Source of the DNA: Tsukamurella conjunctivitidis
GTDB taxonomy: Bacteria; Actinomycetota; Actinomycetes; Mycobacteriales; Mycobacteriaceae
Length of the DNA stretch: 64,000 nt
Reading direction: 5' to 3'
Assembly: GCF_007858475.1 (NCBI RefSeq)
Contig: NZ_VIGX01000001.1
Span: forward strand, 248,001-312,000
Of the stretch, positions 1-64,000 are shown piece by piece. Every line of letters starts with the position of its first letter. Position 1 is the first letter of the stretch. The position numbers were made by a program, and so were the translations under genes. The notes under the pieces are model-generated. The model had not been told where the DNA came from. It did no database searches and saw nothing but the letters and a program-made list of their open reading frames with translations.

Positions 1-209
1 ACCGCGCCGATCAGGCGACCGTCGAGGCGCATGACGAAGGTCGCCCACTGCGAGGCCCACTGCAGGATGTCGTCGTGCGTCTCCGTCAGCGGCGGGATGG
101 CGAGGCTGTCGTTGGCGATCGCCTCCTCCACCCAGCAGCACCGCTGCAGGACGAGCAGTTCCGCCACGTCGCTCGGCATGAACGGGGTGATCTCGAGCCC
201 GTCGCTCAC
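1..209 (-). CDS. GNAT-type N-acetyltransferase, N-terminal fragment
   Basis: The first 69 codons of a gene that leaves the window on its 3' side. The GTG start (complement of 207-209) has an AAAGG ribosome binding site about ten bases upstream. The translation opens with MSDGLEITPFMPSDVAEL and continues with an LQRCCWVEEAI stretch and FVMRLDGRLIGAV, which resembles the beta-1/alpha-1 and beta-2/beta-3 start of GNAT acetyltransferases. The acetyl-CoA binding loop lies outside the window, so the family call rests only on the N-terminus. It is transcribed in the same direction as, and 54 bases downstream of, the large adenylating enzyme gene. Confidence 0.6.
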   Translation of the reverse strand, partial: MSDGLEITPFMPSDVAELLVLQRCCWVEEAIANDSLAIPPLTETHDDILQWASQWATFVMRLDGRLIGA

Positions 210-263
210 GGGGGACCTTTCGTCGGAGGTGTCCGGTACCACCCTAGTGGCCGGACCGTCGGG

Positions 264-3200
264 CTAGTCGCGCTTGCGCTTGCCCTGGTTGAAGATCCAC
301 GGCGAGATCGGATTGCCCTGCCACTTGGTGTTCGCCGGGACCGAGTCGCCGCGCATGACGAGTGAGGCCGGCCCGACGGTGGCACCGTCGCCCACCGACG
401 ACGCGGGGAGCGCGACGCAGTGCGGGCCGAGTGTGGCGCCCTTGCCGAGGACCACGGTGTCCATCGCCATGATCCGGTCGTGGAACAGGTGCGTCTGCAC
501 GACGCAGCCGCGGGAGACGGTGGCGGCGTCGCCGAGGGTCACGAGGTCGGCCTCGGGCAGCCAGTACGTCTCGCACCAGACGCCCCGGCCGATCTTCGCA
601 CCGAGCATGCGCAGCCACAGGTTCAGGATCGGCGTGCCGGTGGCGGCGTGCGCGAACCACGGCGCGGCGACGCACTCGACGAAGGCGTCGGAGAGCTCGT
701 TGCGCCACACGAAGGAGGACCACAGCGGGTGCTCCTCGCGGCCGATCCGGCCGACCACCAGCCACTTCGCCGCGGCGGCGACACAGCACGCGATCGCGCC
801 GGCGACGAGCAGCGTCACGCCCGAGAGCAGCGCCGCGAGCCACCAGCCGACGTTGATCGCGAAGTAGTTCAGCGCGACCAGTGTCGCCAGGCCCAGGCCG
901 AAGCTGACGAAGACCGCGAGCAGGCGCGCCGTCTCGACGGAGCCGCGCGCCATGCGCAGGCCGAGCGACGGGTTGTAGGTGAACGTCGAATCGGTGTTGC
1001 CGGCGGTGCGGCGCAGCCGGACCGGGGGAGAGCCGAGCCAGGAGCTGCCGCTCTTCGCCTTCGACGGGGTGGCGCTCAGCACGGCCACCAGGCCGTCCTT
1101 GGGCACCCGTCGTCCCGGCCCCGTCATCCCGGAGTTGCCGAGGAAGGCGCGCTTGCCGATCTTGGCCTCGTCGATGCGCATCCAGCCGCCGCCGAGCTCG
1201 TAGCTGCCGACCATCGTGTCGTCGGCGAGGAAGGAGCCGTCGCCGATCGTGGTGAACTTGGGAATCACCATCGCGGTGGAGATCTCGGCGTCCTTGCCCA
1301 CCGTGGTGCCCAGCATGCGGAACCAGATCGGCGTCAGCAGCGAGGCGTACAGCGGGAACAGGAAGGTGCGGGCGGCGTCCATGAGCCGCTCGGTGGCCCA
1401 CACCTGCCAGCCGACGCGGCTGCGGACGGCGTGGTAACCGGGCTTGAGGCCGATCGCGAGCAACCGGACCGCGATGAGCGTGAGTAGCGCGTACACGGCG
1501 AGCGAGACGATCACGGCGATCGGCAGGATCGCCAGCGCGTGCAGCGCGGCCTCCTTGAGGTACGCGTCGTCGCGGACGAACCAGCCGATCAGCGCGAGGC
1601 CCGCGCCGATCGCGACCATGGGCAGGCCGGCCAGCAGGATCGAGCTGACGCCGTAGACGAACACCCAGTAGGGCTTGCGCGGCGGTCGATCGGCGGGCCA
1701 CGGGTGCTCGGCCTTGCCGATCTTCTCCGCGGGGGAGCCCGCCCAGTGCTGCTTCGCTTTGACCTTCCCGAAGACCGCGGAGCCGGGCCCGATCTCGGCG
1801 CGGCGGCCGATCTTCGCGCCGGGCAGCAGCGTCGAGCGCGCCCCGATCGACGCCTCCTCACCGATGCTGATCGCGCCGATGTGCAGTTCGTCGCCGTCCA
1901 AGTAGTGCCCGGCGAGGTCGACCTCGGGCTCGACCGACGCATGGTCGCCCAGTTCGAGCATGCCCGTGACCGGCGGCAGCGCGTGCAGGTCGACGCCCCG
2001 GCCGATGGTCGCGCCGAGGGCGCGGGCGTAGTAGATCATCCACGGTGCGCCGGAGAGGTTCTCGGCGCCGGACGCGGCGGTGAAGCGCTCCGCGACCCAC
2101 AGCCGCAGGTGCTCCGGTCCGCCGCGACGGTAGACGCCGGGCTTCAGTCCGCCCAGCAGCAGCCGGCACGCGATCACGGACAGCGCCATCCGGCCGATCG
2201 GCGTGATGAACACCAGGAACAGGACCAGAACCACCCACCAGCTCAGAGTGGGCAGCAGGACGGAGCCCGTCGCCCAGGCGAAGACGTTGTTGGCGATCGC
2301 CATCCAGGTCAGCCACTGGAGGCCCGTCAGCGTGGTGAGCGGGACCGACAGCAGGATCTGCGCGATCCCCGTCGAGCGCGGGGTGGGCCGGACCTCGCGC
2401 GGCTCGGCGACCTCCGCCGGCCGCAGCGAGTCGAGGTACGCGGCGAGCGAACCCAGCCGCGGGTGGTCGTAGAGGTCGGCGACCGTGACCGAGGGGTACT
2501 GCTCACGCAGCGCCGTGACCAGCTGCGCCGCGCTGAGCGAGCCGCCGCCCTCGGCGAAGAAGTCGGCGTCCTCGCTGGTGATCGAGGCACCGAGGATGCC
2601 GGACCAGCGCTCGGCGACCCACGCCGCGGTGCCGTCGAGATCGCCCGTGTCGGTGTCGTCGGAGCCCGGCAGGGGCCACGGCAGCGCATTGCGGTCCACC
2701 TTGCCCGAGGTCCGCGTGGGCAGCTCGTCCATGAGCGCGAGCCGGGGCACCAGCGCGGCCGGCAGTTCCTTGGCGAGCAACTCTCGGGCGGCCTTGAGGT
2801 CGAAGTCGGGGTCGGTCGACGCCAGGTAGCCGACCAGCATGGAGGTGCCCGCGGAGTTCTTCCGCACGGCGGCCGCGGCGCCCGATACCCCGGGGAGGTT
2901 CTGCAGGGCGTTGTCGACCTCGCCGAGCTCGATCCGTCGGCCGCCGACCTTCACCTGATCGTCGGCGCGGCCCTCGAAGAGCAGGCCCTCGGGCTCCAGG
3001 CGCACCAGGTCGCCGGACCGGTAGGCGCGCTCCCAGCCGAGGGTCTCCATCGGCGCGTACTTCTCGGCGTCCTTGGCCGGATCGAGGTAGCGGGCCAGGC
3101 CCACGCCGCCGATCACGAGTTCGCCGGACTGGCCCTCGGCCACGGGCAGCGACGTCGCGGGGTCCACGACCGCGAGATCCCAGCCCTCCAGCGGCAGGCC

Positions 3201-4172
3201 GATCCGGACGGGGCCCCGCCCGTCGAGGGGCGCGGCGCAGGCGACGACCGTCGCCTCGGTCGGGCCGTAGGTGTTCCACACCTCGCGGCCGTCGACGGCG
3301 AGCCGCTGCGCCAGCTCGGGCGGGCAGGCCTCGCCGCCGAAGATCAGCAGGCGGACGGCTTCGAGGGCCTCGGCGGGCCACATGGCGGCCAGCGTCGGCA
3401 CCGTCGACACCACGGAGATGTCGCGGGAGACGAGCCACGGGCCGAGGTCCATGCCGGACCGGACGAGGGAGCGCGGCGCGGGGACGAGGCACGCACCGTG
3501 GCGCCAGGCGAGCCACATCTCCTCGCAGGAGGCGTCGAAGGCGACGGACAGGCCGGCGAGCACTCGGTCGCCGGGGCGCAGCGGCTCGTCCTGCAGGAAC
3601 AGTCGCGCCTCCGCGTCGACGAAGGCGGCGGAGTTGCGGTTCGTGACGGCGACGCCCTTGGGCGTGCCGGTGGAACCGGAGGTGAAGATGATCCACGAGT
3701 CGTCGTAGGGCACGGGCAGGCGGTTCCCGGGCTCGACGGTGCCCGCCTCGATCGCTGCCGCGCGCTCCTTGGTCGACGGTGCGCGCCACAGCCCGTCGCC
3801 GGTGAAGATCGCGGCGGCGTGCGCCTCACCGAAGACGAGGTCGGCACGCTCCTGGGGATCGTCGGCGTCGACGGGGACGTACGCGGCACCCGCGGCGAGG
3901 GTCGACAGGATGGCCACGTAGAGGGAGCGGTGCCCCGACGGCATCCGAATGCCGACCCGGTCGCCGGCCTGTACGCCGCTGCGGCCGAGGAAGTCGGCGC
4001 CTTCGAGCACCTCCTCCCACAGCTCGGAGTAGGTCAGGACGACGTCACCGTCGTCGATGGCGGGGACCTCGGGGTAGGCATCGACGGTCGCCCGGAGGAT
4101 GTCGATCAGGGTCCGCGGCTCCGGAGCCGAGGCGGACAGCAGGTACTGCGGGGGGATCTCGTTCGGGACCAC
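264..4172 (-). CDS. Pls/PosA-family NRPS-like synthetase (A-T-membrane/beta-helix domains)
   Basis: A 1302-residue single-module enzyme predicted to activate an amino acid as its adenylate and load it on a built-in carrier. The adenylation domain (about 20-500) has FTSGSTGTPKG at 163-173, FDASCEEMW at 212-220, NTYGPTE at 300-306, YRSGDLV, GRADDQVKVGGRRIE and the catalytic Lys491 in TSGKVDRN. The carrier domain follows with GGGS, Ser545 being the phosphopantetheine site. From about residue 610 membrane segments alternate with three hexapeptide-repeat (left-handed beta-helix) blocks instead of condensation or thioesterase domains. This layout and length match epsilon-poly-lysine synthetase (Pls, about 1319 residues), known to string lysines together at the membrane. 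Acidic Glu217 in the predicted pocket would suit a cationic substrate (inference). GTG start with GGAGGAAG upstream. It could instead make another homopolymer or an aminoacylated product. Confidence 0.85.
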   Translation of the reverse strand: MVPNEIPPQYLLSASAPEPRTLIDILRATVDAYPEVPAIDDGDVVLTYSELWEEVLEGADFLGRSGVQAGDRVGIRMPSGHRSLYVAILSTLAAGAAYVPVDADDPQERADLVFGEAHAAAIFTGDGLWRAPSTKERAAAIEAGTVEPGNRLPVPYDDSWIIFTSGSTGTPKGVAVTNRNSAAFVDAEARLFLQDEPLRPGDRVLAGLSVAFDASCEEMWLAWRHGACLVPAPRSLVRSGMDLGPWLVSRDISVVSTVPTLAAMWPAEALEAVRLLIFGGEACPPELAQRLAVDGREVWNTYGPTEATVVACAAPLDGRGPVRIGLPLEGWDLAVVDPATSLPVAEGQSGELVIGGVGLARYLDPAKDAEKYAPMETLGWERAYRSGDLVRLEPEGLLFEGRADDQVKVGGRRIELGEVDNALQNLPGVSGAAAAVRKNSAGTSMLVGYLASTDPDFDLKAARELLAKELPAALVPRLALMDELPTRTSGKVDRNALPWPLPGSDDTDTGDLDGTAAWVAERWSGILGASITSEDADFFAEGGGSLSAAQLVTALREQYPSVTVADLYDHPRLGSLAAYLDSLRPAEVAEPREVRPTPRSTGIAQILLSVPLTTLTGLQWLTWMAIANNVFAWATGSVLLPTLSWWVVLVLFLVFITPIGRMALSVIACRLLLGGLKPGVYRRGGPEHLRLWVAERFTAASGAENLSGAPWMIYYARALGATIGRGVDLHALPPVTGMLELGDHASVEPEVDLAGHYLDGDELHIGAISIGEEASIGARSTLLPGAKIGRRAEIGPGSAVFGKVKAKQHWAGSPAEKIGKAEHPWPADRPPRKPYWVFVYGVSSILLAGLPMVAIGAGLALIGWFVRDDAYLKEAALHALAILPIAVIVSLAVYALLTLIAVRLLAIGLKPGYHAVRSRVGWQVWATERLMDAARTFLFPLYASLLTPIWFRMLGTTVGKDAEISTAMVIPKFTTIGDGSFLADDTMVGSYELGGGWMRIDEAKIGKRAFLGNSGMTGPGRRVPKDGLVAVLSATPSKAKSGSSWLGSPPVRLRRTAGNTDSTFTYNPSLGLRMARGSVETARLLAVFVSFGLGLATLVALNYFAINVGWWLAALLSGVTLLVAGAIACCVAAAAKWLVVGRIGREEHPLWSSFVWRNELSDAFVECVAAPWFAHAATGTPILNLWLRMLGAKIGRGVWCETYWLPEADLVTLGDAATVSRGCVVQTHLFHDRIMAMDTVVLGKGATLGPHCVALPASSVGDGATVGPASLVMRGDSVPANTKWQGNPISPWIFNQGKRKRD

Positions 4173-4294
4173 GGTGGCCGACTTCCTCCGGTTATGCAGA
4201 TGGGCACGACAGAGAACACAGAACTTCGCGTTGATTGTGTCAGGTCACAGGAATGCCGCAGCACGGGCTGGCGGCGCTAAGCTGGAAGCATAGA

Positions 4295-4308
4295 TTACTG
4301 GCCAGTAA
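4295..4308. promoter_or_regulatory. Perfect 14-bp palindrome, probable operator
   Basis: TTACTGGCCAGTAA is its own reverse complement. It lies in the divergent gap between the Pls-like gene and the alpha/beta hydrolase, directly before the hydrolase ribosome binding site, and a possible -10 box (TAGATT, 4291-4296) runs into it. Position and symmetry suggest a repressor site, for example for a TetR-type protein; the cognate regulator is unknown. Confidence 0.55.
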
Positions 4309-4323
4309 CAAGGAGTGCTCGAC

Positions 4324-5286
4324 ATGGCCGTCATCGCCCATCGTGGCCGCAGTGCGCGTGCCGTGATCGTGCAGTGGTTCGTTCGCATAGTCATGAAGAC
4401 GCTCTTCCGCGTCTTCCCGATGAGTGATCGGACGCTGCCGCTGCTGCGTGCCGCGGAGCCCTACCTGAGCCGGGTGCCGCAGTCCGTGCGTGGCGTCCGC
4501 ATCGAGAAGATCACGCTCGGCGGCGTGCCGACCGAGCGCATCGTTCCCGACGGTGACGCCGACCCGCACCCCCGGGCCGCCCTCGTCTACTACCACGGCG
4601 GTGCGTTCATCGGCTGCAACCTCGACACCCATCGCAGGATCGCTGTGCTGCTGGCCCGTGGCCTTCGCGTGCCGGTCTACAACGTCGAATACAGGCAGTA
4701 CCCCGACGGCGGCGTGGGCACGTCCGTCGCCGACGGTTTCGCGGCGTACCGCGAGCTGCTCGATTCGGGCGACTTCGACCGGATCCTGGTGGCGGGCGAC
4801 TCGGCGGGCGGCTTCGTGTGCGCCAAGGTGATCCAGTACGCCGCCGAGGCGGGAATCCAGGGACCGACGGCCTTCGCCGGCTTCTCCCCGTTCCTCGACA
4901 TCAGCGCCGGACTCGCGCGCACGTCGCGGCACGACGCGATGCTCCCGCTCGGCAAGATCCGCGGACTGCGCAAGGTGTTGGGCCGCGGGCCCGAGGCGCT
5001 GCGCGGCCCGGAGGACATGACCACCGACGAGACGGCGCGCTACTTCCCGCCGAGCATCCTGTTCGCCGCGAGTCGCGAGGCCCTGGAACTGGACTCGATG
5101 GAGCTGCACGCGTCGCTCGACCGGGCCGGGATCGAGAACGAGGTGCACATCTACGACGGTCAGGTGCACGCCTTCGTCGTCAGTGCCGGCCTGACCCCCG
5201 AGTCGTGGGCCGCGTACAAGACGGCCGTCGCCTTCCTCTCCGACCACCTCACGGAGGAGGAGGCGCCGAGCAGCGAAGCGGCCTGA
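4324..5286 (+). CDS. alpha/beta hydrolase (HSL/acetyl-hydrolase family esterase)
   Basis: A 320-residue esterase or lipase of the hormone-sensitive-lipase group. The oxyanion-hole HGG is at 91-93 (YYHGGAF), the nucleophile Ser160 sits in GDSAGG, and His282 in GQVHAF with Asp257 in ELDSME complete a likely triad. A hydrophobic N-terminal stretch (about 10-30) may attach it to the membrane. The ATG at 4324 is preceded by AAGGAG at 4310-4315 with eight bases between; the in-frame GTG at 4315 overlaps that ribosome binding site and is unlikely. The gene stands alone, ends 7 bases from the convergent ankyrin gene, and is preceded by a perfect palindrome. The natural ester substrate cannot be told from sequence. 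Confidence 0.85.
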   Translation: MAVIAHRGRSARAVIVQWFVRIVMKTLFRVFPMSDRTLPLLRAAEPYLSRVPQSVRGVRIEKITLGGVPTERIVPDGDADPHPRAALVYYHGGAFIGCNLDTHRRIAVLLARGLRVPVYNVEYRQYPDGGVGTSVADGFAAYRELLDSGDFDRILVAGDSAGGFVCAKVIQYAAEAGIQGPTAFAGFSPFLDISAGLARTSRHDAMLPLGKIRGLRKVLGRGPEALRGPEDMTTDETARYFPPSILFAASREALELDSMELHASLDRAGIENEVHIYDGQVHAFVVSAGLTPESWAAYKTAVAFLSDHLTEEEAPSSEAA

Positions 5287-5293
5287 TCGCCGG

Positions 5294-6040
5294 TCACCGG
5301 CGCTCGTCGATCGCGGCGACCACGGCGGTCTGGCCCCGGTTCACCGCGTGCTGACGGGCCGTGACGCCGTCGCGGTCCGCGAGGTCGGGCCGCGCTCCCG
5401 CGTCGAGGACGAGGCGGACCGTCTCGACGTGGTTCGCATCACCGTTGCCGAGGATCACGGCCTCCAGCAGGCAGGTCCAGCCCGAGTCGTTCACGTGGTC
5501 GACGGCGACGCCGGCCGCGATCAGCAGCTTCACGTTCTCCACGTGCCCGTGCTCGCACGCCGGGATCAGCGCCGTCCCGCGATAGCGGTTGAGGCTGCGC
5601 ACGTCGGCGCCGTGCCGCAGCGTCGAGGCGAGGATCTCGGTCATTCCCTCGGCGCCGGCGTACAGGTACGCGGAGTCCTGGATGTCGTCCTTCGCGTTCG
5701 GATCCGCGCCGGCGTCGAGCAGTGCCAGCGCGATCTGCGTGTGCCCGGACTTCGTCGCGGCCACCAGCGCGGTGCGGGCCCGCGTGATGCGGGCTTCGAG
5801 GTCCGCGCCGTCGGCGATCGCGGCACGGGTCGCCGCGAGGTCCCCGTCGGTGACGGCGCGCACCAGTGCCCGGGTCGCCTCCGGTGTCGGGGCGGGGCGC
5901 ACCGTCGACGAGGAGGCGCCTCCGCTCGACGGTGCGGCGCTCGACCGGACGATCTCCGGAGCCGACGGTGCGGCCGGCGGCTGCTCCGCCGCACACCCGG
6001 CGAGCAGGATCGCCGCGCCGACCGCGGCGAGGCGTCTCAC
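5294..6040 (-). CDS. Ankyrin-repeat lipoprotein
   Basis: A 248-residue secreted lipoprotein: the first 15 residues form a signal peptide ending in LLAGC, with Cys16 the lipidation site. A low-complexity Ala/Pro/Ser spacer is followed by five or so ankyrin repeats (for example GHTQIALALLDAGADPN and GHVENVKLLIAAGVAVD), a protein-binding scaffold here displayed outside the membrane. The GTG start overlaps the stop codon of the upstream deaminase as GTGA, so the two are translated together. Longer upstream in-frame starts exist, but they lie inside the deaminase gene and would bury the signal peptide. The binding partner is unknown. Confidence 0.85.
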   Translation of the reverse strand: MRRLAAVGAAILLAGCAAEQPPAAPSAPEIVRSSAAPSSGGASSSTVRPAPTPEATRALVRAVTDGDLAATRAAIADGADLEARITRARTALVAATKSGHTQIALALLDAGADPNAKDDIQDSAYLYAGAEGMTEILASTLRHGADVRSLNRYRGTALIPACEHGHVENVKLLIAAGVAVDHVNDSGWTCLLEAVILGNGDANHVETVRLVLDAGARPDLADRDGVTARQHAVNRGQTAVVAAIDERR

Positions 6041-6528
6041 GGGGCGACGCCGGCGGCGCGGGCGTGCAGTGCGCGCACCTCGTCGGCGAGCGACGGCTCG
6101 GGGCCGGAGACGGGCACCGTCGGCGCGACGGCGTGGATCGGCAGCGGCACGACGGGGCCTGGGGCGACGCCCCACTCGGTGTGCCAGGCGACCAGTTGTG
6201 CGGTGCTGCCCGCGTAGACGATCCGGCCCAGGCCGACCCAGGCGTGCGCGGCGCTGCACATCGCGCAGTGCTCGCCGGACGTGTACGTCACCGCGGCGGT
6301 GCGTTGCTCGGGCGTGAGGTGTCCCGCGGCCCAGCGGGCGATCTCGAACTCGGGATGCCGTGTCGCATCGCCACCGGCGACCCGGTTGCGGTCCTCGAAG
6401 ACGACCTCTCCGTCGTGGACGAGCAGGGAGCCGAAGGGCTCGTCTCCGTCGTCGAGGGCGGCGCGGGCCAGGTCGACGCAGCGACGCAGATGGGGCAGAT
6501 CGGCGGTGGTGGGCGGGGAGACGGTCAT
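6037..6528 (-). CDS. Nucleoside deaminase (CDA/tRNA-adenosine deaminase-like)
   Basis: A 163-residue cytoplasmic deaminase of the cytidine/deoxycytidylate deaminase superfamily. His58 and Glu60 (RHPEFE) and Cys88/Cys91 (SGEHCAMC) form the zinc site and proton shuttle; the usual PCxxC is EHCxxC here. Length and motifs fit the guanine deaminase / small-molecule nucleoside deaminase branch, but the base specificity is open. It is the first gene of a two-gene operon with the ankyrin lipoprotein (4-base overlap). Its ATG follows a -10-like box by six bases without a ribosome binding site, suggesting a leaderless transcript divergent from the MerR gene. Confidence 0.85.
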   Translation of the reverse strand: MTVSPPTTADLPHLRRCVDLARAALDDGDEPFGSLLVHDGEVVFEDRNRVAGGDATRHPEFEIARWAAGHLTPEQRTAAVTYTSGEHCAMCSAAHAWVGLGRIVYAGSTAQLVAWHTEWGVAPGPVVPLPIHAVAPTVPVSGPEPSLADEVRALHARAAGVAP

Positions 6529-6534
6529 CGCACG

Positions 6535-6540
6535 ACCGTA
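6535..6540 (-). promoter_or_regulatory. -10 box of leaderless deaminase transcript
   Basis: On the minus strand this reads TACGGT, six bases before the deaminase ATG. No purine-rich ribosome binding site lies between, so transcription probably begins at the start codon. Confidence 0.5.
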
Positions 6541-6556
6541 GCCCGCCGTGCCGGTC

Positions 6557-6588
6557 TTGACCCTCCCCTCGGGGGGAGACCCCATACT
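6557..6588 (+). promoter_or_regulatory. MerR-type promoter with long spacer and internal dyad
   Basis: TTGACC (6557-6562) and CATACT (6583-6588) are separated by 20 bp, longer than the usual 17. The spacer contains the inverted repeat CTCCCC / GGGGAG (6563-6568 and 6573-6578). This overlong spacer with a central dyad is the classic target of MerR-family activators, which twist the DNA to realign the boxes. The GTG of the merR gene begins six bases after the -10, so the gene probably controls itself and gives a leaderless mRNA. Confidence 0.75.
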
Positions 6589-6594
6589 CGATCC

Positions 6595-7419
6595 GTGACC
6601 ACGCCGGGCCTCATGTCGATCGGGATGTTCTCCCGCGCAACCCTGCTCTCCGTCAAGCAGCTGCGGCGGTACCACGAGCAGGGCGTCCTCGTGCCCGCCG
6701 CGATCGACCCCGCGACGGGTTACCGGCTCTACGACGCGGCCCAGGTGCACGATGCCGCGGTGCTGACCCGGCTACGGGACCTGGACCTGCCGCTGGTCTC
6801 GGTAGCGCGGGTGCTCGAGGCGCGTGATCCCGAGGTGACCCGGGAGATCCTCGCGGAGCACGAGGCCGTGCTGCGCGAGCGACGGGCCGGGCTGGAGTGT
6901 GCCATCGTCGCGCTGCAGGACACGACGGCTCCCGTCGCGAACACCCCGATCCATCTGCGCGAGTTCGATGCGATCGACGTGCTCGAGATCGCGTCGGACG
7001 TCGAGCACGACCGCCTCCCCGAATTCCTCAATGCCGCGTACACCGAGCTCGAGGAGTGCGCCGCGGCCGCGGGCCTGACGGTGACGGGTCCCTCGCTCGC
7101 CGAATATCCGTCACAGGTCGCCGAGGTCGAGCGGGTCGCCGCACTGATCCCCGTCTCCGGCCCCGGCACGGTGACGGGGCGCGTGCGCAACAGGCGGCTG
7201 GACCGCGCACGGTGCGCCGTCGCCGTGCACCACGGCTCGTACGAGCGGTTCGACGAGACCTACGGGCAGCTCGGCGCGTGGGTCGCGCGGAACGCCACCG
7301 ATGCGCGCGGGTCGATCATCGAGCGCTACCTCGTGGACCCCTGCGCGGCCGCGACCCCCGCGGACCTGCGCACCGAGATCTGGTGGCCCGTCGAGGCCGC
7401 CCCGACGAAGGAGAACTGA
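6595..7419 (+). CDS. MerR-family regulator with GyrI-like effector domain
   Basis: A 274-residue BmrR-type regulator. The N-terminal winged helix-turn-helix (about 6-75) has the family pattern FSRATLLSVKQLRRYHEQGVL followed by GYRLYD; a coiled-coil dimer helix (about 80-120) leads to a C-terminal GyrI-like small-molecule binding domain ending EIWWPVE. Such proteins activate promoters on binding hydrophobic drugs or metabolites. The GTG at 6595 is chosen because it begins just downstream of the MerR-type promoter; an internal ATG at 6613 is possible but would trim a few residues only. The VOC gene follows after one base, with its own GAAGGAG, so they form an operon. Confidence 0.88.
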   Translation: MTTPGLMSIGMFSRATLLSVKQLRRYHEQGVLVPAAIDPATGYRLYDAAQVHDAAVLTRLRDLDLPLVSVARVLEARDPEVTREILAEHEAVLRERRAGLECAIVALQDTTAPVANTPIHLREFDAIDVLEIASDVEHDRLPEFLNAAYTELEECAAAAGLTVTGPSLAEYPSQVAEVERVAALIPVSGPGTVTGRVRNRRLDRARCAVAVHHGSYERFDETYGQLGAWVARNATDARGSIIERYLVDPCAAATPADLRTEIWWPVEAAPTKEN

Positions 7420-7420
7420 C

Positions 7421-7774
7421 ATGACCCTCACGCTGCAGATGATCAACCTGGACTGCGCCGATGTCGCCGGCCAGGCCGAGTTCTGGTCGCGAGCGCTCGG
7501 CGTACCCGTCGACGAGAACGACGGCAACGCCTTCATGCGCACCGTCGGGTATCAGAACCCCGCGCTGCCTCGAATGATGTTCCTCGCCGTGCCCGAGGGT
7601 AAGACGGTGAAGAACCGGATGCACCTGGACCTGCACGCCGACGACCGCGTGGCGGAGGTCGCCCGCCTCGTCGGGCTCGGCGCCACGACGGTGCGCGAGC
7701 ACGACGAGTGGGGCGTCCAGTGGACGGTGCTGCAGGACCCCGAGGGCAACGAGTTCTGCGTCGCCCAGGGCTGA
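7421..7774 (+). CDS. VOC-family (glyoxalase/bleomycin-resistance fold) protein
   Basis: A 117-residue protein of the vicinal oxygen chelate fold: paired beta-alpha-beta-beta-beta units with ADVAGQAEFWSRALG at the start, a central HLDLHADD and a terminal DPEGNEFCV. The conserved H, H/Q and E positions of the metal site can be matched (HLDLH, VQWTV, NEFC). Members bind or modify small molecules, from glyoxalases to antibiotic-binding proteins. It is cotranscribed with a GyrI-domain MerR regulator, so a role in detoxifying the compound sensed by that regulator is likely (inference). It ends three bases before the convergent ABC exporter gene. Confidence 0.85.
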   Translation: MTLTLQMINLDCADVAGQAEFWSRALGVPVDENDGNAFMRTVGYQNPALPRMMFLAVPEGKTVKNRMHLDLHADDRVAEVARLVGLGATTVREHDEWGVQWTVLQDPEGNEFCVAQG

Positions 7775-7777
7775 CTC

Positions 7778-9646
7778 CTACGCCGCCTGATCGGCGAACT
7801 GCGTGCGGTACAGCTCGGCGTACCGCCCGCCCTGCGCGAGCAGGGCCTCGTGCGTCCCCCGCTCGACGATGCGCCCCGCCTCGAGCACGAGGATCTGGTC
7901 GGCGGCGCGGATCGTGGAGAGCCGGTGCGCGATCACGAGCGACGTCCGGTCGGCGAGCGCCTCGCCGAGCGCGGCCTGCACCGCGGCCTCGGACGTCGAA
8001 TCCAGGTGCGCCGTGGCCTCGTCGAGGATGACGACCGAGGGTTGGGCCAGGAGCAGGCGCGCAATGGTCAGGCGCTGGCGCTCACCGCCGGAGAGGCGGT
8101 AGCCGCGCTCGCCGACGACGGTGTCCAGGCCGTCCGGAAGATGCTCCACGAGGTCCTCGAGCCGGGCGCGGCGCAGCGCGTCGTGGACCTCGGCCTCGGT
8201 GGCCTCCGGGTTCGCGAGCAGCAGGTTCGCGCGGATGCTGTCGTGGAAGAGGTGCCCGTCCTGGGTCACCAGGCCGACGGTGCTGTGCAGGCTCCGGGCC
8301 GTGATGTCGCGCAGGTCGACGCCGTTCAGCGTGATCGCGCCCGCGTCGGGGTCGTAGAGCCGGGTGGCGAGCTGGGCGATCGTCGACTTGCCGGCGCCGG
8401 AGCTGCCGACCAGCGCGACCATGGATCCGGGTGCCGCGGTGAAGTCGATCCCGTGCAGCACGGTCTCGCCGCCGCGGGTGTCGAGCTGCGCGACCTCCTC
8501 CAGCGATGCCAGCGAGACCTTTTCCGCGGAGGGGTAGGCGAAGTCGACCCCGTCGAACCGGAGCGCGGTGGGGCCCTTGGCGACGTCGATCGCGTCGGGG
8601 GCGTCGCGCACCATCGGCTCGAGGTCCAGCACCTCGAAGACGCGCTCGAAGGAGACGAGCGCCGTCATCACCTCGACCCGTGCGTTGGCGAGCGCGGTGA
8701 GCGGCACGTACAGGCGGGTCAGGAGCAGTGCGAGCGCGACGACGGCGCCGGCCTGCAGGTCGCCCCGGATCGCGTAGAAGCCGCCGAGGCCGTAGACCAG
8801 GGCCAGCGCGAGCGAACTGACCAGCGTCAGCATGGTCACGAAGGTCATCCGGGCCATCGCGGTGCGCACGCCGATGTCGCGGACGGCGCCCGCGCGCCAG
8901 GCGAACTCGTGCGACTCGATCTCCGGGCGGCCGTAGAGCTTGACCAGGGTGGCCCCGGGGGCGGAGAAGCGCTCCGTCATCTGGTCGCTCATGGACGCGT
9001 TGTGCCGGGCCGCGCGCCGCGACATCGCGGCGATCCTCCGGCCCATGCTGCGCGACGGGATGATGAAGACCGGCAACAGGATCAGCGCGAGCAGGGTGAT
9101 CTGCCACGAGATGCTGAGCATGACGCCCAGCGTGAGCGCCAGGGTGACAAGGTTGGTGACGACGCCGGCCAGGGTGTCCGAGAAGGCGCGCTGCGCGCCG
9201 AGCACGTCGTTGTTGAGACGGCTCACCAGCGCGCCCGTGCGAGTACGCGTGAAGAAGGCCACCGGCATCGTCTGGACGTGGTCGAAGACCGCGGTGCGCA
9301 GCTGGTAGATCAGTCCCTCGCCGATTCGGGAGGAGAACCAGCGGGAGAGCAGATCGACCCCGGCGCCGACGATCGCGATCACGGCGATGAGAGCGGCGAT
9401 CTCGACGACGGTGCTCGTCGGGCCGCCGCCCACGATGCGATCCACGACCTTGCCCGCGAGCAGGGGAGTGGCGACCGCGAGCAGCGCGGAGAAGACGGAG
9501 AGCAGCAGGAACGCGGTGAGGCGCCACCGGTGCGGGCGGGCGAACGGGCCCATCCGCCGCAACGTCTCACTCGGTCGCCGCGACGGTGCGTCGAGCGACC
9601 GGTTCCCTTGATACAGCGTGCTCCACGCGACCGACTCCATGCTCAT
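7778..9646 (-). CDS. ABC exporter, fused membrane and ATPase domains
   Basis: A 622-residue half-transporter of the MsbA/multidrug type, expected to act as a dimer in the cytoplasmic membrane. Six membrane helices occupy about 43-330, with the FFTRTRTGALVSRLNND coupling region near 131-147. The ATPase domain follows: Walker A GSSGAGKST near 414-422, signature LSGGERQRL, Walker B VVILDEATAHLDS and the switch AHRLST. Both catalytic Glu (in LDEA) and His are present, so the site looks competent. The exported substrate is unknown. The ATG is preceded by an AT-rich TTATAT and no clear ribosome binding site. It faces the MerR-VOC operon tail to tail, which hints at, but does not prove, a shared drug-response theme. 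Confidence 0.9.
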   Translation of the reverse strand: MSMESVAWSTLYQGNRSLDAPSRRPSETLRRMGPFARPHRWRLTAFLLLSVFSALLAVATPLLAGKVVDRIVGGGPTSTVVEIAALIAVIAIVGAGVDLLSRWFSSRIGEGLIYQLRTAVFDHVQTMPVAFFTRTRTGALVSRLNNDVLGAQRAFSDTLAGVVTNLVTLALTLGVMLSISWQITLLALILLPVFIIPSRSMGRRIAAMSRRAARHNASMSDQMTERFSAPGATLVKLYGRPEIESHEFAWRAGAVRDIGVRTAMARMTFVTMLTLVSSLALALVYGLGGFYAIRGDLQAGAVVALALLLTRLYVPLTALANARVEVMTALVSFERVFEVLDLEPMVRDAPDAIDVAKGPTALRFDGVDFAYPSAEKVSLASLEEVAQLDTRGGETVLHGIDFTAAPGSMVALVGSSGAGKSTIAQLATRLYDPDAGAITLNGVDLRDITARSLHSTVGLVTQDGHLFHDSIRANLLLANPEATEAEVHDALRRARLEDLVEHLPDGLDTVVGERGYRLSGGERQRLTIARLLLAQPSVVILDEATAHLDSTSEAAVQAALGEALADRTSLVIAHRLSTIRAADQILVLEAGRIVERGTHEALLAQGGRYAELYRTQFADQAA

Positions 9647-9958
9647 GCATATAAGGCTAGGACCTCAAGTTACGTTCATGTCCAATGCGTTCGCTCGACG
9701 CGAAACCGGGAAGACGGCAGGTGGCGCGCGGTGGCACTGACCGGCCGACGTTCGCAGCTCGGGAGTCTGCGCCGCCGGCGGCAGGACCTCCGCTCCCACG
9801 CGGTTCACGGGGCGACCGGAGGCGTCTGCCGGGAGTGGCGGAATCGGACGTTCGAGCGCGTTCCGCTTGACAACCCTCGATCTTTACTTGAGTCTCAGTA
9901 GTCACAACAGTCACGTCAGCCCCACGGATGCGTGGCCGACGACGAAGGAGACCCGAGG
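9647..9958. other. 312-base intergenic region with divergent promoters
   Basis: No supportable gene is seen here; the short open frames have low-complexity Arg/Gly/Pro translations. At the right side a TTGACA at 9867-9872 looks like a -35 box for the SpoIID-like gene. Two AGTCAC hexamers (9900-9905 and 9909-9914) form a direct repeat with nine-base periodicity, which is reminiscent of sites of the MtrA cell-wall regulator; this is a weak resemblance only. The left end holds the AT-rich start region of the ABC exporter. Confidence 0.4.
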
Positions 9959-10867
9959 ATGCCCGTGTGGATCGACGGCGGCCCCCGGCGGTCGCGGCGC
10001 AGCCGCGCCCTGCGTGCCGCGCTCGTCGCTGCGGTGCCCGTGCTGGCGGTCGGTGGGGTGCTGGCGGGGACCGGAGGTCTTCCCGAGGCCGCCCTCGTCG
10101 ACGCCCCGGGTGACGTCGCGCCGGGCGCGTCCGGCGGGCACGGTCGCGGTATGAGTCAGCTCGGGGCGCTCACGTACGCCAAACAGGGGTGGGACGCCCA
10201 GCGCATCCTGGCCTACTACTACCCGGGGACCTCGCTCGGCACCGTGCACACGGGACTCCCCGTCACGGTCCGCCTCAGCGAGCGCAGAAGCGTCGACGTG
10301 CTCGCGCCCGCCGGAGCCCTCGTCGGCGGCAAGCAGGTCGCGCCGGGCCAGGCCGTCAGCATCCAGGGGACCACCGCGACGATCCGGCAGGGCTGCGGCG
10401 GGCAGGTGCTCGGCACGGTCGACGCGGCGGACCGCACCATCAGCCCCCTCACGGCCGACCAGGGCATCGCCGCCGACCAGGTGCTGCGGTTCTGCAGCGA
10501 CAACGCCCGGTACCGCGGGAAGCTCGTCTCCCGCGACGACGGCGTGCTCAACGTGGTCGGGATCGAGGACTACGTCCGCAGCGTGGTGCCCGTCGAGAAC
10601 TCGCCCGGCTGGGCCGATCAGGGCGGCGTCGCCGCACTGCAGGCGCAGGCGATCGCGGCACGGTCCTACGTCCTGGTCCGCGGCGCCGAGCGCGGCGAGA
10701 CCTTCGACGACACACAGGCCTCGCAGGTGTACGGCGGCGTCGACAAGGAGGATCCCCGCACCGACGCCGTCATCGTCAGCACCTACGGCCTCGTCATGGC
10801 CAAGGACGGCCGCGTCTTCGAGACCGAGTACGGCGCCTCCCGCGCGGACGACCCCGCAGCCCGGTAG
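9959..10867 (+). CDS. SpoIID/LytB-domain protein, secreted
   Basis: A 302-residue exported protein. Basic residues then a hydrophobic helix (about 20-40) form a signal anchor; the rest is a SpoIID/LytB domain, recognised by GHGRGMSQLGALTYAKQG, ILAYYYPGT, the GIEDYVRSVVPVE block and ALQAQAIAARSYV. Known relatives are peptidoglycan lytic enzymes acting on denuded glycan strands, or amidase enhancers. The conserved Glu of the active site (VVPVE) is present. ATG 9959 is chosen because GAAGGAG sits eight bases before it; an upstream GTG at 9932 has no such site. A cell-wall role is likely; its exact substrate is not known. Confidence 0.85.
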   Translation: MPVWIDGGPRRSRRSRALRAALVAAVPVLAVGGVLAGTGGLPEAALVDAPGDVAPGASGGHGRGMSQLGALTYAKQGWDAQRILAYYYPGTSLGTVHTGLPVTVRLSERRSVDVLAPAGALVGGKQVAPGQAVSIQGTTATIRQGCGGQVLGTVDAADRTISPLTADQGIAADQVLRFCSDNARYRGKLVSRDDGVLNVVGIEDYVRSVVPVENSPGWADQGGVAALQAQAIAARSYVLVRGAERGETFDDTQASQVYGGVDKEDPRTDAVIVSTYGLVMAKDGRVFETEYGASRADDPAAR

Positions 10868-10939
10868 GCGGCCGAACACCGTTACGGTCGGCGGACTCCC
10901 GGGTCGACGCGCTCACTGACGGTGTGCGATCGGACGCAG

Positions 10940-10945
10940 TAGTGT
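10940..10945 (+). promoter_or_regulatory. -10 box of leaderless fgd transcript
   Basis: TAGTGT followed by seven bases and the fgd ATG, without a ribosome binding site. Confidence 0.5.
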
Positions 10946-10952
10946 GAGTCGC

Positions 10953-11963
10953 ATGGCGAAGTTGCAGCTGGGGTACAAGGCATCGGCGGAGCAGTTCGGT
11001 CCGCGCGAGTTGGTGGAGATCGCGGTGGCGGCGGAGGCCGCGGGTATGGATTCGGTCGCCGTGAGCGACCACTTCCAGCCGTGGCGCGTGAACGGCGGCC
11101 ACGCCCCGTTCTCCCTCGCGTGGATGGCCGCCGTCGGCGAACGCACCGAGCGCGTGAAGATCGGTACGTCCGTCATGACGCCGACCTTCCGCTACAACCC
11201 CGCGGTGATCGCGCAGGCCTTCGCGAGCATGGCGTGCATGTACCCCGACCGCATCTTCCTCGGCGTGGGTTCGGGTGAGGCGCTCAACGAGTACGCCACC
11301 GGCTTCCAGGGCGAGTGGCCCGAGTTCAAGGAGCGATTCGCGCGGCTGCGCGAGTCGGTGCGCCTCATGCGCGAGCTGTGGTCCGGGGAGATCACGAACT
11401 TCGAGGGCGACTACTACCACACCAAGGACGCCGTCCTGTTCGACATCCCGGAGAAGCCGGTACCGGTCTACATCGCCGCCGGCGGCCCCGTGGTGGCGAA
11501 GTACGCGGGCCGCGCCGGCGACGGCATGATCTGCACCTCAGGCAAGGGGATGGAGCTCTACACGGACAAGCTCATCCCCGCCGCGAAGGAGGGTTCCGAG
11601 ATCGCGGGCCGCGACTTCGGTGCGCTCGACAAGATGATCGAGATCAAGATCAGCTACGACCCGGATCCCGAACTCGCGCTGGAGAACACGCGGTTCTGGG
11701 CGCCGCTCTCCCTCACCGCGGAGCAGAAGCACTCGGTGAACAGCTCGGCCGAGATGGAGCGCCTCGCCGACGAGCTGCCCATCGAGCAGGTCGCCAAGCG
11801 CTGGATCGTCGCCTCCGACCCCGACGAGGCCGTCGCCGCCGTCAAGCAGTACGTCGACGCGGGTCTCAACCACCTCGTCTTCCACGCCCCCGGACACGAT
11901 CAGCAGCGGTTCCTGGACAACTTCCGGCGTGATCTCGAGCCCCGCCTGCGTTCGCTCGGCTGA
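10953..11963 (+). CDS. fgd: F420-dependent glucose-6-phosphate dehydrogenase
   Basis: A 336-residue luciferase-like TIM-barrel enzyme that oxidises glucose-6-phosphate to 6-phosphogluconolactone while reducing coenzyme F420, the main source of F420H2 in mycobacteria. Length equals that of M. tuberculosis FGD1, and known active-site residues fall at the same numbers: Asp39, His40, Trp44, Glu109, Lys198, Lys259 and Arg283. The ATG at 10953 gives this exact length; a start nine bases earlier is less likely. It is followed by pta and ackA in the same order as in M. tuberculosis. A TANNNT box seven bases upstream suggests leaderless transcription. Confidence 0.97.
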
Positions 11964-11974
11964 GCCGCGGCTGC

Positions 11975-11980
11975 GATAGT
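11975..11980 (+). promoter_or_regulatory. -10 box of leaderless pta operon transcript
   Basis: GATAGT, seven bases before the pta ATG; no ribosome binding site intervenes. Confidence 0.45.
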
Positions 11981-11987
11981 AAATCCC

Positions 11988-14111
11988 ATGGCCGCGGATC
12001 GAGCACCGAAAACGACCAGCATCTACATCGCCTCCCCGGAGGGCGACACCGGCAAGTCCACCATCGCGCTCGGCGCGATGAACCTGCTCACGTCCACCGG
12101 GTGGACGATCGGCGTCTTCCGGCCGATCCCGCGCTCCACGGGTGAGCAGCGCGACTACATCCTGGAACTGCTCATCGAGCAGGCCACGGCCGAGCTCGAG
12201 TACGAGGAGTGCGTCGGGGTCGGCTACGAGCAGGTGCACGAGGATCCGGACGCCGCGATCGCCGAGATCGTGAACCGGTTCCACGCCGTCGCCGACAAGT
12301 GCGACTTCGTGCTGGTGCTGGGCTCCGACTACACCGACGTGACCACGCCGACGGAGCTGTCCTTCAACGCCCGGATCGCCGCCAACCTCGGCTCGTCGAT
12401 CCTGCTCGCGGTGAAGGCGCTCGACCGCACGCCCGAGCAGGTGGTCGCCGTCGCCGAGCAGTCGATGGCCGAGATCCGGGCCAACCACGCCCACACCGCC
12501 TCGATCATCGCGAACCGGTGCGACCCGCGACAGCTCGAGGCGGTGTGCGAGGCGCTCAAGGCCGGCACCGGGCTGCCCGTCTGGGTGCTCCCCGAGGAGC
12601 CCGTTCTCACCGCGCCCACGATCGGCGAGCTGATGGAGGCGATGGACGGCAAGCTGCTCTGGGGCGACCCGGAACTGCTCTCCCGCGAGGCGATGTCCGT
12701 GCTGGTCGCCGGCATGACCGCCGAGCACAGCCTGGAACGGGTCACCGAGGGGGTGGCCGTGATCGCCGCGGGCGATCGCTCGGAGGTGCTGCTCGCCATG
12801 GTCACCGCGCACCGGGCGAAGGGCTTCCCCTCGCTGGCCGGGATCATCCTCAACGGCGGGTACATGCCGCACCCGATGACCGCGGCGCTGGTCGACGGCC
12901 TCAAGCCCAACGTGCCGATCATCGCCGTGGAGCACGGCACGTACGAGACCGCACGGCTGGCGGCGAAGACCCGCGGCCGCGTGGGTCCCGGCTCCGAGCG
13001 CAAGGTGGACCTCGCCATCGCGCTCACCGAGAAGTACGTGGTCTCCGACGCGCTACTGGAGGCGCTGCAGGTCTCCAACCCGGGGGTCGTGACCCCGCAG
13101 ATGTTCGAGTACAACCTCATCGCGCGGGCTCGCGCCGACCGGAAGCGGATCGTGCTGCCCGAGGGCGGCGACGACCGCATCCTGCGCGCCGCCGGCCGGT
13201 TGCTGCAGCGCGAGGTGGCCGACCTGACCATCCTCGGACAGGAGTCGCGGGTGCGGGCCCGCGCCGCCGAGCTGGGCGTCGACCTCGGAGACACCGATGT
13301 GATCGATCCCAAGCGCGCGACCGACCTGGTCGAGAAGTTCGCCCAGGCCTACTACGAGCTGCGCAAGCACAAGGGCATGACGCTCGAGCGCGCCGCCGAG
13401 GCCGTGGTGGACGTCAGCTACTTCGGCACGATGATGGTGCACCTCGGCATGGCCGACGGCATGGTCTCCGGCGCCGCGCACACCACTGCGCACACCATCC
13501 GGCCGTCCTTCGAGATCATCAAGACCAGGCCCGGGGTTTCGACGGTGTCGTCGATCTTCCTGATGTGCCTGGCGGACAAGGTGCTCGCCTACGGCGACTG
13601 CGCCGTCGTGCCCGATCCGTCGGAGACGCAGCTGGCCGACATCGCGATCTCCTCGGCGCAGACCGCGTCCCAGTTCGGGATCGACCCTCGGGTCGCGATG
13701 CTCTCGTACTCCACGGGGGAGTCCGGCACCGGGGCGGACGTCGACAAGGTGCGCGCCGCCACCGCGCTGGTCCGCGAGCGTGCGCCGGAACTGTTGGTGG
13801 AGGGCCCGATCCAGTACGACGCGGCCGTCGATCCCGGAGTCGCCGCCTCGAAGATGCCCGATTCGGCGGTGGCGGGCAGGGCGACGGTGCTCGTCTTCCC
13901 CGACCTCAACACGGGCAACAACACCTACAAGGCCGTGCAGCGCTCGGCGGGCGCCGTCGCGATCGGCCCGGTGCTGCAGGGCCTCAACGCCCCGATCAAC
14001 GACCTCTCGCGGGGCGCGCTGGTCGAGGACATCGTCAACACCGTCGCCATCACGGCCATCCAGGCCCAGGCCTTCGCGGCGGAGCGCGCCGCGGGAGGGG
14101 AGCGGGCATGA
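11988..14111 (+). CDS. pta: Phosphate acetyltransferase
   Basis: A 707-residue long-form Pta that converts acetyl-CoA and phosphate to acetyl phosphate and CoA. The N-terminal third is a P-loop NTPase-like domain ([10 protein letters not shown] near residues 16-25), a DRTGG domain lies at roughly 210-330, and the catalytic PTA_PTB domain fills about 380-700 ([48 protein letters not shown]). Its stop overlaps the ackA start as ATGA. Together the two enzymes interconvert acetyl-CoA and acetate with ATP formation. The gene begins an operon that also includes an adenylate cyclase. Confidence 0.97.
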
Positions 14112-15274
14112 GCGCCGTCGCGGGTACCGTCCTGGTCCTCAACTCCGGATCGTCGTCGCTGAAGTACCAACTGCTGCACCCGGAGACGGGCGAGGTGGTG
14201 CACGGCGGCATCGTCGAGCGGATCGGCGAGACCGAGGTGCCGGACCACAAGGCCGCGCTGCGACAGGTCTTCGAGGAGTTCGCGGCCCGCGGGCTCGACC
14301 TCACCGACGGTGCCGGCACCCCTGCGGGGATCACCGCCGTCGGGCACCGCGTGGTGCACGGCGGCCGGTCCTTCCACGCGCCCACACTCATCGACGATCA
14401 CGTGCTCGCCGAGATCCGCCGGCTCAGTTCGCTGGCGCCGCTGCACAACCCGGCCAACGCGCAGGGCATCGAGGTGGCGCGCGAGCTGCTGCCCGGCGTG
14501 AAGCAGGTCGCGGTCTTCGACACCGCCTTCTTCTTCGACCTGCCGCCCGCGGCCGCCACGTACGCGATCGACCGGGAGCTCGCCGCCGAGCACGCCTTGC
14601 GCCGCTACGGCTTCCACGGCACCTCGCACGAGTACGTCTCGCAACAGGCCGCGAAGTTCCTGGGGCGTCCGACGACCGAGGTGAACCAGATCGTGCTGCA
14701 CCTCGGCAACGGGGCATCCGCCTCGGCGGTCCGCGGCGGCCGCGCGGTCGACACGTCGATGGGCCTGACCCCGCTCGAGGGCCTCGTCATGGGCACCCGC
14801 AGCGGCGACGTCGACCCGGGGCTGGTGCTCCACCTCGGCCGCTCGCTCGGCATGAGCATCGACCAGATCGACGACCTGCTCAACCGGCGCTCAGGACTCA
14901 AGGGCCTCGCCGGCGAGAACGACTTCCGCGCGCTACGCGCCCTGATCGACGAGGGCGACGAGCACGCGAAACTCGCCTACGACGTGTACATCCACCGCCT
15001 CCGCCGGTACATCGGCGCCTATCTCGTCGACCTCGGCGGCGCCGACGCCATCACCTTCACGGCCGGTGTGGGGGAGAACGCCGCACAGGTGCGCGCCGAC
15101 GCCCTCGCCGGGTTGGAGGGCTTCGGCATCGTCGTCGACCCGGAGCGCAACGCCGGCCGCATCACCGAGCCCACCCGGATCTCGCTCGTCGGCGACCCCG
15201 CCGCGACCGTCGCCGTGCTCGTGGTCCCGACCAACGAGGAGCTCGCGATCGCCCGCGAAGCAGCGGCACTCTGA
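14108..15274 (+). CDS. ackA: Acetate kinase
   Basis: A 388-residue ASKHA-fold kinase transferring phosphate between acetyl phosphate and ADP. Family signatures are complete: [14 protein letters not shown] at the N-terminus, [14 protein letters not shown] with the catalytic Asp, [19 protein letters not shown], and [13 protein letters not shown] 14108 overlaps the pta stop by four bases (ATGA), and the stop TGA overlaps the next gene start (TGATG), so the three genes are translationally coupled. Confidence 0.97.
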
Positions 15275-16833
15275 TGCCCCTCGGGCGCCTGGCGGGGATC
15301 GAGGACGACGGGGCCGATTACGGCTCGCCGCTCCTCGGTACCCGTACGGAGGGCGCCCGGCAGCGCAGGGCCCGCACCGTCGCGCTGATCTCCGTGAGCT
15401 CGTCGGTCGCGACGCTCCTCGGCGGCGGCTTCGCCGCGATGCTCATCGTGGTCGGCATCCCCGAGCCCTCGGTGCAACGGCCCGAGCTGCAGACCGTCAA
15501 CACCGTGGCCGTCCCGTCGTACATCGCGGCCGGCCTCGTCCTGGGCCACCTGTACACGTTCTGGCTCGTCTACCGTTCGCTGCGGTGGACGGGCGGCGAC
15601 GGTCCGCCGACGCAGCAGGAGGCGTCCGACGCCCTGGCGCTGCCGCGCCGCCTCTACTGGTTCGAGATGGCCGCGTGGCTGTGCGCCGCGATCCTGTTCG
15701 GCTGGCTCTACGGCCGGGTCGACCCCAACCTGGTGCCGAAGGTCTCGCTGGTCGTCCTGGGTGCCGGGCTGATGACCTCCGGTGTCGTCCGGGTCCTGAC
15801 GGAGTTCAGCCTCCGCCCGGTGACCGCGATCGCCCTCCAGGTGACCCGCCCCGAGCCGCGCCATCAGAGTCTGCAGGGACGCTCGCTGCGGCTCTGGCTG
15901 CTGGGTTCGGGCCTGCCCTTCCTCGGCGTGATCACCGTGGCGCTGTTCGCGCTCTTCGAACCCGCCGCCACCGTCCGCGGCATCGCCGTGAGCATGTGCG
16001 TGCTCGCCGCGGGCGGCTTCTTCGCCGGGATGACCTTCAACCTGCTCTCGTCCTCGCGCGTCTCGGCGCCGGTCAAGAGCGTGACGACCGGTATGCGCCG
16101 GGTCTCCGAGGGGCGGTACGACACCGAGGTCGTGGTCTACGACGGCACCTCGCTGGGCGATCTGCAGTCCGGGTTCAACGCCATGGCCGCGGGGCTGCGC
16201 GAACGGGAGCGGGTGCGCGACCTGTACGCCCGGCAGGTGGGCGAGCAGGTCGCCCGCGCGACGATCGAGCAGGAGCCCGAGCTGGGCGGCGTCGAGCAGA
16301 CCGTCGCGGTGATCTTCATCGATCTGGTCGGTTCCACGGCGCTGGCCGCCGAGCGTCCGGCCGCCGAGGTCGTCCAGATCCTCAACCGGTTCTGCGGCGT
16401 TGTCGTGGCCGAGGTGAACAGCCGCGGCGGCCTGGTCAACAAGTTCGAGGGCGACGCGGTGCTCGCGATCTTCGGCGCGCCCGCCCCGCTGACCGACCCC
16501 GCCGGCGCCGCGCTGTCGGCGTCCCGGGCGATGATGCGGCGGCTCGCCCGGGAGGTGCCGGAGGTGCGTGCCGGATGTGGCGTCACCTACGGCACCGTCG
16601 TCGCCGGATACGTCGGCGCCGCGGATCGTTTCGAATACACCGTGATCGGCGACCCCGTCAACGAGGCCGCGCGGCTGTCGACCTACGCCAAGGAGGACCC
16701 GACGGTGCCGTGGGCCTCCGGCTCGGCCTTCGACGCGGCCGAGCCCGCCGAGCGGCGGCGGTGGCGAGAGGGACCGACCGAGGTGCTCCGCGGACGCAAC
16801 CAGCCGACGTGGATGTTCCTGGCGAAGCACTGA
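15274..16833 (+). CDS. Membrane class III adenylate cyclase with HAMP domain
   Basis: A 519-residue receptor-type cyclase making cAMP from ATP. About six membrane helices occupy residues 35-260, a HAMP linker follows (about 258-312, PVKSVTTGMRRVSEGRYDTEV), and the catalytic domain spans about 340-519. The metal-binding aspartates are Asp350 (VIFIDLVGST) and Asp394 (KFEGDAV); adenine-selecting Lys390 and Asp460 and transition-state Asn463 and Arg467 (GDPVNEAAR) are all present, so the enzyme should be active as a homodimer. It resembles the M. tuberculosis Rv1318c-Rv1320c/Rv3645 group. Its ATG overlaps the ackA stop by one base. It ends 16 bases before the convergent fecB-like gene. Confidence 0.93.
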   Translation: MPLGRLAGIEDDGADYGSPLLGTRTEGARQRRARTVALISVSSSVATLLGGGFAAMLIVVGIPEPSVQRPELQTVNTVAVPSYIAAGLVLGHLYTFWLVYRSLRWTGGDGPPTQQEASDALALPRRLYWFEMAAWLCAAILFGWLYGRVDPNLVPKVSLVVLGAGLMTSGVVRVLTEFSLRPVTAIALQVTRPEPRHQSLQGRSLRLWLLGSGLPFLGVITVALFALFEPAATVRGIAVSMCVLAAGGFFAGMTFNLLSSSRVSAPVKSVTTGMRRVSEGRYDTEVVVYDGTSLGDLQSGFNAMAAGLRERERVRDLYARQVGEQVARATIEQEPELGGVEQTVAVIFIDLVGSTALAAERPAAEVVQILNRFCGVVVAEVNSRGGLVNKFEGDAVLAIFGAPAPLTDPAGAALSASRAMMRRLAREVPEVRAGCGVTYGTVVAGYVGAADRFEYTVIGDPVNEAARLSTYAKEDPTVPWASGSAFDAAEPAERRRWREGPTEVLRGRNQPTWMFLAKH

Positions 16834-16849
16834 GCGGCGGCGCCGCGGG

Positions 16850-17776
16850 TCAGGCGAACGAGGGCAGCCGCGGCGGCAACTGCTGAAGCACCCATTCGAT
16901 GGTCACCGGGTTCGGCATCGACATCGCATTGCCGATGGTCCGGTCGATGGTCGTGACGCGATGATCGCGGCTCACGGCGAGCGAGCGGAAGGCGGTGTCC
17001 TCGTCGACCTTGGTGCCGTAGTCCAGGTACACGAGCGCGTCGAGGTCGAGGACGTTCACCCGCTCGGCCGGGATCTCGGCGAAGAACTTCCCGGCCGGGA
17101 TCAGCGAGGACACCGTCTCGGGCAGCGTGAAGCCGAGCATCGTGAGCACCTGGCCGCGGCCGTCGCTGGTGGCGTAGGCGTAGAAGCCGCCGTCGGACTT
17201 GGGGAGAACGGTGGCGGCCGTCTTACCCCGGTACTGCGGATGCTGCTCCTGGGTGCGGCGGATCGTCGCCTGTGTCTTGGCGATCAGCGCGTCGCCCTGC
17301 GTCGCGCGACCCACCCCGCCCGCGATCGCGCGGACCTGCTCCTCCCAGGGCACGCCCCACGCGGCGAACTGCGCGGGACGTCGGATCACGGGCGCGATCG
17401 CCTCGAGCCGCGCGAACGTGGCATCGTCGAACCCGGAGTTCACCGCGACTATCACGTCGGGCTTCGACGCGGCGAGGGTCTCGATGGCCTTCGTGTCCAT
17501 CTCGGTGCCGGTGCCGAGCAGCATCTGCGGGTTCTTGCCCTGCAGGAGTGGTCGGGCCCACTCGCCGACGGGCTCCTTCGCGTCCTGCGCCCACGGCGCG
17601 ACCACCACGGGCACCACGCCGAGCGCGAGGAGCGTGTCCACGTCGCCGAGGCCCAGGGAGGCGACCCGCTGCGGCGCCTGGGGCGCCTCGCTCGTCGAGC
17701 TCGAATCCGATGCCGACCCGCACGCCGTGAGGGCGAGCGAGAGCAGAATCGCGAGCACTGCCGAGACCAGACGCAT
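16850..17776 (-). CDS. Iron-siderophore ABC transporter binding lipoprotein (FecB/FepB family)
   Basis: A 308-residue periplasmic-binding-type lipoprotein of the class III (TroA/FepB) fold. The signal peptide ends LALTAC with Cys19 lipidated, a Ser-rich linker follows, and the two lobes contain ASLGLGDVDTLLALGVVPV, KPDVIVAVNSG and the long connecting helix. It is divergent from, and shares a 43-base control region with, a FecCD-FecCD-FecE transport operon, so it almost certainly delivers ferric siderophore to that transporter. ATG 17776 is chosen for its GAAGGGGC ribosome site and correct signal peptide; open reading continues upstream. An IdeR-like box lies in the shared gap. Confidence 0.92.
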   Translation of the reverse strand: MRLVSAVLAILLSLALTACGSASDSSSTSEAPQAPQRVASLGLGDVDTLLALGVVPVVVAPWAQDAKEPVGEWARPLLQGKNPQMLLGTGTEMDTKAIETLAASKPDVIVAVNSGFDDATFARLEAIAPVIRRPAQFAAWGVPWEEQVRAIAGGVGRATQGDALIAKTQATIRRTQEQHPQYRGKTAATVLPKSDGGFYAYATSDGRGQVLTMLGFTLPETVSSLIPAGKFFAEIPAERVNVLDLDALVYLDYGTKVDEDTAFRSLAVSRDHRVTTIDRTIGNAMSMPNPVTIEWVLQQLPPRLPSFA

Positions 17777-17795
17777 ACCGCCCCTTCCATAGAAT

Positions 17796-17814
17796 GAAGG
17801 GCAGCCTATCATTA
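17796..17814. promoter_or_regulatory. IdeR/DtxR-like iron box
   Basis: On the minus strand this 19-mer matches the IdeR consensus (TTAGGTTAGSCTAACCTAA) at 12 of 19 positions, including the central TAGGCT and the CCT of the right arm. It sits between divergent siderophore-uptake genes and covers the presumed -10 (TATCAT) of the rightward operon, so iron-loaded IdeR could repress both directions. The match is partial. Confidence 0.5.
17807..17812 (+). promoter_or_regulatory. -10 box of leaderless FecCD operon transcript
   Basis: TATCAT, seven bases before the GTG start at 17820, lying inside the IdeR-like box. Confidence 0.45.
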
Positions 17815-17819
17815 CGATT

Positions 17820-18923
17820 GTGACCCTATCTGCGACCGAGGAGGCCCCCACCGGGGGCACCCCGCCCGAGCGGCCGGAGCCGACGTCCGGCGCCGCCCGA
17901 CGCAAGCGCCGACTGTTCGGGCTGATCCTGCTGCTCGCACTGCTGGTGGTGACGGTGATCGCGTCGCTCGCGATCGGCTCGCGCAGCCTCTCGCCCGCGC
18001 TGGTGTGGGACGGGCTGTGGCACCGCTACACGACGGGACCGAACCCCGCGGACCCCGAGCTCAATCAGGCCGCGATCATCATCCAGACGCTGCGCGTGCC
18101 GCGGACCTTACTGGCACTGATCGCGGGCGCCGCGCTGGCTCTGGCCGGCGCGCTGATCCAGGGCCACACGCGCAACCCCGTCGCCGACCCGGGCTTCCTC
18201 GGCCTCACGCAGGGCGCCGCGTTCGCCGTGGTCTGCGCCACCTTCGTCGGCGGCCTCACCGCCCCGATCCAGTACGTGTGGTTCGCCTTCCTCGGCACCG
18301 CGCTCACCGCGATCCTCGTCTTCGGGCTCTCGAGCCTCGGCCGGGGCGTCGGCTCGCCGCTGACCCTGGTGCTCGCCGGCATGGGCGTCTCGATGTTCCT
18401 CGGCTCGATGACCTCGGCGATCGCACTCAGCGACAACGCCTCGCTCGAGACCCTCCGGTTCTGGAACGCCGGCGCCGTGGTCGGCCGCGGCTTCGACGTC
18501 ATCGTCGTCGTGACGCCGTTCATCGCCGTCGGCCTGGTCCTCGCGCTCGCCAACGGCCCCGCGGTGAACCTCCTCAACATGGGCGACGACGTCGCGAAGG
18601 GCCTGGGCCTGAACATCAACCTGGCGCGCACCGTCGGCATCGCGGCGGTGACACTGCTCGTCGGCGGCGCCACCGCGGCGTGCGGCAGCATCTCCTTCCT
18701 CGGGCTCATGGTGCCGCACATCGTGCGCTACTTCACGGGCCCGGACTACCGCTGGTTGCTGCCCTACTCGGCCCTCATGGGCGCCTGGCTGCTGCTGGCC
18801 GCCGACATCGTGGGCAGGGTCGTCGCGCGGCCCGGCGAGCTCGAGGTCGGCATCGTCGTGGCGCTCTTCGGCGCGCCCTTCTTCGTGGCTCTCGTCTGGT
18901 GGCGGAAGGCGGTCAAGGTATGA
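17820..18923 (+). CDS. FecCD-family siderophore ABC permease (first)
   Basis: A 367-residue polytopic membrane protein of the BtuC/FecCD family with about ten helices. Family landmarks are LRVPRTLLALIAGAALALAG followed by GHTRNPVADPGFLG, LVLAGMGVSMFLG, and GSISFLGLMVPHIVR near the coupling helix to the ATPase. With the second permease it forms the heterodimeric channel for ferric siderophore. The GTG start at 17820 has no ribosome site and lies close behind a -10-like box. The N-terminal about 35 residues are hydrophilic and Pro-rich. Confidence 0.93.
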   Translation: MTLSATEEAPTGGTPPERPEPTSGAARRKRRLFGLILLLALLVVTVIASLAIGSRSLSPALVWDGLWHRYTTGPNPADPELNQAAIIIQTLRVPRTLLALIAGAALALAGALIQGHTRNPVADPGFLGLTQGAAFAVVCATFVGGLTAPIQYVWFAFLGTALTAILVFGLSSLGRGVGSPLTLVLAGMGVSMFLGSMTSAIALSDNASLETLRFWNAGAVVGRGFDVIVVVTPFIAVGLVLALANGPAVNLLNMGDDVAKGLGLNINLARTVGIAAVTLLVGGATAACGSISFLGLMVPHIVRYFTGPDYRWLLPYSALMGAWLLLAADIVGRVVARPGELEVGIVVALFGAPFFVALVWWRKAVKV

Positions 18924-20011
18924 GCACCACCCTCGACACGGTCGACGAGCAGAAGAAGCCGCCGATCAGGCCCGGCCTGCGGTTCGGCACCGTCGTCTCC
19001 TTCGTCTGGCGGCCCTGGCCCGTCGCCGTCACGATCGTGCTCGCGCTGGTGGCCTTCGTCGCCTTCTGCGCCAGCATCCGCCTCGGCGCCTTCCCGATGA
19101 CCTTCGGCGAGGTGCTGCAGGCGCTCGTCGGCACCGGGGATTCGACGACGCACTTCATCGTCATGGAGCTGCGGATGCCCCGCGCCCTCGTCGGGCTCGT
19201 GGTCGGCGCCGCGCTCGGCATGTCCGGCGCCATCGTGCAGTCGATCGCCCGCAACCCCCTGGCCAGCCCCGACATCCTCGGCGTGACCGCGGGCGCGGGT
19301 GTCGCGGCCGTCTTCCTTGTCACCTCCACGGGCACCCTGGCCGCCACGCTCAACACCGACTTCGGGCTCCCCGTCGTCGCGGTCGCCGGCGGTCTCGCCA
19401 CCGGCGGACTCGTCTACCTCCTGGCCGTCCGCGGCGGGGTCGACGGTATGCGGTTGATCCTGGTCGGCATCGCCATCACCTTCCTGATGCGCGCGCTCGT
19501 CGACTGGATGCTGGTGCGCGCCGACATCCGCGACGTGGCCCGCGCGCAGACCTGGCTGGTCGGCTCGCTGGAGAGCCGCGACTGGTCCGACGTGTGGACC
19601 GCGCTGGGCCTCGGCGTACCGGCCGCGGTCATCGCGCTCGCCGCGGCCTTCCCGCTGCGCGCCGTCCAGCTCGGCGACGACGTCGCCCTCGGCCTCGGTG
19701 TGCGCCTCGGCCGCAACCGCGCCGTCCTGCTCATCGCCTCGGTCCTGCTCGCCTCCGCGGCCGTCGCCGCGGCCGGGCCGATCGGTTTCATCGCCTTCGT
19801 CTCGCCGCAGCTCGCGATGCGCCTGACCCGGCTGCCCACGCCGCCGCTGATCCCGTCGGCGCTCATGGGCGCGGCACTGCTCTCCTGCGCCGACCTCGCC
19901 GCCCGCACCCTGTTCTCCGTCGCACTTCCGGTGGGCATCATCACCGCCGCCGTGGGCGGCCCGTTCCTCGTCTATCTCCTCGTCCGCCAGAACCTCAAGG
20001 GGGCCAAATGA
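18920..20011 (+). CDS. FecCD-family siderophore ABC permease (second)
   Basis: A 363-residue partner permease of the same family, with MRMPRALVGLVVGAALGMSG-like residues (ELRMPRALVG), AIVQSIARNPLASPDILG and GPIGFIAFVSPQLAMRL. ATG 18920 overlaps the stop of the first permease (ATGA), and its own stop overlaps the ATPase start, so the three genes are coupled. Two different FecCD subunits plus one ATPase is the FepDGC-type arrangement typical for catecholate or mixed siderophores. Confidence 0.93.
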   Translation: MSTTLDTVDEQKKPPIRPGLRFGTVVSFVWRPWPVAVTIVLALVAFVAFCASIRLGAFPMTFGEVLQALVGTGDSTTHFIVMELRMPRALVGLVVGAALGMSGAIVQSIARNPLASPDILGVTAGAGVAAVFLVTSTGTLAATLNTDFGLPVVAVAGGLATGGLVYLLAVRGGVDGMRLILVGIAITFLMRALVDWMLVRADIRDVARAQTWLVGSLESRDWSDVWTALGLGVPAAVIALAAAFPLRAVQLGDDVALGLGVRLGRNRAVLLIASVLLASAAVAAAGPIGFIAFVSPQLAMRLTRLPTPPLIPSALMGAALLSCADLAARTLFSVALPVGIITAAVGGPFLVYLLVRQNLKGAK

Positions 20012-20847
20012 ATCAGGCCGTGACCACGACCGAAACTGCGACGGCGGCCCCGTCGCGCCTGGGCGCCCGCAAGGTCACCTCCGGGTACGGGCAGGTAGCG
20101 GTCCTCGACGACCTGGACCTGGACATCCCGACCGGGGTCGTCACGACGATCATCGGGCCCAACGGCTGCGGCAAGTCGACGCTGCTGCGCACCCTCGCCC
20201 GGTTGATCAAGCCCTCGTCCGGGCACGTGGTGCTCGACGGGACGGATATCGCCAAGCTCAAGTCGAAGCAGATCGCCACCACGATGGGCCTGTTGCCGCA
20301 GAGCCCCCTCGCGCCCGAGGGCCTCACGGTGGGCGACCTCGTCGCCCGCGGCCGGCACCCGCACCAGTCGTGGCTGCGGCAGTGGAGCTCCGACGACGCC
20401 GAGGTCGTCGATGCGGCGCTCGAGCAGACCGGCGTCCGCGACCTGGCGGACCGACCGGTCGACTCGCTCTCCGGCGGCCAGCGCCAGCGCGTGTGGATCT
20501 CGATGACCCTCGCGCAGGGCACCGACCTGCTGCTGCTCGACGAGCCCACCACCTACCTCGACCTCTCGCACGCGCTCGACGTGCTGGACCTGGTCGACGA
20601 GCTCAGCAGCCAGGGGCGGACCGTTGTGATGGTGCTGCACGACCTGAACCTGGCGATCCGGTACAGCGACCACATCATCGCCATGCGCGACGGTGCCGTG
20701 GTCGCCCAGGGCGCTCCGTCGGAGGTCATCAGCGAGGAGATGCTCCGCGAGACCTTCGGGCTGCACTCCAGGGTGATCGACGATCCCGTCGCGCCCGGCC
20801 GGCCGTGCATCATCCCGATCGGCACCCGCCGGACCGGCGACTCCTAG
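20008..20847 (+). CDS. Siderophore ABC transporter ATP-binding protein (FecE/FepC type)
   Basis: A 279-residue ATPase driving the two preceding permeases. Walker A is GPNGCGKST, the signature is LSGGQRQRVWI, and Walker B continues into LLLLDEPTTYLDLSHALD, whose TTYLDLSHQ/A form is characteristic of the siderophore and B12 uptake branch; the switch His is in VLHDLNLA. It starts ATGA-overlapped with the second permease and ends 10 bases before the convergent pknG. No binding protein lies downstream; the divergent lipoprotein gene supplies it. Confidence 0.94.
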   Translation: MNQAVTTTETATAAPSRLGARKVTSGYGQVAVLDDLDLDIPTGVVTTIIGPNGCGKSTLLRTLARLIKPSSGHVVLDGTDIAKLKSKQIATTMGLLPQSPLAPEGLTVGDLVARGRHPHQSWLRQWSSDDAEVVDAALEQTGVRDLADRPVDSLSGGQRQRVWISMTLAQGTDLLLLDEPTTYLDLSHALDVLDLVDELSSQGRTVVMVLHDLNLAIRYSDHIIAMRDGAVVAQGAPSEVISEEMLRETFGLHSRVIDDPVAPGRPCIIPIGTRRTGDS

Positions 20848-20857
20848 AGCTGCCGCG

Positions 20858-23200
<2,343 letters not shown>

Positions 23201-24181
23201 TCACCCCTCGTACCTCGCCGCCGGAGCCGACCAGACCTGCCCGAGCGACGGGGCGAACCACTGGTTGTACAGGCGCATCCACGTTCCGTCGAAGGCCATC
23301 CGCAGAAGCACTCCGTTGATGAAACGCACGAGGTCGGTCTTGTTCTTCCCGACCCCCACGGCGTAGTACTCGAGTCCCATCGACGGACCCGTGATGGTGA
23401 GGTTCGGGTCCTGATCCTCGAGCCCGGCGAGGATGGCGTCGTCGGTGGAGATGGCGTCCACCTGGGACTGCTGGAGCATCACGAGGCAGTCCGACCAGGA
23501 GTCCGCGGCCATGATGGTCGCGCTCGGCACCAGCCTCCGCACCCGGTCGAGCGACGTGGTGCCGCGCACCTCGCACACGCGGCGGCTGGAGAGGTCGCCG
23601 ACGGTGTTGATCGGTGCGCCGCGCGGCGCGAGGATGCGCTGCTGCGCGATGAAGTAGGTGGCGGAGAAGGCCACCGACTTCGCCCGGTCGCAGGTGGCCG
23701 ACATGGTCTTGACGACCACGTCGACGGTGCCCTCCTCGAGCGCCTTCTGCCGCTCCGCGGTGGAGAGGATCCGGAAGTGGATGCGGTCGGGGTCGCCGAA
23801 GATCGCGGCGGCGATCTGATGCGCGATGTCGGCGTCGAAGCCCTTGATCTCGCCCGTGATGGGGTCGCGGAAGGAGAGCAGGTTCGACCCGATGTCGATG
23901 CCCACGACGAGCCGGCCGCGGTCGTGGATGTCGGCCATCGTCGTGCCCGGTGCCATCTGCCCGGGCGCGGGCAGGCCCGACGGGGACGGGGTGGCGGTGC
24001 ACATCGACACCTCCGGCGGGATCGGGGCGTCGGTCGGGACCACGGCGCCCGATCCGGGGATCGGCTGCGCGACCGCGGTGACCGCGTCGCCGGGTGCCTC
24101 CGGCGCGGAGACGACGCAACCGGTCGACGCGAGCGCGACCGTCAGGCCGAGGGCGATCCCACTGAGTGTGCGGCGCATCAT
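23201..24181 (-). CDS. glnH: Amino-acid binding lipoprotein GlnH
   Basis: A 326-residue solute-binding lipoprotein of the SBP_bac_3 type: signal peptide ending ALASTGC, Pro-rich linker, then GRLVVGIDIGSNLLSFRDP, the Arg/Asp-containing ligand loops GFDADIAHQIA and a second lobe ending in FAPSLG. In mycobacteria GlnH binds aspartate/glutamate outside the cell and signals through GlnX to PknG. The first of two adjacent ATG codons overlaps the glnX stop (ATGA). No permease or ATPase is nearby, in keeping with a sensory rather than transport job. Confidence 0.95.
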   Translation of the reverse strand: MMRRTLSGIALGLTVALASTGCVVSAPEAPGDAVTAVAQPIPGSGAVVPTDAPIPPEVSMCTATPSPSGLPAPGQMAPGTTMADIHDRGRLVVGIDIGSNLLSFRDPITGEIKGFDADIAHQIAAAIFGDPDRIHFRILSTAERQKALEEGTVDVVVKTMSATCDRAKSVAFSATYFIAQQRILAPRGAPINTVGDLSSRRVCEVRGTTSLDRVRRLVPSATIMAADSWSDCLVMLQQSQVDAISTDDAILAGLEDQDPNLTITGPSMGLEYYAVGVGKNKTDLVRFINGVLLRMAFDGTWMRLYNQWFAPSLGQVWSAPAARYEG

Positions 24182-25515
24182 CGGTACTCCCTGACCCGGG
24201 GGTAGAAGCCGGCTGCGACCCCGGCGGCGGCGAGGACGCAGAGGATGAACGCGCCCGGTCCGGAGAAGGCGATCGCGAACCGGGCGGTGTTGACGTTGTC
24301 GCGGTAGAGCGTGCGGGCGCGGTCGATCGCCGCGGTGAGGTGACCGTCGAGCGAGCGGTAGGCGACGGCCGCGGAGCCGGGGTCGGTGCCGATGGCGAGG
24401 CGGGTCGCGCCCAGGTAGTCGCCGGTCGCCTCGCGCGCGGCGATCTGCTGGTGCGCGGTGACCCAGCGCTGCGCGTCGGCCCGCGCGGCGTCGACGGCCG
24501 CGGCGATCTGCGGGTCGGAGTCGCCGACCGCCTTGAGGTCCTCCTCCGCGCTCTGCAACGTCTCGGCGAAGGCCGACGCGGGCACGCCGCGGCCGGCACC
24601 GCGCTGCACCAGCCCCATCGTCTCCATCGAGCGGGCCTTCTGGGTCAGGGTGCGGGCCTGGGAGAGCGCGTCGACCGCCGCGGTGCCGCGCTGCTCGGCG
24701 CGCAGGGAGTAGGTCGACGACGTGAAGCCCGCGATCACCACCCACGTCATCGCAATGGTCAGGGCGGCGGCGGCCACGACGAGACCGCGGTTCACCCTGC
24801 GCTGCGTGCGCCGGGCGAGGTACTGGTGGGTGAGGAGGACGGACGCCAGTGCGATGCCGAGCACGCCGTAGATCGCCCACGGGGGCGCGGCGAACTGGTC
24901 GTGGGTGCGGCGCAGGTTCTCCGTCTCCTCGCGGTAGAAGCTCTCCGCCGCGGGGAGCAGTGTGTCCTGCATGAGCGTGGACGCGGTCGCCAGGTAGGCC
25001 GCCGCCACCGAGTTGTCGAGCCGGTTGTTGGTGCGCGCCGTCTCGACCAGCCCCGTGTACACGGGCAGGTTCATCGCGAGGGTGTCGAGGTTGTCGTGGG
25101 CGCGTCCGTCATCGGCGGGCAGGCTCGTCGCGGAGGTGATGAGGGCCTTCCCCGCCGTGGCGAGGGCGATGCTGTAGCTGCTCTGGATCTCGTCGGACGG
25201 GAGGCCCCCGGCGACGAACGCGGCGTTGGCGGACTCGTTGGCCGCCGAGAGGGAGCTGTAGAGCACCTGTGCCGCGTGCGCGCGCGGCTCGTAGTCGGCG
25301 AGGTTCTGCTGCAGCACCTCGGTCCGCGAGAGCTGCGCCGCGGAGGTGAACCAGCCGGCGAACAGGCACATCGTGATGAGCACGAGCGCCATCGAGACGA
25401 GCTTGCCGGGACTGGAGGTGAAGAACTCGCGCAGTTCCGCGAAAACCGAGGATTCGGGGAAGGATCTCAGGCGCAGTGACGACAGCTGCCGGTTCTTCGA
25501 CGCCTGGGCTGTCAC
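24178..25515 (-). CDS. glnX: Membrane signalling protein GlnX
   Basis: A 445-residue membrane protein. A cytoplasmic N-terminus precedes a first membrane helix at about 36-58; an extracytoplasmic helical bundle follows; two further helices lie near the middle (IYGVLGIALASVLLTH and VAAAALTIAMTWVVIAGF) and one at the C-terminus. Two long helical sensor domains outside the membrane would contact GlnH. It corresponds by position and size to M. tuberculosis Rv0412c, which passes the GlnH signal to PknG. GTG start with GAAGGAG seven bases upstream. It is the first gene of the operon. Confidence 0.93.
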   Translation of the reverse strand: MTAQASKNRQLSSLRLRSFPESSVFAELREFFTSSPGKLVSMALVLITMCLFAGWFTSAAQLSRTEVLQQNLADYEPRAHAAQVLYSSLSAANESANAAFVAGGLPSDEIQSSYSIALATAGKALITSATSLPADDGRAHDNLDTLAMNLPVYTGLVETARTNNRLDNSVAAAYLATASTLMQDTLLPAAESFYREETENLRRTHDQFAAPPWAIYGVLGIALASVLLTHQYLARRTQRRVNRGLVVAAAALTIAMTWVVIAGFTSSTYSLRAEQRGTAAVDALSQARTLTQKARSMETMGLVQRGAGRGVPASAFAETLQSAEEDLKAVGDSDPQIAAAVDAARADAQRWVTAHQQIAAREATGDYLGATRLAIGTDPGSAAVAYRSLDGHLTAAIDRARTLYRDNVNTARFAIAFSGPGAFILCVLAAAGVAAGFYPRVREYR

Positions 25516-25654
25516 CGTCTGCTCCTTCCCTGTGTCGCACCCTTCGGCCGGGGTCGGGCCACTGCGGACATCGTGCCTCCGACCCTATCGCGCGGGGACC
25601 TCCCACAGACGGGATGACGCGCAGAGACGGCGCCCGATCCGTCCTTCGTTCGGC

Positions 25655-25660
25655 TACGGT
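25655..25660 (+). promoter_or_regulatory. -10 box of leaderless mutT3 transcript
   Basis: TACGGT, seven bases before the ATG of the Nudix gene, with no ribosome site. Confidence 0.5.
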
Positions 25661-25667
25661 GGGTGCC

Positions 25668-26141
25668 ATGTTGGGTGACGGGAACGGCTGGGTCCGCGAC
25701 CCGGACGGCTCCCGGTTCTGGGGCCGGTTCGGCGCCGCGGGTCTGTTGGCTCTGTCGCCGGACGAGAGCCGGGTGTTACTGCAGCACCGGGCGTGGTGGA
25801 GTCACCAGGGCGGGACGTGGGCGCTGCCCGGCGGCGCGCGCGATTCGCACGAGTCCGCCGCCGACGCCGCGCTCCGCGAGGCCTTCGAGGAGACCGGGCT
25901 GCCGCCCACCTCGCTCGAGGTCCTCTCGGAGGTGGTCACCGCGCGGTCGCAGGTCGGCTGGACCTATACGACGGTGCTCGCCCGTCTCGTCGAGCCGCGC
26001 GAGTTGGTGCCGAACGAGGAGTCCACTGCGCTGGAGTGGGTGTCGCTGGGCTCGGTCACCGACCGCAAGTTGCACCCCGCCTTCGCCACCGCCTGGCCGG
26101 ACCTCCAGGTCCAGGTCCGCGCTCTCGTCGCGGAGGGGTAG
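25668..26141 (+). CDS. mutT3: Nudix hydrolase (MutT3-like)
   Basis: A 157-residue Nudix protein. The Nudix box is complete: GG-A-R-D-S-H-E-S at its start, then REAFEETGL, matching Gx5Ex7REUxEExGU. Such enzymes hydrolyse nucleoside diphosphate derivatives, for example oxidised dGTP. The position between glnX (divergent) and thiE (convergent) equals that of mutT3 (Rv0413) in M. tuberculosis, which supports the symbol; the substrate has not been shown for this protein. ATG 25668 follows a -10-like box closely. Confidence 0.88.
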   Translation: MLGDGNGWVRDPDGSRFWGRFGAAGLLALSPDESRVLLQHRAWWSHQGGTWALPGGARDSHESAADAALREAFEETGLPPTSLEVLSEVVTARSQVGWTYTTVLARLVEPRELVPNEESTALEWVSLGSVTDRKLHPAFATAWPDLQVQVRALVAEG

Positions 26142-26159
26142 GCGTTCCGCTGCCGCGCC

Positions 26160-26244
26160 CTCCCTAGCGGGGCGGCCACCTCCCTACGTCCATGGACGTA
26201 GGGAATGCACGACCCGCGCAGGCAATGCGCGTCCCGCTAGGGAG
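26160..26244. repeat. Nested palindromic element between convergent genes
   Basis: This lies in a 201-base gap between the 3' ends of mutT3 and thiE. Outer arms CTCCCTAGCGGG (26160-26171) and CCCGCTAGGGAG (26233-26244) are exact inverted copies. Inside is a perfect 24-bp palindrome (26181-26204) with arms TCCCTACGTCCA / TGGACGTAGGGA, and two direct copies, 12 of 14 identical, of AATGCRCGWCCCGC at 26204-26217 and 26224-26237. It can fold as a large cruciform or hairpin and may end both transcripts, but the direct repeats and elaborate symmetry resemble a REP- or MITE-like element. The remaining bases to 26342 show no gene. Confidence 0.6.
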
Positions 26245-26342
26245 CCCGGGGTGGGGGAAGGCGCTGCGGCCCGTGCTGATCGAGCTGTATCGGACCGGCT
26301 CGCGGCTCCAGCACCCGCAGCGCGGCCGGTGGACGGCGGCGA

Positions 26343-27008
26343 TCAGCCGAGGGCGGCCTTGAGGGCGCGGGCGGCGGCCTCGGGATCGTCGGCGGCGGTG
26401 ATGGCGCGGACCACGACGATCGCCTCGGCGCCCGCCGCTGTCACCTCGGGGACGCGGGGCAGGTCGATGCCGCCGATCGCGAACCACTTCCGGGCGGGCG
26501 CCGCCGCCGCGGTCTCCCGCACGAGCGGCAGGCCCGGCGCGGTGCGGCCAGGCTTGGTGGGCGTGGGCCAGCACGGGCCGGTGCAGAAGTAGTCGACGCC
26601 CTCCTGGAGCGCGGCCGCGTGCGCTTGGGCACCGTCGTGCGTGGATCGGCCGATGACCACGTCCGGCCCCACGATCTCCCTCGCCACCGACACGGGCAGG
26701 TCGTCCTGCCCGAGATGCAGCACGTCGGCGCGCGCGGCGTAGGCGATGTCGGCGCGGTCGTTCACGGCGACGAGCGCACCGTGCTCGTGCGCGATCTCCC
26801 GCAGCTGCGCGACGATCTCGATCTCCTGCGCCGCCTCGATCGCGCCGAACTCCCGCTCGCCCACGGACCCCTTGTCGCGCAACTGCACGATGTCGACGCC
26901 GCCGCGCAGCGCCGCGGCCACGAACTCGGCGAGATCGCCGTGCTCACGGCGGGCGTCGGTGCACAGGTACAGGGAGGCGGAGGCGAGCCGTTCGCGGGGG
27001 GAGATCAT
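26343..27008 (-). CDS. thiE: Thiamine-phosphate synthase
   Basis: A 221-residue TIM-barrel enzyme joining HMP pyrophosphate and thiazole phosphate into thiamine phosphate. Motifs: [42 protein letters not shown], the [13 protein letters not shown] phosphate loop, and FAIGGI. The variant GPCWPTPTK loop is the mycobacterial form. It is divergent from the riboswitch-controlled thiO operon, so thiamine genes face one another across a common control region, but the riboswitch itself is on the thiO side. Its ATG follows a TACGCT box by six bases, suggesting leaderless expression. Confidence 0.96.
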
Positions 27009-27014
27009 GGCCCC

Positions 27015-27020
27015 AGCGTA
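27015..27020 (-). promoter_or_regulatory. -10 box of leaderless thiE transcript
   Basis: Minus-strand TACGCT, six bases before the thiE ATG; no ribosome binding site. Confidence 0.5.
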
Positions 27021-27032
27021 GGCCCGGCGGAG

Positions 27033-27038
27033 TAGGCT
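27033..27038 (+). promoter_or_regulatory. -10 box of thiO riboswitch transcript
   Basis: TAGGCT about ten bases before the 5' end of the TPP riboswitch, appropriately placed for its promoter; no good -35 is seen. Confidence 0.45.
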
Positions 27039-27047
27039 GGGGCACGT

Positions 27048-27138
27048 ACACACGGGAGCTCCCGCCGCGGGGCTGAGAGTGGGGCACGTCGCGCCCCTGA
27101 CCGTCAGACCTGATCCGGGTAATGCCGGCGAAGGAAGG
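27048..27138 (+). ncRNA. TPP riboswitch (THI element) upstream of thiO
   Basis: The conserved thi-box parts are present in order: ACGGGAGCTCCCG, the GGGGCTGAGAGTGGGGC pyrimidine-sensing bulge, and GACCTGATCCGGGTAATGCC followed by GGCGAAGGAAGG. The last purines (AAGGAAGG, 27131-27138) also form the ribosome binding site for thiO, so thiamine pyrophosphate binding probably hides it and blocks translation. It governs thiO-thiS-thiG and perhaps the ABC1 kinase gene. Confidence 0.95.
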
Positions 27139-27146
27139 ATTTCTGC

Positions 27147-28171
27147 GTGAAGAAGACTGTGACCGTCGTGGGCGGAGGCACCATCGGCCTCAGCGTCGCC
27201 CGGGCGCTGGCAGGGCGGGGGAGCACCGTCACCGTCGTCGACCCGTGCCCCGGTTCCGGCGCCTCCTGGGTGGCGGGCGGCATGATCGCCCCGTACTCCG
27301 AGGCGTGGCCCGGCGAGGAGGAGCTGTACCGGCTCGGCGTCGAATCCCTGGGCCTGTGGGAGGGATTCGCGCGCGACCTCCAGCCCTTCGCCGACGGTCC
27401 CCTGATCACGTCGCGGGGCACGGTCCACCTCGCCGTCGACGACGGCGACGCCGCCGACCTGGAGACCATCGCCGCGGCGGTCGGGGAGCCCGCGCTGTTC
27501 GGGCCGCTGCGCCCGTCGGCGGCGGCGCGCGCCGTTCCCGGTGCGGCGCCGCGGATCCGGGCGGCGGCGCATGCGCCGCAGGAGATCGCGGTCGACAACC
27601 GGCTCGTGCACGGCGCGCTGCTCGCGGCGTGCCGAGCCGCGGGCGTGACGTTCCAGGAGGAGTCGGTCCGTTCCGGGGACGTCGACGATCTCCCCGGCGA
27701 CGCGGTGATCCTCTGCGCCGGAGCCGATTCCGCGGCGCTGGCGCCGGAGCTCGAGGTGCGACCGGTCAAGGGGGAGGTGGTGCGGCTGCGCCGCGGGCCG
27801 ACGTGCCTGCCACCCCCGGAGGTGACGGTCCGCGCGCGGGTCCGCGGCCGGCAGGTCTACGTGGTGCCCCGCGCCGACGGCGTGGTCGTGGGCGCGACCC
27901 AGTACGAGAACGACCACGACCTGGGCGTCCGGATCGGCCCCGTGGTGGAGCTGCTCGACGACGCCTTCACGGTGCTGCCCTTCCTGCGTGAGTACGAGTT
28001 CGCCGAGGTGACGGCGGGACTGCGGCCCACGACGGCGGGGAACGTCCCGGTGATCGCGCCGCTGCGCGGCCGCCTCTTCGCGGCGACGGGACACGGACGG
28101 AACGGGCTGCTGCTCGCCCCGGTGACGGGTGCGCGCGCGGCCGATATGGTGCTACAGCAGGAGGTGCAGGC

Positions 28172-28181
<10 letters not shown>
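27147..28181 (+). CDS. thiO: Glycine oxidase ThiO
   Basis: A 344-residue FAD enzyme of the D-amino-acid oxidase fold oxidising glycine to the imine used for the thiazole ring of thiamine. The FAD-binding [17 protein letters not shown] is at the N-terminus, the second flavin contact [11 protein letters not shown] follows, and the C-terminal [13 protein letters not shown] is typical. GTG 27147 has the riboswitch-borne AAGGAAGG nine bases before. Its 3' end overlaps thiS by ten bases. Confidence 0.95.
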
Positions 28182-30600
<2,419 letters not shown>

Positions 30601-30611
30601 AATCTTCAACC

Positions 30612-31964
30612 ATGTCGGTACCGGAGTCGCGCGTCGCGGAGGCCCCCCGGCCGCGCCGCGGCCGGCCGCCCTCCGTCGGCCTCGCCGAGCGCCGCCGCGA
30701 GGAGCTGACGGACGCCGCCTTCACGGTCTTCGCGGAGCAGGGCTACGAGCAGGCCTCGGTGGCCGACATCGCCCGGCGTGCTGGCATGGGGCAGGGCACG
30801 CTGTACCGGTACGTGGAGGGAAAGCGCGAGCTCCTCGACCTCGTCTTCGATCGGTGCGTCGACGAACTGATGACGGCGATCGCTCCGGATCGGGTCGTCG
30901 AGGTGACCGCGAGCGGCGATCTCGAGGCCACCGAGAAGATGGTGGAGGGCGTCGCTGAGCGACTGTTCGACCTCGTCGACTCGCGTCCGGACATCGTCAA
31001 GGTGGTGATGGTGCAATCCGGCACCGTCGACGAGGAGCTCCGGTTCCGCATCCAGGGCCTGTACCAGACCTTCGACTCGATGATGGGGCGCGCGCTCGGC
31101 CACGCCCGCGACCGCGGGTGGATCGTGACCCGCACCGAGCACCCGGAGAAGGAGACCGTGCAACTCGGCCGCCTGCTCCCCGCGCTCGGCGTGCCCGGCC
31201 TGGTGATGGCGTTGACCGGCGGCGACGACCCCGAACGGCGGCAGGCCTACGTGCGCGCCGCCGTCCGGATGTCGGCGAGCGGGGTCCTGTCCGACGGTGC
31301 CCGGACCGCGCTGCCGGCCCTCGCGCCGTCCACCGAGGCGGCCCCGGAGCCGATGGCACCGCCCGCCCCGACCGCCGGCCGCTCGGCCGAGCTGATCGAC
31401 GCGGCGATCGCCGAGTTCGTGGAGAAGGGCTACGCCGCGGTCGGGGTCCGCGAGATCACCGAGCGCGCCGGCGTCAGCCACGGCACGTTCTACAACTACT
31501 TCGACAGCAAGCGGCACATGCTCGCGGTGCTCATCGAGCGGAACCGGACGGCCGTGCTCGACCGATTGGACGCCGTCGTCGGGACGTTGCCCGAGGAGGT
31601 CAGCGCGGAGGAACTACAGGCCGCGATCCTGGGCCTGAACCTGGGCGTCCTGCTCGACATCGCGGAGCGGCTCGACGAGTTCCGGTTCCTCGCGCTCGAG
31701 GTGCCGGGCGTCGACGTCGAGGCCTTCGACACCTACCTGAGGCTGTACCGCGAGGCCACCGACCGGTTCGCGGCGATCCTCGGCCACGCCCGCGGTGCGG
31801 GCCTGCTGCACGAGAGCCTCGACATCGGCGATATCGCAGAGGTCTGGCTCGGCTACATGCTCGGCACCGTCGCCGCGATGGTGAACGACGTGGACGTGAC
31901 GAGCCCCGCCGGAAGCGCTCGTGTGGTCACGAATCTGCTTCTCGGCGGGGCCCGGACGGTCTGA
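30612..31964 (+). CDS. Double-domain TetR/AcrR transcriptional regulator
   Basis: A 450-residue protein with two complete TetR units in one chain. The first helix-turn-helix is near residues 48-69 (VADIARRAGMGQGTLYRYVEGK) and is followed by a ligand-domain-like helical region. A Pro/Ala linker (about 235-256) leads to a second unit whose helix-turn-helix is near 276-299 (REITERAGVSHGTFYNYF), again with its own C-terminal domain. Ordinary TetR proteins are about 200 residues and dimerise; this one carries both DNA-binding domains, as in mycobacterial Mce3R. The operator and ligand are unknown. It ends four bases from the convergent transporter gene. Confidence 0.9.
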   Translation: MSVPESRVAEAPRPRRGRPPSVGLAERRREELTDAAFTVFAEQGYEQASVADIARRAGMGQGTLYRYVEGKRELLDLVFDRCVDELMTAIAPDRVVEVTASGDLEATEKMVEGVAERLFDLVDSRPDIVKVVMVQSGTVDEELRFRIQGLYQTFDSMMGRALGHARDRGWIVTRTEHPEKETVQLGRLLPALGVPGLVMALTGGDDPERRQAYVRAAVRMSASGVLSDGARTALPALAPSTEAAPEPMAPPAPTAGRSAELIDAAIAEFVEKGYAAVGVREITERAGVSHGTFYNYFDSKRHMLAVLIERNRTAVLDRLDAVVGTLPEEVSAEELQAAILGLNLGVLLDIAERLDEFRFLALEVPGVDVEAFDTYLRLYREATDRFAAILGHARGAGLLHESLDIGDIAEVWLGYMLGTVAAMVNDVDVTSPAGSARVVTNLLLGGARTV

Positions 31965-31968
31965 TCGG

Positions 31969-33372
31969 TCAGACGGCGGCGAGGTCCTCACCGGGACGTG
32001 CCTCGTCCCGGTCGGACGGCGCGGACTCGACGATGTCGTGGTCCTTGGTCTCCACCATCAGGTAGCAGCACAGCACGCTCACCGCGGACAGCCCGGCGAG
32101 CATGAAACCCACCCACAGCTGATGACCGTCGGCGACCCACTTCGCGGCGATCAGTGGCGGGATGGCGCCGCCGAGGATGCCTGCCAGGTTGTAGCCCAGT
32201 CCCGCACCGGTGTAGCGGTAGCGCTCGTGGAACATCTCGGGGAGCGCGGCCCCGGCGGGCCCGTAGGCGATCCCGAAGATGATCAGGGTGCCGATCAGGC
32301 CGACGGCGTACATCGGCAGGCTCTTGGTGTCCAGGATCGGGAACAGCACCAGCGACCACACCACGGCGAGGGCACAGGAGGTCATGATCACCTTGCGGCG
32401 GCCGATCCTGTCGGAGTAGACGGCCGAGGCGGCGATCGCGAGCCCGAAGAAGACGGCGCCCGCCATGCCCATCGCCAGCACCGTGGTGCGCGGGAAGCCC
32501 AGGTTCTTGGTCGCGTAATTCGTGAGGAACGCGGTGCCCATGTAGAACAACGAGAACAGCGATGCCAGCGCGCCGGCGGCGATCAGGATCTCCTTCCACT
32601 GGAACCGGATCGCGTCCAGGAAGGGCAGCTTGGTGCGGTTGATCTCGCTCATCGCACGCTTGCGGACCTCGGTGAACACGGGGGTCTCCTCGACGGTCAG
32701 CCGCACCCACAGGCCGACCAGCACCAGCAGTGCGGACATCAGGAACGGAATGCGCCAGCCGATGGTCATGAAGGCGCTCTCGGCGTTCTTGGTATCGCCG
32801 GCGGTCAGTGTGAACAGCAGGAACGTGCCGCTGGAGAGGAAGAACGCGAACGACGGCCCGAGCTGCGGGAACATCGCGTACAGGCCGCGCTTGCCCTTGG
32901 GGGCGTACTCGGCGGTGAGCAGGGTCGCGCCGGCCCACTCGCCGCCGACCGCGAAGCCCTGCAGGAACCGCATCACGACGAGCAGGACCGGGGCGAGCGT
33001 GCCGATGCCGTTGGGGAAGAGCCCGAAGACGCCGGTCTCGCTGCCGGGCAGCAGGCCGATCATCACCGTCGCAGCGCCCATGATCAGCAGTGTCCACACC
33101 AGCGTGCGCTTGCGGCCGATCCGGTCACCGAAGTGGCCGAACAGGATCGCGCCCACGGGGCGGGCGAAGAAGGCGACCGCGAAGGTCGCGAACGAGGCCA
33201 GCGTCGCGACGCCGGGGCTCATGTTCGAGAAGAAGATGGTGGGGAACACCAGGGCGGCGGCGGTGCCGTAGATGAAGAAGTCGTAGAACTCGATCGTGGT
33301 GCCGATCGAGCTGGCCATCGCGACCCGGCGGAGCCGGGACTTCGGGACGGACGGGAGTTCGGGTGCGCTCAC
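31969..33372 (-). CDS. MFS transporter, metabolite:H+ symporter (MHS) family
   Basis: A 467-residue membrane protein with twelve helices. The MHS-type signature starts SIGTTIEFYDFFIYGTAA, followed by ARPVGAILFGHFGDRIGRK between helices 2 and 3, RFLQGFAVGGEWAGA in helix 4 and a second DRIGRR loop in the C-terminal half. Relatives carry alpha-ketoglutarate, proline/betaine, citrate or shikimate with protons; the substrate here is unknown. GTG 33372 is chosen for the GAGGAG six bases upstream. The convergent double-TetR gene may or may not control it. Confidence 0.9.
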   Translation of the reverse strand: MSAPELPSVPKSRLRRVAMASSIGTTIEFYDFFIYGTAAALVFPTIFFSNMSPGVATLASFATFAVAFFARPVGAILFGHFGDRIGRKRTLVWTLLIMGAATVMIGLLPGSETGVFGLFPNGIGTLAPVLLVVMRFLQGFAVGGEWAGATLLTAEYAPKGKRGLYAMFPQLGPSFAFFLSSGTFLLFTLTAGDTKNAESAFMTIGWRIPFLMSALLVLVGLWVRLTVEETPVFTEVRKRAMSEINRTKLPFLDAIRFQWKEILIAAGALASLFSLFYMGTAFLTNYATKNLGFPRTTVLAMGMAGAVFFGLAIAASAVYSDRIGRRKVIMTSCALAVVWSLVLFPILDTKSLPMYAVGLIGTLIIFGIAYGPAGAALPEMFHERYRYTGAGLGYNLAGILGGAIPPLIAAKWVADGHQLWVGFMLAGLSAVSVLCCYLMVETKDHDIVESAPSDRDEARPGEDLAAV

Positions 33373-33430
33373 GGGTGCTCCTCGGGGTCGGTGAACGTCC
33401 CGAACGCTAGTGATCGCCGTCACATCGTCT

Positions 33431-33450
33431 CTACCCCCGAAAGGGGGTAG
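33431..33450 (-). terminator. Hairpin downstream of the GAF-LuxR gene
   Basis: An exact 8-bp stem CTACCCCC / GGGGGTAG closes a four-base loop. It lies 20 bases after the stop codon of the leftward LuxR-type gene and before the leftward MHS transporter gene. There is no long U run, as is common in actinobacteria, so termination may be partial. Confidence 0.6.
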
Positions 33451-33470
33451 GGGGCCGACGGTGCGCGTCG

Positions 33471-34316
33471 CTAGGGCAGCAGGCCGAGGCTCCGGGCGCG
33501 CGTCACCGCTTCGAACCGGGTCCGCGTGCCCAGCTTCTGTCCCGCGCTGCGCAGGTACGCCTTGACGGTCTCAGCGCTGATCGACAGTCGCTGCGCCACT
33601 TCGGCGTTCGTGCATCCCAGCGCCACCTGCGCGAGCGCGTCCAGCTCGCGCGCGGTGAGTGGGCGCTCGGGCCGGGCGACATCATCGAGCGGGCGGCCGA
33701 GGTCGGTGATCCGCCCGCACGCGGACTCCAGGCGGGAGCGGACCGCACCGTCGGTGATCTCCCCGGCGAGCGCGCGGAGTTCCGAGAAGACCTCGCGCAG
33801 GAGCTCACGGTCGACGCCGCCGAGGGCGGAGCGTTCGGCCGCGGCGGCCTCGGCGAACTGCATGCGCCGCTCCACTTCGTCGCGCACGCGCAGCTCGTAC
33901 GCGAGGTCGCGAACGGTGTTCGCGACGGCGCCGAGGATCGTGTCGCCGAACGTGGACTGGCGGCGGTCCGCGGCGTAGAAGACCGCGCGGACGACGCCGC
34001 TCACCGCGAGCGGCACCGCGACCATCGAGCGCAGGCCCTCGGCCTGGACATGGGCGTGATAGTGCTGCGTGATCCCCGCGGTGCCGTAGTCGGCGACGGC
34101 CGTGGGGCGCCCGGTGCGCAGCACGTGCCCCCCGAGGCCCGCGCCGCGGGCGACGGGCAGTCCGTTCAACGCCGGGGTCCGCAGGCCGACACCGCCGCTG
34201 AGGATCACCCGGTCCTCGTCGACCAGGCCGACGAAGGCGACGGGAAGTTCTGTGCGCGTACGAATGGTTCGGAGCGCGGACCGCGTCACGTCGGTGTCGA
34301 TCGTGCTGACGGTCAT
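33471..34316 (-). CDS. GAF-domain LuxR-type transcriptional regulator
   Basis: A 281-residue regulator. The N-terminal about 150 residues form a GAF-like sensor (LPVAFVGLVDEDRVILSGG, VARGAGLGGHVLRTGRP, SMVAVPLAVSGVVRAVFYA); a helical linker follows; the C-terminal LuxR helix-turn-helix begins LTARELDALAQVALGCTNAEVA and continues QRLSISAETVKAYLRSAGQKLG. There is no phosphoacceptor domain. The ATG at 34316 has GGAGGGAGCG before it. Similar proteins occur beside catabolic genes in Mycobacteriales, but the target here is unknown. Confidence 0.87.
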   Translation of the reverse strand: MTVSTIDTDVTRSALRTIRTRTELPVAFVGLVDEDRVILSGGVGLRTPALNGLPVARGAGLGGHVLRTGRPTAVADYGTAGITQHYHAHVQAEGLRSMVAVPLAVSGVVRAVFYAADRRQSTFGDTILGAVANTVRDLAYELRVRDEVERRMQFAEAAAAERSALGGVDRELLREVFSELRALAGEITDGAVRSRLESACGRITDLGRPLDDVARPERPLTARELDALAQVALGCTNAEVAQRLSISAETVKAYLRSAGQKLGTRTRFEAVTRARSLGLLP

Positions 34317-34398
34317 CGCTCCCTCCGGGCGTTCACTGCGGGTGATTCATCATGGCATGACCGATTCGGCGATGTGACGGGAACCACAACCCGTCGAG

Positions 34399-35290
34399 TC
34401 AGCAGGACCCCGCCGGCAGGACCCCGAGCTGCTGGCGGACCGTCTCGGCGAGCCGCGTGAGAGCGGCCCTGCCGGACGCGAAAGCGCCGTCCGCGGGCCG
34501 CGCGGACAGCATCACGCCTGTGTAGCCGCGGGCCGTCTGTACGACGGCGAGCTGCCGAACCACGTACGCGCCGTCGGTACCCGGACCCCACCCGCCCTTG
34601 ACGCCCACCGATTGCGCGCCGCGCAGGCCGTAGGCGCCCCATTGCTGGTTCGCGTCCACCTCGCGCATCAACGCGGCGGTCGCCCGGCCCGACGGAGTGC
34701 AGGGCAGCCCGGCCGCGAAGGTCGCCGCGGGACCGTCCTCCCACCGGGTCTGGCCGAACGCCGAGTACTCCGGGCGCACCTTGCTGAACTGCACGACCGT
34801 CTCGGAGTCGCCGCCGGCTCGCAGCACCTGCTGCATCGCGATCCCGGCCTTCGCGGGGGTGCCGAGGGACGTCCAGATCGCCTCGGCGGCGTCGTTGTCG
34901 GAGCGGGTGATCGCGGCGCGCATGTCGGCGGTGACGGTCGGCTCCGTCGTCCCGGCGCGCTGCATCGCGGCCATCACGAGCGGCACCTTCGACGTGGACC
35001 AGGCGGGGAGGCCGGTGACGTTCCCCGCGGCCACGACGCGCCCGCCGCCCGCGACGGCGATGCTCGCCTGCCCCGGGAGCGACGAGACGGCCCGGTCGAG
35101 GGCGGTGCGCAACGGATCCGGGCGGGCCGGGATCGAGGGCGCCGAAGCGGAGGGCGCCGCCGGCGCCGGCGATCCGGGCGCGCCGGGATCGATCGCCGCG
35201 GAGGACGCCGAGGACGCCGCGGGGCCCGCCGAGCCGGCGTCGCCGATCGTGCAGGCGGACGAGGCGAGCGCGACCAGCAGCAGCGCGGCG

Positions 35291-35313
<23 letters not shown>
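34399..35313 (-). CDS. Beta-lactamase/penicillin-binding-like serine lipoprotein
   Basis: A 304-residue exported protein of the class A beta-lactamase-like fold. The signal peptide ends LASSAC (Cys21, with a non-ideal lipobox), followed by a Pro/Ala/Ser linker to about residue 65. The three active-site motifs are present: SxxK as Ser106-Lys109 (WSTSK), SDN at 138-140 and KGG at 239-241. Family members acylate on the serine with beta-lactams or peptidoglycan peptides; the class A Glu166 loop is not obvious, so it may bind rather than hydrolyse. Its ATG lies 23 bases inside the end of the kinase gene, with GGAGGGAAC upstream, so the two are coupled. Confidence 0.82.
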
Positions 35314-36787
<1,474 letters not shown>

Positions 36788-36864
36788 CACTCGCCCCCTC
36801 CGCGGTTCCGGTCCGCTGAGTCTATGGCCGTGCGCGCGTCACGGCGGCGCGGCGGAACAATTGT

Positions 36865-36870
36865 TAGCGT
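36865..36870 (+). promoter_or_regulatory. -10 box of leaderless ABC exporter transcript
   Basis: TAGCGT, six bases before the ATG at 36877. It abuts the 10-bp palindrome AACAATTGTT (36856-36865), a possible operator. Confidence 0.5.
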
Positions 36871-36876
36871 GAATCC

Positions 36877-37815
36877 ATGATCGAAGTCGCGGGACTGACC
36901 AAGACCTACGGGGCGGTGCGGGCGGTGAACGACCTGTCGTTCGCGGTCCGGCCCGGTCGCGTCACCGGGTTCCTGGGGCCGAACGGCGCGGGCAAGTCCA
37001 CGACGATGCGCTGCATCCTCGGACTGGACCGCCCGACCGCGGGTCGCGCGACGATCGGCGGCAGCGACTACCGCTCGATCGACCGCCCGATGACGAAGGT
37101 GGGCGCGCTCCTCGACGCGAAGTGGGTGCATCCCAACCGGACTGCGCGCGATCACCTGCGGTGGCTCGCGGTGGCCAGCGGCATACCCGCCGGGCGCGCC
37201 GACGAGTGTCTCGCCGCCGTGGGCCTCACGGACGCGGCGCGGAAGAAGGCGGGCGGCTTCTCCCTCGGCATGTCCCAGCGCTTGGGCATCGCCGGTGCGC
37301 TGCTGGGCGACCCGGGCGTGCTGCTGTTCGACGAGCCGGTCAACGGTCTCGATCCCGAGGGCATCGTGTGGGTGCGCACCTTCATGAAATCCTTGGCGGC
37401 GCAGGGCCGCACCGTCTTCGTCTCGAGTCATCTCCTGTCCGAGATGGCGCTCACCGCGGACGACGTGGTGATCGTGGGCCGAGGCCACCTCGTCTGGAAC
37501 GGCACCATGGCCGACTTCATCGAGCAGAACTCGGAGCGCACCGTCCGGGTGCGCAGCCCGCGCGACCGCGAGCTCGCCCGGGCCCTCACCTCGCGGGGGC
37601 TGGCGGTCGATGCGGCGGCGGAGGCCGCGCCGGGCGGTGGTGGCCGGACCGTCCTGACGGTGCGCGGTGCCACGAGCGACGCGGTGGGGGAGATCGCCGC
37701 CGCGGAGGGACTGCCGCTGGCCGAGCTCGCGCCGCAGAACAGTTCGCTCGAGCAGGTGTTCATGCGGATGACCGGGGGAGCGGTGGAGTACCGCGGAATG
37801 GGAGGGATCGGATGA
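36877..37815 (+). CDS. ABC-2 type exporter ATP-binding protein
   Basis: A 312-residue ATPase of the drug/lantibiotic exporter (CcmA/BcrA) class. Walker A GPNGAGKST is near residues 38-46, the signature is FSLGMSQRLGIA, Walker B LLFDEPVNGLDPEG and the switch SSHLLSEM. The C-terminal about 90 residues are a regulatory extension common to this class. It overlaps the permease start by ATGA, so the two make one exporter. The substrate is unknown. It is divergent from the Ser/Thr kinase. Confidence 0.9.
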   Translation: MIEVAGLTKTYGAVRAVNDLSFAVRPGRVTGFLGPNGAGKSTTMRCILGLDRPTAGRATIGGSDYRSIDRPMTKVGALLDAKWVHPNRTARDHLRWLAVASGIPAGRADECLAAVGLTDAARKKAGGFSLGMSQRLGIAGALLGDPGVLLFDEPVNGLDPEGIVWVRTFMKSLAAQGRTVFVSSHLLSEMALTADDVVIVGRGHLVWNGTMADFIEQNSERTVRVRSPRDRELARALTSRGLAVDAAAEAAPGGGGRTVLTVRGATSDAVGEIAAAEGLPLAELAPQNSSLEQVFMRMTGGAVEYRGMGGIG

Positions 37816-38570
37816 TCGTCCGTGCGGTACGGGCAGAGTTCGTCAAACTCGCGACGGTCCGCGCCACCAGGTGGCTGCTGATCGGTTCGTCCGCGGCGGC
37901 GCTGATGCTCACCGTGATCGTCGCGCTCGTCGTCCGCAACATCGGCGAGACCGTCGACGACATCGGGATGGTGGCGCTCGCCCCGCTCTCGGGCTTCGCC
38001 GCCCTGCCCGGCATCGGCATCGTCTTCGCCGGCGTCATCGGCGTGCTGTCGGTGACCACCGAGATCCGGTACAACACGCTGCGGGCCACCTTCCTCGCCG
38101 TGCCGAACCGGTGGATCGCGTTGCTGGCCAAGACCTTCGTGGTGGCTGTGGTGTGCGCGGTGAGCTACGCCGTGGCGATGGTGGTCGCGGTGCTGCTGTT
38201 CGGGGTGATCGTGGACGGCTCCCCCGCCGAGGTGCTGCGCTCCGGCGCGGGCTCCTTCCTCGCCTTCCCCGTCGGGACGGCCTTCGCCGCGATCCTGGGC
38301 GTGGCGGTGGGCTGCGCACTGCGCAACGGCGCGGGTGCCATCACGTTGTTGCTGGGATACCTGTTCGTGGTCGACAACGTGATCACATCGATCCCGCAGA
38401 CCCGGGCCGCGGGACCGTACCTACCGCTGTCCAACCTGCAGAACTTCATGGGCGTGCTCTACGACGAGGGCTTCCCGTGGGGCGCGTCGGTGTCCTTCGT
38501 ATACCTCGTCGTGGTGATCGGGGCGCTGTGGCTCGGGGGCGCCGCGCTCGTCGCGCGACGTGACGCCTGA
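37812..38570 (+). CDS. ABC-2 type permease
   Basis: A 252-residue membrane protein with six predicted helices, starting MIVRAVRAEFVKLATVRATRW, the usual amphipathic entry of ABC-2 permeases. TTEIRYNTLRATFLAVPNR is the conserved loop between helices 2 and 3. It is coupled to the preceding ATPase (4-base overlap). Nothing in the sequence defines the exported compound. Confidence 0.88.
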   Translation: MIVRAVRAEFVKLATVRATRWLLIGSSAAALMLTVIVALVVRNIGETVDDIGMVALAPLSGFAALPGIGIVFAGVIGVLSVTTEIRYNTLRATFLAVPNRWIALLAKTFVVAVVCAVSYAVAMVVAVLLFGVIVDGSPAEVLRSGAGSFLAFPVGTAFAAILGVAVGCALRNGAGAITLLLGYLFVVDNVITSIPQTRAAGPYLPLSNLQNFMGVLYDEGFPWGASVSFVYLVVVIGALWLGGAALVARRDA

Positions 38571-38677
38571 CTCACCCGGCACCCATATCGTCCCAGTTCA
38601 CACTGCAATTGTAAGCATCGCGTGAACGTTCGTCGTCCACCCTGGCAGATGATCGTTCGCAGTGCTACACAGAATGT

Positions 38678-39859
38678 GTGAGCGTCGACAGTGCCGCCCC
38701 GCCGACCACCCCGGACTCCTCCGTGCGCGAACCCGCCCCCGGACCGGTCCGGCGGGTCTTCGCGCGCCGCGGACCGCGGTACCTGGCGGTACTGGTCGGC
38801 GCGTGGCTGCTCGCCGAGGCGATGGGACTGTTCGGGGTGCCCGCGCCCGCGCTGCTCGCCGCGCTCCTGCTGGGCGCGGTGCTGCGCATCGCGATCGGAC
38901 GGGAGGTCACCGTCCCCGCCGAGGTCAGCAGGTGGACCCAGGCCTTCATCGGCGTCATGCTCGGCGGCTACCTGAATCTGGAGGCGATGCGGTCCGTCGG
39001 ACCCGTGCTCGCGCCCTTCCTCGCGATCTCCGTCCTGACGGTGCTGCTGTCCCTCGCGACCGCGTGGGTGCTGAGCCGATGGGCCTCGGGGCTCGACCAG
39101 CGCACGGCGACGCTCGGCCTCATGGCCGGGGGCTCGTCGGCGGTGGTCACCCTCTGTGACGAGCTCGGAGCCCGCAAGGACGTCGTCGGCGTCATGCAGT
39201 ATTCGCGCGTGCTGCTGGTGAGCCTCACCGCGCCGTTCGTCATGGTGGGCTTGGCGGGCGGTGTGACGGCCTCGTCCCAGTCCTGGCTGCTCGACCTGCA
39301 GATCGTGGGCCGCGGCGACCAGGTGGCCGGCCTGTCCACCGCCTTCGTCTTCGCGATGGCGGGTATGTGGCTCGGCCGCAGACTCCGGCTGCCCGGGGGC
39401 GGGCTGATCGGTCCGATGCTCCTGGCGGCCGTGATGGGCGGCTCGGAGCTGACCCGAGGCTTCGCGCCGCAGGGCGCGTTCAAGGAGTTGCTGCTCATCG
39501 TGGTCGGGCTGGAGGTGGGCCTCATGTTCGACCGCCGCCTGCTCCGACGGCTCGCGCATCTGCTGCCGGCGATCGCGGGCGCCATCGTCGTCCTGTGCGG
39601 CCTCGTGGCGGTCCTGGCGGGGGCCGCGGCGTGGATGACGGGGGTGCCGCTGTCGGACGCCTACCTCGCGACCACGCCCGGCGGCATCAACGCCGTCGTC
39701 GCCAGTGCCACCGGCAGCGCCGATGCGGATATGGCCCTGATCGCCACGGTGCAGAGCCTGCGCCTGATCATCGTCGTGCTCGCGCTGCCCCTCGTGGTGG
39801 GGGCGATGAACCGGTGGGGTGGGCTCAGGGAAACTCGCGCAGTCTCCACGACGCGTTGA
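38678..39859 (+). CDS. AbrB-family (ammonia monooxygenase-like) membrane protein
   Basis: A 393-residue polytopic protein of the AbrB/YpbQ-type putative transporter family, containing two internally related halves. Each half has the repeated pattern seen in LMAGGSSAVVTLCDELGARKDVVGVMQ, whose second copy is TPGGINAVVASATGSADADMALIATVQ. The historical name ammonia monooxygenase is misleading; members are thought to be transporters or regulators of unknown substrate. The GTG start has no ribosome site and follows TACACA by six bases. The 3' end overlaps the convergent thiD gene by 35 bases. Confidence 0.82.
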   Translation: MSVDSAAPPTTPDSSVREPAPGPVRRVFARRGPRYLAVLVGAWLLAEAMGLFGVPAPALLAALLLGAVLRIAIGREVTVPAEVSRWTQAFIGVMLGGYLNLEAMRSVGPVLAPFLAISVLTVLLSLATAWVLSRWASGLDQRTATLGLMAGGSSAVVTLCDELGARKDVVGVMQYSRVLLVSLTAPFVMVGLAGGVTASSQSWLLDLQIVGRGDQVAGLSTAFVFAMAGMWLGRRLRLPGGGLIGPMLLAAVMGGSELTRGFAPQGAFKELLLIVVGLEVGLMFDRRLLRRLAHLLPAIAGAIVVLCGLVAVLAGAAAWMTGVPLSDAYLATTPGGINAVVASATGSADADMALIATVQSLRLIIVVLALPLVVGAMNRWGGLRETRAVSTTR

Positions 39860-40667
39860 CGGGGCCGTGACCCGCCCCGACGGGGTAGGCCGCCGCGAGC
39901 GAGCGGGTCACCCATTCCTTGCCGAAGGCGACCGCCTCGGGCACGGCGAAGCCGTGCGCCATCGCGCAGACGGTGGCGGCACCCAGCGTGTCGCCGGCGC
40001 CGTGATCGTGCCGCGTCGCCAACCGGGGCGCCTCGAACTCGAGGAAATCGGCACCGTCGTAGAGAACGTCCGTGCTGGTGGCCGCGGTCCGTAGGTGGCC
40101 GCCCTTGACCAGCGCCCAGCGCGGGCCGAGGTCGTGCAGGGCGCGGGCGGCGTCGCGTTGCGTCGCCTCGTCGACCACGTCGATCCCGGTGATGAGCCGC
40201 ACCTCGTCGAGGTTCGGGGTCACCAGGTGCGCCAACGGGAACAGGCGGCGCAACAGGGTCGCGAGCGCCTCCGGGGTGAGCAGCGGGTCGCCGTGCTGCG
40301 ACGCGCAGACCGGGTCGACCAGGAACGGGATCCGCGCGCCGATCCCCAGCTCCTCCGCGGTATCGGCGATCGCGTCGATGATCCCAGCCGTCGCCAGCAT
40401 GCCCGTCTTGGCGGCGCCGATCCCGATGTCTTCCACCACCGCCCGGATCTGTCCCGCCACGGTCTCGGGCGGGATCGGGTGGAAGCCGGTGACGCCCAAG
40501 CTGTTCTGCACCGTGACCGCCGTGACGGCGCTCGTGCCGTGCACGCCGGCGAGGGCGAACGTACGCAGGTCCGACTGGAGGCCCGCGGCGCCGCCCGAAT
40601 CGGACCCGGCGATGGTCATCACCCGCACGGGTGTCTCGCCGGCATCGGGCAGGGGGAGGAACCGCAT
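39825..40667 (-). CDS. thiD: Hydroxymethylpyrimidine (phosphate) kinase, second copy
   Basis: A 280-residue ribokinase-fold kinase phosphorylating HMP and HMP phosphate for thiamine. Motifs: MTIAGSDSGGAAGLQSD (the usual GGGAGIQAD is altered), VTAVTVQNSLGV, AKTGMLA, VKGGHL and HDHGAGDTL with the catalytic Asp. It is a clear paralogue of the neighbouring thiD, with most motifs identical, but has its own leaderless-type promoter and an altered glycine stretch near the substrate site. It may act as an HMP kinase with different preference or in pyrimidine/pyridoxal salvage. Confidence 0.88.
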   Translation of the reverse strand: MRFLPLPDAGETPVRVMTIAGSDSGGAAGLQSDLRTFALAGVHGTSAVTAVTVQNSLGVTGFHPIPPETVAGQIRAVVEDIGIGAAKTGMLATAGIIDAIADTAEELGIGARIPFLVDPVCASQHGDPLLTPEALATLLRRLFPLAHLVTPNLDEVRLITGIDVVDEATQRDAARALHDLGPRWALVKGGHLRTAATSTDVLYDGADFLEFEAPRLATRHDHGAGDTLGAATVCAMAHGFAVPEAVAFGKEWVTRSLAAAYPVGAGHGPVNASWRLREFP

Positions 40668-40673
40668 GCGCCG

Positions 40674-40679
40674 AGGATA
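40674..40679 (-). promoter_or_regulatory. -10 box of leaderless second thiD transcript
   Basis: Minus-strand TATCCT, six bases before the ATG at 40667. It lies in the 124-base gap after the thiC-thiD operon. Confidence 0.5.
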
Positions 40680-40791
40680 CCGCCGGGAACAGCCGGATCG
40701 GCGGGGGTGTCCGCGCCGCGAGCGCGCTGCTGCGCGGAGTGCGACGACCGCCGCCGATCACGCGCCTACGGGACCGCGAGGCCTCCCGGCC

Positions 40792-43484
<2,693 letters not shown>

Positions 43485-43496
43485 TGTGCGCTTTCG

Positions 43497-43525
43497 AGCG
43501 TAACGCACGATCCTCGCGGCGTCAG
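43497..43525 (-). promoter_or_regulatory. Promoter of the thiC riboswitch transcript
   Basis: On the minus strand CTGACG (-35) and TACGCT (-10) are 17 bp apart, with the riboswitch beginning about 13 bases further on. The -35 overlaps the stop codon of the upstream ABC permease gene. Confidence 0.55.
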
Positions 43526-44649
43526 GCGATGCGCACGCCCCGAGGCAGCGTGCCCGCGGGGACGCGCAGCCGGCGCGCCGCGAAGGCCAGACCGATGCCG
43601 CCGAGCGCAAGGTTGGCCAACAGACCCCAGTACCAGGTGCGTCCGAGGTACCGGGTCGTGTCGTAGTCGGGGACATCGTCCAGGATCACGTCGCCCCGGA
43701 CTCGCGGGCAACCTCGGTCCTGGTTCGTATCGGGCGGCGTGCGGAACTCGGACACGCCGTCGGCGAGGTGGCCGAGCGCGGACTCCGATGGCCGCCGTCG
43801 TGGAGAGCCGTCGTCATCGGTGTAGTCCGCGTACCGCCTCTGTTCACTGCTGCGACCCGCATCCCGTTGTGCTGCCGCGTCGGCCAGCACCACTGCGGGA
43901 TTCGGCGCGATGATCCACCAGATGCGTTCGGTGTGCTGCACCGTTACGGAATCGGTGACGACGCTGCATCCGTATTCGGTTTCGGACGCCGTCGATGTCC
44001 AGGTCGGCCGCTGAGCGTCGACCTCGGATTCCGTGGCGGGTACCAGCATGACGGCGATGATCGGGAGGCCGATCAGGAGGAACAGCATCGTCAATTGGGT
44101 GACAGCGGCCGACCCGATCGGGCGGGCGAGTAGTGCTGAGAAGCCGAGGCCGACGCCGCAGTAGGCCAGGAAGAGGAGCGCGATCACGACGACGCCGAGG
44201 AGTGACGACCACAGAGGGTAGTTCGCGGCGACGATCGACCACACGATGTAGGGGCTCGACACCAGTAACAACATGCACGAGGCGATCCACGCACCCAGGA
44301 GCTTCCCTGTGGCGAGCTGCGCGCCGCTGGCGGGCGTCGCCTGCACGACGGCGAGAGTTGCGTCCTTGCGGTCGCCGTTGATCGATGTCGCGGTCATCGT
44401 CGGGGCGATCACCAGCCCGAGGAAGCCGACGAAACCGAATAGGATCAGGTAGAGATTCTCGCTCCAGTCCTGGTACGGCGTGCGGCCGCCCGTCGTCAGG
44501 GCAAACCACAGCGATCCGAAGACCACGGCGGACACCACGAGGAAGAACGCGCCCAGCAGGAGGCGCCAGCGGGTGGCGCGGGTGCGCTGGCGCAGTTCCA
44601 GCCCGGTGAGCACGCCGACGGTGCGCCACCATCCGGAGAAGCCGTTCAT
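43522..44649 (-). CDS. ABC-2 type permease
   Basis: A 375-residue membrane protein with six helices. Helix 1 is near 30-50, helices 2-5 lie at about 88-210, and an unusually long hydrophilic loop (about 215-340, rich in Asp, Arg and Ser with two cysteines) precedes the last helix and a basic tail. The NGDRKDATLAVVQATPASGAQLATGKLLGAW region is typical of ABC-2 permeases. It starts ATGA-overlapped with the ATPase gene. The extended extracytoplasmic loop could bind a ligand or partner; no function is evident. Confidence 0.85.
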   Translation of the reverse strand: MNGFSGWWRTVGVLTGLELRQRTRATRWRLLLGAFFLVVSAVVFGSLWFALTTGGRTPYQDWSENLYLILFGFVGFLGLVIAPTMTATSINGDRKDATLAVVQATPASGAQLATGKLLGAWIASCMLLLVSSPYIVWSIVAANYPLWSSLLGVVVIALLFLAYCGVGLGFSALLARPIGSAAVTQLTMLFLLIGLPIIAVMLVPATESEVDAQRPTWTSTASETEYGCSVVTDSVTVQHTERIWWIIAPNPAVVLADAAAQRDAGRSSEQRRYADYTDDDGSPRRRPSESALGHLADGVSEFRTPPDTNQDRGCPRVRGDVILDDVPDYDTTRYLGRTWYWGLLANLALGGIGLAFAARRLRVPAGTLPRGVRIA

Positions 44650-45485
44650 GTGCGATCAGCCTCCAGTGCGAAGTACGAGTCCTCGAGGGCGTTGGTGGCG
44701 CGGGCGAACTCGACGACCGCGTCACCGTCGGCGATCCGCTGCGCGAGGTGCGCGGCGGCGTCGGCCTCGGAGTCGAAGGTGAGATACGTTCCGCCGCTCG
44801 GTGGCTCGCCGAGCAGGCGGATCCGCCATCGGGTCGCGGCGGATTCCGGGGGCGCCTCGGTGCGGCCGCGGGACATCATCACCACGTCGTCGACCATCTC
44901 GCCCAGCTCGGAGAGGATGTGCGAGGAGATGAGGACCGCGACGCCGCTGTCGGCGAGCGCTCGCAGCGAATCGCGCAGCTCGAACCGCGACCGCGGGTCC
45001 ATGCCGGAGGCGGGCTCGTCGAGCAGCAGGATCGGCGGGTGGTGCACCATCGCGCGGGCGAATCCGAGCCGCTGCTTCTGCCCGCGCGAGAGGACCTGGG
45101 CCGGGCGGTCGGCGAACTCCGCCAGGTGCACGCGCGCCAGCAGGTCCTGCGCCCGCGCGCGTGCCTCGCCCGACGGGACGCCGTAGAGCTTCGCGAAGGT
45201 GGTCAGGATCTCGATGGGGGTCAGTGAATCCCATGTGCCGAAGACGTCGGGCATCCAGCCGATGCGGGTCCGCAGCGCCTCGGGTGCGATGGGGGCGCCG
45301 TCGAGTTCGATGACGCCGCTGGACGGGCGGAGGAGGCCCGCGAGCATGAGCAGCAGCGTCGTCTTGCCGGCGCCGTTCGGGCCGACCAGGCCGGTGATGC
45401 GGCCGGGGGTCAGCGTGAGGGTCGCGTCCGCGACGGCGACGTGCTGCTTGAAGGTCCGCGTGAGTCCGCGGGCGACCATCGTCAT
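44646..45485 (-). CDS. ABC transporter ATP-binding protein
   Basis: A 279-residue ATPase partner of the following permease. Walker A GPNGAGKTT is near residues 35-43, the signature is LSRGQKQRLGFA, Walker B ILLLDEPASGMDPRS and the switch SSHILSEL. This class usually exports lipids, drugs or peptides. The ATG at 45485 has no ribosome site and follows TACTGT by six bases; a second ATG two codons on is possible. Confidence 0.9.
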   Translation of the reverse strand: MTMVARGLTRTFKQHVAVADATLTLTPGRITGLVGPNGAGKTTLLLMLAGLLRPSSGVIELDGAPIAPEALRTRIGWMPDVFGTWDSLTPIEILTTFAKLYGVPSGEARARAQDLLARVHLAEFADRPAQVLSRGQKQRLGFARAMVHHPPILLLDEPASGMDPRSRFELRDSLRALADSGVAVLISSHILSELGEMVDDVVMMSRGRTEAPPESAATRWRIRLLGEPPSGGTYLTFDSEADAAAHLAQRIADGDAVVEFARATNALEDSYFALEADRT

Positions 45486-45491
45486 CGCTTC

Positions 45492-45497
45492 ACAGTA
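45492..45497 (-). promoter_or_regulatory. -10 box of leaderless ABC ATPase transcript
   Basis: Minus-strand TACTGT, six bases before the ATG at 45485. Confidence 0.5.
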
Positions 45498-45617
45498 GCG
45501 GCGTTCTCGGATTCACGATCAAGAAATGTGACAGATGTGAAAACACCGGGCGCGTGTGCGCCGACTTGTCGGGGTCGCGGCGTACGGTGGAGTGATCCGC
45601 ATCACATGGAGGTGTTC

Positions 45618-45959
45618 ATGGCTGACAAGGTCGAGGTTCCCCCGCCCACGCTGGAACTGGGGGAGTCGTTGCGTCTCTTCGATAATCCGGTGCGCGACCG
45701 GTACGAACTCTGGTCGGGCGATGAGCTCATCGGGGTGGAGGGGTACGAGGTCACCGAGCACGGTGACGTGATCCTCCTGCACACGGTGGTCATGGAGAAG
45801 TTCGGCAGGCAGGGCTTCGCCCGAGCTCTCGTGTCGGGGGTCCTGGACGACCTGCGCTCGCGGGGGCGTCGCGTGATCCCGGTATGCACGTACGTCCGGT
45901 CGTTCATCGCCCGGTTCCCGCAGTACCAGGACGTCGTGGACTCGGCGGCGCACACCTAG
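45618..45959 (+). CDS. Small GNAT-like (YjdJ/Gcn5-type) acetyltransferase
   Basis: A 113-residue protein of the short GNAT branch. DRYELWSGDELIGVEGYEV forms the initial strands, and EKFGRQGFARALVSGVLDDLRSRGRRVIPVCTYVRSFIARFPQY carries the acetyl-CoA loop (QGFA replacing QGxG/A) and the family-typical CxYVxxFI...P.Y end. Members are poorly understood; some may acetylate metabolites. ATG 45618 is chosen because GGAGG sits five bases before it. The stop codon overlaps the convergent DUF1990 stop by four bases. Confidence 0.82.
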   Translation: MADKVEVPPPTLELGESLRLFDNPVRDRYELWSGDELIGVEGYEVTEHGDVILLHTVVMEKFGRQGFARALVSGVLDDLRSRGRRVIPVCTYVRSFIARFPQYQDVVDSAAHT

Positions 45960-46441
45960 CTACTCGGGGTGGCCAGCGCCCGGACGTACCGGGCGCGCGC
46001 CACCCGCTGCGCGACGAGGAGCGCGGGGTACACCGCGCGCCAGAAGCCGCGCGGCGCCGGCCGCGTCAGCGACCGGATCGTGAGGAGTACGGCGTCGCCG
46101 TCGCGGTGCACGACGAAGGCCTCCTCGCCGCGCACCGGATGCCCGGGGAGCGTGCGGTAGGAGAAACCGACGCGGTCGGCGGTGCGCACCACGTCGACCA
46201 CCTCGACGGGTTCCCGGACCGTGACCCCGGCGACCCACGCGGTCACCGTGACCCGTTGCCCGGGCTCGACCGGTCCGTCGGTCGAGACGGCGAAGCCGCT
46301 GCGCGTCTTCACCGCCCAGTGCAGGACGTCGTGCGCGGCGCGGGCGAATTCCTCGTCGCCGTGGCCGATGGTCGTGACGATCTCGGCGCGCCGGAAGCCC
46401 GATGGTGCGTCGACCCAGGCCGGTGCTGCGGGACGGGTCAT
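45956..46441 (-). CDS. DUF1990 family protein
   Basis: A 161-residue protein matching DUF1990, seen in GFRRAEIVTTIGHGDEEF, VGFSYRTLPGHPVRGEEAF and the C-terminal RPAPRGFWRAVYP. The family has an unknown, possibly lipid- or ligand-binding, role. It is the last gene of def-GNAT-DUF1990 and starts four bases inside the GNAT gene (ATGA). Confidence 0.85.
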   Translation of the reverse strand: MTRPAAPAWVDAPSGFRRAEIVTTIGHGDEEFARAAHDVLHWAVKTRSGFAVSTDGPVEPGQRVTVTAWVAGVTVREPVEVVDVVRTADRVGFSYRTLPGHPVRGEEAFVVHRDGDAVLLTIRSLTRPAPRGFWRAVYPALLVAQRVARARYVRALATPSS

Positions 46442-47325
46442 CGCGGCGCGGCCCAGTAGTGGTAGCCGTGGTGGCGGGTGAACCCGAGGCCGAGGTAGAG
46501 GGCCTGCGCGCCCGTGTTCTCAGCGGTGACCTCGAGGAAGACCCGCTGCGCGCCCTCGTCCGCCGCGCGCCCCCGCAGTGCTCCGAGGAGGCGGGAGGCG
46601 AGGCCCCGCCGGCGATGCTCGGGCGCGACGGACATCGAGCCGATCCCGCCCCACACCGTTCCCGTGGCGTCCGCAGCGAGGGCGAGGCGGCCCGCGGCGG
46701 CGGGCGCACCGTCGGGCCCGGCGAGCGTCGCGAACAGTACGGTCCCGTCGACCGAGGTCACGAGCGGCTCGGCGGTGCCGGTGAGGGTCAGCCAGGCCGC
46801 GTCGGGCGCGGCGGCGAACCGGACGTCATCATCGGCCCCGGCGGCGGCGGGCGCCGTCAGTACCTCGGTCGGCTGGACGACGGGCGCCAGCGCGGACGCC
46901 CCGGGCAGGAGCCGGTCGGAGAGCGTCAGGCGGAGTGGCAGGTTCCGGGCGGCGTACCAGGCGCGGACGCCGTCGAGGCGGTCGAGCGAGGCGTCCGGGT
47001 GCAGCGGCGCCGCCGCGTTCGCGCGATTCCCCGGCAGGCCCGGCGCCGCACGGCACAGCCAGCCGTCGACCCACTCCCGCTCCACCGACCACCACGACCG
47101 GGCGCGCGCCAGGTCCAGGGACCGGATCTCGCTCGTCCGCACGGGTCGGGGCGGCACCGCCTTCCACCGGACGATCTCGGCACGCGGGATCCGGTGCTCC
47201 GCGCCGTCGCGGTCCGCCCGGACGCGGAGCTCGTCGCCGTCGGCCAGCAGGGTCCCGATGACATCCGAGGCCCGTCCGGACGGCAGCAGCCGCCGGACGA
47301 CGACGCGGTCGCCGGGAACCGGCAC
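46438..47325 (-). CDS. GNAT acetyltransferase with N-terminal extension (Rv0428c-like)
   Basis: A 295-residue protein. The N-terminal 70 residues form a small beta-rich domain (GDRVVVRRLL, EHRIPRAEIVRWKAVPP); the rest resembles a tandem GNAT with a degenerate first half and a second half carrying the acetyl-CoA loop SVAPEHRRRGLASRLL and VFLEVTAENTGAQALYLGLGF. By position after def it corresponds to M. tuberculosis Rv0428c. Substrate is unknown. GTG start one base after the def stop. Confidence 0.85.
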   Translation of the reverse strand: MPVPGDRVVVRRLLPSGRASDVIGTLLADGDELRVRADRDGAEHRIPRAEIVRWKAVPPRPVRTSEIRSLDLARARSWWSVEREWVDGWLCRAAPGLPGNRANAAAPLHPDASLDRLDGVRAWYAARNLPLRLTLSDRLLPGASALAPVVQPTEVLTAPAAAGADDDVRFAAAPDAAWLTLTGTAEPLVTSVDGTVLFATLAGPDGAPAAAGRLALAADATGTVWGGIGSMSVAPEHRRRGLASRLLGALRGRAADEGAQRVFLEVTAENTGAQALYLGLGFTRHHGYHYWAAPR

Positions 47326-47326
47326 G

Positions 47327-47917
47327 TCAGTGCCCGAAAGGGTCTTCGACGGTGCCCGGCACCCAGGTCAGCCCCGGAACGTTCCAGCCCTGCTTCTTGA
47401 TGAACTTCTTCGCCTGCCGGGCGTAGCGCCCGGTGAGGACGTCGGTGTAGAGGAACCCGTCGAGGTGGCCGGTCTCATGCTGCAGCATGCGCGCGAAGAA
47501 CCCCGTGCCCTCGATCTCGACCTTCTCGCCGTTGCGGTCGGTGCCGACGACCTTGGCCCAGTCGGCGCGGCCCGTCGGGAAGGACTCGCCCGGGACGGAG
47601 AGGCAGCCCTCCCAGTCGTCGTCCGGGTCCGGCATCGTCTCGGGGATCTCCGAGGTGGTGAGAACGGGGTTGATCACCTCGCCCCGGCGGCGCTCGCGAG
47701 TCTCCTCGTCGGGGCAGTCGTAGACGAACAGGCGGAGGTCGCGGCCCACCTGATTGCCGGCGAGACCCACGCCGTTCGCGACGTCCATGGTCTCGTACAT
47801 GTCGTCGAGCAGGGTCACGATCTCGGCCGACGGCCTGCCGTCCGCGTCCAGCTCGACGGGCGTCGTGGGGGTGTGCAGCACGGGGTCGCCGACGATGACG
47901 ATGGGGAGGACGGACAT
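47327..47917 (-). CDS. def: Peptide deformylase
   Basis: A 196-residue metalloenzyme removing the formyl group from new proteins. The three motifs are present: [10 protein letters not shown] (the usual A is G), EGCLS with metal ligand Cys105, and HETGH with His147, Glu148 and His151. Length fits M. tuberculosis Def (197). The ATG at 47917 follows a TACCGT box by seven bases; a GTG nine bases upstream is in frame. It heads the def-GNAT-DUF1990 operon. Confidence 0.96.
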
Positions 47918-47924
47918 GGCGTAC

Positions 47925-47930
47925 ACGGTA
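47925..47930 (-). promoter_or_regulatory. -10 box of leaderless def transcript
   Basis: Minus-strand TACCGT, seven bases before the def ATG. Confidence 0.5.
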
Positions 47931-48043
47931 GTCGGGGGCGGTGCGGGCCGCACCGGCGCACCGGGCGCGACGGGACTCCGGTCGCGCGGAGGTGCGCGAC
48001 ACGCGCCCGCAGCCCCGTGACGCCGCCGCCCGCCGTGGTTAGA

Positions 48044-48071
48044 TTGACGCGAACTACAGAAGTGTTATTTC
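48044..48071 (+). promoter_or_regulatory. Promoter of the DUF3263 gene
   Basis: TTGACG (48044-48049) and TATTTC (48066-48071) are 16 bp apart, just upstream of the ribosome site of the DUF3263 gene. Confidence 0.45.
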
Positions 48072-48088
48072 GAATGCGAGGGGAACGC

Positions 48089-48415
48089 ATGGAGGGCGCC
48101 GGTGCGGCCGCGCAGAAGACGGACCGAACTGACGCGCAGCCCGTCGACGAGCGGGGCGAGGACGGCCTGACCAGGCGCGAGCACGACATCCTGGCCTTCG
48201 AGCGCCAGTGGTGGAAGTACGCCGGCGCCAAGGAGGACGCGATCAAGGAGCTCTTCGGGCTCTCCGCGACCCGCTACTATCAGGTCCTGAACGCCCTGGT
48301 CGACACCCCCGAGGCGCTCGCCGCCGACCCCATGCTCGTCAAGCGCCTGCGCCGGGTCCGGGCGAGCCGGCAGAAGGCTCGCGCCGCTCGCAAGCTCGGC
48401 TTCGAGATCACGTGA
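48089..48415 (+). CDS. DUF3263 small DNA-binding-like protein (Rv0430-like)
   Basis: A 108-residue basic protein. The DUF3263 core begins LTRREHDILAFERQWWKYAGAKEDAI and contains a predicted helix-turn-helix (FGLSATRYYQVLNALVD), followed by a basic helix RLRRVRASRQKARAARKLG. The family is restricted to actinobacteria and sits beside def and sodC in mycobacteria, as here. A DNA-binding role is likely from composition and fold only. ATG 48089 has GAGGGGAA upstream; the in-frame ATG at 48074 lies before that site. Confidence 0.88.
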   Translation: MEGAGAAAQKTDRTDAQPVDERGEDGLTRREHDILAFERQWWKYAGAKEDAIKELFGLSATRYYQVLNALVDTPEALAADPMLVKRLRRVRASRQKARAARKLGFEIT

Positions 48416-48420
48416 TCCGA

Positions 48421-48426
48421 TACAGT
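48421..48426 (+). promoter_or_regulatory. -10 box of LytR_C-domain gene
   Basis: TACAGT, eight bases before the GTG at 48435, without ribosome site; five bases after the DUF3263 stop. Confidence 0.4.
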
Positions 48427-48434
48427 CGGGTGTC

Positions 48435-48902
48435 GTGAGCACTCAGAACACCCGGGCCGTGCCGATCCGGACGATCATCATGATCCTGATCTCGGCCGCG
48501 ATCATTCTTGCGGCCATCGGGGTCCACGGGCTCGTGACCCGCAACGACGATCCGCAGGCGGCGCTCAACGCGCAGGAGGCCAAGATCAAGGCCGGCGCGA
48601 CCGAGACCGCGCAGCCCGCCGCCGACAAGCCGACGGTGTGCCTGCTCTCCGTCGCCAGGGCTCCCGTCGCCGACACGCGCGACAAGCTGAAGAAGGCCGG
48701 GATCACCGTGCAGGGCGAGGCCGCCGCGGCGTGGCCGAACCGGCTCGCCGCGCCCCGCGCCACCACCGTGTACTTCGAGGACGGCGGCGAGGACGCCGCG
48801 AAGACGGTTTCCACCGCCCTCCCCGGCTCCGCGACCGCGGCACGCCCCGCCGGGCTCGAGGCGTGCAGCGGCGCGCTCGCCGTCGCGGTCGTCAGAAAGT
48901 AG
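48435..48902 (+). CDS. Membrane-anchored LytR_C-domain protein (Rv0431-like)
   Basis: A 155-residue protein with a short cytoplasmic N-terminus, one membrane helix (about 12-33, IRTIIMILISAAIILAAIGVHG) and an outer LytR_C-like domain with VCLLSVARAPVADTRDKLKKAGI and a C-terminal cysteine likely paired with the first. It corresponds to M. tuberculosis Rv0431, reported to influence membrane vesicle release. GTG start. Confidence 0.85.
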   Translation: MSTQNTRAVPIRTIIMILISAAIILAAIGVHGLVTRNDDPQAALNAQEAKIKAGATETAQPAADKPTVCLLSVARAPVADTRDKLKKAGITVQGEAAAAWPNRLAAPRATTVYFEDGGEDAAKTVSTALPGSATAARPAGLEACSGALAVAVVRK

Positions 48903-48953
48903 CCGGCGACAGGCGCAGCGGGGACCTGTCCTTCGCCGCGAGAGCGGTCCCGA

Positions 48954-48959
48954 TATGAT
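48954..48959 (+). promoter_or_regulatory. -10 box of sodC
   Basis: TATGAT is a near-consensus -10, placed about 62 bases before the sodC ATG, giving a conventional leader with an AAGGAG ribosome site at 49011-49016. No good -35 is seen. Confidence 0.55.
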
Positions 48960-49021
48960 TTCGGGCAACACCAGCCCCAGGGCGGCCCAGCCCCGGTCAG
49001 CCGTCCCATAAGGAGTCATCG

Positions 49022-49753
49022 ATGACGAAGCGTCAGTTCCTCGCCCCGATCGCGATCCTTCCGGTGGTGGCCCTCGCCCTGTCGGGCTGCGCCGCGGACG
49101 AGAAGCCCTCGGACGCGCCCGGCACGACCCCGCCGGTCGTCACCGGCGCGACGGTGCCCGGCCAGGGCCCGGTCCGCAGCCTGGACCCGGCCGCGCACGG
49201 TGAGGAGAAGCCGGGCGAGAGCACGCCGTCGGCCGGCACCGCCGAGGCCTCGCTCGTCAAGCCCGACGGCAGCAGCGCCGGTAAGGCCTCGTTCTCGGAG
49301 AAGGACGGCGTCGTGGTGATCGACGTCCGCGTCACCGGCCTCCCCGCAGGCTTCCACGGCATGCACATCCACGAGGTGGGCAAGTGCGAGCCGAACTCGG
49401 TCGCCAAGAACGGCGCCCCGGGTTCCGCGACCAACTTCGGTTCCGCCGGCGGCCACTGGCAGAAGGCCGGCGCCTCCGGGCACCCCATGACGGGTGACCT
49501 CGTCTCGATCTACGTCAACGCCAACGGCACCGGCCAGACGGTGACCAGCACCGGCGCCTTCACCCTCGCGGACATCAAGAAGAACGCCGACGGCAACGCG
49601 CTCATGATCCACGCGGGCCCCGACAACTTCGGCAACATCCCGTCGGCGCGGTACACGAACGTCGTGCCGGGCCAGCCCGTGCCGGACGAGACCACCCTCA
49701 GCACCGGCGACGCCGGCGGGCGCATCGCCTGCGGCGTGATCAAGGTCGGTTAG
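49022..49753 (+). CDS. sodC: Cu-containing superoxide dismutase lipoprotein
   Basis: A 243-residue exported dismutase. The signal peptide ends LALSGC (Cys23 lipidated), then a Pro/Thr-rich linker and the SOD domain from about residue 80. Copper ligands fit GMHIHEVGKC, GGHW and MIHAGPDNFG, and the terminal GDAGGRIACGVI holds the disulfide cysteine and the guiding Arg. The loop from GGHW to GDL is short, as in M. tuberculosis SodC, which is known to work without zinc, so zinc is probably absent here too. AAGGAG precedes the ATG. The YbdK gene follows with almost no gap. Confidence 0.95.
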   Translation: MTKRQFLAPIAILPVVALALSGCAADEKPSDAPGTTPPVVTGATVPGQGPVRSLDPAAHGEEKPGESTPSAGTAEASLVKPDGSSAGKASFSEKDGVVVIDVRVTGLPAGFHGMHIHEVGKCEPNSVAKNGAPGSATNFGSAGGHWQKAGASGHPMTGDLVSIYVNANGTGQTVTSTGAFTLADIKKNADGNALMIHAGPDNFGNIPSARYTNVVPGQPVPDETTLSTGDAGGRIACGVIKVG

Positions 49754-49755
49754 TC

Positions 49756-50892
49756 ATCGAGCCCGTCGCCTTCGAGGCGTCGCCGCGGCCGACGATCGGC
49801 GTCGAGTGGGAATTCGCCCTCGTCGACCGGGAGACCGCGGACCTCGTGAGCCGCGCGGGCGAACTGTTCGACGGTATCCGCGCCGGCCACCCGGACATCG
49901 CGCCGCAGGTGCACTCGGAGATGCTGCGCAACACCGTCGAGGTGGTGACGGGCGTCTGTGACAACACCGCGGAGGCGATGGTCGACCTGGCGACGGTGAT
50001 CCGCGCGGTGCGCGCCGCCGCGGACCCGATGGGCGTCGACCTGTTCGGGGCTGGCACGCACCCGTTCGCGCAGTGGAACGCGCAGCAGCTCACCGACAAT
50101 CCGCGCTACGACGAGCTGATCGCCCGCACGCAGTGGTGGGGCCGGCAGATGCTCATCTGGGGCGTGCACGTGCACGTCGGCGTGAACCACCGCGACAAGG
50201 TGCTGCCGATCATCTCGGCGCTGCTCAACCATTACCCGCACCTGCTGGCGCTGTCGGCCAGCTCCCCGATGTGGGGCGGGCACGACACCGGTTACGCCAG
50301 TACCCGCGCCATGATGTTCCAGCAGCTGCCCACCGCGGGCCTGCCCTTCCAGTTCGAGCAGTGGAGCGAGTTCGAGCGCTTCGTGCACGATCAGAAGACC
50401 ACCGGGATCATCGACCACCTCAACGAGATCCGCTGGGACATCCGCCCCGCCTGTCACCTCGGCACGATCGAGGTCCGGATCTGTGACGGGATGTCGTCGT
50501 TCGCGGAGCTCGAGGCGGTCGTCGCCCTGATCCACTGCCTGGTGGTCTGGCTCGACGCGCGCCTGGACGCGGGGGAGACCCTGCCGACGCTGCCGCCCTG
50601 GCACGTCCAGGAGAACAAGTGGCGTGCCGCCCGGTACGGGCTCGACGCCATCATCATCCAGGACGCCGACAACAACGAGCGCCTGGTCACCGAGGACCTC
50701 GACGACCTGCTCGAGCAGCTCGCCCCCGTCGCGCGGCGGCTCGGCTGCTCCCGCGAGCTGGCGGCCGTCGCCGACATCCCGCGTCAGGGTGCCTCGTACC
50801 AGCGGCAGCGCGCGGTCGCCGACGGCGTGTGCAGCCCCGACGCCTACCGCACCGTCGTGCGATCGGTGACGAACGAGCTGATCCTGCCGTAG
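49756..50892 (+). CDS. YbdK-family carboxylate-amine ligase (glutamate-cysteine ligase type 2)
   Basis: About 378 residues of the GCS2/YbdK family, ATP-dependent ligases making gamma-glutamyl-type amides. Conserved parts are PRPTIGVEWEFALVD, HSEMLRNTVEVVTG, WGVHVHVGV, ASSPMWGGHDTGYASTRAMMFQQ and HLGTIEVRICDG, ending WHVQENKWRAARYGLDA. The reading frame has no ATG, GTG or TTG before codon 31 (GTG 49846), yet the GVEWEFAL metal/substrate segment lies upstream of that codon. I therefore place the start at ATC 49756, two bases after the sodC stop and ten after an AAGG; CTG 49729 is an alternative. It corresponds to M. tuberculosis Rv0433. The true substrate is unknown. Confidence 0.82.
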   Translation: MEPVAFEASPRPTIGVEWEFALVDRETADLVSRAGELFDGIRAGHPDIAPQVHSEMLRNTVEVVTGVCDNTAEAMVDLATVIRAVRAAADPMGVDLFGAGTHPFAQWNAQQLTDNPRYDELIARTQWWGRQMLIWGVHVHVGVNHRDKVLPIISALLNHYPHLLALSASSPMWGGHDTGYASTRAMMFQQLPTAGLPFQFEQWSEFERFVHDQKTTGIIDHLNEIRWDIRPACHLGTIEVRICDGMSSFAELEAVVALIHCLVVWLDARLDAGETLPTLPPWHVQENKWRAARYGLDAIIIQDADNNERLVTEDLDDLLEQLAPVARRLGCSRELAAVADIPRQGASYQRQRAVADGVCSPDAYRTVVRSVTNELILP

Positions 50893-50928
50893 CCCGTGCG
50901 GTAGCCCGCCGGCGGCGCGGATCCATAT

Positions 50929-50942
50929 AGACGCATGCGTCT
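50929..50942. promoter_or_regulatory. Perfect 14-bp palindrome upstream of the metal cluster
   Basis: AGACGCATGCGTCT is exactly self-complementary and lies 2 bases before the Zur/Fur-like box, abutting the presumed -35. It may be a second operator or an activator site. Confidence 0.45.
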
Positions 50943-50970
50943 TTGTTAACGAAAATGATTGTCGTTAACT
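50943..50970 (+). promoter_or_regulatory. Promoter of the metal-uptake cluster, leaderless
   Basis: TTGTTA (50943-50948) and TTAACT (50965-50970) are 16 bp apart. The GTG of the first gene starts seven bases after the -10 with no ribosome site. The operator palindrome covers the whole spacer and both hexamers, so bound repressor would exclude RNA polymerase. Confidence 0.6.
50945..50969. promoter_or_regulatory. Zur/Fur-type operator
   Basis: A 25-bp inverted repeat: arms GTTAACGA and TCGTTAAC are exact, around an AAATGATTG-type centre. The inner 15-mer (50950-50964) matches the Zur-box form TGAAAATGATTTTCA at 12 of 15 positions. The centre, A/T-rich arms and location between -35 and -10 point to a Fur-family repressor, most likely zinc-sensing Zur, less likely iron Fur. 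Confidence 0.7.
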
Positions 50971-50977
50971 TTGTCGC

Positions 50978-52045
50978 GTGCCCTCCTCTCCGCCCGGCCG
51001 CCGCGTCGGCGCCTCCCCGCTCCTCCTCGCCGGAGTCCTCGCGACGCTGCTCGTCGTGTCGATGGCCGTCGCGGTGTCGCAGGGCGCGGCGACGGTGCCG
51101 CTCGGCGACGTGCGCCGGCTCCTCTGGGCCGCGCTGACCGGCGGAGCCCTCGCCCGCGAGGACGCGTCGACCTATTCCATCCTCTGGGACCTGCGCGTTC
51201 CGCGCGTGCTCCTCGCCGCCCTGGTCGGCGCCGGCCTCGCGATCGCCGGCGTCGCCTGCCAGGCGCTCGTTCGCAACCCGCTCGCCGACCCGTTCATCCT
51301 GGGCATCTCCAGCGGTGCCTCCGTCGGCGCCAGCTTCGTGGTCACCACCGGGGTCGTCGCGGGCCTCGGGATCGCCGGCACCGCCGGCGCGGCGTTCGCG
51401 ACGGCGGTGCTCGCCTCCCTGCTGGTCTACCTCCTCAGCCGGACCGCCGACGGTGCACTCAGCCCGGTCCGCCTGGTGCTCACGGGCGTCGTGCTCGCCT
51501 TCGCCTTCCAGGGCCTCGCGGGCGCGATCGTCTTCTTCGATCCCGTCGGCGACGCCGCGCGATCGGTGATGTTCTGGCTCTTGGGCGGGCTCGGCGGCGC
51601 GCAATGGTCCGTGCTGCCGCTGGTCGCCGCGACCGTCGCCCTGTGCGCCGCGATCACGGGCCGCCTGGCGGGCGTGCTCGACGTCCTCGCGCAGGGCGAC
51701 GAGGCCGCCGCCGCACTCGGTCTCGACCCGCACCGCGCCCGCCGGATGCTCTTCCTCGTCATCGTCGTCATCACCTCCGTCCTCGTCGCGATCGCGGGCA
51801 CCGTCGGCTTCGTCGGCCTCGTCGTGCCGCACGCGGTCCGGATGATCGTCGGCCCGGCGCACCGGGCGGTGCTCCTGCTCGCGCCGCTCGTCGGCGCCCT
51901 CCTCCTGGTCTGGGTGGACCTGCTCAGCCGCCTGGTGGTGGCGCCGCGCGAGCTGCCGCTCGGCATCGTCACGGCCCTCGTCGGCGTCCCCGTCTTCATC
52001 GTCCTGCTGCGGCGGCGCGGTGGGCTCTTGGGCGGTGCGGCGTGA
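50978..52045 (+). CDS. FecCD-family metallophore ABC permease
   Basis: A 355-residue permease with about ten helices. Landmarks: LRVPRVLLAALVGAGLAIAG, CQALVRNPLADPFILGISSGAS, LVLTGVVLAFAFQG and GTVGFVGLVVPHAVRM at the ATPase contact. Here one permease gene serves the operon, so it would act as a homodimer, as BtuC does, unlike the two-permease system at 17.8 kb. It is the first gene behind a Zur/Fur-like operator. GTG start; the stop overlaps the ATPase start. Confidence 0.93.
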   Translation: MPSSPPGRRVGASPLLLAGVLATLLVVSMAVAVSQGAATVPLGDVRRLLWAALTGGALAREDASTYSILWDLRVPRVLLAALVGAGLAIAGVACQALVRNPLADPFILGISSGASVGASFVVTTGVVAGLGIAGTAGAAFATAVLASLLVYLLSRTADGALSPVRLVLTGVVLAFAFQGLAGAIVFFDPVGDAARSVMFWLLGGLGGAQWSVLPLVAATVALCAAITGRLAGVLDVLAQGDEAAAALGLDPHRARRMLFLVIVVITSVLVAIAGTVGFVGLVVPHAVRMIVGPAHRAVLLLAPLVGALLLVWVDLLSRLVVAPRELPLGIVTALVGVPVFIVLLRRRGGLLGGAA

Positions 52046-52791
52046 GGGTGGAACTGGACCGGATCACCGTCGACCTCGGCGGCACCCGTGTGCTGCACGA
52101 GGTCTCGCTCGACATCGCCGCGGGCGCACACGTCGGGCTGATCGGCCCCAACGGCAGCGGCAAGTCGACGCTGCTGCGCTGCCTCTACCGCGCCGTGACC
52201 CCGACCGCAGGATCAGTGCGCGTCGGGGGTGAGGAACTCGGCGCGCTGCGGCGCCGCGAGGGTGCGCGCCGCGTCTCCGCGGTCACCCAGAGCGAGACCG
52301 GGCACCTGGGCTTCACCGCAGGCGAGACCGTCATGCTGGGCCGGTTCGCGCACGGCGACGCCGGCAGCGCCGCTGCGGCGCGCGCCTGCGATGCGGCCCT
52401 CGCCGCGGTCGGGGCCACCCACCTGCGGCACCGCAGCGTGCTCGGGCTCTCCGGCGGTGAGCGCCAGCGCGTCCTCATCGCCCGCGCGCTCGCGCAGGAC
52501 ACGCCCGTTCTGCTGCTCGACGAGCCGCTCAACCACCTCGACGTGCGGCACCAGCTGGACCTGCTGCGCCTGCTGCGGGCCACGTCCAAGACGACCGTCA
52601 CCGCCATCCACGACATCGACCTCGCCGCGCAGAGCTGCGACCGCTTGGTGCTCCTCGACCGCGGACGGGTGGTCGCCGCCGGCACCCCGGCCGCGGTGCT
52701 CACCCCGGAACGCATCGCGGAGGTCTACGGTGTGCGGCCCGTCGTGTCCGCGGCGCGCTCCGGCCCGCCGCGCATCCGCTTCGAACTGTAG
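52042..52791 (+). CDS. Metallophore ABC transporter ATP-binding protein
   Basis: A 249-residue ATPase for the preceding permease. Walker A GPNGSGKST is near residues 33-41, the signature LSGGERQRVLIA, Walker B LLLLDEPLNHLDVRHQLD and the switch IHDIDLA. The NHLDVRHQ form belongs to the FepC/HmuV/BtuD branch. GTG start overlapping the permease stop (GTGA). Confidence 0.93.
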   Translation: MRVELDRITVDLGGTRVLHEVSLDIAAGAHVGLIGPNGSGKSTLLRCLYRAVTPTAGSVRVGGEELGALRRREGARRVSAVTQSETGHLGFTAGETVMLGRFAHGDAGSAAAARACDAALAAVGATHLRHRSVLGLSGGERQRVLIARALAQDTPVLLLDEPLNHLDVRHQLDLLRLLRATSKTTVTAIHDIDLAAQSCDRLVLLDRGRVVAAGTPAAVLTPERIAEVYGVRPVVSAARSGPPRIRFEL

Positions 52792-52817
52792 AACCGACCG
52801 ATCGAAAGGATCGACCG

Positions 52818-53819
52818 ATGCATCCCCGCTCCCTGCTCGCCGCGGCCGTCGCGGCGGGCACCCTGCTCGCCGGCACCGCCTGCGGCGCGCGCCCCGCCGA
52901 ACCCACGGCAGACCTCGTCGACGTCACCAACTGCGGTGTGCACCAGCAGTACCGGTCACCCACCGCCGCGGTGCCCTACGACGTCTCGGCGATCGAGAAG
53001 ATGTTCGCGCTCGGGCTCACCGACCGCATCAAGGGCATCGTGCTGCCGAAGACGGTGCACGGGGTGATCGCGAAGTCCCCCTACCGCGCCGAGTACGCCA
53101 AGGTCCCGATCCTCAGTGACGGTGTGCTCACGCAGGAACCGCTCGTCGCCGCCAAGGCGGACTGGGTCTTCGCGGGGTGGCAGGCCGGCTTCAGTCCCGC
53201 CCGCGGGGTGACACCGGAGTCGTTGGGGAAGTTGCGGATCGACAGCTACATGCAGGAGGAGACCTGTTACAACTACGGCGACAAGCCGGCCGCGCGGGCG
53301 ACGAACCCGATGGAGGACACCTACACCGACATCACCAACCTCGGTGCGATCTTCCGCGTCCAGGACCGAGCGGCGAAGCTGGTCGACGATCTGCGGGCCC
53401 GCGAGCGGGCGCTGCGGGAGCGGGCCGACCGCAAAACCGTCAAGCCGTCGGTGTTCGTCTACGACTCGGGGACGGCGGAGCCGTACACCGCGGGCCGCCG
53501 GGCCGCCGCCGACCAGGTGGTCTCGCTGGCGGGCGGTCGCTCGGTGACCCACGACGTGGACGGCCGGTGGGCCTCGGTCGGCTGGGAGTCCGTGGTGCAG
53601 TCCCAGCCGGACGTGATCGTGATCGTGGACTACGACAAGCAGCCCGCGCAGCAGAAGATCGACTATCTGCGACAGTCGTCACCGATCAAGGACTCTCCGG
53701 CGGTGCGCGAGAGCCGTATCCGTGTGGTGGACTACGCCGAGCTGGTGGCCGGGCCGCGCAACCTCGACGCCGCGGCGTCGCTCGCGGACTACCTGGAGCA
53801 GAGCGGGGCGGCCCGATGA
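52818..53819 (+). CDS. Metallophore ABC transporter binding lipoprotein
   Basis: A 333-residue FecB-type binding lipoprotein. The signal peptide ends LLAGTAC (Cys22). The lobes include GLTDRIKGIVLPKT, KADWVFAGWQAGF and QPDVIVIVDYD. Compared with common FecB proteins it carries an insertion EETCYNYGDKPAARATNP near the domain hinge and several Tyr and Cys residues that could shape an unusual ligand pocket. AAGGA precedes the ATG, 26 bases after the ATPase stop. It would capture the metal-loaded small molecule outside the cell. Confidence 0.92.
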   Translation: MHPRSLLAAAVAAGTLLAGTACGARPAEPTADLVDVTNCGVHQQYRSPTAAVPYDVSAIEKMFALGLTDRIKGIVLPKTVHGVIAKSPYRAEYAKVPILSDGVLTQEPLVAAKADWVFAGWQAGFSPARGVTPESLGKLRIDSYMQEETCYNYGDKPAARATNPMEDTYTDITNLGAIFRVQDRAAKLVDDLRARERALRERADRKTVKPSVFVYDSGTAEPYTAGRRAAADQVVSLAGGRSVTHDVDGRWASVGWESVVQSQPDVIVIVDYDKQPAQQKIDYLRQSSPIKDSPAVRESRIRVVDYAELVAGPRNLDAAASLADYLEQSGAAR

Positions 53820-54622
53820 GCGCGCCCGGCTCCGCCCCCGGATCCGTCGCCGACGTCCTGGACCTCGCCCGCGAGGTCGCGGAGGACGAGGTGGCCCGCA
53901 GCGTCTTCTTCGTCGCGCACGGCACGCGCCTCGCGGGCAGCGACCAGCGCTACCGCAACCGATACGTACTCGTCCGGGTCGGTGACTCCTTCGGCGCGTG
54001 CGCCTTCGAGGAGGGGGAACTCGCACCCGAGGTCGCCGACCTCTCGGGCGAGCCCCTCGCCGCGTTGCTCGAGCACCCCGCGCAGCCGCTGCGGATCGCG
54101 GCCGCCGACGCCGCGCTCGGTGCCGCGGCGCCGCATCGCGACGACCCGCGCGCCGAGCTCCGGACGCTGCCCACCGGCACTCCGGATGTCCGCGCGATCG
54201 CCCGCGACGCGGCGGTCGCCGAACTGCTCACCGTCGCGCCGGGCGCGCGGGTCGCTCTGATCGGCGTGGTGAACCCCCTGGTGGCCGCCATTCGCGAGCG
54301 CGGTGGCGAGCCGCTGCTCGCGGACCGGAACCTGCAGCGCACCCACTGGGGCGACCCGGTGGCGGACGATCACCGCGCGGTGCTCGCCGCGGCGGACGCG
54401 GTGCTCGCGACCGGGATGACCCTGGGCAACGGCAGTTTCGACGAGATCCTCGCATCGTGCCGGGAGCGCGACGTGCCGTTGGCGGTGTACGCGCAGAGCG
54501 GCTCCGCGGTCGCGCGTGCCTTCCTCGGCGCGGGACTGACCGCCCTCTCGGCGGAGCATTTCCCGTTCTCGCAGTTCTCGGCCGACGCCTCACCGATGTA
54601 CCTGTACCGGGGCCCCGCATGA
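53816..54622 (+). CDS. DUF364 Rossmann-like protein (putative heavy-metal chelation family)
   Basis: A 268-residue cytoplasmic protein. The N-terminal about 110 residues fit the DUF4213-like domain (VFFVAHGTRLAGSDQRYRNRYVLVRVGDSFGACAF), the rest the DUF364 Rossmann-like fold (GARVALIGVVNPLV, LADRNLQRTHWGD, LAAADAVLATGMTLGNGSFDEIL). Characterised structures of this family are annotated only as putative heavy-metal chelators. Placed between an import lipoprotein and an exporter in one operon, it might release or insert the metal, or act on the chelator. ATGA overlap with the lipoprotein gene. Confidence 0.83.
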   Translation: MSAPGSAPGSVADVLDLAREVAEDEVARSVFFVAHGTRLAGSDQRYRNRYVLVRVGDSFGACAFEEGELAPEVADLSGEPLAALLEHPAQPLRIAAADAALGAAAPHRDDPRAELRTLPTGTPDVRAIARDAAVAELLTVAPGARVALIGVVNPLVAAIRERGGEPLLADRNLQRTHWGDPVADDHRAVLAAADAVLATGMTLGNGSFDEILASCRERDVPLAVYAQSGSAVARAFLGAGLTALSAEHFPFSQFSADASPMYLYRGPA

Positions 54623-55824
54623 GTGCGGCCGAGGACCGCCCCCTGCCGGACCGGGTGCTGGTCCGCGCGATCTGGCCCATGCTCGCCGCCGCCGCGCTGG
54701 GCCTCGTGCCGTTCACGGTGATGGCGAACTTCCTCGTCGCGATCGCCGCCGACGCGCACGCGGGCGTCGACTTGATCGGCGGTCTGCGCGGCCTGGGCGG
54801 GGTGGCGGCCCTGCTGGTCGGCGTCGCCGCCGCGCCCCTCCTCGACCGGCTCTCCCGCTCGTCGGTGGCGGCGCTGGCGCTGCTGGTCCTCGCGCTGGGC
54901 TGCGGACTCGCGCTGCAGGGCAGCACGGTCGCCTGGATCGTCTTCTGCCTCCTGATCGGTGCGGGCACCGCGGTGCTCAACCCCGCGGTGTCCGCGATGG
55001 CCGCCGACCGGTTCGACTCCCCGGCGGCGTCCGCACGCGCGGCGACGCTCGTCTCGTCCACGATGACACTGACCGCGGTCCTCGCCGCGCCGGTCCTCGC
55101 GCTGCCCGCCGTGGTGTGGGGCTGGCGCGCGGACATGGCGGCCACCGCGGTGGTGCTGCTCGTGGTCGCGCTCCTGATCGCCCGGCGTCGCGACCCGCGC
55201 GGCGGGGAGACGTCCGTGCGCTACCTCCAGGCGTTCCACACCGTGCGGGCGATCCCGGGCGCCCTGGACACACTGGCCGTGTCGCTGCTGCGCACCCTGG
55301 CGTTCATGGGCTCGCTCGCCTACATCGCCGCGGCCTTCGGCCAGCGTTTCGGCATCGGGACGGGGTGGTTCTCGCTGGTGTGGGCGACCTCCGGGCTCGC
55401 CTTCTTCCTCGGGAACTTCCTGGGCGGCAGGATGATGCAGGACCGCGGAGCGGACCGGCTCCTCGGCACGGTCCTGGCCGCGATCCTCCTCGCCTCCGCC
55501 GCGATGCTCGCGCTCTACACCGCTCCGCACGTCGCGGTCGCGTGGCCGATGGTGGCTCTCGTCTCGGCCTCGCACGCGGTCATCGCCGCCGCGGTGACGA
55601 CGACCCTGGTGCGGGGAGCGGGACCGGTGCGCGGCACCGTGCTCTCCCTCAACGGGGCGGCGCAGAGCGTGGGCGTCTTCGCGGGTGCCTCCCTCGCCGG
55701 CGGCGCTCTCGCGCTCGGCGGGTGGACCGGCGTCGGTCTCGTCCTCGGTGGTGCCACCGCACTCGCGGCCGTCTTCGCCCGGCGCGCCCTGCACGGGGCC
55801 CGCACGGAGGAGCGGATCGGATGA
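54619..55824 (+). CDS. MFS exporter
   Basis: A 401-residue twelve-helix transporter of the DHA1-like drug/siderophore exporter type. LGLVPFTVMANFLVAIAADAHAG begins helix 1, GGLRGLGGVAALLVGVAAAPLLDRLSR is the helix 2-3 loop, and FFLGNFLGGRMMQDRGADRLLG the equivalent loop in the second half. In metallophore operons such proteins usually export the apo-chelator. Starts ATGA-overlapped with the DUF364 gene and ends overlapping the kinase start. Confidence 0.88.
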   Translation: MSAAEDRPLPDRVLVRAIWPMLAAAALGLVPFTVMANFLVAIAADAHAGVDLIGGLRGLGGVAALLVGVAAAPLLDRLSRSSVAALALLVLALGCGLALQGSTVAWIVFCLLIGAGTAVLNPAVSAMAADRFDSPAASARAATLVSSTMTLTAVLAAPVLALPAVVWGWRADMAATAVVLLVVALLIARRRDPRGGETSVRYLQAFHTVRAIPGALDTLAVSLLRTLAFMGSLAYIAAAFGQRFGIGTGWFSLVWATSGLAFFLGNFLGGRMMQDRGADRLLGTVLAAILLASAAMLALYTAPHVAVAWPMVALVSASHAVIAAAVTTTLVRGAGPVRGTVLSLNGAAQSVGVFAGASLAGGALALGGWTGVGLVLGGATALAAVFARRALHGARTEERIG

Positions 55825-56735
55825 GCGCTCCGCGCAACGCCTCCCGCGGCCGCGGTGTGGGCCGGAGCACCGGCCACCACGGGGAGCTGCTGCAGGGCCG
55901 CTTCCGCTGCCCGGTGTTCGACGAGTGTCCGGGGCTGGTGACGGTGCCGATCGGCACCGTCGGGTCCGTGGCGGTCTTCGTCCCCGACACCTCCGGTGTC
56001 GTGCGGGCGGTCGGCACCGCGCGCGACGTCGCCAAGGCGCGCCGCGCCGCCGAGGTCACGCTCGCGCATTTGCGCGTCCGTGGCGTGCTCGGCTGCACCG
56101 GAGGCGAACTCCGCGTGACGCGCACGACGGCCGTGGGCCTGGGGCTGGGCTCGTCGACCGCCGACGTGCTCGCCGCGGTCCGCGCGGTCGCCGACTGCGC
56201 CGGCGCGGAACTCGACGCCGAGACCGTCGCGCGACTCGCCGTCGCCGCCGAGGGCGCCTCGGACCCGCTGTGGGCCGACCGGCCGATCCTGTTCGCGCAC
56301 AGGCACGGCCACGTCATCGAGGAGCTCGGCGCGGTGCTGCCCCCGATGCTGCTGGTGCGGTGCGTGCTCGGCGGTCCCGTCGACACCCTGGCGCTGCGTC
56401 CCACGGGTGCCGGGGACGTGGAGGAGTACGAGGATCTGCGCGCACTGCTGCGGTGTGCGGTCGCCGCCGGGGACGCGGCCGGGGTCGCCGCGGTCGCCAC
56501 GCGCAGCGCGGTGCTCAACCAGAGCCGCCACTACAAACCCGGACTGGGCCGCCTCATCGCGGCGGCCGAACGCGGCGGCGCGCTCGGCGTGCAGGTGGCC
56601 CACTCCGGGAACGTCGCCGGCCTGCTCTTCGCGCGCGAGCACCCCCGCGAACGTGTGCGACGCGCGTGCACCGCGGTGCGCGCAGCCGGTTTCCGCATCG
56701 ACGAGACGCCGATCGCGATCGGCGGTGCCGCATGA
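55821..56735 (+). CDS. GHMP kinase, PduX-like (amino-acid kinase candidate)
   Basis: A 304-residue small-molecule kinase. GRSTGHHGELLQG (14-26) is the PduX-type N-terminal motif and GLGLGSSTADVLA (106-118) the ATP-binding GHMP motif 2; AHSGNVAGLLF is the C-terminal motif. PduX phosphorylates L-threonine. Here the next gene encodes a PLP enzyme of the fold that uses O-phosphorylated or O-acetylated serine/threonine, so this kinase probably makes its substrate (inference). No cobalamin genes are near. Linked by ATGA to both neighbours. Confidence 0.85.
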   Translation: MSAPRNASRGRGVGRSTGHHGELLQGRFRCPVFDECPGLVTVPIGTVGSVAVFVPDTSGVVRAVGTARDVAKARRAAEVTLAHLRVRGVLGCTGGELRVTRTTAVGLGLGSSTADVLAAVRAVADCAGAELDAETVARLAVAAEGASDPLWADRPILFAHRHGHVIEELGAVLPPMLLVRCVLGGPVDTLALRPTGAGDVEEYEDLRALLRCAVAAGDAAGVAAVATRSAVLNQSRHYKPGLGRLIAAAERGGALGVQVAHSGNVAGLLFAREHPRERVRRACTAVRAAGFRIDETPIAIGGAA

Positions 56736-57763
56736 GGATCGACGGGCACATCGCCGAAGCATTGAGCCGGCCCGCGCTCCTGCGCGGTGCCGACGACCGG
56801 TACCTGCTCCGGTTCGAGTCCATGAAGGTCGCCTCGGCCCGGGCCGCGCTCCGAGCCGCCCTCGACGCGGGACGGGTCCGGCCGGGCGGCACCGTCATCG
56901 ACTCCTCGTCGGGCATCTACGCCTACGCGCTGGCGCTGGCCTGCCACGAGGCGGGTGTGCGGTGCCGCATCATCGGATCGACCACGATCGACGAGGGGCT
57001 ACGGCTCCAACTCCTCGCGTTGGGGGTCGACCTCGAGCAGATGCCGCCCTCGGCGTCGCTCAAGCTCGACCAGGACCGTCGCGTCCGCCGCATCACCGAA
57101 CTGCTCGCCCGGGATCCGTCGCTGCACTGGATGCGGCAGTACCACGATCCGGTGCACTACCTCGGCTACCGCGACATCGCGCGCGGCGCCGCGGCCGAGC
57201 TCGCGGCGGAGGGCATCGCATCGGTGCGGCTCGTGGCGCCCGTAGGGTCGGGCGTCTCCAGCGGGGCCCTGAGGCTCGGCTTCGAGGAGGCGGGCATGGC
57301 CGTGGAACTGGTCGGGGTGCAGCCCTTCGGCAGCGTCACGTTCGGCTCCGGGCACGTCGAGGACCCCGCCATGCTGATCGCCGGGATCGGCTCGTCGATC
57401 CCGTTCGACAACGTGCGGCACGGGCTCTACGACGTTATCCACTGGGTGTCCTTCGAGGTCGCCCGCGCGGGCACGCACCGGCTGCTCCGGGAGTACGCGC
57501 TGTTCGCGGGCCTCTCCTCCGGGGCCGGGCACGTCGCCGCGGTCTACGAACAGGACTGCGGCACAGCGGTGGACGCCACCGTGCAGGTGCTGCCGGACAC
57601 GGGGCACCGGTACCTCCGCGCATTGGCCGACCCCGCCGGCGCGACGGAACCGGAGCGGCCGCGGCTCGTCGACGACCCGTCCGGGATCGCGCTGCCGTGG
57701 TCGCGGATGCGCTGGTCGGGCGCGCCGGCGCCCGACGCCGCGGCCCGGACCGGCGACCGCTAG
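56732..57763 (+). CDS. Divergent cysteine-synthase-family PLP enzyme (SbnA-like fold)
   Basis: A 343-residue fold-type II PLP enzyme. Lys32 (FESMKVASARAA) is the expected Schiff-base lysine; the phosphate loop is VGSGVSSGAL (171-180). The substrate loop, normally SSGN with an Asn that contacts PLP, reads SSGIYAYA (59-66), so the chemistry or substrate should differ from cysteine synthase. SbnA, a relative, condenses O-phosphoserine and glutamate for diaminopropionate in a siderophore pathway. As last gene of a metal-controlled operon beside a kinase, it is the best candidate for building the chelator backbone. Its stop overlaps the convergent mnhG stop. Confidence 0.85.
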   Translation: MRIDGHIAEALSRPALLRGADDRYLLRFESMKVASARAALRAALDAGRVRPGGTVIDSSSGIYAYALALACHEAGVRCRIIGSTTIDEGLRLQLLALGVDLEQMPPSASLKLDQDRRVRRITELLARDPSLHWMRQYHDPVHYLGYRDIARGAAAELAAEGIASVRLVAPVGSGVSSGALRLGFEEAGMAVELVGVQPFGSVTFGSGHVEDPAMLIAGIGSSIPFDNVRHGLYDVIHWVSFEVARAGTHRLLREYALFAGLSSGAGHVAAVYEQDCGTAVDATVQVLPDTGHRYLRALADPAGATEPERPRLVDDPSGIALPWSRMRWSGAPAPDAAARTGDR

Positions 57764-58092
57764 TCCCGGGTGCCGGTCTCCATCTGATCGGGGTCGATCG
57801 TGCTGTCGCGCAGCCGCTGCTCCTGATAGGCCACGCGCCCCACCCGGTGCGCGACGGCCGGTGCCGTGATCATCGTGAACAGGCCCACCAGCACCAGCAT
57901 CCAGACGTCGACGGAGTCCGTCATCCGCACGATCGCGCCGGCCAGCAGCAGGAGCAGGCCCAGGGTCTGCGGCTTGGTGGCCGCGTGCATCCGGGTCAGC
58001 GTGTCCGGGAAGCGGATGATGCCGATCGCCGCGGTCACCGCGAAGACGGCGCCCGTGAGGAACAGGATCGAGGAGACGACGTCGACGATCAT
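57760..58092 (-). CDS. mnhG: Na+/H+ antiporter subunit G
   Basis: A 110-residue subunit of the multi-subunit (Mrp/Mnh) cation/proton antiporter with three membrane helices: VVSSILFLTGAVFAVTAAIGIIRFPD is the family start, TRMHAATKPQTLGLLLLLAG the second. It is the last gene of the operon; ATG 58092 overlaps the mnhF stop (ATGA). A hydrophilic tail of about 25 residues follows the third helix. Confidence 0.92.
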   Translation of the reverse strand: MIVDVVSSILFLTGAVFAVTAAIGIIRFPDTLTRMHAATKPQTLGLLLLLAGAIVRMTDSVDVWMLVLVGLFTMITAPAVAHRVGRVAYQEQRLRDSTIDPDQMETGTRD

Positions 58093-58412
58093 CGCAGGCC
58101 TCCACTCCGCGGCGCGATGTCCGGCGTCTCGTCGGGCGGCGACGGGGCCGTCCCGGCATCGTCGGGCACCCGGAACCGCACCACCGAGATCGAGCCGACG
58201 AAGCCGATGAGCGACAGCGCCACGATCCCGGGGATGACCGACGAGTTGCGGCTGTACGCCGCCCACACCGCGAGCCCGCCCACGGCGATCGCGACGAGTG
58301 CGTCCACCGCGACGACCCGGTCCAGTGTGTTCGGTCCGCGCAGCAGCCGGTAGGCGGTGAGGAAGGCGGCGGTCATGAGGACGACGCCGGTGATCACGAA
58401 GACGACGGTCAT
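58089..58412 (-). CDS. mnhF: Na+/H+ antiporter subunit F
   Basis: A 107-residue three-helix subunit: VFVITGVVLMTAAFLTAYRLLRGPNTLDRVVAVD with the typical RGPxxxDRVxAxD, then SVIPGIVALSLIGFVGSISVVRF. The C-terminal 20 residues are Pro/Asp-rich and hydrophilic. Overlaps mnhE and mnhG by four bases. Confidence 0.92.
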   Translation of the reverse strand: MTVVFVITGVVLMTAAFLTAYRLLRGPNTLDRVVAVDALVAIAVGGLAVWAAYSRNSSVIPGIVALSLIGFVGSISVVRFRVPDDAGTAPSPPDETPDIAPRSGGLR

Positions 58413-59131
58413 GCCTTCCCCTCTCCCTCGGGCACCTGCTGTCCCGGCCCGGCGGTCGGATGCGCCTTGCGGTACGCGATCTCGGGTGCGGCCATCCTGC
58501 GCGCGTCGCCGGCCAGGCCGCGGGCGCCGGGGGTGACGTGATGGAAGTCGTCGTCGTCGATGCCGTGCATCGGGCTGGCGTGCCACTCGTTGTCGCGCTC
58601 GAAGGCGTCGATGAACAGGCGCTCGAGGCGCGCGGTGCTGCGGTAGAACTGCCGCACCGCCTTCTCGCTGCTCACGTCGACCACGTGCACGTAGAGCAGC
58701 CGCCTCTTGGTGTCGATGTCCAGCACCATGGTGCCCGGGATCAGGTTCATCATGTCGACCAGCAGCGTGAGCACCAGGTCGGATTTGATCGAGACCTTCG
58801 CCCGCAGGACCGCGCTCAGCGGCATCGAACCGGGCCGGATCGCCAGCCAGGCAACCTCGATCGACGAGCGGAACATCTCCACGATGAAGACGCCGATCAG
58901 CTTGAGCAGCGAGCCCAGGTGCACGCGGCCCTCCACGGGCACCGGCGGGAGCGGGAGCAGCAGCAGGATCGCGAGGCCCACGAGCAGGCCGCCCGCGATG
59001 TTGCCCCAGGTCACGCTGCCCCACAGCATGACCCACACCGCGTCGAGCCAGATCAGTTGGCCGACCTTGACCGCCACGGCGCGACCGTCGCGCAGGTCGG
59101 GCAGGATCCGCGTCACGAGTCGCCTAGCCAT
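58409..59131 (-). CDS. mnhE: Na+/H+ antiporter subunit E
   Basis: A 240-residue subunit, longer than the usual about 160. Membrane helices near 25-65 and 80-100, then the MnhE domain SSIEVAWLAIRPGSMP, VLTLLVDMMNLIPGTMVLDID and YVHVVDV. The extra C-terminal about 60 residues (after LERLFIDAFERD) are charged and probably cytoplasmic. Overlaps mnhD by eight bases. Confidence 0.9.
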   Translation of the reverse strand: MARRLVTRILPDLRDGRAVAVKVGQLIWLDAVWVMLWGSVTWGNIAGGLLVGLAILLLLPLPPVPVEGRVHLGSLLKLIGVFIVEMFRSSIEVAWLAIRPGSMPLSAVLRAKVSIKSDLVLTLLVDMMNLIPGTMVLDIDTKRRLLYVHVVDVSSEKAVRQFYRSTARLERLFIDAFERDNEWHASPMHGIDDDDFHHVTPGARGLAGDARRMAAPEIAYRKAHPTAGPGQQVPEGEGKA

Positions 59132-60803
59132 GAGCGCCTCCCTGACGGTTCTGGGGGCCGACGGTGGCGGGGCCGCCGTCGGGCGGTTGCAGTCGGGAGA
59201 CGGCCTCCGGGCCGAGCACGGCCTCGATGTAGTCGGCCCGGCCGAGGAGCTGTTCGGCGGCGCGGTCGGTGACGGTGAACATCGGCCCCGCGAAGATCGC
59301 GAGGACCAGGCCCACGCCCAACAGACCGGCGGTGGGCGCCACCATGCTCACCGGCATCCGCCCCGGATCCTCCCGATCGGCGAACTCGATGACGTCGGCG
59401 TCGTCGAGCAGGGCCTCCGGATGCGCGACGGCCAGCTCGCCCTCCGGGGCGTCCGAACGGGGGCGCCAGAAGGCCTTCGTCCACACGCGGATCACCGCGT
59501 ACAGGGTGAGCAGGCTGGTGATCACGCTGCCGGCGACCAGCACCCACGCCAGGACCGAACCCTGCCGTACGCCCGCCTCGATGAGGCCGACCTTGCCGAC
59601 GAAGCCCGAGAAGGGCGGGATGCCACCTAGGTTCAGCGCGGGGAGGAAGAACAGGATGGCGAGCACCGGGCTGGCCGCGGCGAGGCCGCCGAGGCGGCGC
59701 AGCGAGGCCGCGCCCGCCTGCCGCTCGATGAGGCCCACCACGAGGAACAGTGTCGTCTGCACGAGGATGTGGTGCACCACGTAGTAGATCGTCGAGCTCA
59801 GGCCCAGCGGCGTCGAGAGCGCGATGCCGAAGATCATGTAGCCGATGTGGCTGACCAGCGTGAACGAGAGCAGCCGCTTGATGTCGGTCTGCGCGATCGC
59901 GCCCAGGATGCCGACGATCATCGTGAGCAGGCCGGCGATCATGAGCACGTCGTCGAGGGCACCGCCCGGGAAGAGCAGCGTGTGCGCGCGGATGATCGCG
60001 TACACGCCGACCTTGGTGAGCAGGCCCGCGAAGACCGCGGTGACCGGCGCGGGCGCCGTCGGGTAGGAGTCCGGCAGCCAGGTCGACAGCGGGAAGACCG
60101 CCGCCTTGATCCCGAAGGCCACCAGCAGCACCGCGAACAACGTGGTGCGCGTGCCGGACGGCAGGTCCTGCAGCCTGATCGCCATGTCCGCGAGGTTCAG
60201 CGTGCCGGTCGCGAAGTAGGCGTAGGCGATGCCCAGCAGGAAGATCACCGAGGAGACCATCGAGACCATCACGTACGACACGCCCGCCCGGATGCGGTCG
60301 GCACTGCCGCCCACGGTCAGCAGGACGAAGCTCGCGGCGAGCAGCATCTCGAAGGAGACGAACAGGTTGAACAGATCGCCCGCGAGGAAGGCGTTGCACA
60401 CGCCCGCCGCGAGGATCAGGTAGGTGGGGTAGAAGATCGAGACGGGCTGGTGCTCGTCGCCGTCCCGGATGCCCTGGCCCACCGAGTACACGAGGACGCC
60501 GAGCAGCACGATCGCGGAGACCAGCACCATCAGCGCCGCCAACTGGTCGGCGACCAGGGTGACGCCGAGCGGACTGCCCTTGCCGTCGCGATCGCCCCAC
60601 CCGCCGACGTGCAGCGCGACGGTGCCGTGCCGGTCGGTGTAGTAGAGCATCAGCGCCGCGACCGCGACGATGGCGGTGAGCGAGAACAACGAGATCAGGC
60701 GCTGCAATCGCGGGTGCCGGCCCATCACCATCGTGATGGCCGCCGCCACGATCGGCAGCACCGTCGGCAGCGGGATCAGGGCGAGCATCGTCGATTCGGT
60801 CAT
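59124..60803 (-). CDS. mnhD: Na+/H+ antiporter subunit D
   Basis: A 559-residue NuoM/N-like subunit with about fourteen helices and the proton-channel signatures GDLFNLFVSFEMLLAASF, LLVAFGIKAAVFPLSTWLPDSYPTAPAPVTAVFAGLLTKVG-type helix 7-8 region and QTDIKRLLSFTLVSHIGYM. Lys and Glu residues of the proton path are present in these stretches. The C-terminus carries an acidic loop and a last helix. Overlaps mnhC by ATGA. Confidence 0.94.
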   Translation of the reverse strand: MTESTMLALIPLPTVLPIVAAAITMVMGRHPRLQRLISLFSLTAIVAVAALMLYYTDRHGTVALHVGGWGDRDGKGSPLGVTLVADQLAALMVLVSAIVLLGVLVYSVGQGIRDGDEHQPVSIFYPTYLILAAGVCNAFLAGDLFNLFVSFEMLLAASFVLLTVGGSADRIRAGVSYVMVSMVSSVIFLLGIAYAYFATGTLNLADMAIRLQDLPSGTRTTLFAVLLVAFGIKAAVFPLSTWLPDSYPTAPAPVTAVFAGLLTKVGVYAIIRAHTLLFPGGALDDVLMIAGLLTMIVGILGAIAQTDIKRLLSFTLVSHIGYMIFGIALSTPLGLSSTIYYVVHHILVQTTLFLVVGLIERQAGAASLRRLGGLAAASPVLAILFFLPALNLGGIPPFSGFVGKVGLIEAGVRQGSVLAWVLVAGSVITSLLTLYAVIRVWTKAFWRPRSDAPEGELAVAHPEALLDDADVIEFADREDPGRMPVSMVAPTAGLLGVGLVLAIFAGPMFTVTDRAAEQLLGRADYIEAVLGPEAVSRLQPPDGGPATVGPQNRQGGAHG

Positions 60804-61390
60804 CGCTCGCCCCCTCGCTCGTCGGATTCGCTCGGCGGGAGCTGCTTCTCCCGGGGCACACTCGGCAGCGGCAGCGCCCCCGTGTCCACGACGTCGACGC
60901 GGGCCTGCTTGAGCTCCTCGGCGGACAGCAACTCGCCGTCGGGGCCGTAGGCGTCGCCCAGGGCCGACGGTGCGCCCGTGATCGGATCGTCCGAGGCGTC
61001 GTAGTCGGGATCGTCGGCCGCGATGTCCACGTCGCGCTCGAGGACCTTCGTGTCCTCGGGATCGTCGTCGACCTCGTCGTCGGTGTTGATGGTGAAGGAG
61101 CGGTAGGCGAGCGCGAGGATGAACGCCGCCATGCCCATCGTGATGACGATGGCGGTGAGGATCATCGCCTGCGCGAGGGGATCCGCGTCGGTGAGCCGGC
61201 CCTCCGAGAAGTACCCGACGATGGGCGGGTTCCCGGGTGGGGACGACAGCGCGAGCAGCAGCAGATTCACCGCGTTGCCGAACAGGATGATGCCCATCAG
61301 CATGCGGGTGAGGCTGCGATCGAGCAGCAGGTACACGCCGGTGGCGACCATGACGGCGATCGCGGCGAAGAGACCGATGTCGACGATCAT
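60800..61390 (-). CDS. mnhC: Na+/H+ antiporter subunit C with long acidic tail
   Basis: A 196-residue NuoK-like subunit. Three helices fill residues 1-105 (IAVMVATGVYLLLDRSLTRMLMGIILFGNAVNLLLLALS and DPLAQAMILTAIVITMGMAAFILALAYR). Unlike the usual 110-125-residue form, about 80 hydrophilic residues follow, rich in Asp and Glu (DDEVDDDPEDTKVLERD). The tail is presumably cytoplasmic and could be regulatory. Overlaps the mnhA/B gene by ATGA. Confidence 0.92.
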   Translation of the reverse strand: MIVDIGLFAAIAVMVATGVYLLLDRSLTRMLMGIILFGNAVNLLLLALSSPPGNPPIVGYFSEGRLTDADPLAQAMILTAIVITMGMAAFILALAYRSFTINTDDEVDDDPEDTKVLERDVDIAADDPDYDASDDPITGAPSALGDAYGPDGELLSAEELKQARVDVVDTGALPLPSVPREKQLPPSESDERGGER

Positions 61391-64000
61391 CGCGCGCCAC
61401 CCCCCGACTGAACCGGCAGGGGCGAGGTCATGTCGGCGGGGGATCCCTCCAGATCGAGTCGCGCGCCCAGGCTGCGCAGGACGTCGAGGACCAGGCCCAC
61501 GACGATGAGGTACACGCCGGCGTCGAAGATCAGCGCAGTCACCACCTTGACGTCACCGAAGACCGGCAGGGTGAATTCGAAGGCGACCGACGACATCGCC
61601 GGTGCGCCCGCGAGCAGCGAGACGATGGTGCCGCCCGCCGCGAGCAGCAGGCCGGTGCCGAGGATCCGGCCCGCGTCGAGCGGGAGGGCCTCGCCGATCT
61701 CGTACCGGCCGCCCGCGAGGTAGCGCAGCACGAGTGCGAGGCCCGCGGTCAGGCCGCCGGCGAAGCCGCCGCCCGGCGCGTTGTGGCCGGCGAAGAAGAA
61801 GTAGATCGAAACCACCATGATCGTGGGGAAGGCCAGGCGCGACGTGATCTCGAGGACCAGCGAGCGGTGCCGGGGATCGCGGAGCGCGCTGCCCCGCAGC
61901 CACGTGGTGCCCGGTGCCGCGTCGGCCGCGGCCGCTGCAGCGGCGCTCACCCGCGGCGCCGAGCCGAAGCGACGGTTGCGGAAGACGAGCGAGGCGACGC
62001 CCGTCGCCGCGACCAGCAGCACCGAGATCTCACCGAAGGTGTCCCAGGCACGGACGTCGACCAGGATCACGTTCACCGTGTTGTGGCCGTAGCCGAACTT
62101 GTAGGCCTGCTCCGGCAGACGTTCCGCGACGGGCGCGGCCACCCTGGCGGCGCGCACGGCGATCGCCACCACGACCACCATCGCCGCGACCGCGATGCCG
62201 AGCAGGGCACGGGCCACGCGCGTCGGGCGACTGCCGGTGATGGGCGCCTCGGCGGGCAGCTTGCGCAGCACCAGCACGAAGACCACCAGCGTCAGGGTCT
62301 CCACGAGGAACTGGGTGAGCGCCAGGTCGGGGGCGCCGTAGATCGCGAAGATCACGCCCGTGCCGTACCCGGTGACGCCGACGACGAGCACCGTCGCCAG
62401 GCGGTTGCGCAAGACGACAGCGGTGAGCGCCGCGGCGCACATCAGCACCGAGATCGCGAGGAACAGCGGCGAGGCCTCGACCCGCAGGTCGGGCCGTGCG
62501 CGCGTGCCGAAGGCGAGGACCAGCACCGGCAGCAGCACCAGCGTGAGCAGGATCGTGCCCTGGGTGAGCGGCAGCGAACCGCGCTGGGTGCTCTGCGTCA
62601 TGCGCAGCGACAGCACGTCGGCGCCGCGCAGCGTGGCGTCGTAGAGCCGGTCCGCGTTGCCGAGCAGCACGCTGTTGCGCCGGCGCAGCCGCGAGAACGG
62701 GCTGTGCGGCTGCGCGATGACGATGCCCGTCGCGATGATCAGCGCGGTCAGCAGCAGGGGCAGCGTGAAGCCGTGCCACAGTGCGAGGTGGTACGGGTCC
62801 TCCGCCGGCGGGAAGGACTGGTCCGGGTACTCGGCGAGCACGTGGTCGAGCCACGGCGAGAAGATCCCGTCGATCAGGCTGAGCCCGGCGAGCAGCGCGG
62901 GACCGGCCAGGAAGAGGGGGCTGATCCCGTGCATGTTCTCGACCGCGCTGGTGGCTTTGATCTGCCCTTTGCGGCCGAAGGCGCCCCAGAGGAAGCGGAT
63001 GCTGTAGGCCATCGTCAACGCCGAACCGACGCACAGCCCCACGAGCAGCACCACCGGGAGCGGCGACGGCAGCGAGGCGTGCAGCATCGTCTCGAGTGCC
63101 GCCTCCTTGCCGACGAAGCCGTACAGCGGCGGGATGCCGGCCATCGACGCCGCGGCCAGCGCCGCGATCACCGCGAGCACGGGCTGCCGGTCGCCGAGGC
63201 GGGCCAGTCGCCGGATGTCACGTGTACCGGTGGCGTGGTCGATGATGCCGACCACCATGAACAGCGTCGCCTTGAACAGGGCGTGCGCGGTGAGCATCGT
63301 CATCCCCGCGAGCGCGACGTTGCGCTCGCCCGTGCCGACGAGCACCATCATCATGCCGAGCTGGCTGACGGTGCCGAAGGCCAGGATCAGCTTGAGGTCG
63401 AACTCCCGCAGGGCGCGCCAGCCGGCCAGGATCATCGTGAGGATGCCGAGGCCCAGCACGATCACCCGCCACGACGTGAGGTGCGCGAAGGCCGGCGCGA
63501 GCAGCGCGACCAGGAAGACACCGGCCTTGACCATCGCCGCCGCGTGCAGGTAGCCGGAGACGGGCGTCGGCGCGGCCATGGCGCCCGGCAGCCAGAAGTG
63601 GAAGGGCACGATCGCCGACTTGCTGATCGCGCCGATGAGGATGAGCACGACGCCCACCTCGACGCCGATGGAGATCGTCGACGGATCGCCGACCGCGCGG
63701 GCGATGACCTCGGAGAACAGGTAGGTGCCGTAGTGCTCGCCCAGCTCGATGATGCCGACCAGCATCGCGAGGCCGCCGAGCGTGGTGACCAGCAGCGCCT
63801 GCGTCGCGGCGCGACGGCTCGTGGCGCGCTCGGCGTAATAGCCGACGAGCAGGAAGCTCAGCACCGAGGTGAGCTCCCAGAAGACGTACATCACCAGCAT
63901 GTTGTCGCTGACCACGAGGCCGAACATGACGGCCATGAAGGCGACCAGCTCGGCCGCGAAGGTCGGGAGCTTGCGGGTGTTGGTGACGCCGGTGAAGTAG
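61387..64000 (-). CDS. mnhA: Na+/H+ antiporter subunit A fused to subunit B (5' end outside window)
   Basis: At least 870 residues of a NuoL-like subunit; the start lies beyond 64000, and the first visible residues are YFTGVTNTRKLPTFAAELVAF. The proton-channel core shows FWELTSVLSFLLVGYY, SAIVPFHFWLPGAMAAPTPVSGYLHAAAMVKAG and KLILAFGTVSQLGMM. After the MnhA C-terminal helices a complete MnhB domain follows (FPTIMVVSIYFFFAGHNAPGGGFAGGL), so A and B are one chain, as is common in actinobacteria. It is the first visible gene of the operon mnhA(B)CDEFG, which exports Na+ and supports pH balance. Confidence 0.95.
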   Translation of the reverse strand, partial: YFTGVTNTRKLPTFAAELVAFMAVMFGLVVSDNMLVMYVFWELTSVLSFLLVGYYAERATSRRAATQALLVTTLGGLAMLVGIIELGEHYGTYLFSEVIARAVGDPSTISIGVEVGVVLILIGAISKSAIVPFHFWLPGAMAAPTPVSGYLHAAAMVKAGVFLVALLAPAFAHLTSWRVIVLGLGILTMILAGWRALREFDLKLILAFGTVSQLGMMMVLVGTGERNVALAGMTMLTAHALFKATLFMVVGIIDHATGTRDIRRLARLGDRQPVLAVIAALAAASMAGIPPLYGFVGKEAALETMLHASLPSPLPVVLLVGLCVGSALTMAYSIRFLWGAFGRKGQIKATSAVENMHGISPLFLAGPALLAGLSLIDGIFSPWLDHVLAEYPDQSFPPAEDPYHLALWHGFTLPLLLTALIIATGIVIAQPHSPFSRLRRRNSVLLGNADRLYDATLRGADVLSLRMTQSTQRGSLPLTQGTILLTLVLLPVLVLAFGTRARPDLRVEASPLFLAISVLMCAAALTAVVLRNRLATVLVVGVTGYGTGVIFAIYGAPDLALTQFLVETLTLVVFVLVLRKLPAEAPITGSRPTRVARALLGIAVAAMVVVVAIAVRAARVAAPVAERLPEQAYKFGYGHNTVNVILVDVRAWDTFGEISVLLVAATGVASLVFRNRRFGSAPRVSAAAAAAADAAPGTTWLRGSALRDPRHRSLVLEITSRLAFPTIMVVSIYFFFAGHNAPGGGFAGGLTAGLALVLRYLAGGRYEIGEALPLDAGRILGTGLLLAAGGTIVSLLAGAPAMSSVAFEFTLPVFGDVKVVTALIFDAGVYLIVVGLVLDVLRSLGARLDLEGSPADMTSPLPVQSGGGAR

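What the first reader, a model, noticed from the sequence alone, without database searches (positions are those of the whole stretch)
50929..57763. Candidate new metallophore system: Zur/Fur-controlled import, export and biosynthesis in one seven-gene operon
The sequence shows a 25-bp Fur-family-type palindrome between -35 and -10, then permease, ATPase, binding lipoprotein, DUF364 protein, MFS exporter, GHMP kinase and a cysteine-synthase-fold enzyme, six of the seven genes joined by 4-bp overlaps or less than 30 bases. Known metallophore operons (staphyloferrin B, EDDS) pair a PLP enzyme of this fold with exporter and importer, and staphyloferrin B also uses a serine kinase. No NRPS, NIS synthetase, nicotianamine-like synthase or opine dehydrogenase is present, so the product would be a small amino-acid-derived chelator not matching a described pathway I know. 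That the cluster makes a chelator is inference.
Basis: partly seen in the sequence, partly recalled or inferred. Interest (0 to 1): 0.85.

Follow-up and report, generated by a model that had tools for sequence, protein, structure and literature searches.

The report
Zinc-controlled metal-scavenger operon in actinobacteria
Seven bacterial genes under a probable zinc switch look like a complete kit to make, release and re-absorb a small zinc-grabbing molecule, and relatives of the kit occur in many actinobacteria although our searches found no paper that describes it.

Summary
Seven genes (FecCD permease, ATPase, binding lipoprotein, DUF364, MFS, GHMP kinase, SbnA-like PLP enzyme) form one operon with five 4-bp overlaps and one 26-bp gap. 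The palindrome at 50945-50969 scores 21 bits with a matrix built from five sites at other zinc genes of this genome; the next best window site scores 11. The genus is Tsukamurella; a close PLP homologue is in 12 of 16 sampled genomes and all 8 fetched neighbourhoods are colinear.

The cassette is widespread. Of the 80 best-scoring named DUF364 loci (Streptomyces, Nocardiopsis, Kocuria and others), 77 have a PLP enzyme, 76 an MFS and 70 ABC importer genes nearby; 71 hold a Zur-like site of 15 bits or more against 1 of 80 reversed controls. Importers (FecCD or Opp type) and accessory enzymes vary while DUF364 plus PLP stay, so this pair is the probable biosynthetic core.

Most likely it is a Zur-repressed zincophore system of a new biosynthetic class: kinase and PLP enzyme join two amino acids, and no SbnB, SbnH or lyase splits the adduct. 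Product, DUF364's reaction and zinc as cargo are inferred. Six of 39 further loci form a class without a well-placed box.

The parts
50929..50942 (.). Perfect 14-bp palindrome AGACGCATGCGTCT just upstream of the Zur box; possible second operator, unexplained
   Evidence: Only exact copy in the genome, one more place with 1 mismatch; kept with variants in 9 of 9 genus promoters
50945..50969 (.). Zur-type operator GTTAACGAAAATGATTGTCGTTAAC, overlapping the presumed -35/-10 region
   Evidence: 21.0 bits with a matrix from five other sites; genus footprint; genome-wide sites
50978..52045 (+). FecCD-type ABC permease, GTG start, possibly leaderless
   Evidence: Pfam FecCD 2e-82; GTG conserved 9 of 9
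52042..52791 (+). ABC transporter ATPase (GTG 52042 or 52048)
   Evidence: Pfam ABC_tran 4.7e-32
52818..53819 (+). Substrate-binding lipoprotein, Peripla_BP_2
   Evidence: Pfam 3e-16; NCBIfam best TIGR03868, below cut-off
53816..54622 (+). DUF364 protein: enolase-N-like plus Rossmann-like domains; proposed core enzyme of the chelator pathway
   Evidence: Pfam DUF364 5.6e-12; model pLDDT 93.8; Foldseek best 3npg and 3l5o
54619..55824 (+). MFS transporter, presumed exporter of the free chelator
   Evidence: Pfam MFS_1 2.7e-25
55821..56735 (+). GHMP-family small-molecule kinase, PduX-like by recalled motif, presumed L-Ser or L-Thr kinase
   Evidence: Pfam GHMP_kinases_N/C; relatives beside PLP synthase genes elsewhere
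56732..57763 (+). SbnA-like fold-type II PLP enzyme
   Evidence: Pfam PALP 7.4e-26; NCBIfam best SbnA 105 bits, below its cut-off; family profile best in PDB is SbnA 6e-54, though the single sequence hits cysteine synthases first; SbnA R132 and Y152 counterparts invariant 126 of 126

Best explanation
A Zur-repressed zincophore operon. When zinc falls, Zur leaves the box at 50945-50969 and the seven genes are read as one message. The GHMP kinase phosphorylates L-serine or L-threonine. The SbnA-like PLP enzyme eliminates the phosphate and adds the amino group of a second amino acid, giving an N-linked diamino-polycarboxylate. Unlike in staphyloferrin B, EDDS-type or diaminobutyrate pathways, no OCD (SbnB), decarboxylase (SbnH) or lyase splits or reshapes this adduct; DUF364 processes or condenses it into the final chelator. 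The MFS protein exports it, and the lipoprotein-FecCD-ATPase importer brings the zinc complex back. Shown by computation: gene content, operon structure, Zur-type box, conserved neighbourhood, constancy of DUF364 plus PLP. Inferred: substrates, DUF364's reaction, direction of transport, zinc as cargo.
For: Zur box. With the matrix made from five non-cluster sites, 71 of 80 named loci and 28 of 39 further loci hold a site of at least 15 bits against 1 of 80 and 0 of 39 reversed-sequence controls, and the top site lies beside a cluster gene in 66 of 80 and 31 of 39. Co-occurrence within 8.5 kb: 77/80 PALP, 76/80 MFS, 70/80 ABC, 53/80 co-directional kinase; 38 of 40 fetched unnamed loci have PALP. 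DUF364 and PALP distances correlate at r = 0.967, n = 126. SbnA R132 and Y152 counterparts invariant 126/126. Kinase-PLP-lyase cassettes on plasmids fit a Ser/Thr-phosphate route; within 7 kb of DUF364, SbnB 0, SbnH 1 and lyase domain 0 of 130 loci. DUF364 fold and the published active-site proposal (PMC2954201, parts 1-2 of 4).
Against: No metabolite, expression or binding data. The class DUF364-PALP-MFS with or without Opp (6 of 39 loci) fails the box-placement test, and so does L110, which has the exact window gene order. Of six other box neighbourhoods fetched, two (L051, L052) show no zinc gene, and 12 of the 20 pattern places were not examined. 27 of 80 named loci lack a co-directional kinase hit. 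4 of 16 genus genomes lack a close PLP homologue. A close PALP relative occurs without DUF364 in an NRPS region (L042). The Tyr at the SbnA Y152 position is also in the cystathionine beta-synthase Rv1077, so only the Arg separates the two. The FUR-family gene called Zur fits Fur models best, all below cut-off; its naming rests on context. The correlation had no background-gene control.
Confidence: 0.8

Rival explanations
1. Zinc-sparing metabolism: the kinase and PLP enzyme are zinc-independent substitutes in cysteine/threonine metabolism, co-regulated with an unrelated metal importer.
For: Zur-type sites of this genome also lie at alternative ribosomal protein genes; PALP has the cysteine-synthase fold and the single sequence hits cysteine synthases first.
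Against: MFS in 76 of 80 and PALP in 77 of 80 DUF364 loci; importer type swaps while the core stays; the SbnA R132 counterpart is invariant 126/126, and the cysteine synthases aligned have Phe at the Y152 position; LAL-type ATP-grasp, MR/MLE, methyltransferase or PhyH genes in sister clusters.
Confidence: 0.07
2. Corrinoid-type uptake and salvage: BtuCDF-like importer with a PduX-like threonine kinase that feeds aminopropanol phosphate to cobamide assembly.
For: BtuC and corrinoid ATPase models among the NCBIfam hits, below cut-off; PduX makes threonine phosphate for B12 (recalled); DUF364's C-terminal domain resembles precorrin methyltransferases (PMC2954201).
Against: No cobamide-specific family among the seven proteins; an MFS is present; 8 of 80 named loci have an Opp-type importer instead; all kinase loci and those hold a PLP synthase gene nearby, against one viewed locus without it (Rhizobium johnstonii).
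Confidence: 0.04
3. Real metallophore operon, but for another metal or mixed metals (Fe, Ni, Co, Cu), with Zur control secondary.
For: The DUF364-PALP-MFS(-Opp) class lacks a well-placed Zur box; Opp-type importers in the ATP-grasp class; a second, different palindrome in the promoter.
Against: 71 of 80 named loci have a Zur-like site against 1 of 80 controls; the matrix comes only from sites at zinc-type genes.
Confidence: 0.07

Closest known systems
[S,S]-EDDS and EDHA aminopolycarboxylate clusters (Amycolatopsis japonicum and others)
   Same: EDDS genes are Zur-controlled in A. japonicum (PMC9252823 and PMC6103462, passages); SbnA-like PLP enzyme and exporter, amino-acid-derived chelator without NRPS (gene content recalled)
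   Different: EDDS-type sets combine SbnA, SbnB (OCD) and SbnH-like decarboxylase with MATE (seen as an architecture in L046; that this is the aes gene content is recalled); here DUF364 and a kinase stand in place of SbnB and SbnH, and MFS in place of MATE
Staphyloferrin B (SbnA/SbnB, SbnI)
   Same: SbnA is the best PDB match of the PLP family profile; an amino-acid kinase supplies the phosphate in both (SbnI recalled)
   Different: No SbnB and no NIS synthetase family in the operon; kinase is of the GHMP family; Zur-type instead of Fur control (recalled for sbn)
Kinase-PLP-lyase diaminobutyrate cassettes (friulimicin DabABC-like, recalled)
   Same: Same kinase family, 44-50% identity to the L043 or window kinase in the five viewed loci, beside a PLP synthase
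   Different: Lyase absent here (0 of 130 loci); DUF364, exporter and importer added
Opine zincophores (staphylopine, pseudopaline)
   Same: Biosynthesis, export and import in one zinc-controlled locus; ATP-grasp-class relatives use an Opp/Nik-type importer, as staphylopine does (recalled)
   Different: No nicotianamine-like synthase or opine dehydrogenase family among the seven proteins

Membership tests
Zur regulon | Zur-type operator in the promoter, matching sites of zinc genes in the same genome | tested here: met
Zur regulon | Zinc-dependent binding and derepression | not testable with these tools
   needs EMSA and RNA
Metallophore system | Exporter, importer and biosynthetic enzymes co-encoded and conserved | tested here: met
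Metallophore system | Secreted metal-binding product | not testable with these tools
   no metabolomics
EDDS-type aminopolycarboxylate cluster | SbnA-like PLP enzyme | tested here: met
EDDS-type aminopolycarboxylate cluster | OCD (SbnB-like) and decarboxylase (SbnH-like); feature set recalled | tested here: not met
   SbnB 0 of 130 and SbnH 1 of 130 DUF364 loci; neither family among the seven window proteins
SbnA (TIGR03945 equivalog) | Score over the curated cut-off | tested here: not met
   105.3 against 349.95 bits
SbnA-like OPS-dependent chemistry | SbnA R132 and Y152 counterparts (functional roles recalled) | tested here: met
   R117 and Y137 in 126 of 126; the Tyr alone is not specific, Rv1077 has it too
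DabABC diaminobutyrate cassette | argininosuccinate-lyase-like DabB (recalled) | tested here: not met
   lyase domain 0 of 130
NRPS / NIS / opine metallophores | NRPS, IucA/IucC, nicotianamine-like synthase or opine dehydrogenase in the operon | tested here: not met
   Pfam of all seven proteins
DUF364 (PF04016) | Pfam match over cut-off and two-domain fold | tested here: met
   45.9 against 23 bits; Foldseek 3npg E 7.9e-10, 3l5o 1.3e-8, TM 0.58-0.66, rmsd about 6 A
PduX L-threonine kinase | Specific PduX family model or measured L-Thr kinase activity | tested here: inconclusive
   only generic GHMP and other GHMP-kinase matches

The most novel reading that the evidence does not exclude
DUF364 plus an SbnA-like PLP enzyme is the defining core of a separate, widespread class of zincophore biosynthesis in actinobacteria, in which DUF364 is a C-N-bond-forming or condensing enzyme of metallophore assembly, giving a first function to this long-unassigned family, and in which importer, kinase, ATP-grasp ligase, racemase-like enzyme, methyltransferase and PhyH hydroxylase are swapped to make different chelators.
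Probability: 0.55. Interest if true: 0.82.

Novelty: new variant of a known kind. Interest (0 to 1): 0.72.

Why it matters
Few zincophores have a known pathway (general knowledge). A compact pathway without NRPS, NIS synthetase or opine dehydrogenase, found next to Zur-type boxes in many actinobacteria including streptomycetes, would add a chelator family. Genome-mining rules may miss it; antiSMASH 7 has an aminopolycarboxylic-acid rule, whose content I did not see. It would also make the 2010 proposal that DUF364 works in metal-chelator synthesis directly testable. In a public Tsukamurella tyrosinosolvens record these genes are labelled only as iron ABC permease, ABC ATPase, ABC substrate-binding protein, DUF364, MFS, hypothetical and PLP enzyme.

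Tried and rejected
Iron (IdeR/Fur) control: not favoured, because the box matches sites at zinc-type genes of the same genome. Cysteine synthase: not favoured, on the SbnA-type Arg and on context. EDDS membership: rejected on missing SbnB and SbnH. The 16 'lyase' hits were traced to the ATP-grasp half of a fused query (query residues 1-425) and dropped. L095 is a distant DUF364 without PALP and was left out of the box count (39 of the 40 fetched loci counted); L129 lacks a PALP hit. L042, L045 and L046 have no DUF364 and were left out of co-occurrence counts. In one search, 130 loci had a DUF364 hit and 125 passed length and distance limits (126 with the window). My gene finder missed or miscalled some genes, so tblastn counts are used. 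The five matrix sites were chosen because they lie at zinc-type genes. The strict promoter scan gave nothing. Paper searches added no precedent for the kinase.
Full report
WHAT IS THERE. The seven frames are real and compact: permease 50978-52045, ATPase 52042-52791, binding lipoprotein 52818-53819, DUF364 53816-54622, MFS 54619-55824, GHMP kinase 55821-56735, PLP enzyme 56732-57763, with five 4-bp overlaps and one 26-bp gap. Each passes its Pfam cut-off. No NCBIfam hit shown is above its cut-off (for the ATPase 25 of 189 hits were shown): the transporter is nearest to the putative 'F420-0' ABC models (TIGR03868, 03869, 03873), the PLP enzyme to SbnA (105 bits against a cut-off of 350), and DUF364 matches nothing.

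REGULATION. The box GTTAACGAAAATGATTGTCGTTAAC overlaps what I read by eye as TTGTTA-17-TAACTT before a GTG that may be leaderless; a strict promoter scan found nothing. A Zur-type pattern with at most 2 mismatches finds 20 places in the genome against 0 for the reversed pattern. I fetched six other neighbourhoods holding seven of these places. Four are zinc-type: L28/L33/S14/S18 ribosomal genes facing an MRF GTPase with type-B L31 (two sites); a ZnuA-type gene (5.7e-49) before an ABC ATPase and permease; an AztD-like gene (391.5 bits, just below the cut-off of 400); and an ArsR-like frame directly before a FUR-family gene, as in smtB-zur (recalled). Two (L051, L052) show no zinc gene, and the remaining 12 places were not examined. 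The genome has two FUR-family genes; the one in the ArsR-FUR pair fits Fur models best, all below cut-off. A matrix made from the five sites at zinc-type genes, without the operon, gives the operon's box 21.0 bits; the next best place in the 64-kb window gives 11.3.

GENUS. Contigs of same-genus genomes match named Tsukamurella contigs by length. A close PLP homologue is in 12 of 16 sampled genus genomes. The eight fetched neighbourhoods (L034-L041) have all seven genes colinear, between flanking genes of matching length and orientation (L040 has one extra upstream frame). In the promoter alignment of nine, box, GTG and a second palindrome AGACGCATGCGTCT are kept with variants. The second palindrome occurs exactly once in the genome.

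WIDER FAMILY. A DUF364 alignment search found matches in 7 of 396 phylum genomes and 54 of 397 order genomes, the window's own genome included in both. Of 40 fetched loci 38 have PALP nearby. Leaving out the distant L095, I sort 39 by hand: 15 with GHMP kinase and FecCD importer; 3 with FecCD and no kinase hit; 13 with ATP-grasp, mostly with MR/MLE enzyme, methyltransferase and Opp-type importer; 6 with DUF364-PALP-MFS with or without Opp; 2 with methyltransferase-PALP-DUF364. Pfam of examples: ATP-grasp with LAL_C2 (L-amino-acid ligase), MR_MLE, Methyltransf_25, PhyH, SBP_bac_5; the roughly 240-aa gene before DUF364 matches MTS just below cut-off in L096 and just above it in L214. In those 80, within 8.5 kb of DUF364: PALP 77, MFS 76, any FecCD, Fec-type ATPase or Opp permease hit 70, co-directional kinase 53, MTS-type methyltransferase 46, Opp permease 8; exact window order 10, of which 6 are Tsukamurella, 2 Kocuria, 1 Rothia and 1 Curtobacterium. 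The loci without PALP are L137, L188 and L206, the last two cut short by contig ends. L110, from another family of the same order, also has the exact order.

ZUR SITES ACROSS THE FAMILY. With the same matrix, 71 of 80 named loci hold a site of at least 15 bits against 1 of 80 in the reversed sequences, and 28 of 39 against 0 of 39 in the other set; the best site of the locus lies beside a cluster gene in 66 of 80 and 31 of 39. Against this reading: all 6 loci of the DUF364-PALP-MFS(-Opp) class fail the placement test, and so do L110 and L128.

CORE. Distances of DUF364 and PALP correlate at r = 0.967 over 126 proteins, and kinase against DUF364 at 0.845 over 79 (no background gene was run as a control, and shared ancestry alone gives high values). 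The PLP lysine K32, S58, S60, G61 and the counterparts of SbnA R132 and Y152 are invariant in 126 of 126 (position matching; functional roles recalled). The Tyr is not specific: cystathionine beta-synthase Rv1077 has it too, while the aligned cysteine synthases have Phe. The family profile finds SbnA first in the PDB (6e-54), the single window sequence finds cysteine synthases first and SbnA seventh, and all 31 scanned family members match SbnA, cysteine-synthase and CBS models alike. DUF364 models at mean pLDDT 93.8 and is most like the two solved DUF364 proteins 3npg and 3l5o, at TM 0.58-0.66 and rmsd about 6 A. [quoted passage not shown] By motif I equate that residue with invariant D170, which is inference.

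CHEMISTRY. The kinase, at 44-50% identity to the L043 or window kinase, sits beside a PLP synthase gene in five viewed plasmid loci (Mesorhizobium japonicum, M. loti, Sinorhizobium meliloti, Azospirillum ramasamyi, Streptomyces globosus), four of them with a lyase gene (all but M. loti) and three with an ATP-grasp domain. A sixth viewed hit (Rhizobium johnstonii) has no PLP neighbour, and a seventh and eighth (L213 Tsukamurella, L214 Streptomyces) are the metallophore-type cluster itself. The lyase cassettes resemble kinase-PLP-lyase diaminobutyrate pathways (recalled). Within 7 kb of DUF364 in 130 loci, SbnB is found in 0, SbnH in 1 (L200) and the lyase domain in 0. I therefore propose that the PLP adduct is kept and becomes the chelator backbone, with DUF364 finishing it. 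This step is inference.

LITERATURE. 'DUF364' occurs in 7 papers of the library (listing); passages of PMC4046660 concern Serratia prodigiosin. Searches for metallophore, Zur, zincophore, aminopolycarboxylic acid, GHMP kinase, PduX, SbnA and EDDS (listings capped at 20 papers each, with passages read) showed no description of this cluster. The library lacks most subscription papers, including both Spohn papers on EDDS and EDHA, which I saw only as reference entries.

VERDICT. The product is unknown.

Noticed in passing
window 50929-50942: Perfect palindrome AGACGCATGCGTCT beside the Zur box, the only exact copy in the genome and kept with variants in the genus; a second regulator may act here.
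   Followed up: partly
L104, L106, L107, L114, L115, L119: DUF364-PALP-MFS(-Opp) clusters without a well-placed Zur-like box; may be controlled by another metal sensor.
   Followed up: no
L213 (NZ_LR134468.1 43830-44747): The operon sits on a record called plasmid 26 of T. tyrosinosolvens with neighbours like those in the window (peptide deformylase, superoxide dismutase, Na+/H+ antiporter genes); the record is probably a chromosomal piece.
   Followed up: partly
   Followed up: partly
L210, L211, L215, L216: Kinase plus cysteine-synthase-like gene cassettes on rhizobial and Azospirillum plasmids, annotated hypothetical protein or kinase, with a lyase gene in three of the four: probable diamino-acid pathways.
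   Followed up: partly
L200: A Streptomyces locus with a PALP-SbnH pair on the opposite strand next to a DUF364-kinase-PALP cluster: two candidate metallophore systems side by side.
   Followed up: no
L111, L142, L147, L153, L158, L166, L167, L186, L189, L192, L199, L203: DUF364 loci with a PhyH-like dioxygenase nearby (12 of 130), all 12 with the methyltransferase-PALP-DUF364-MFS arrangement and no kinase hit; suggests a hydroxylated chelator variant.
   Followed up: partly
L051 6227, L052 6783: Zur-type pattern places in the same genome without an obvious zinc gene beside them.
   Followed up: no
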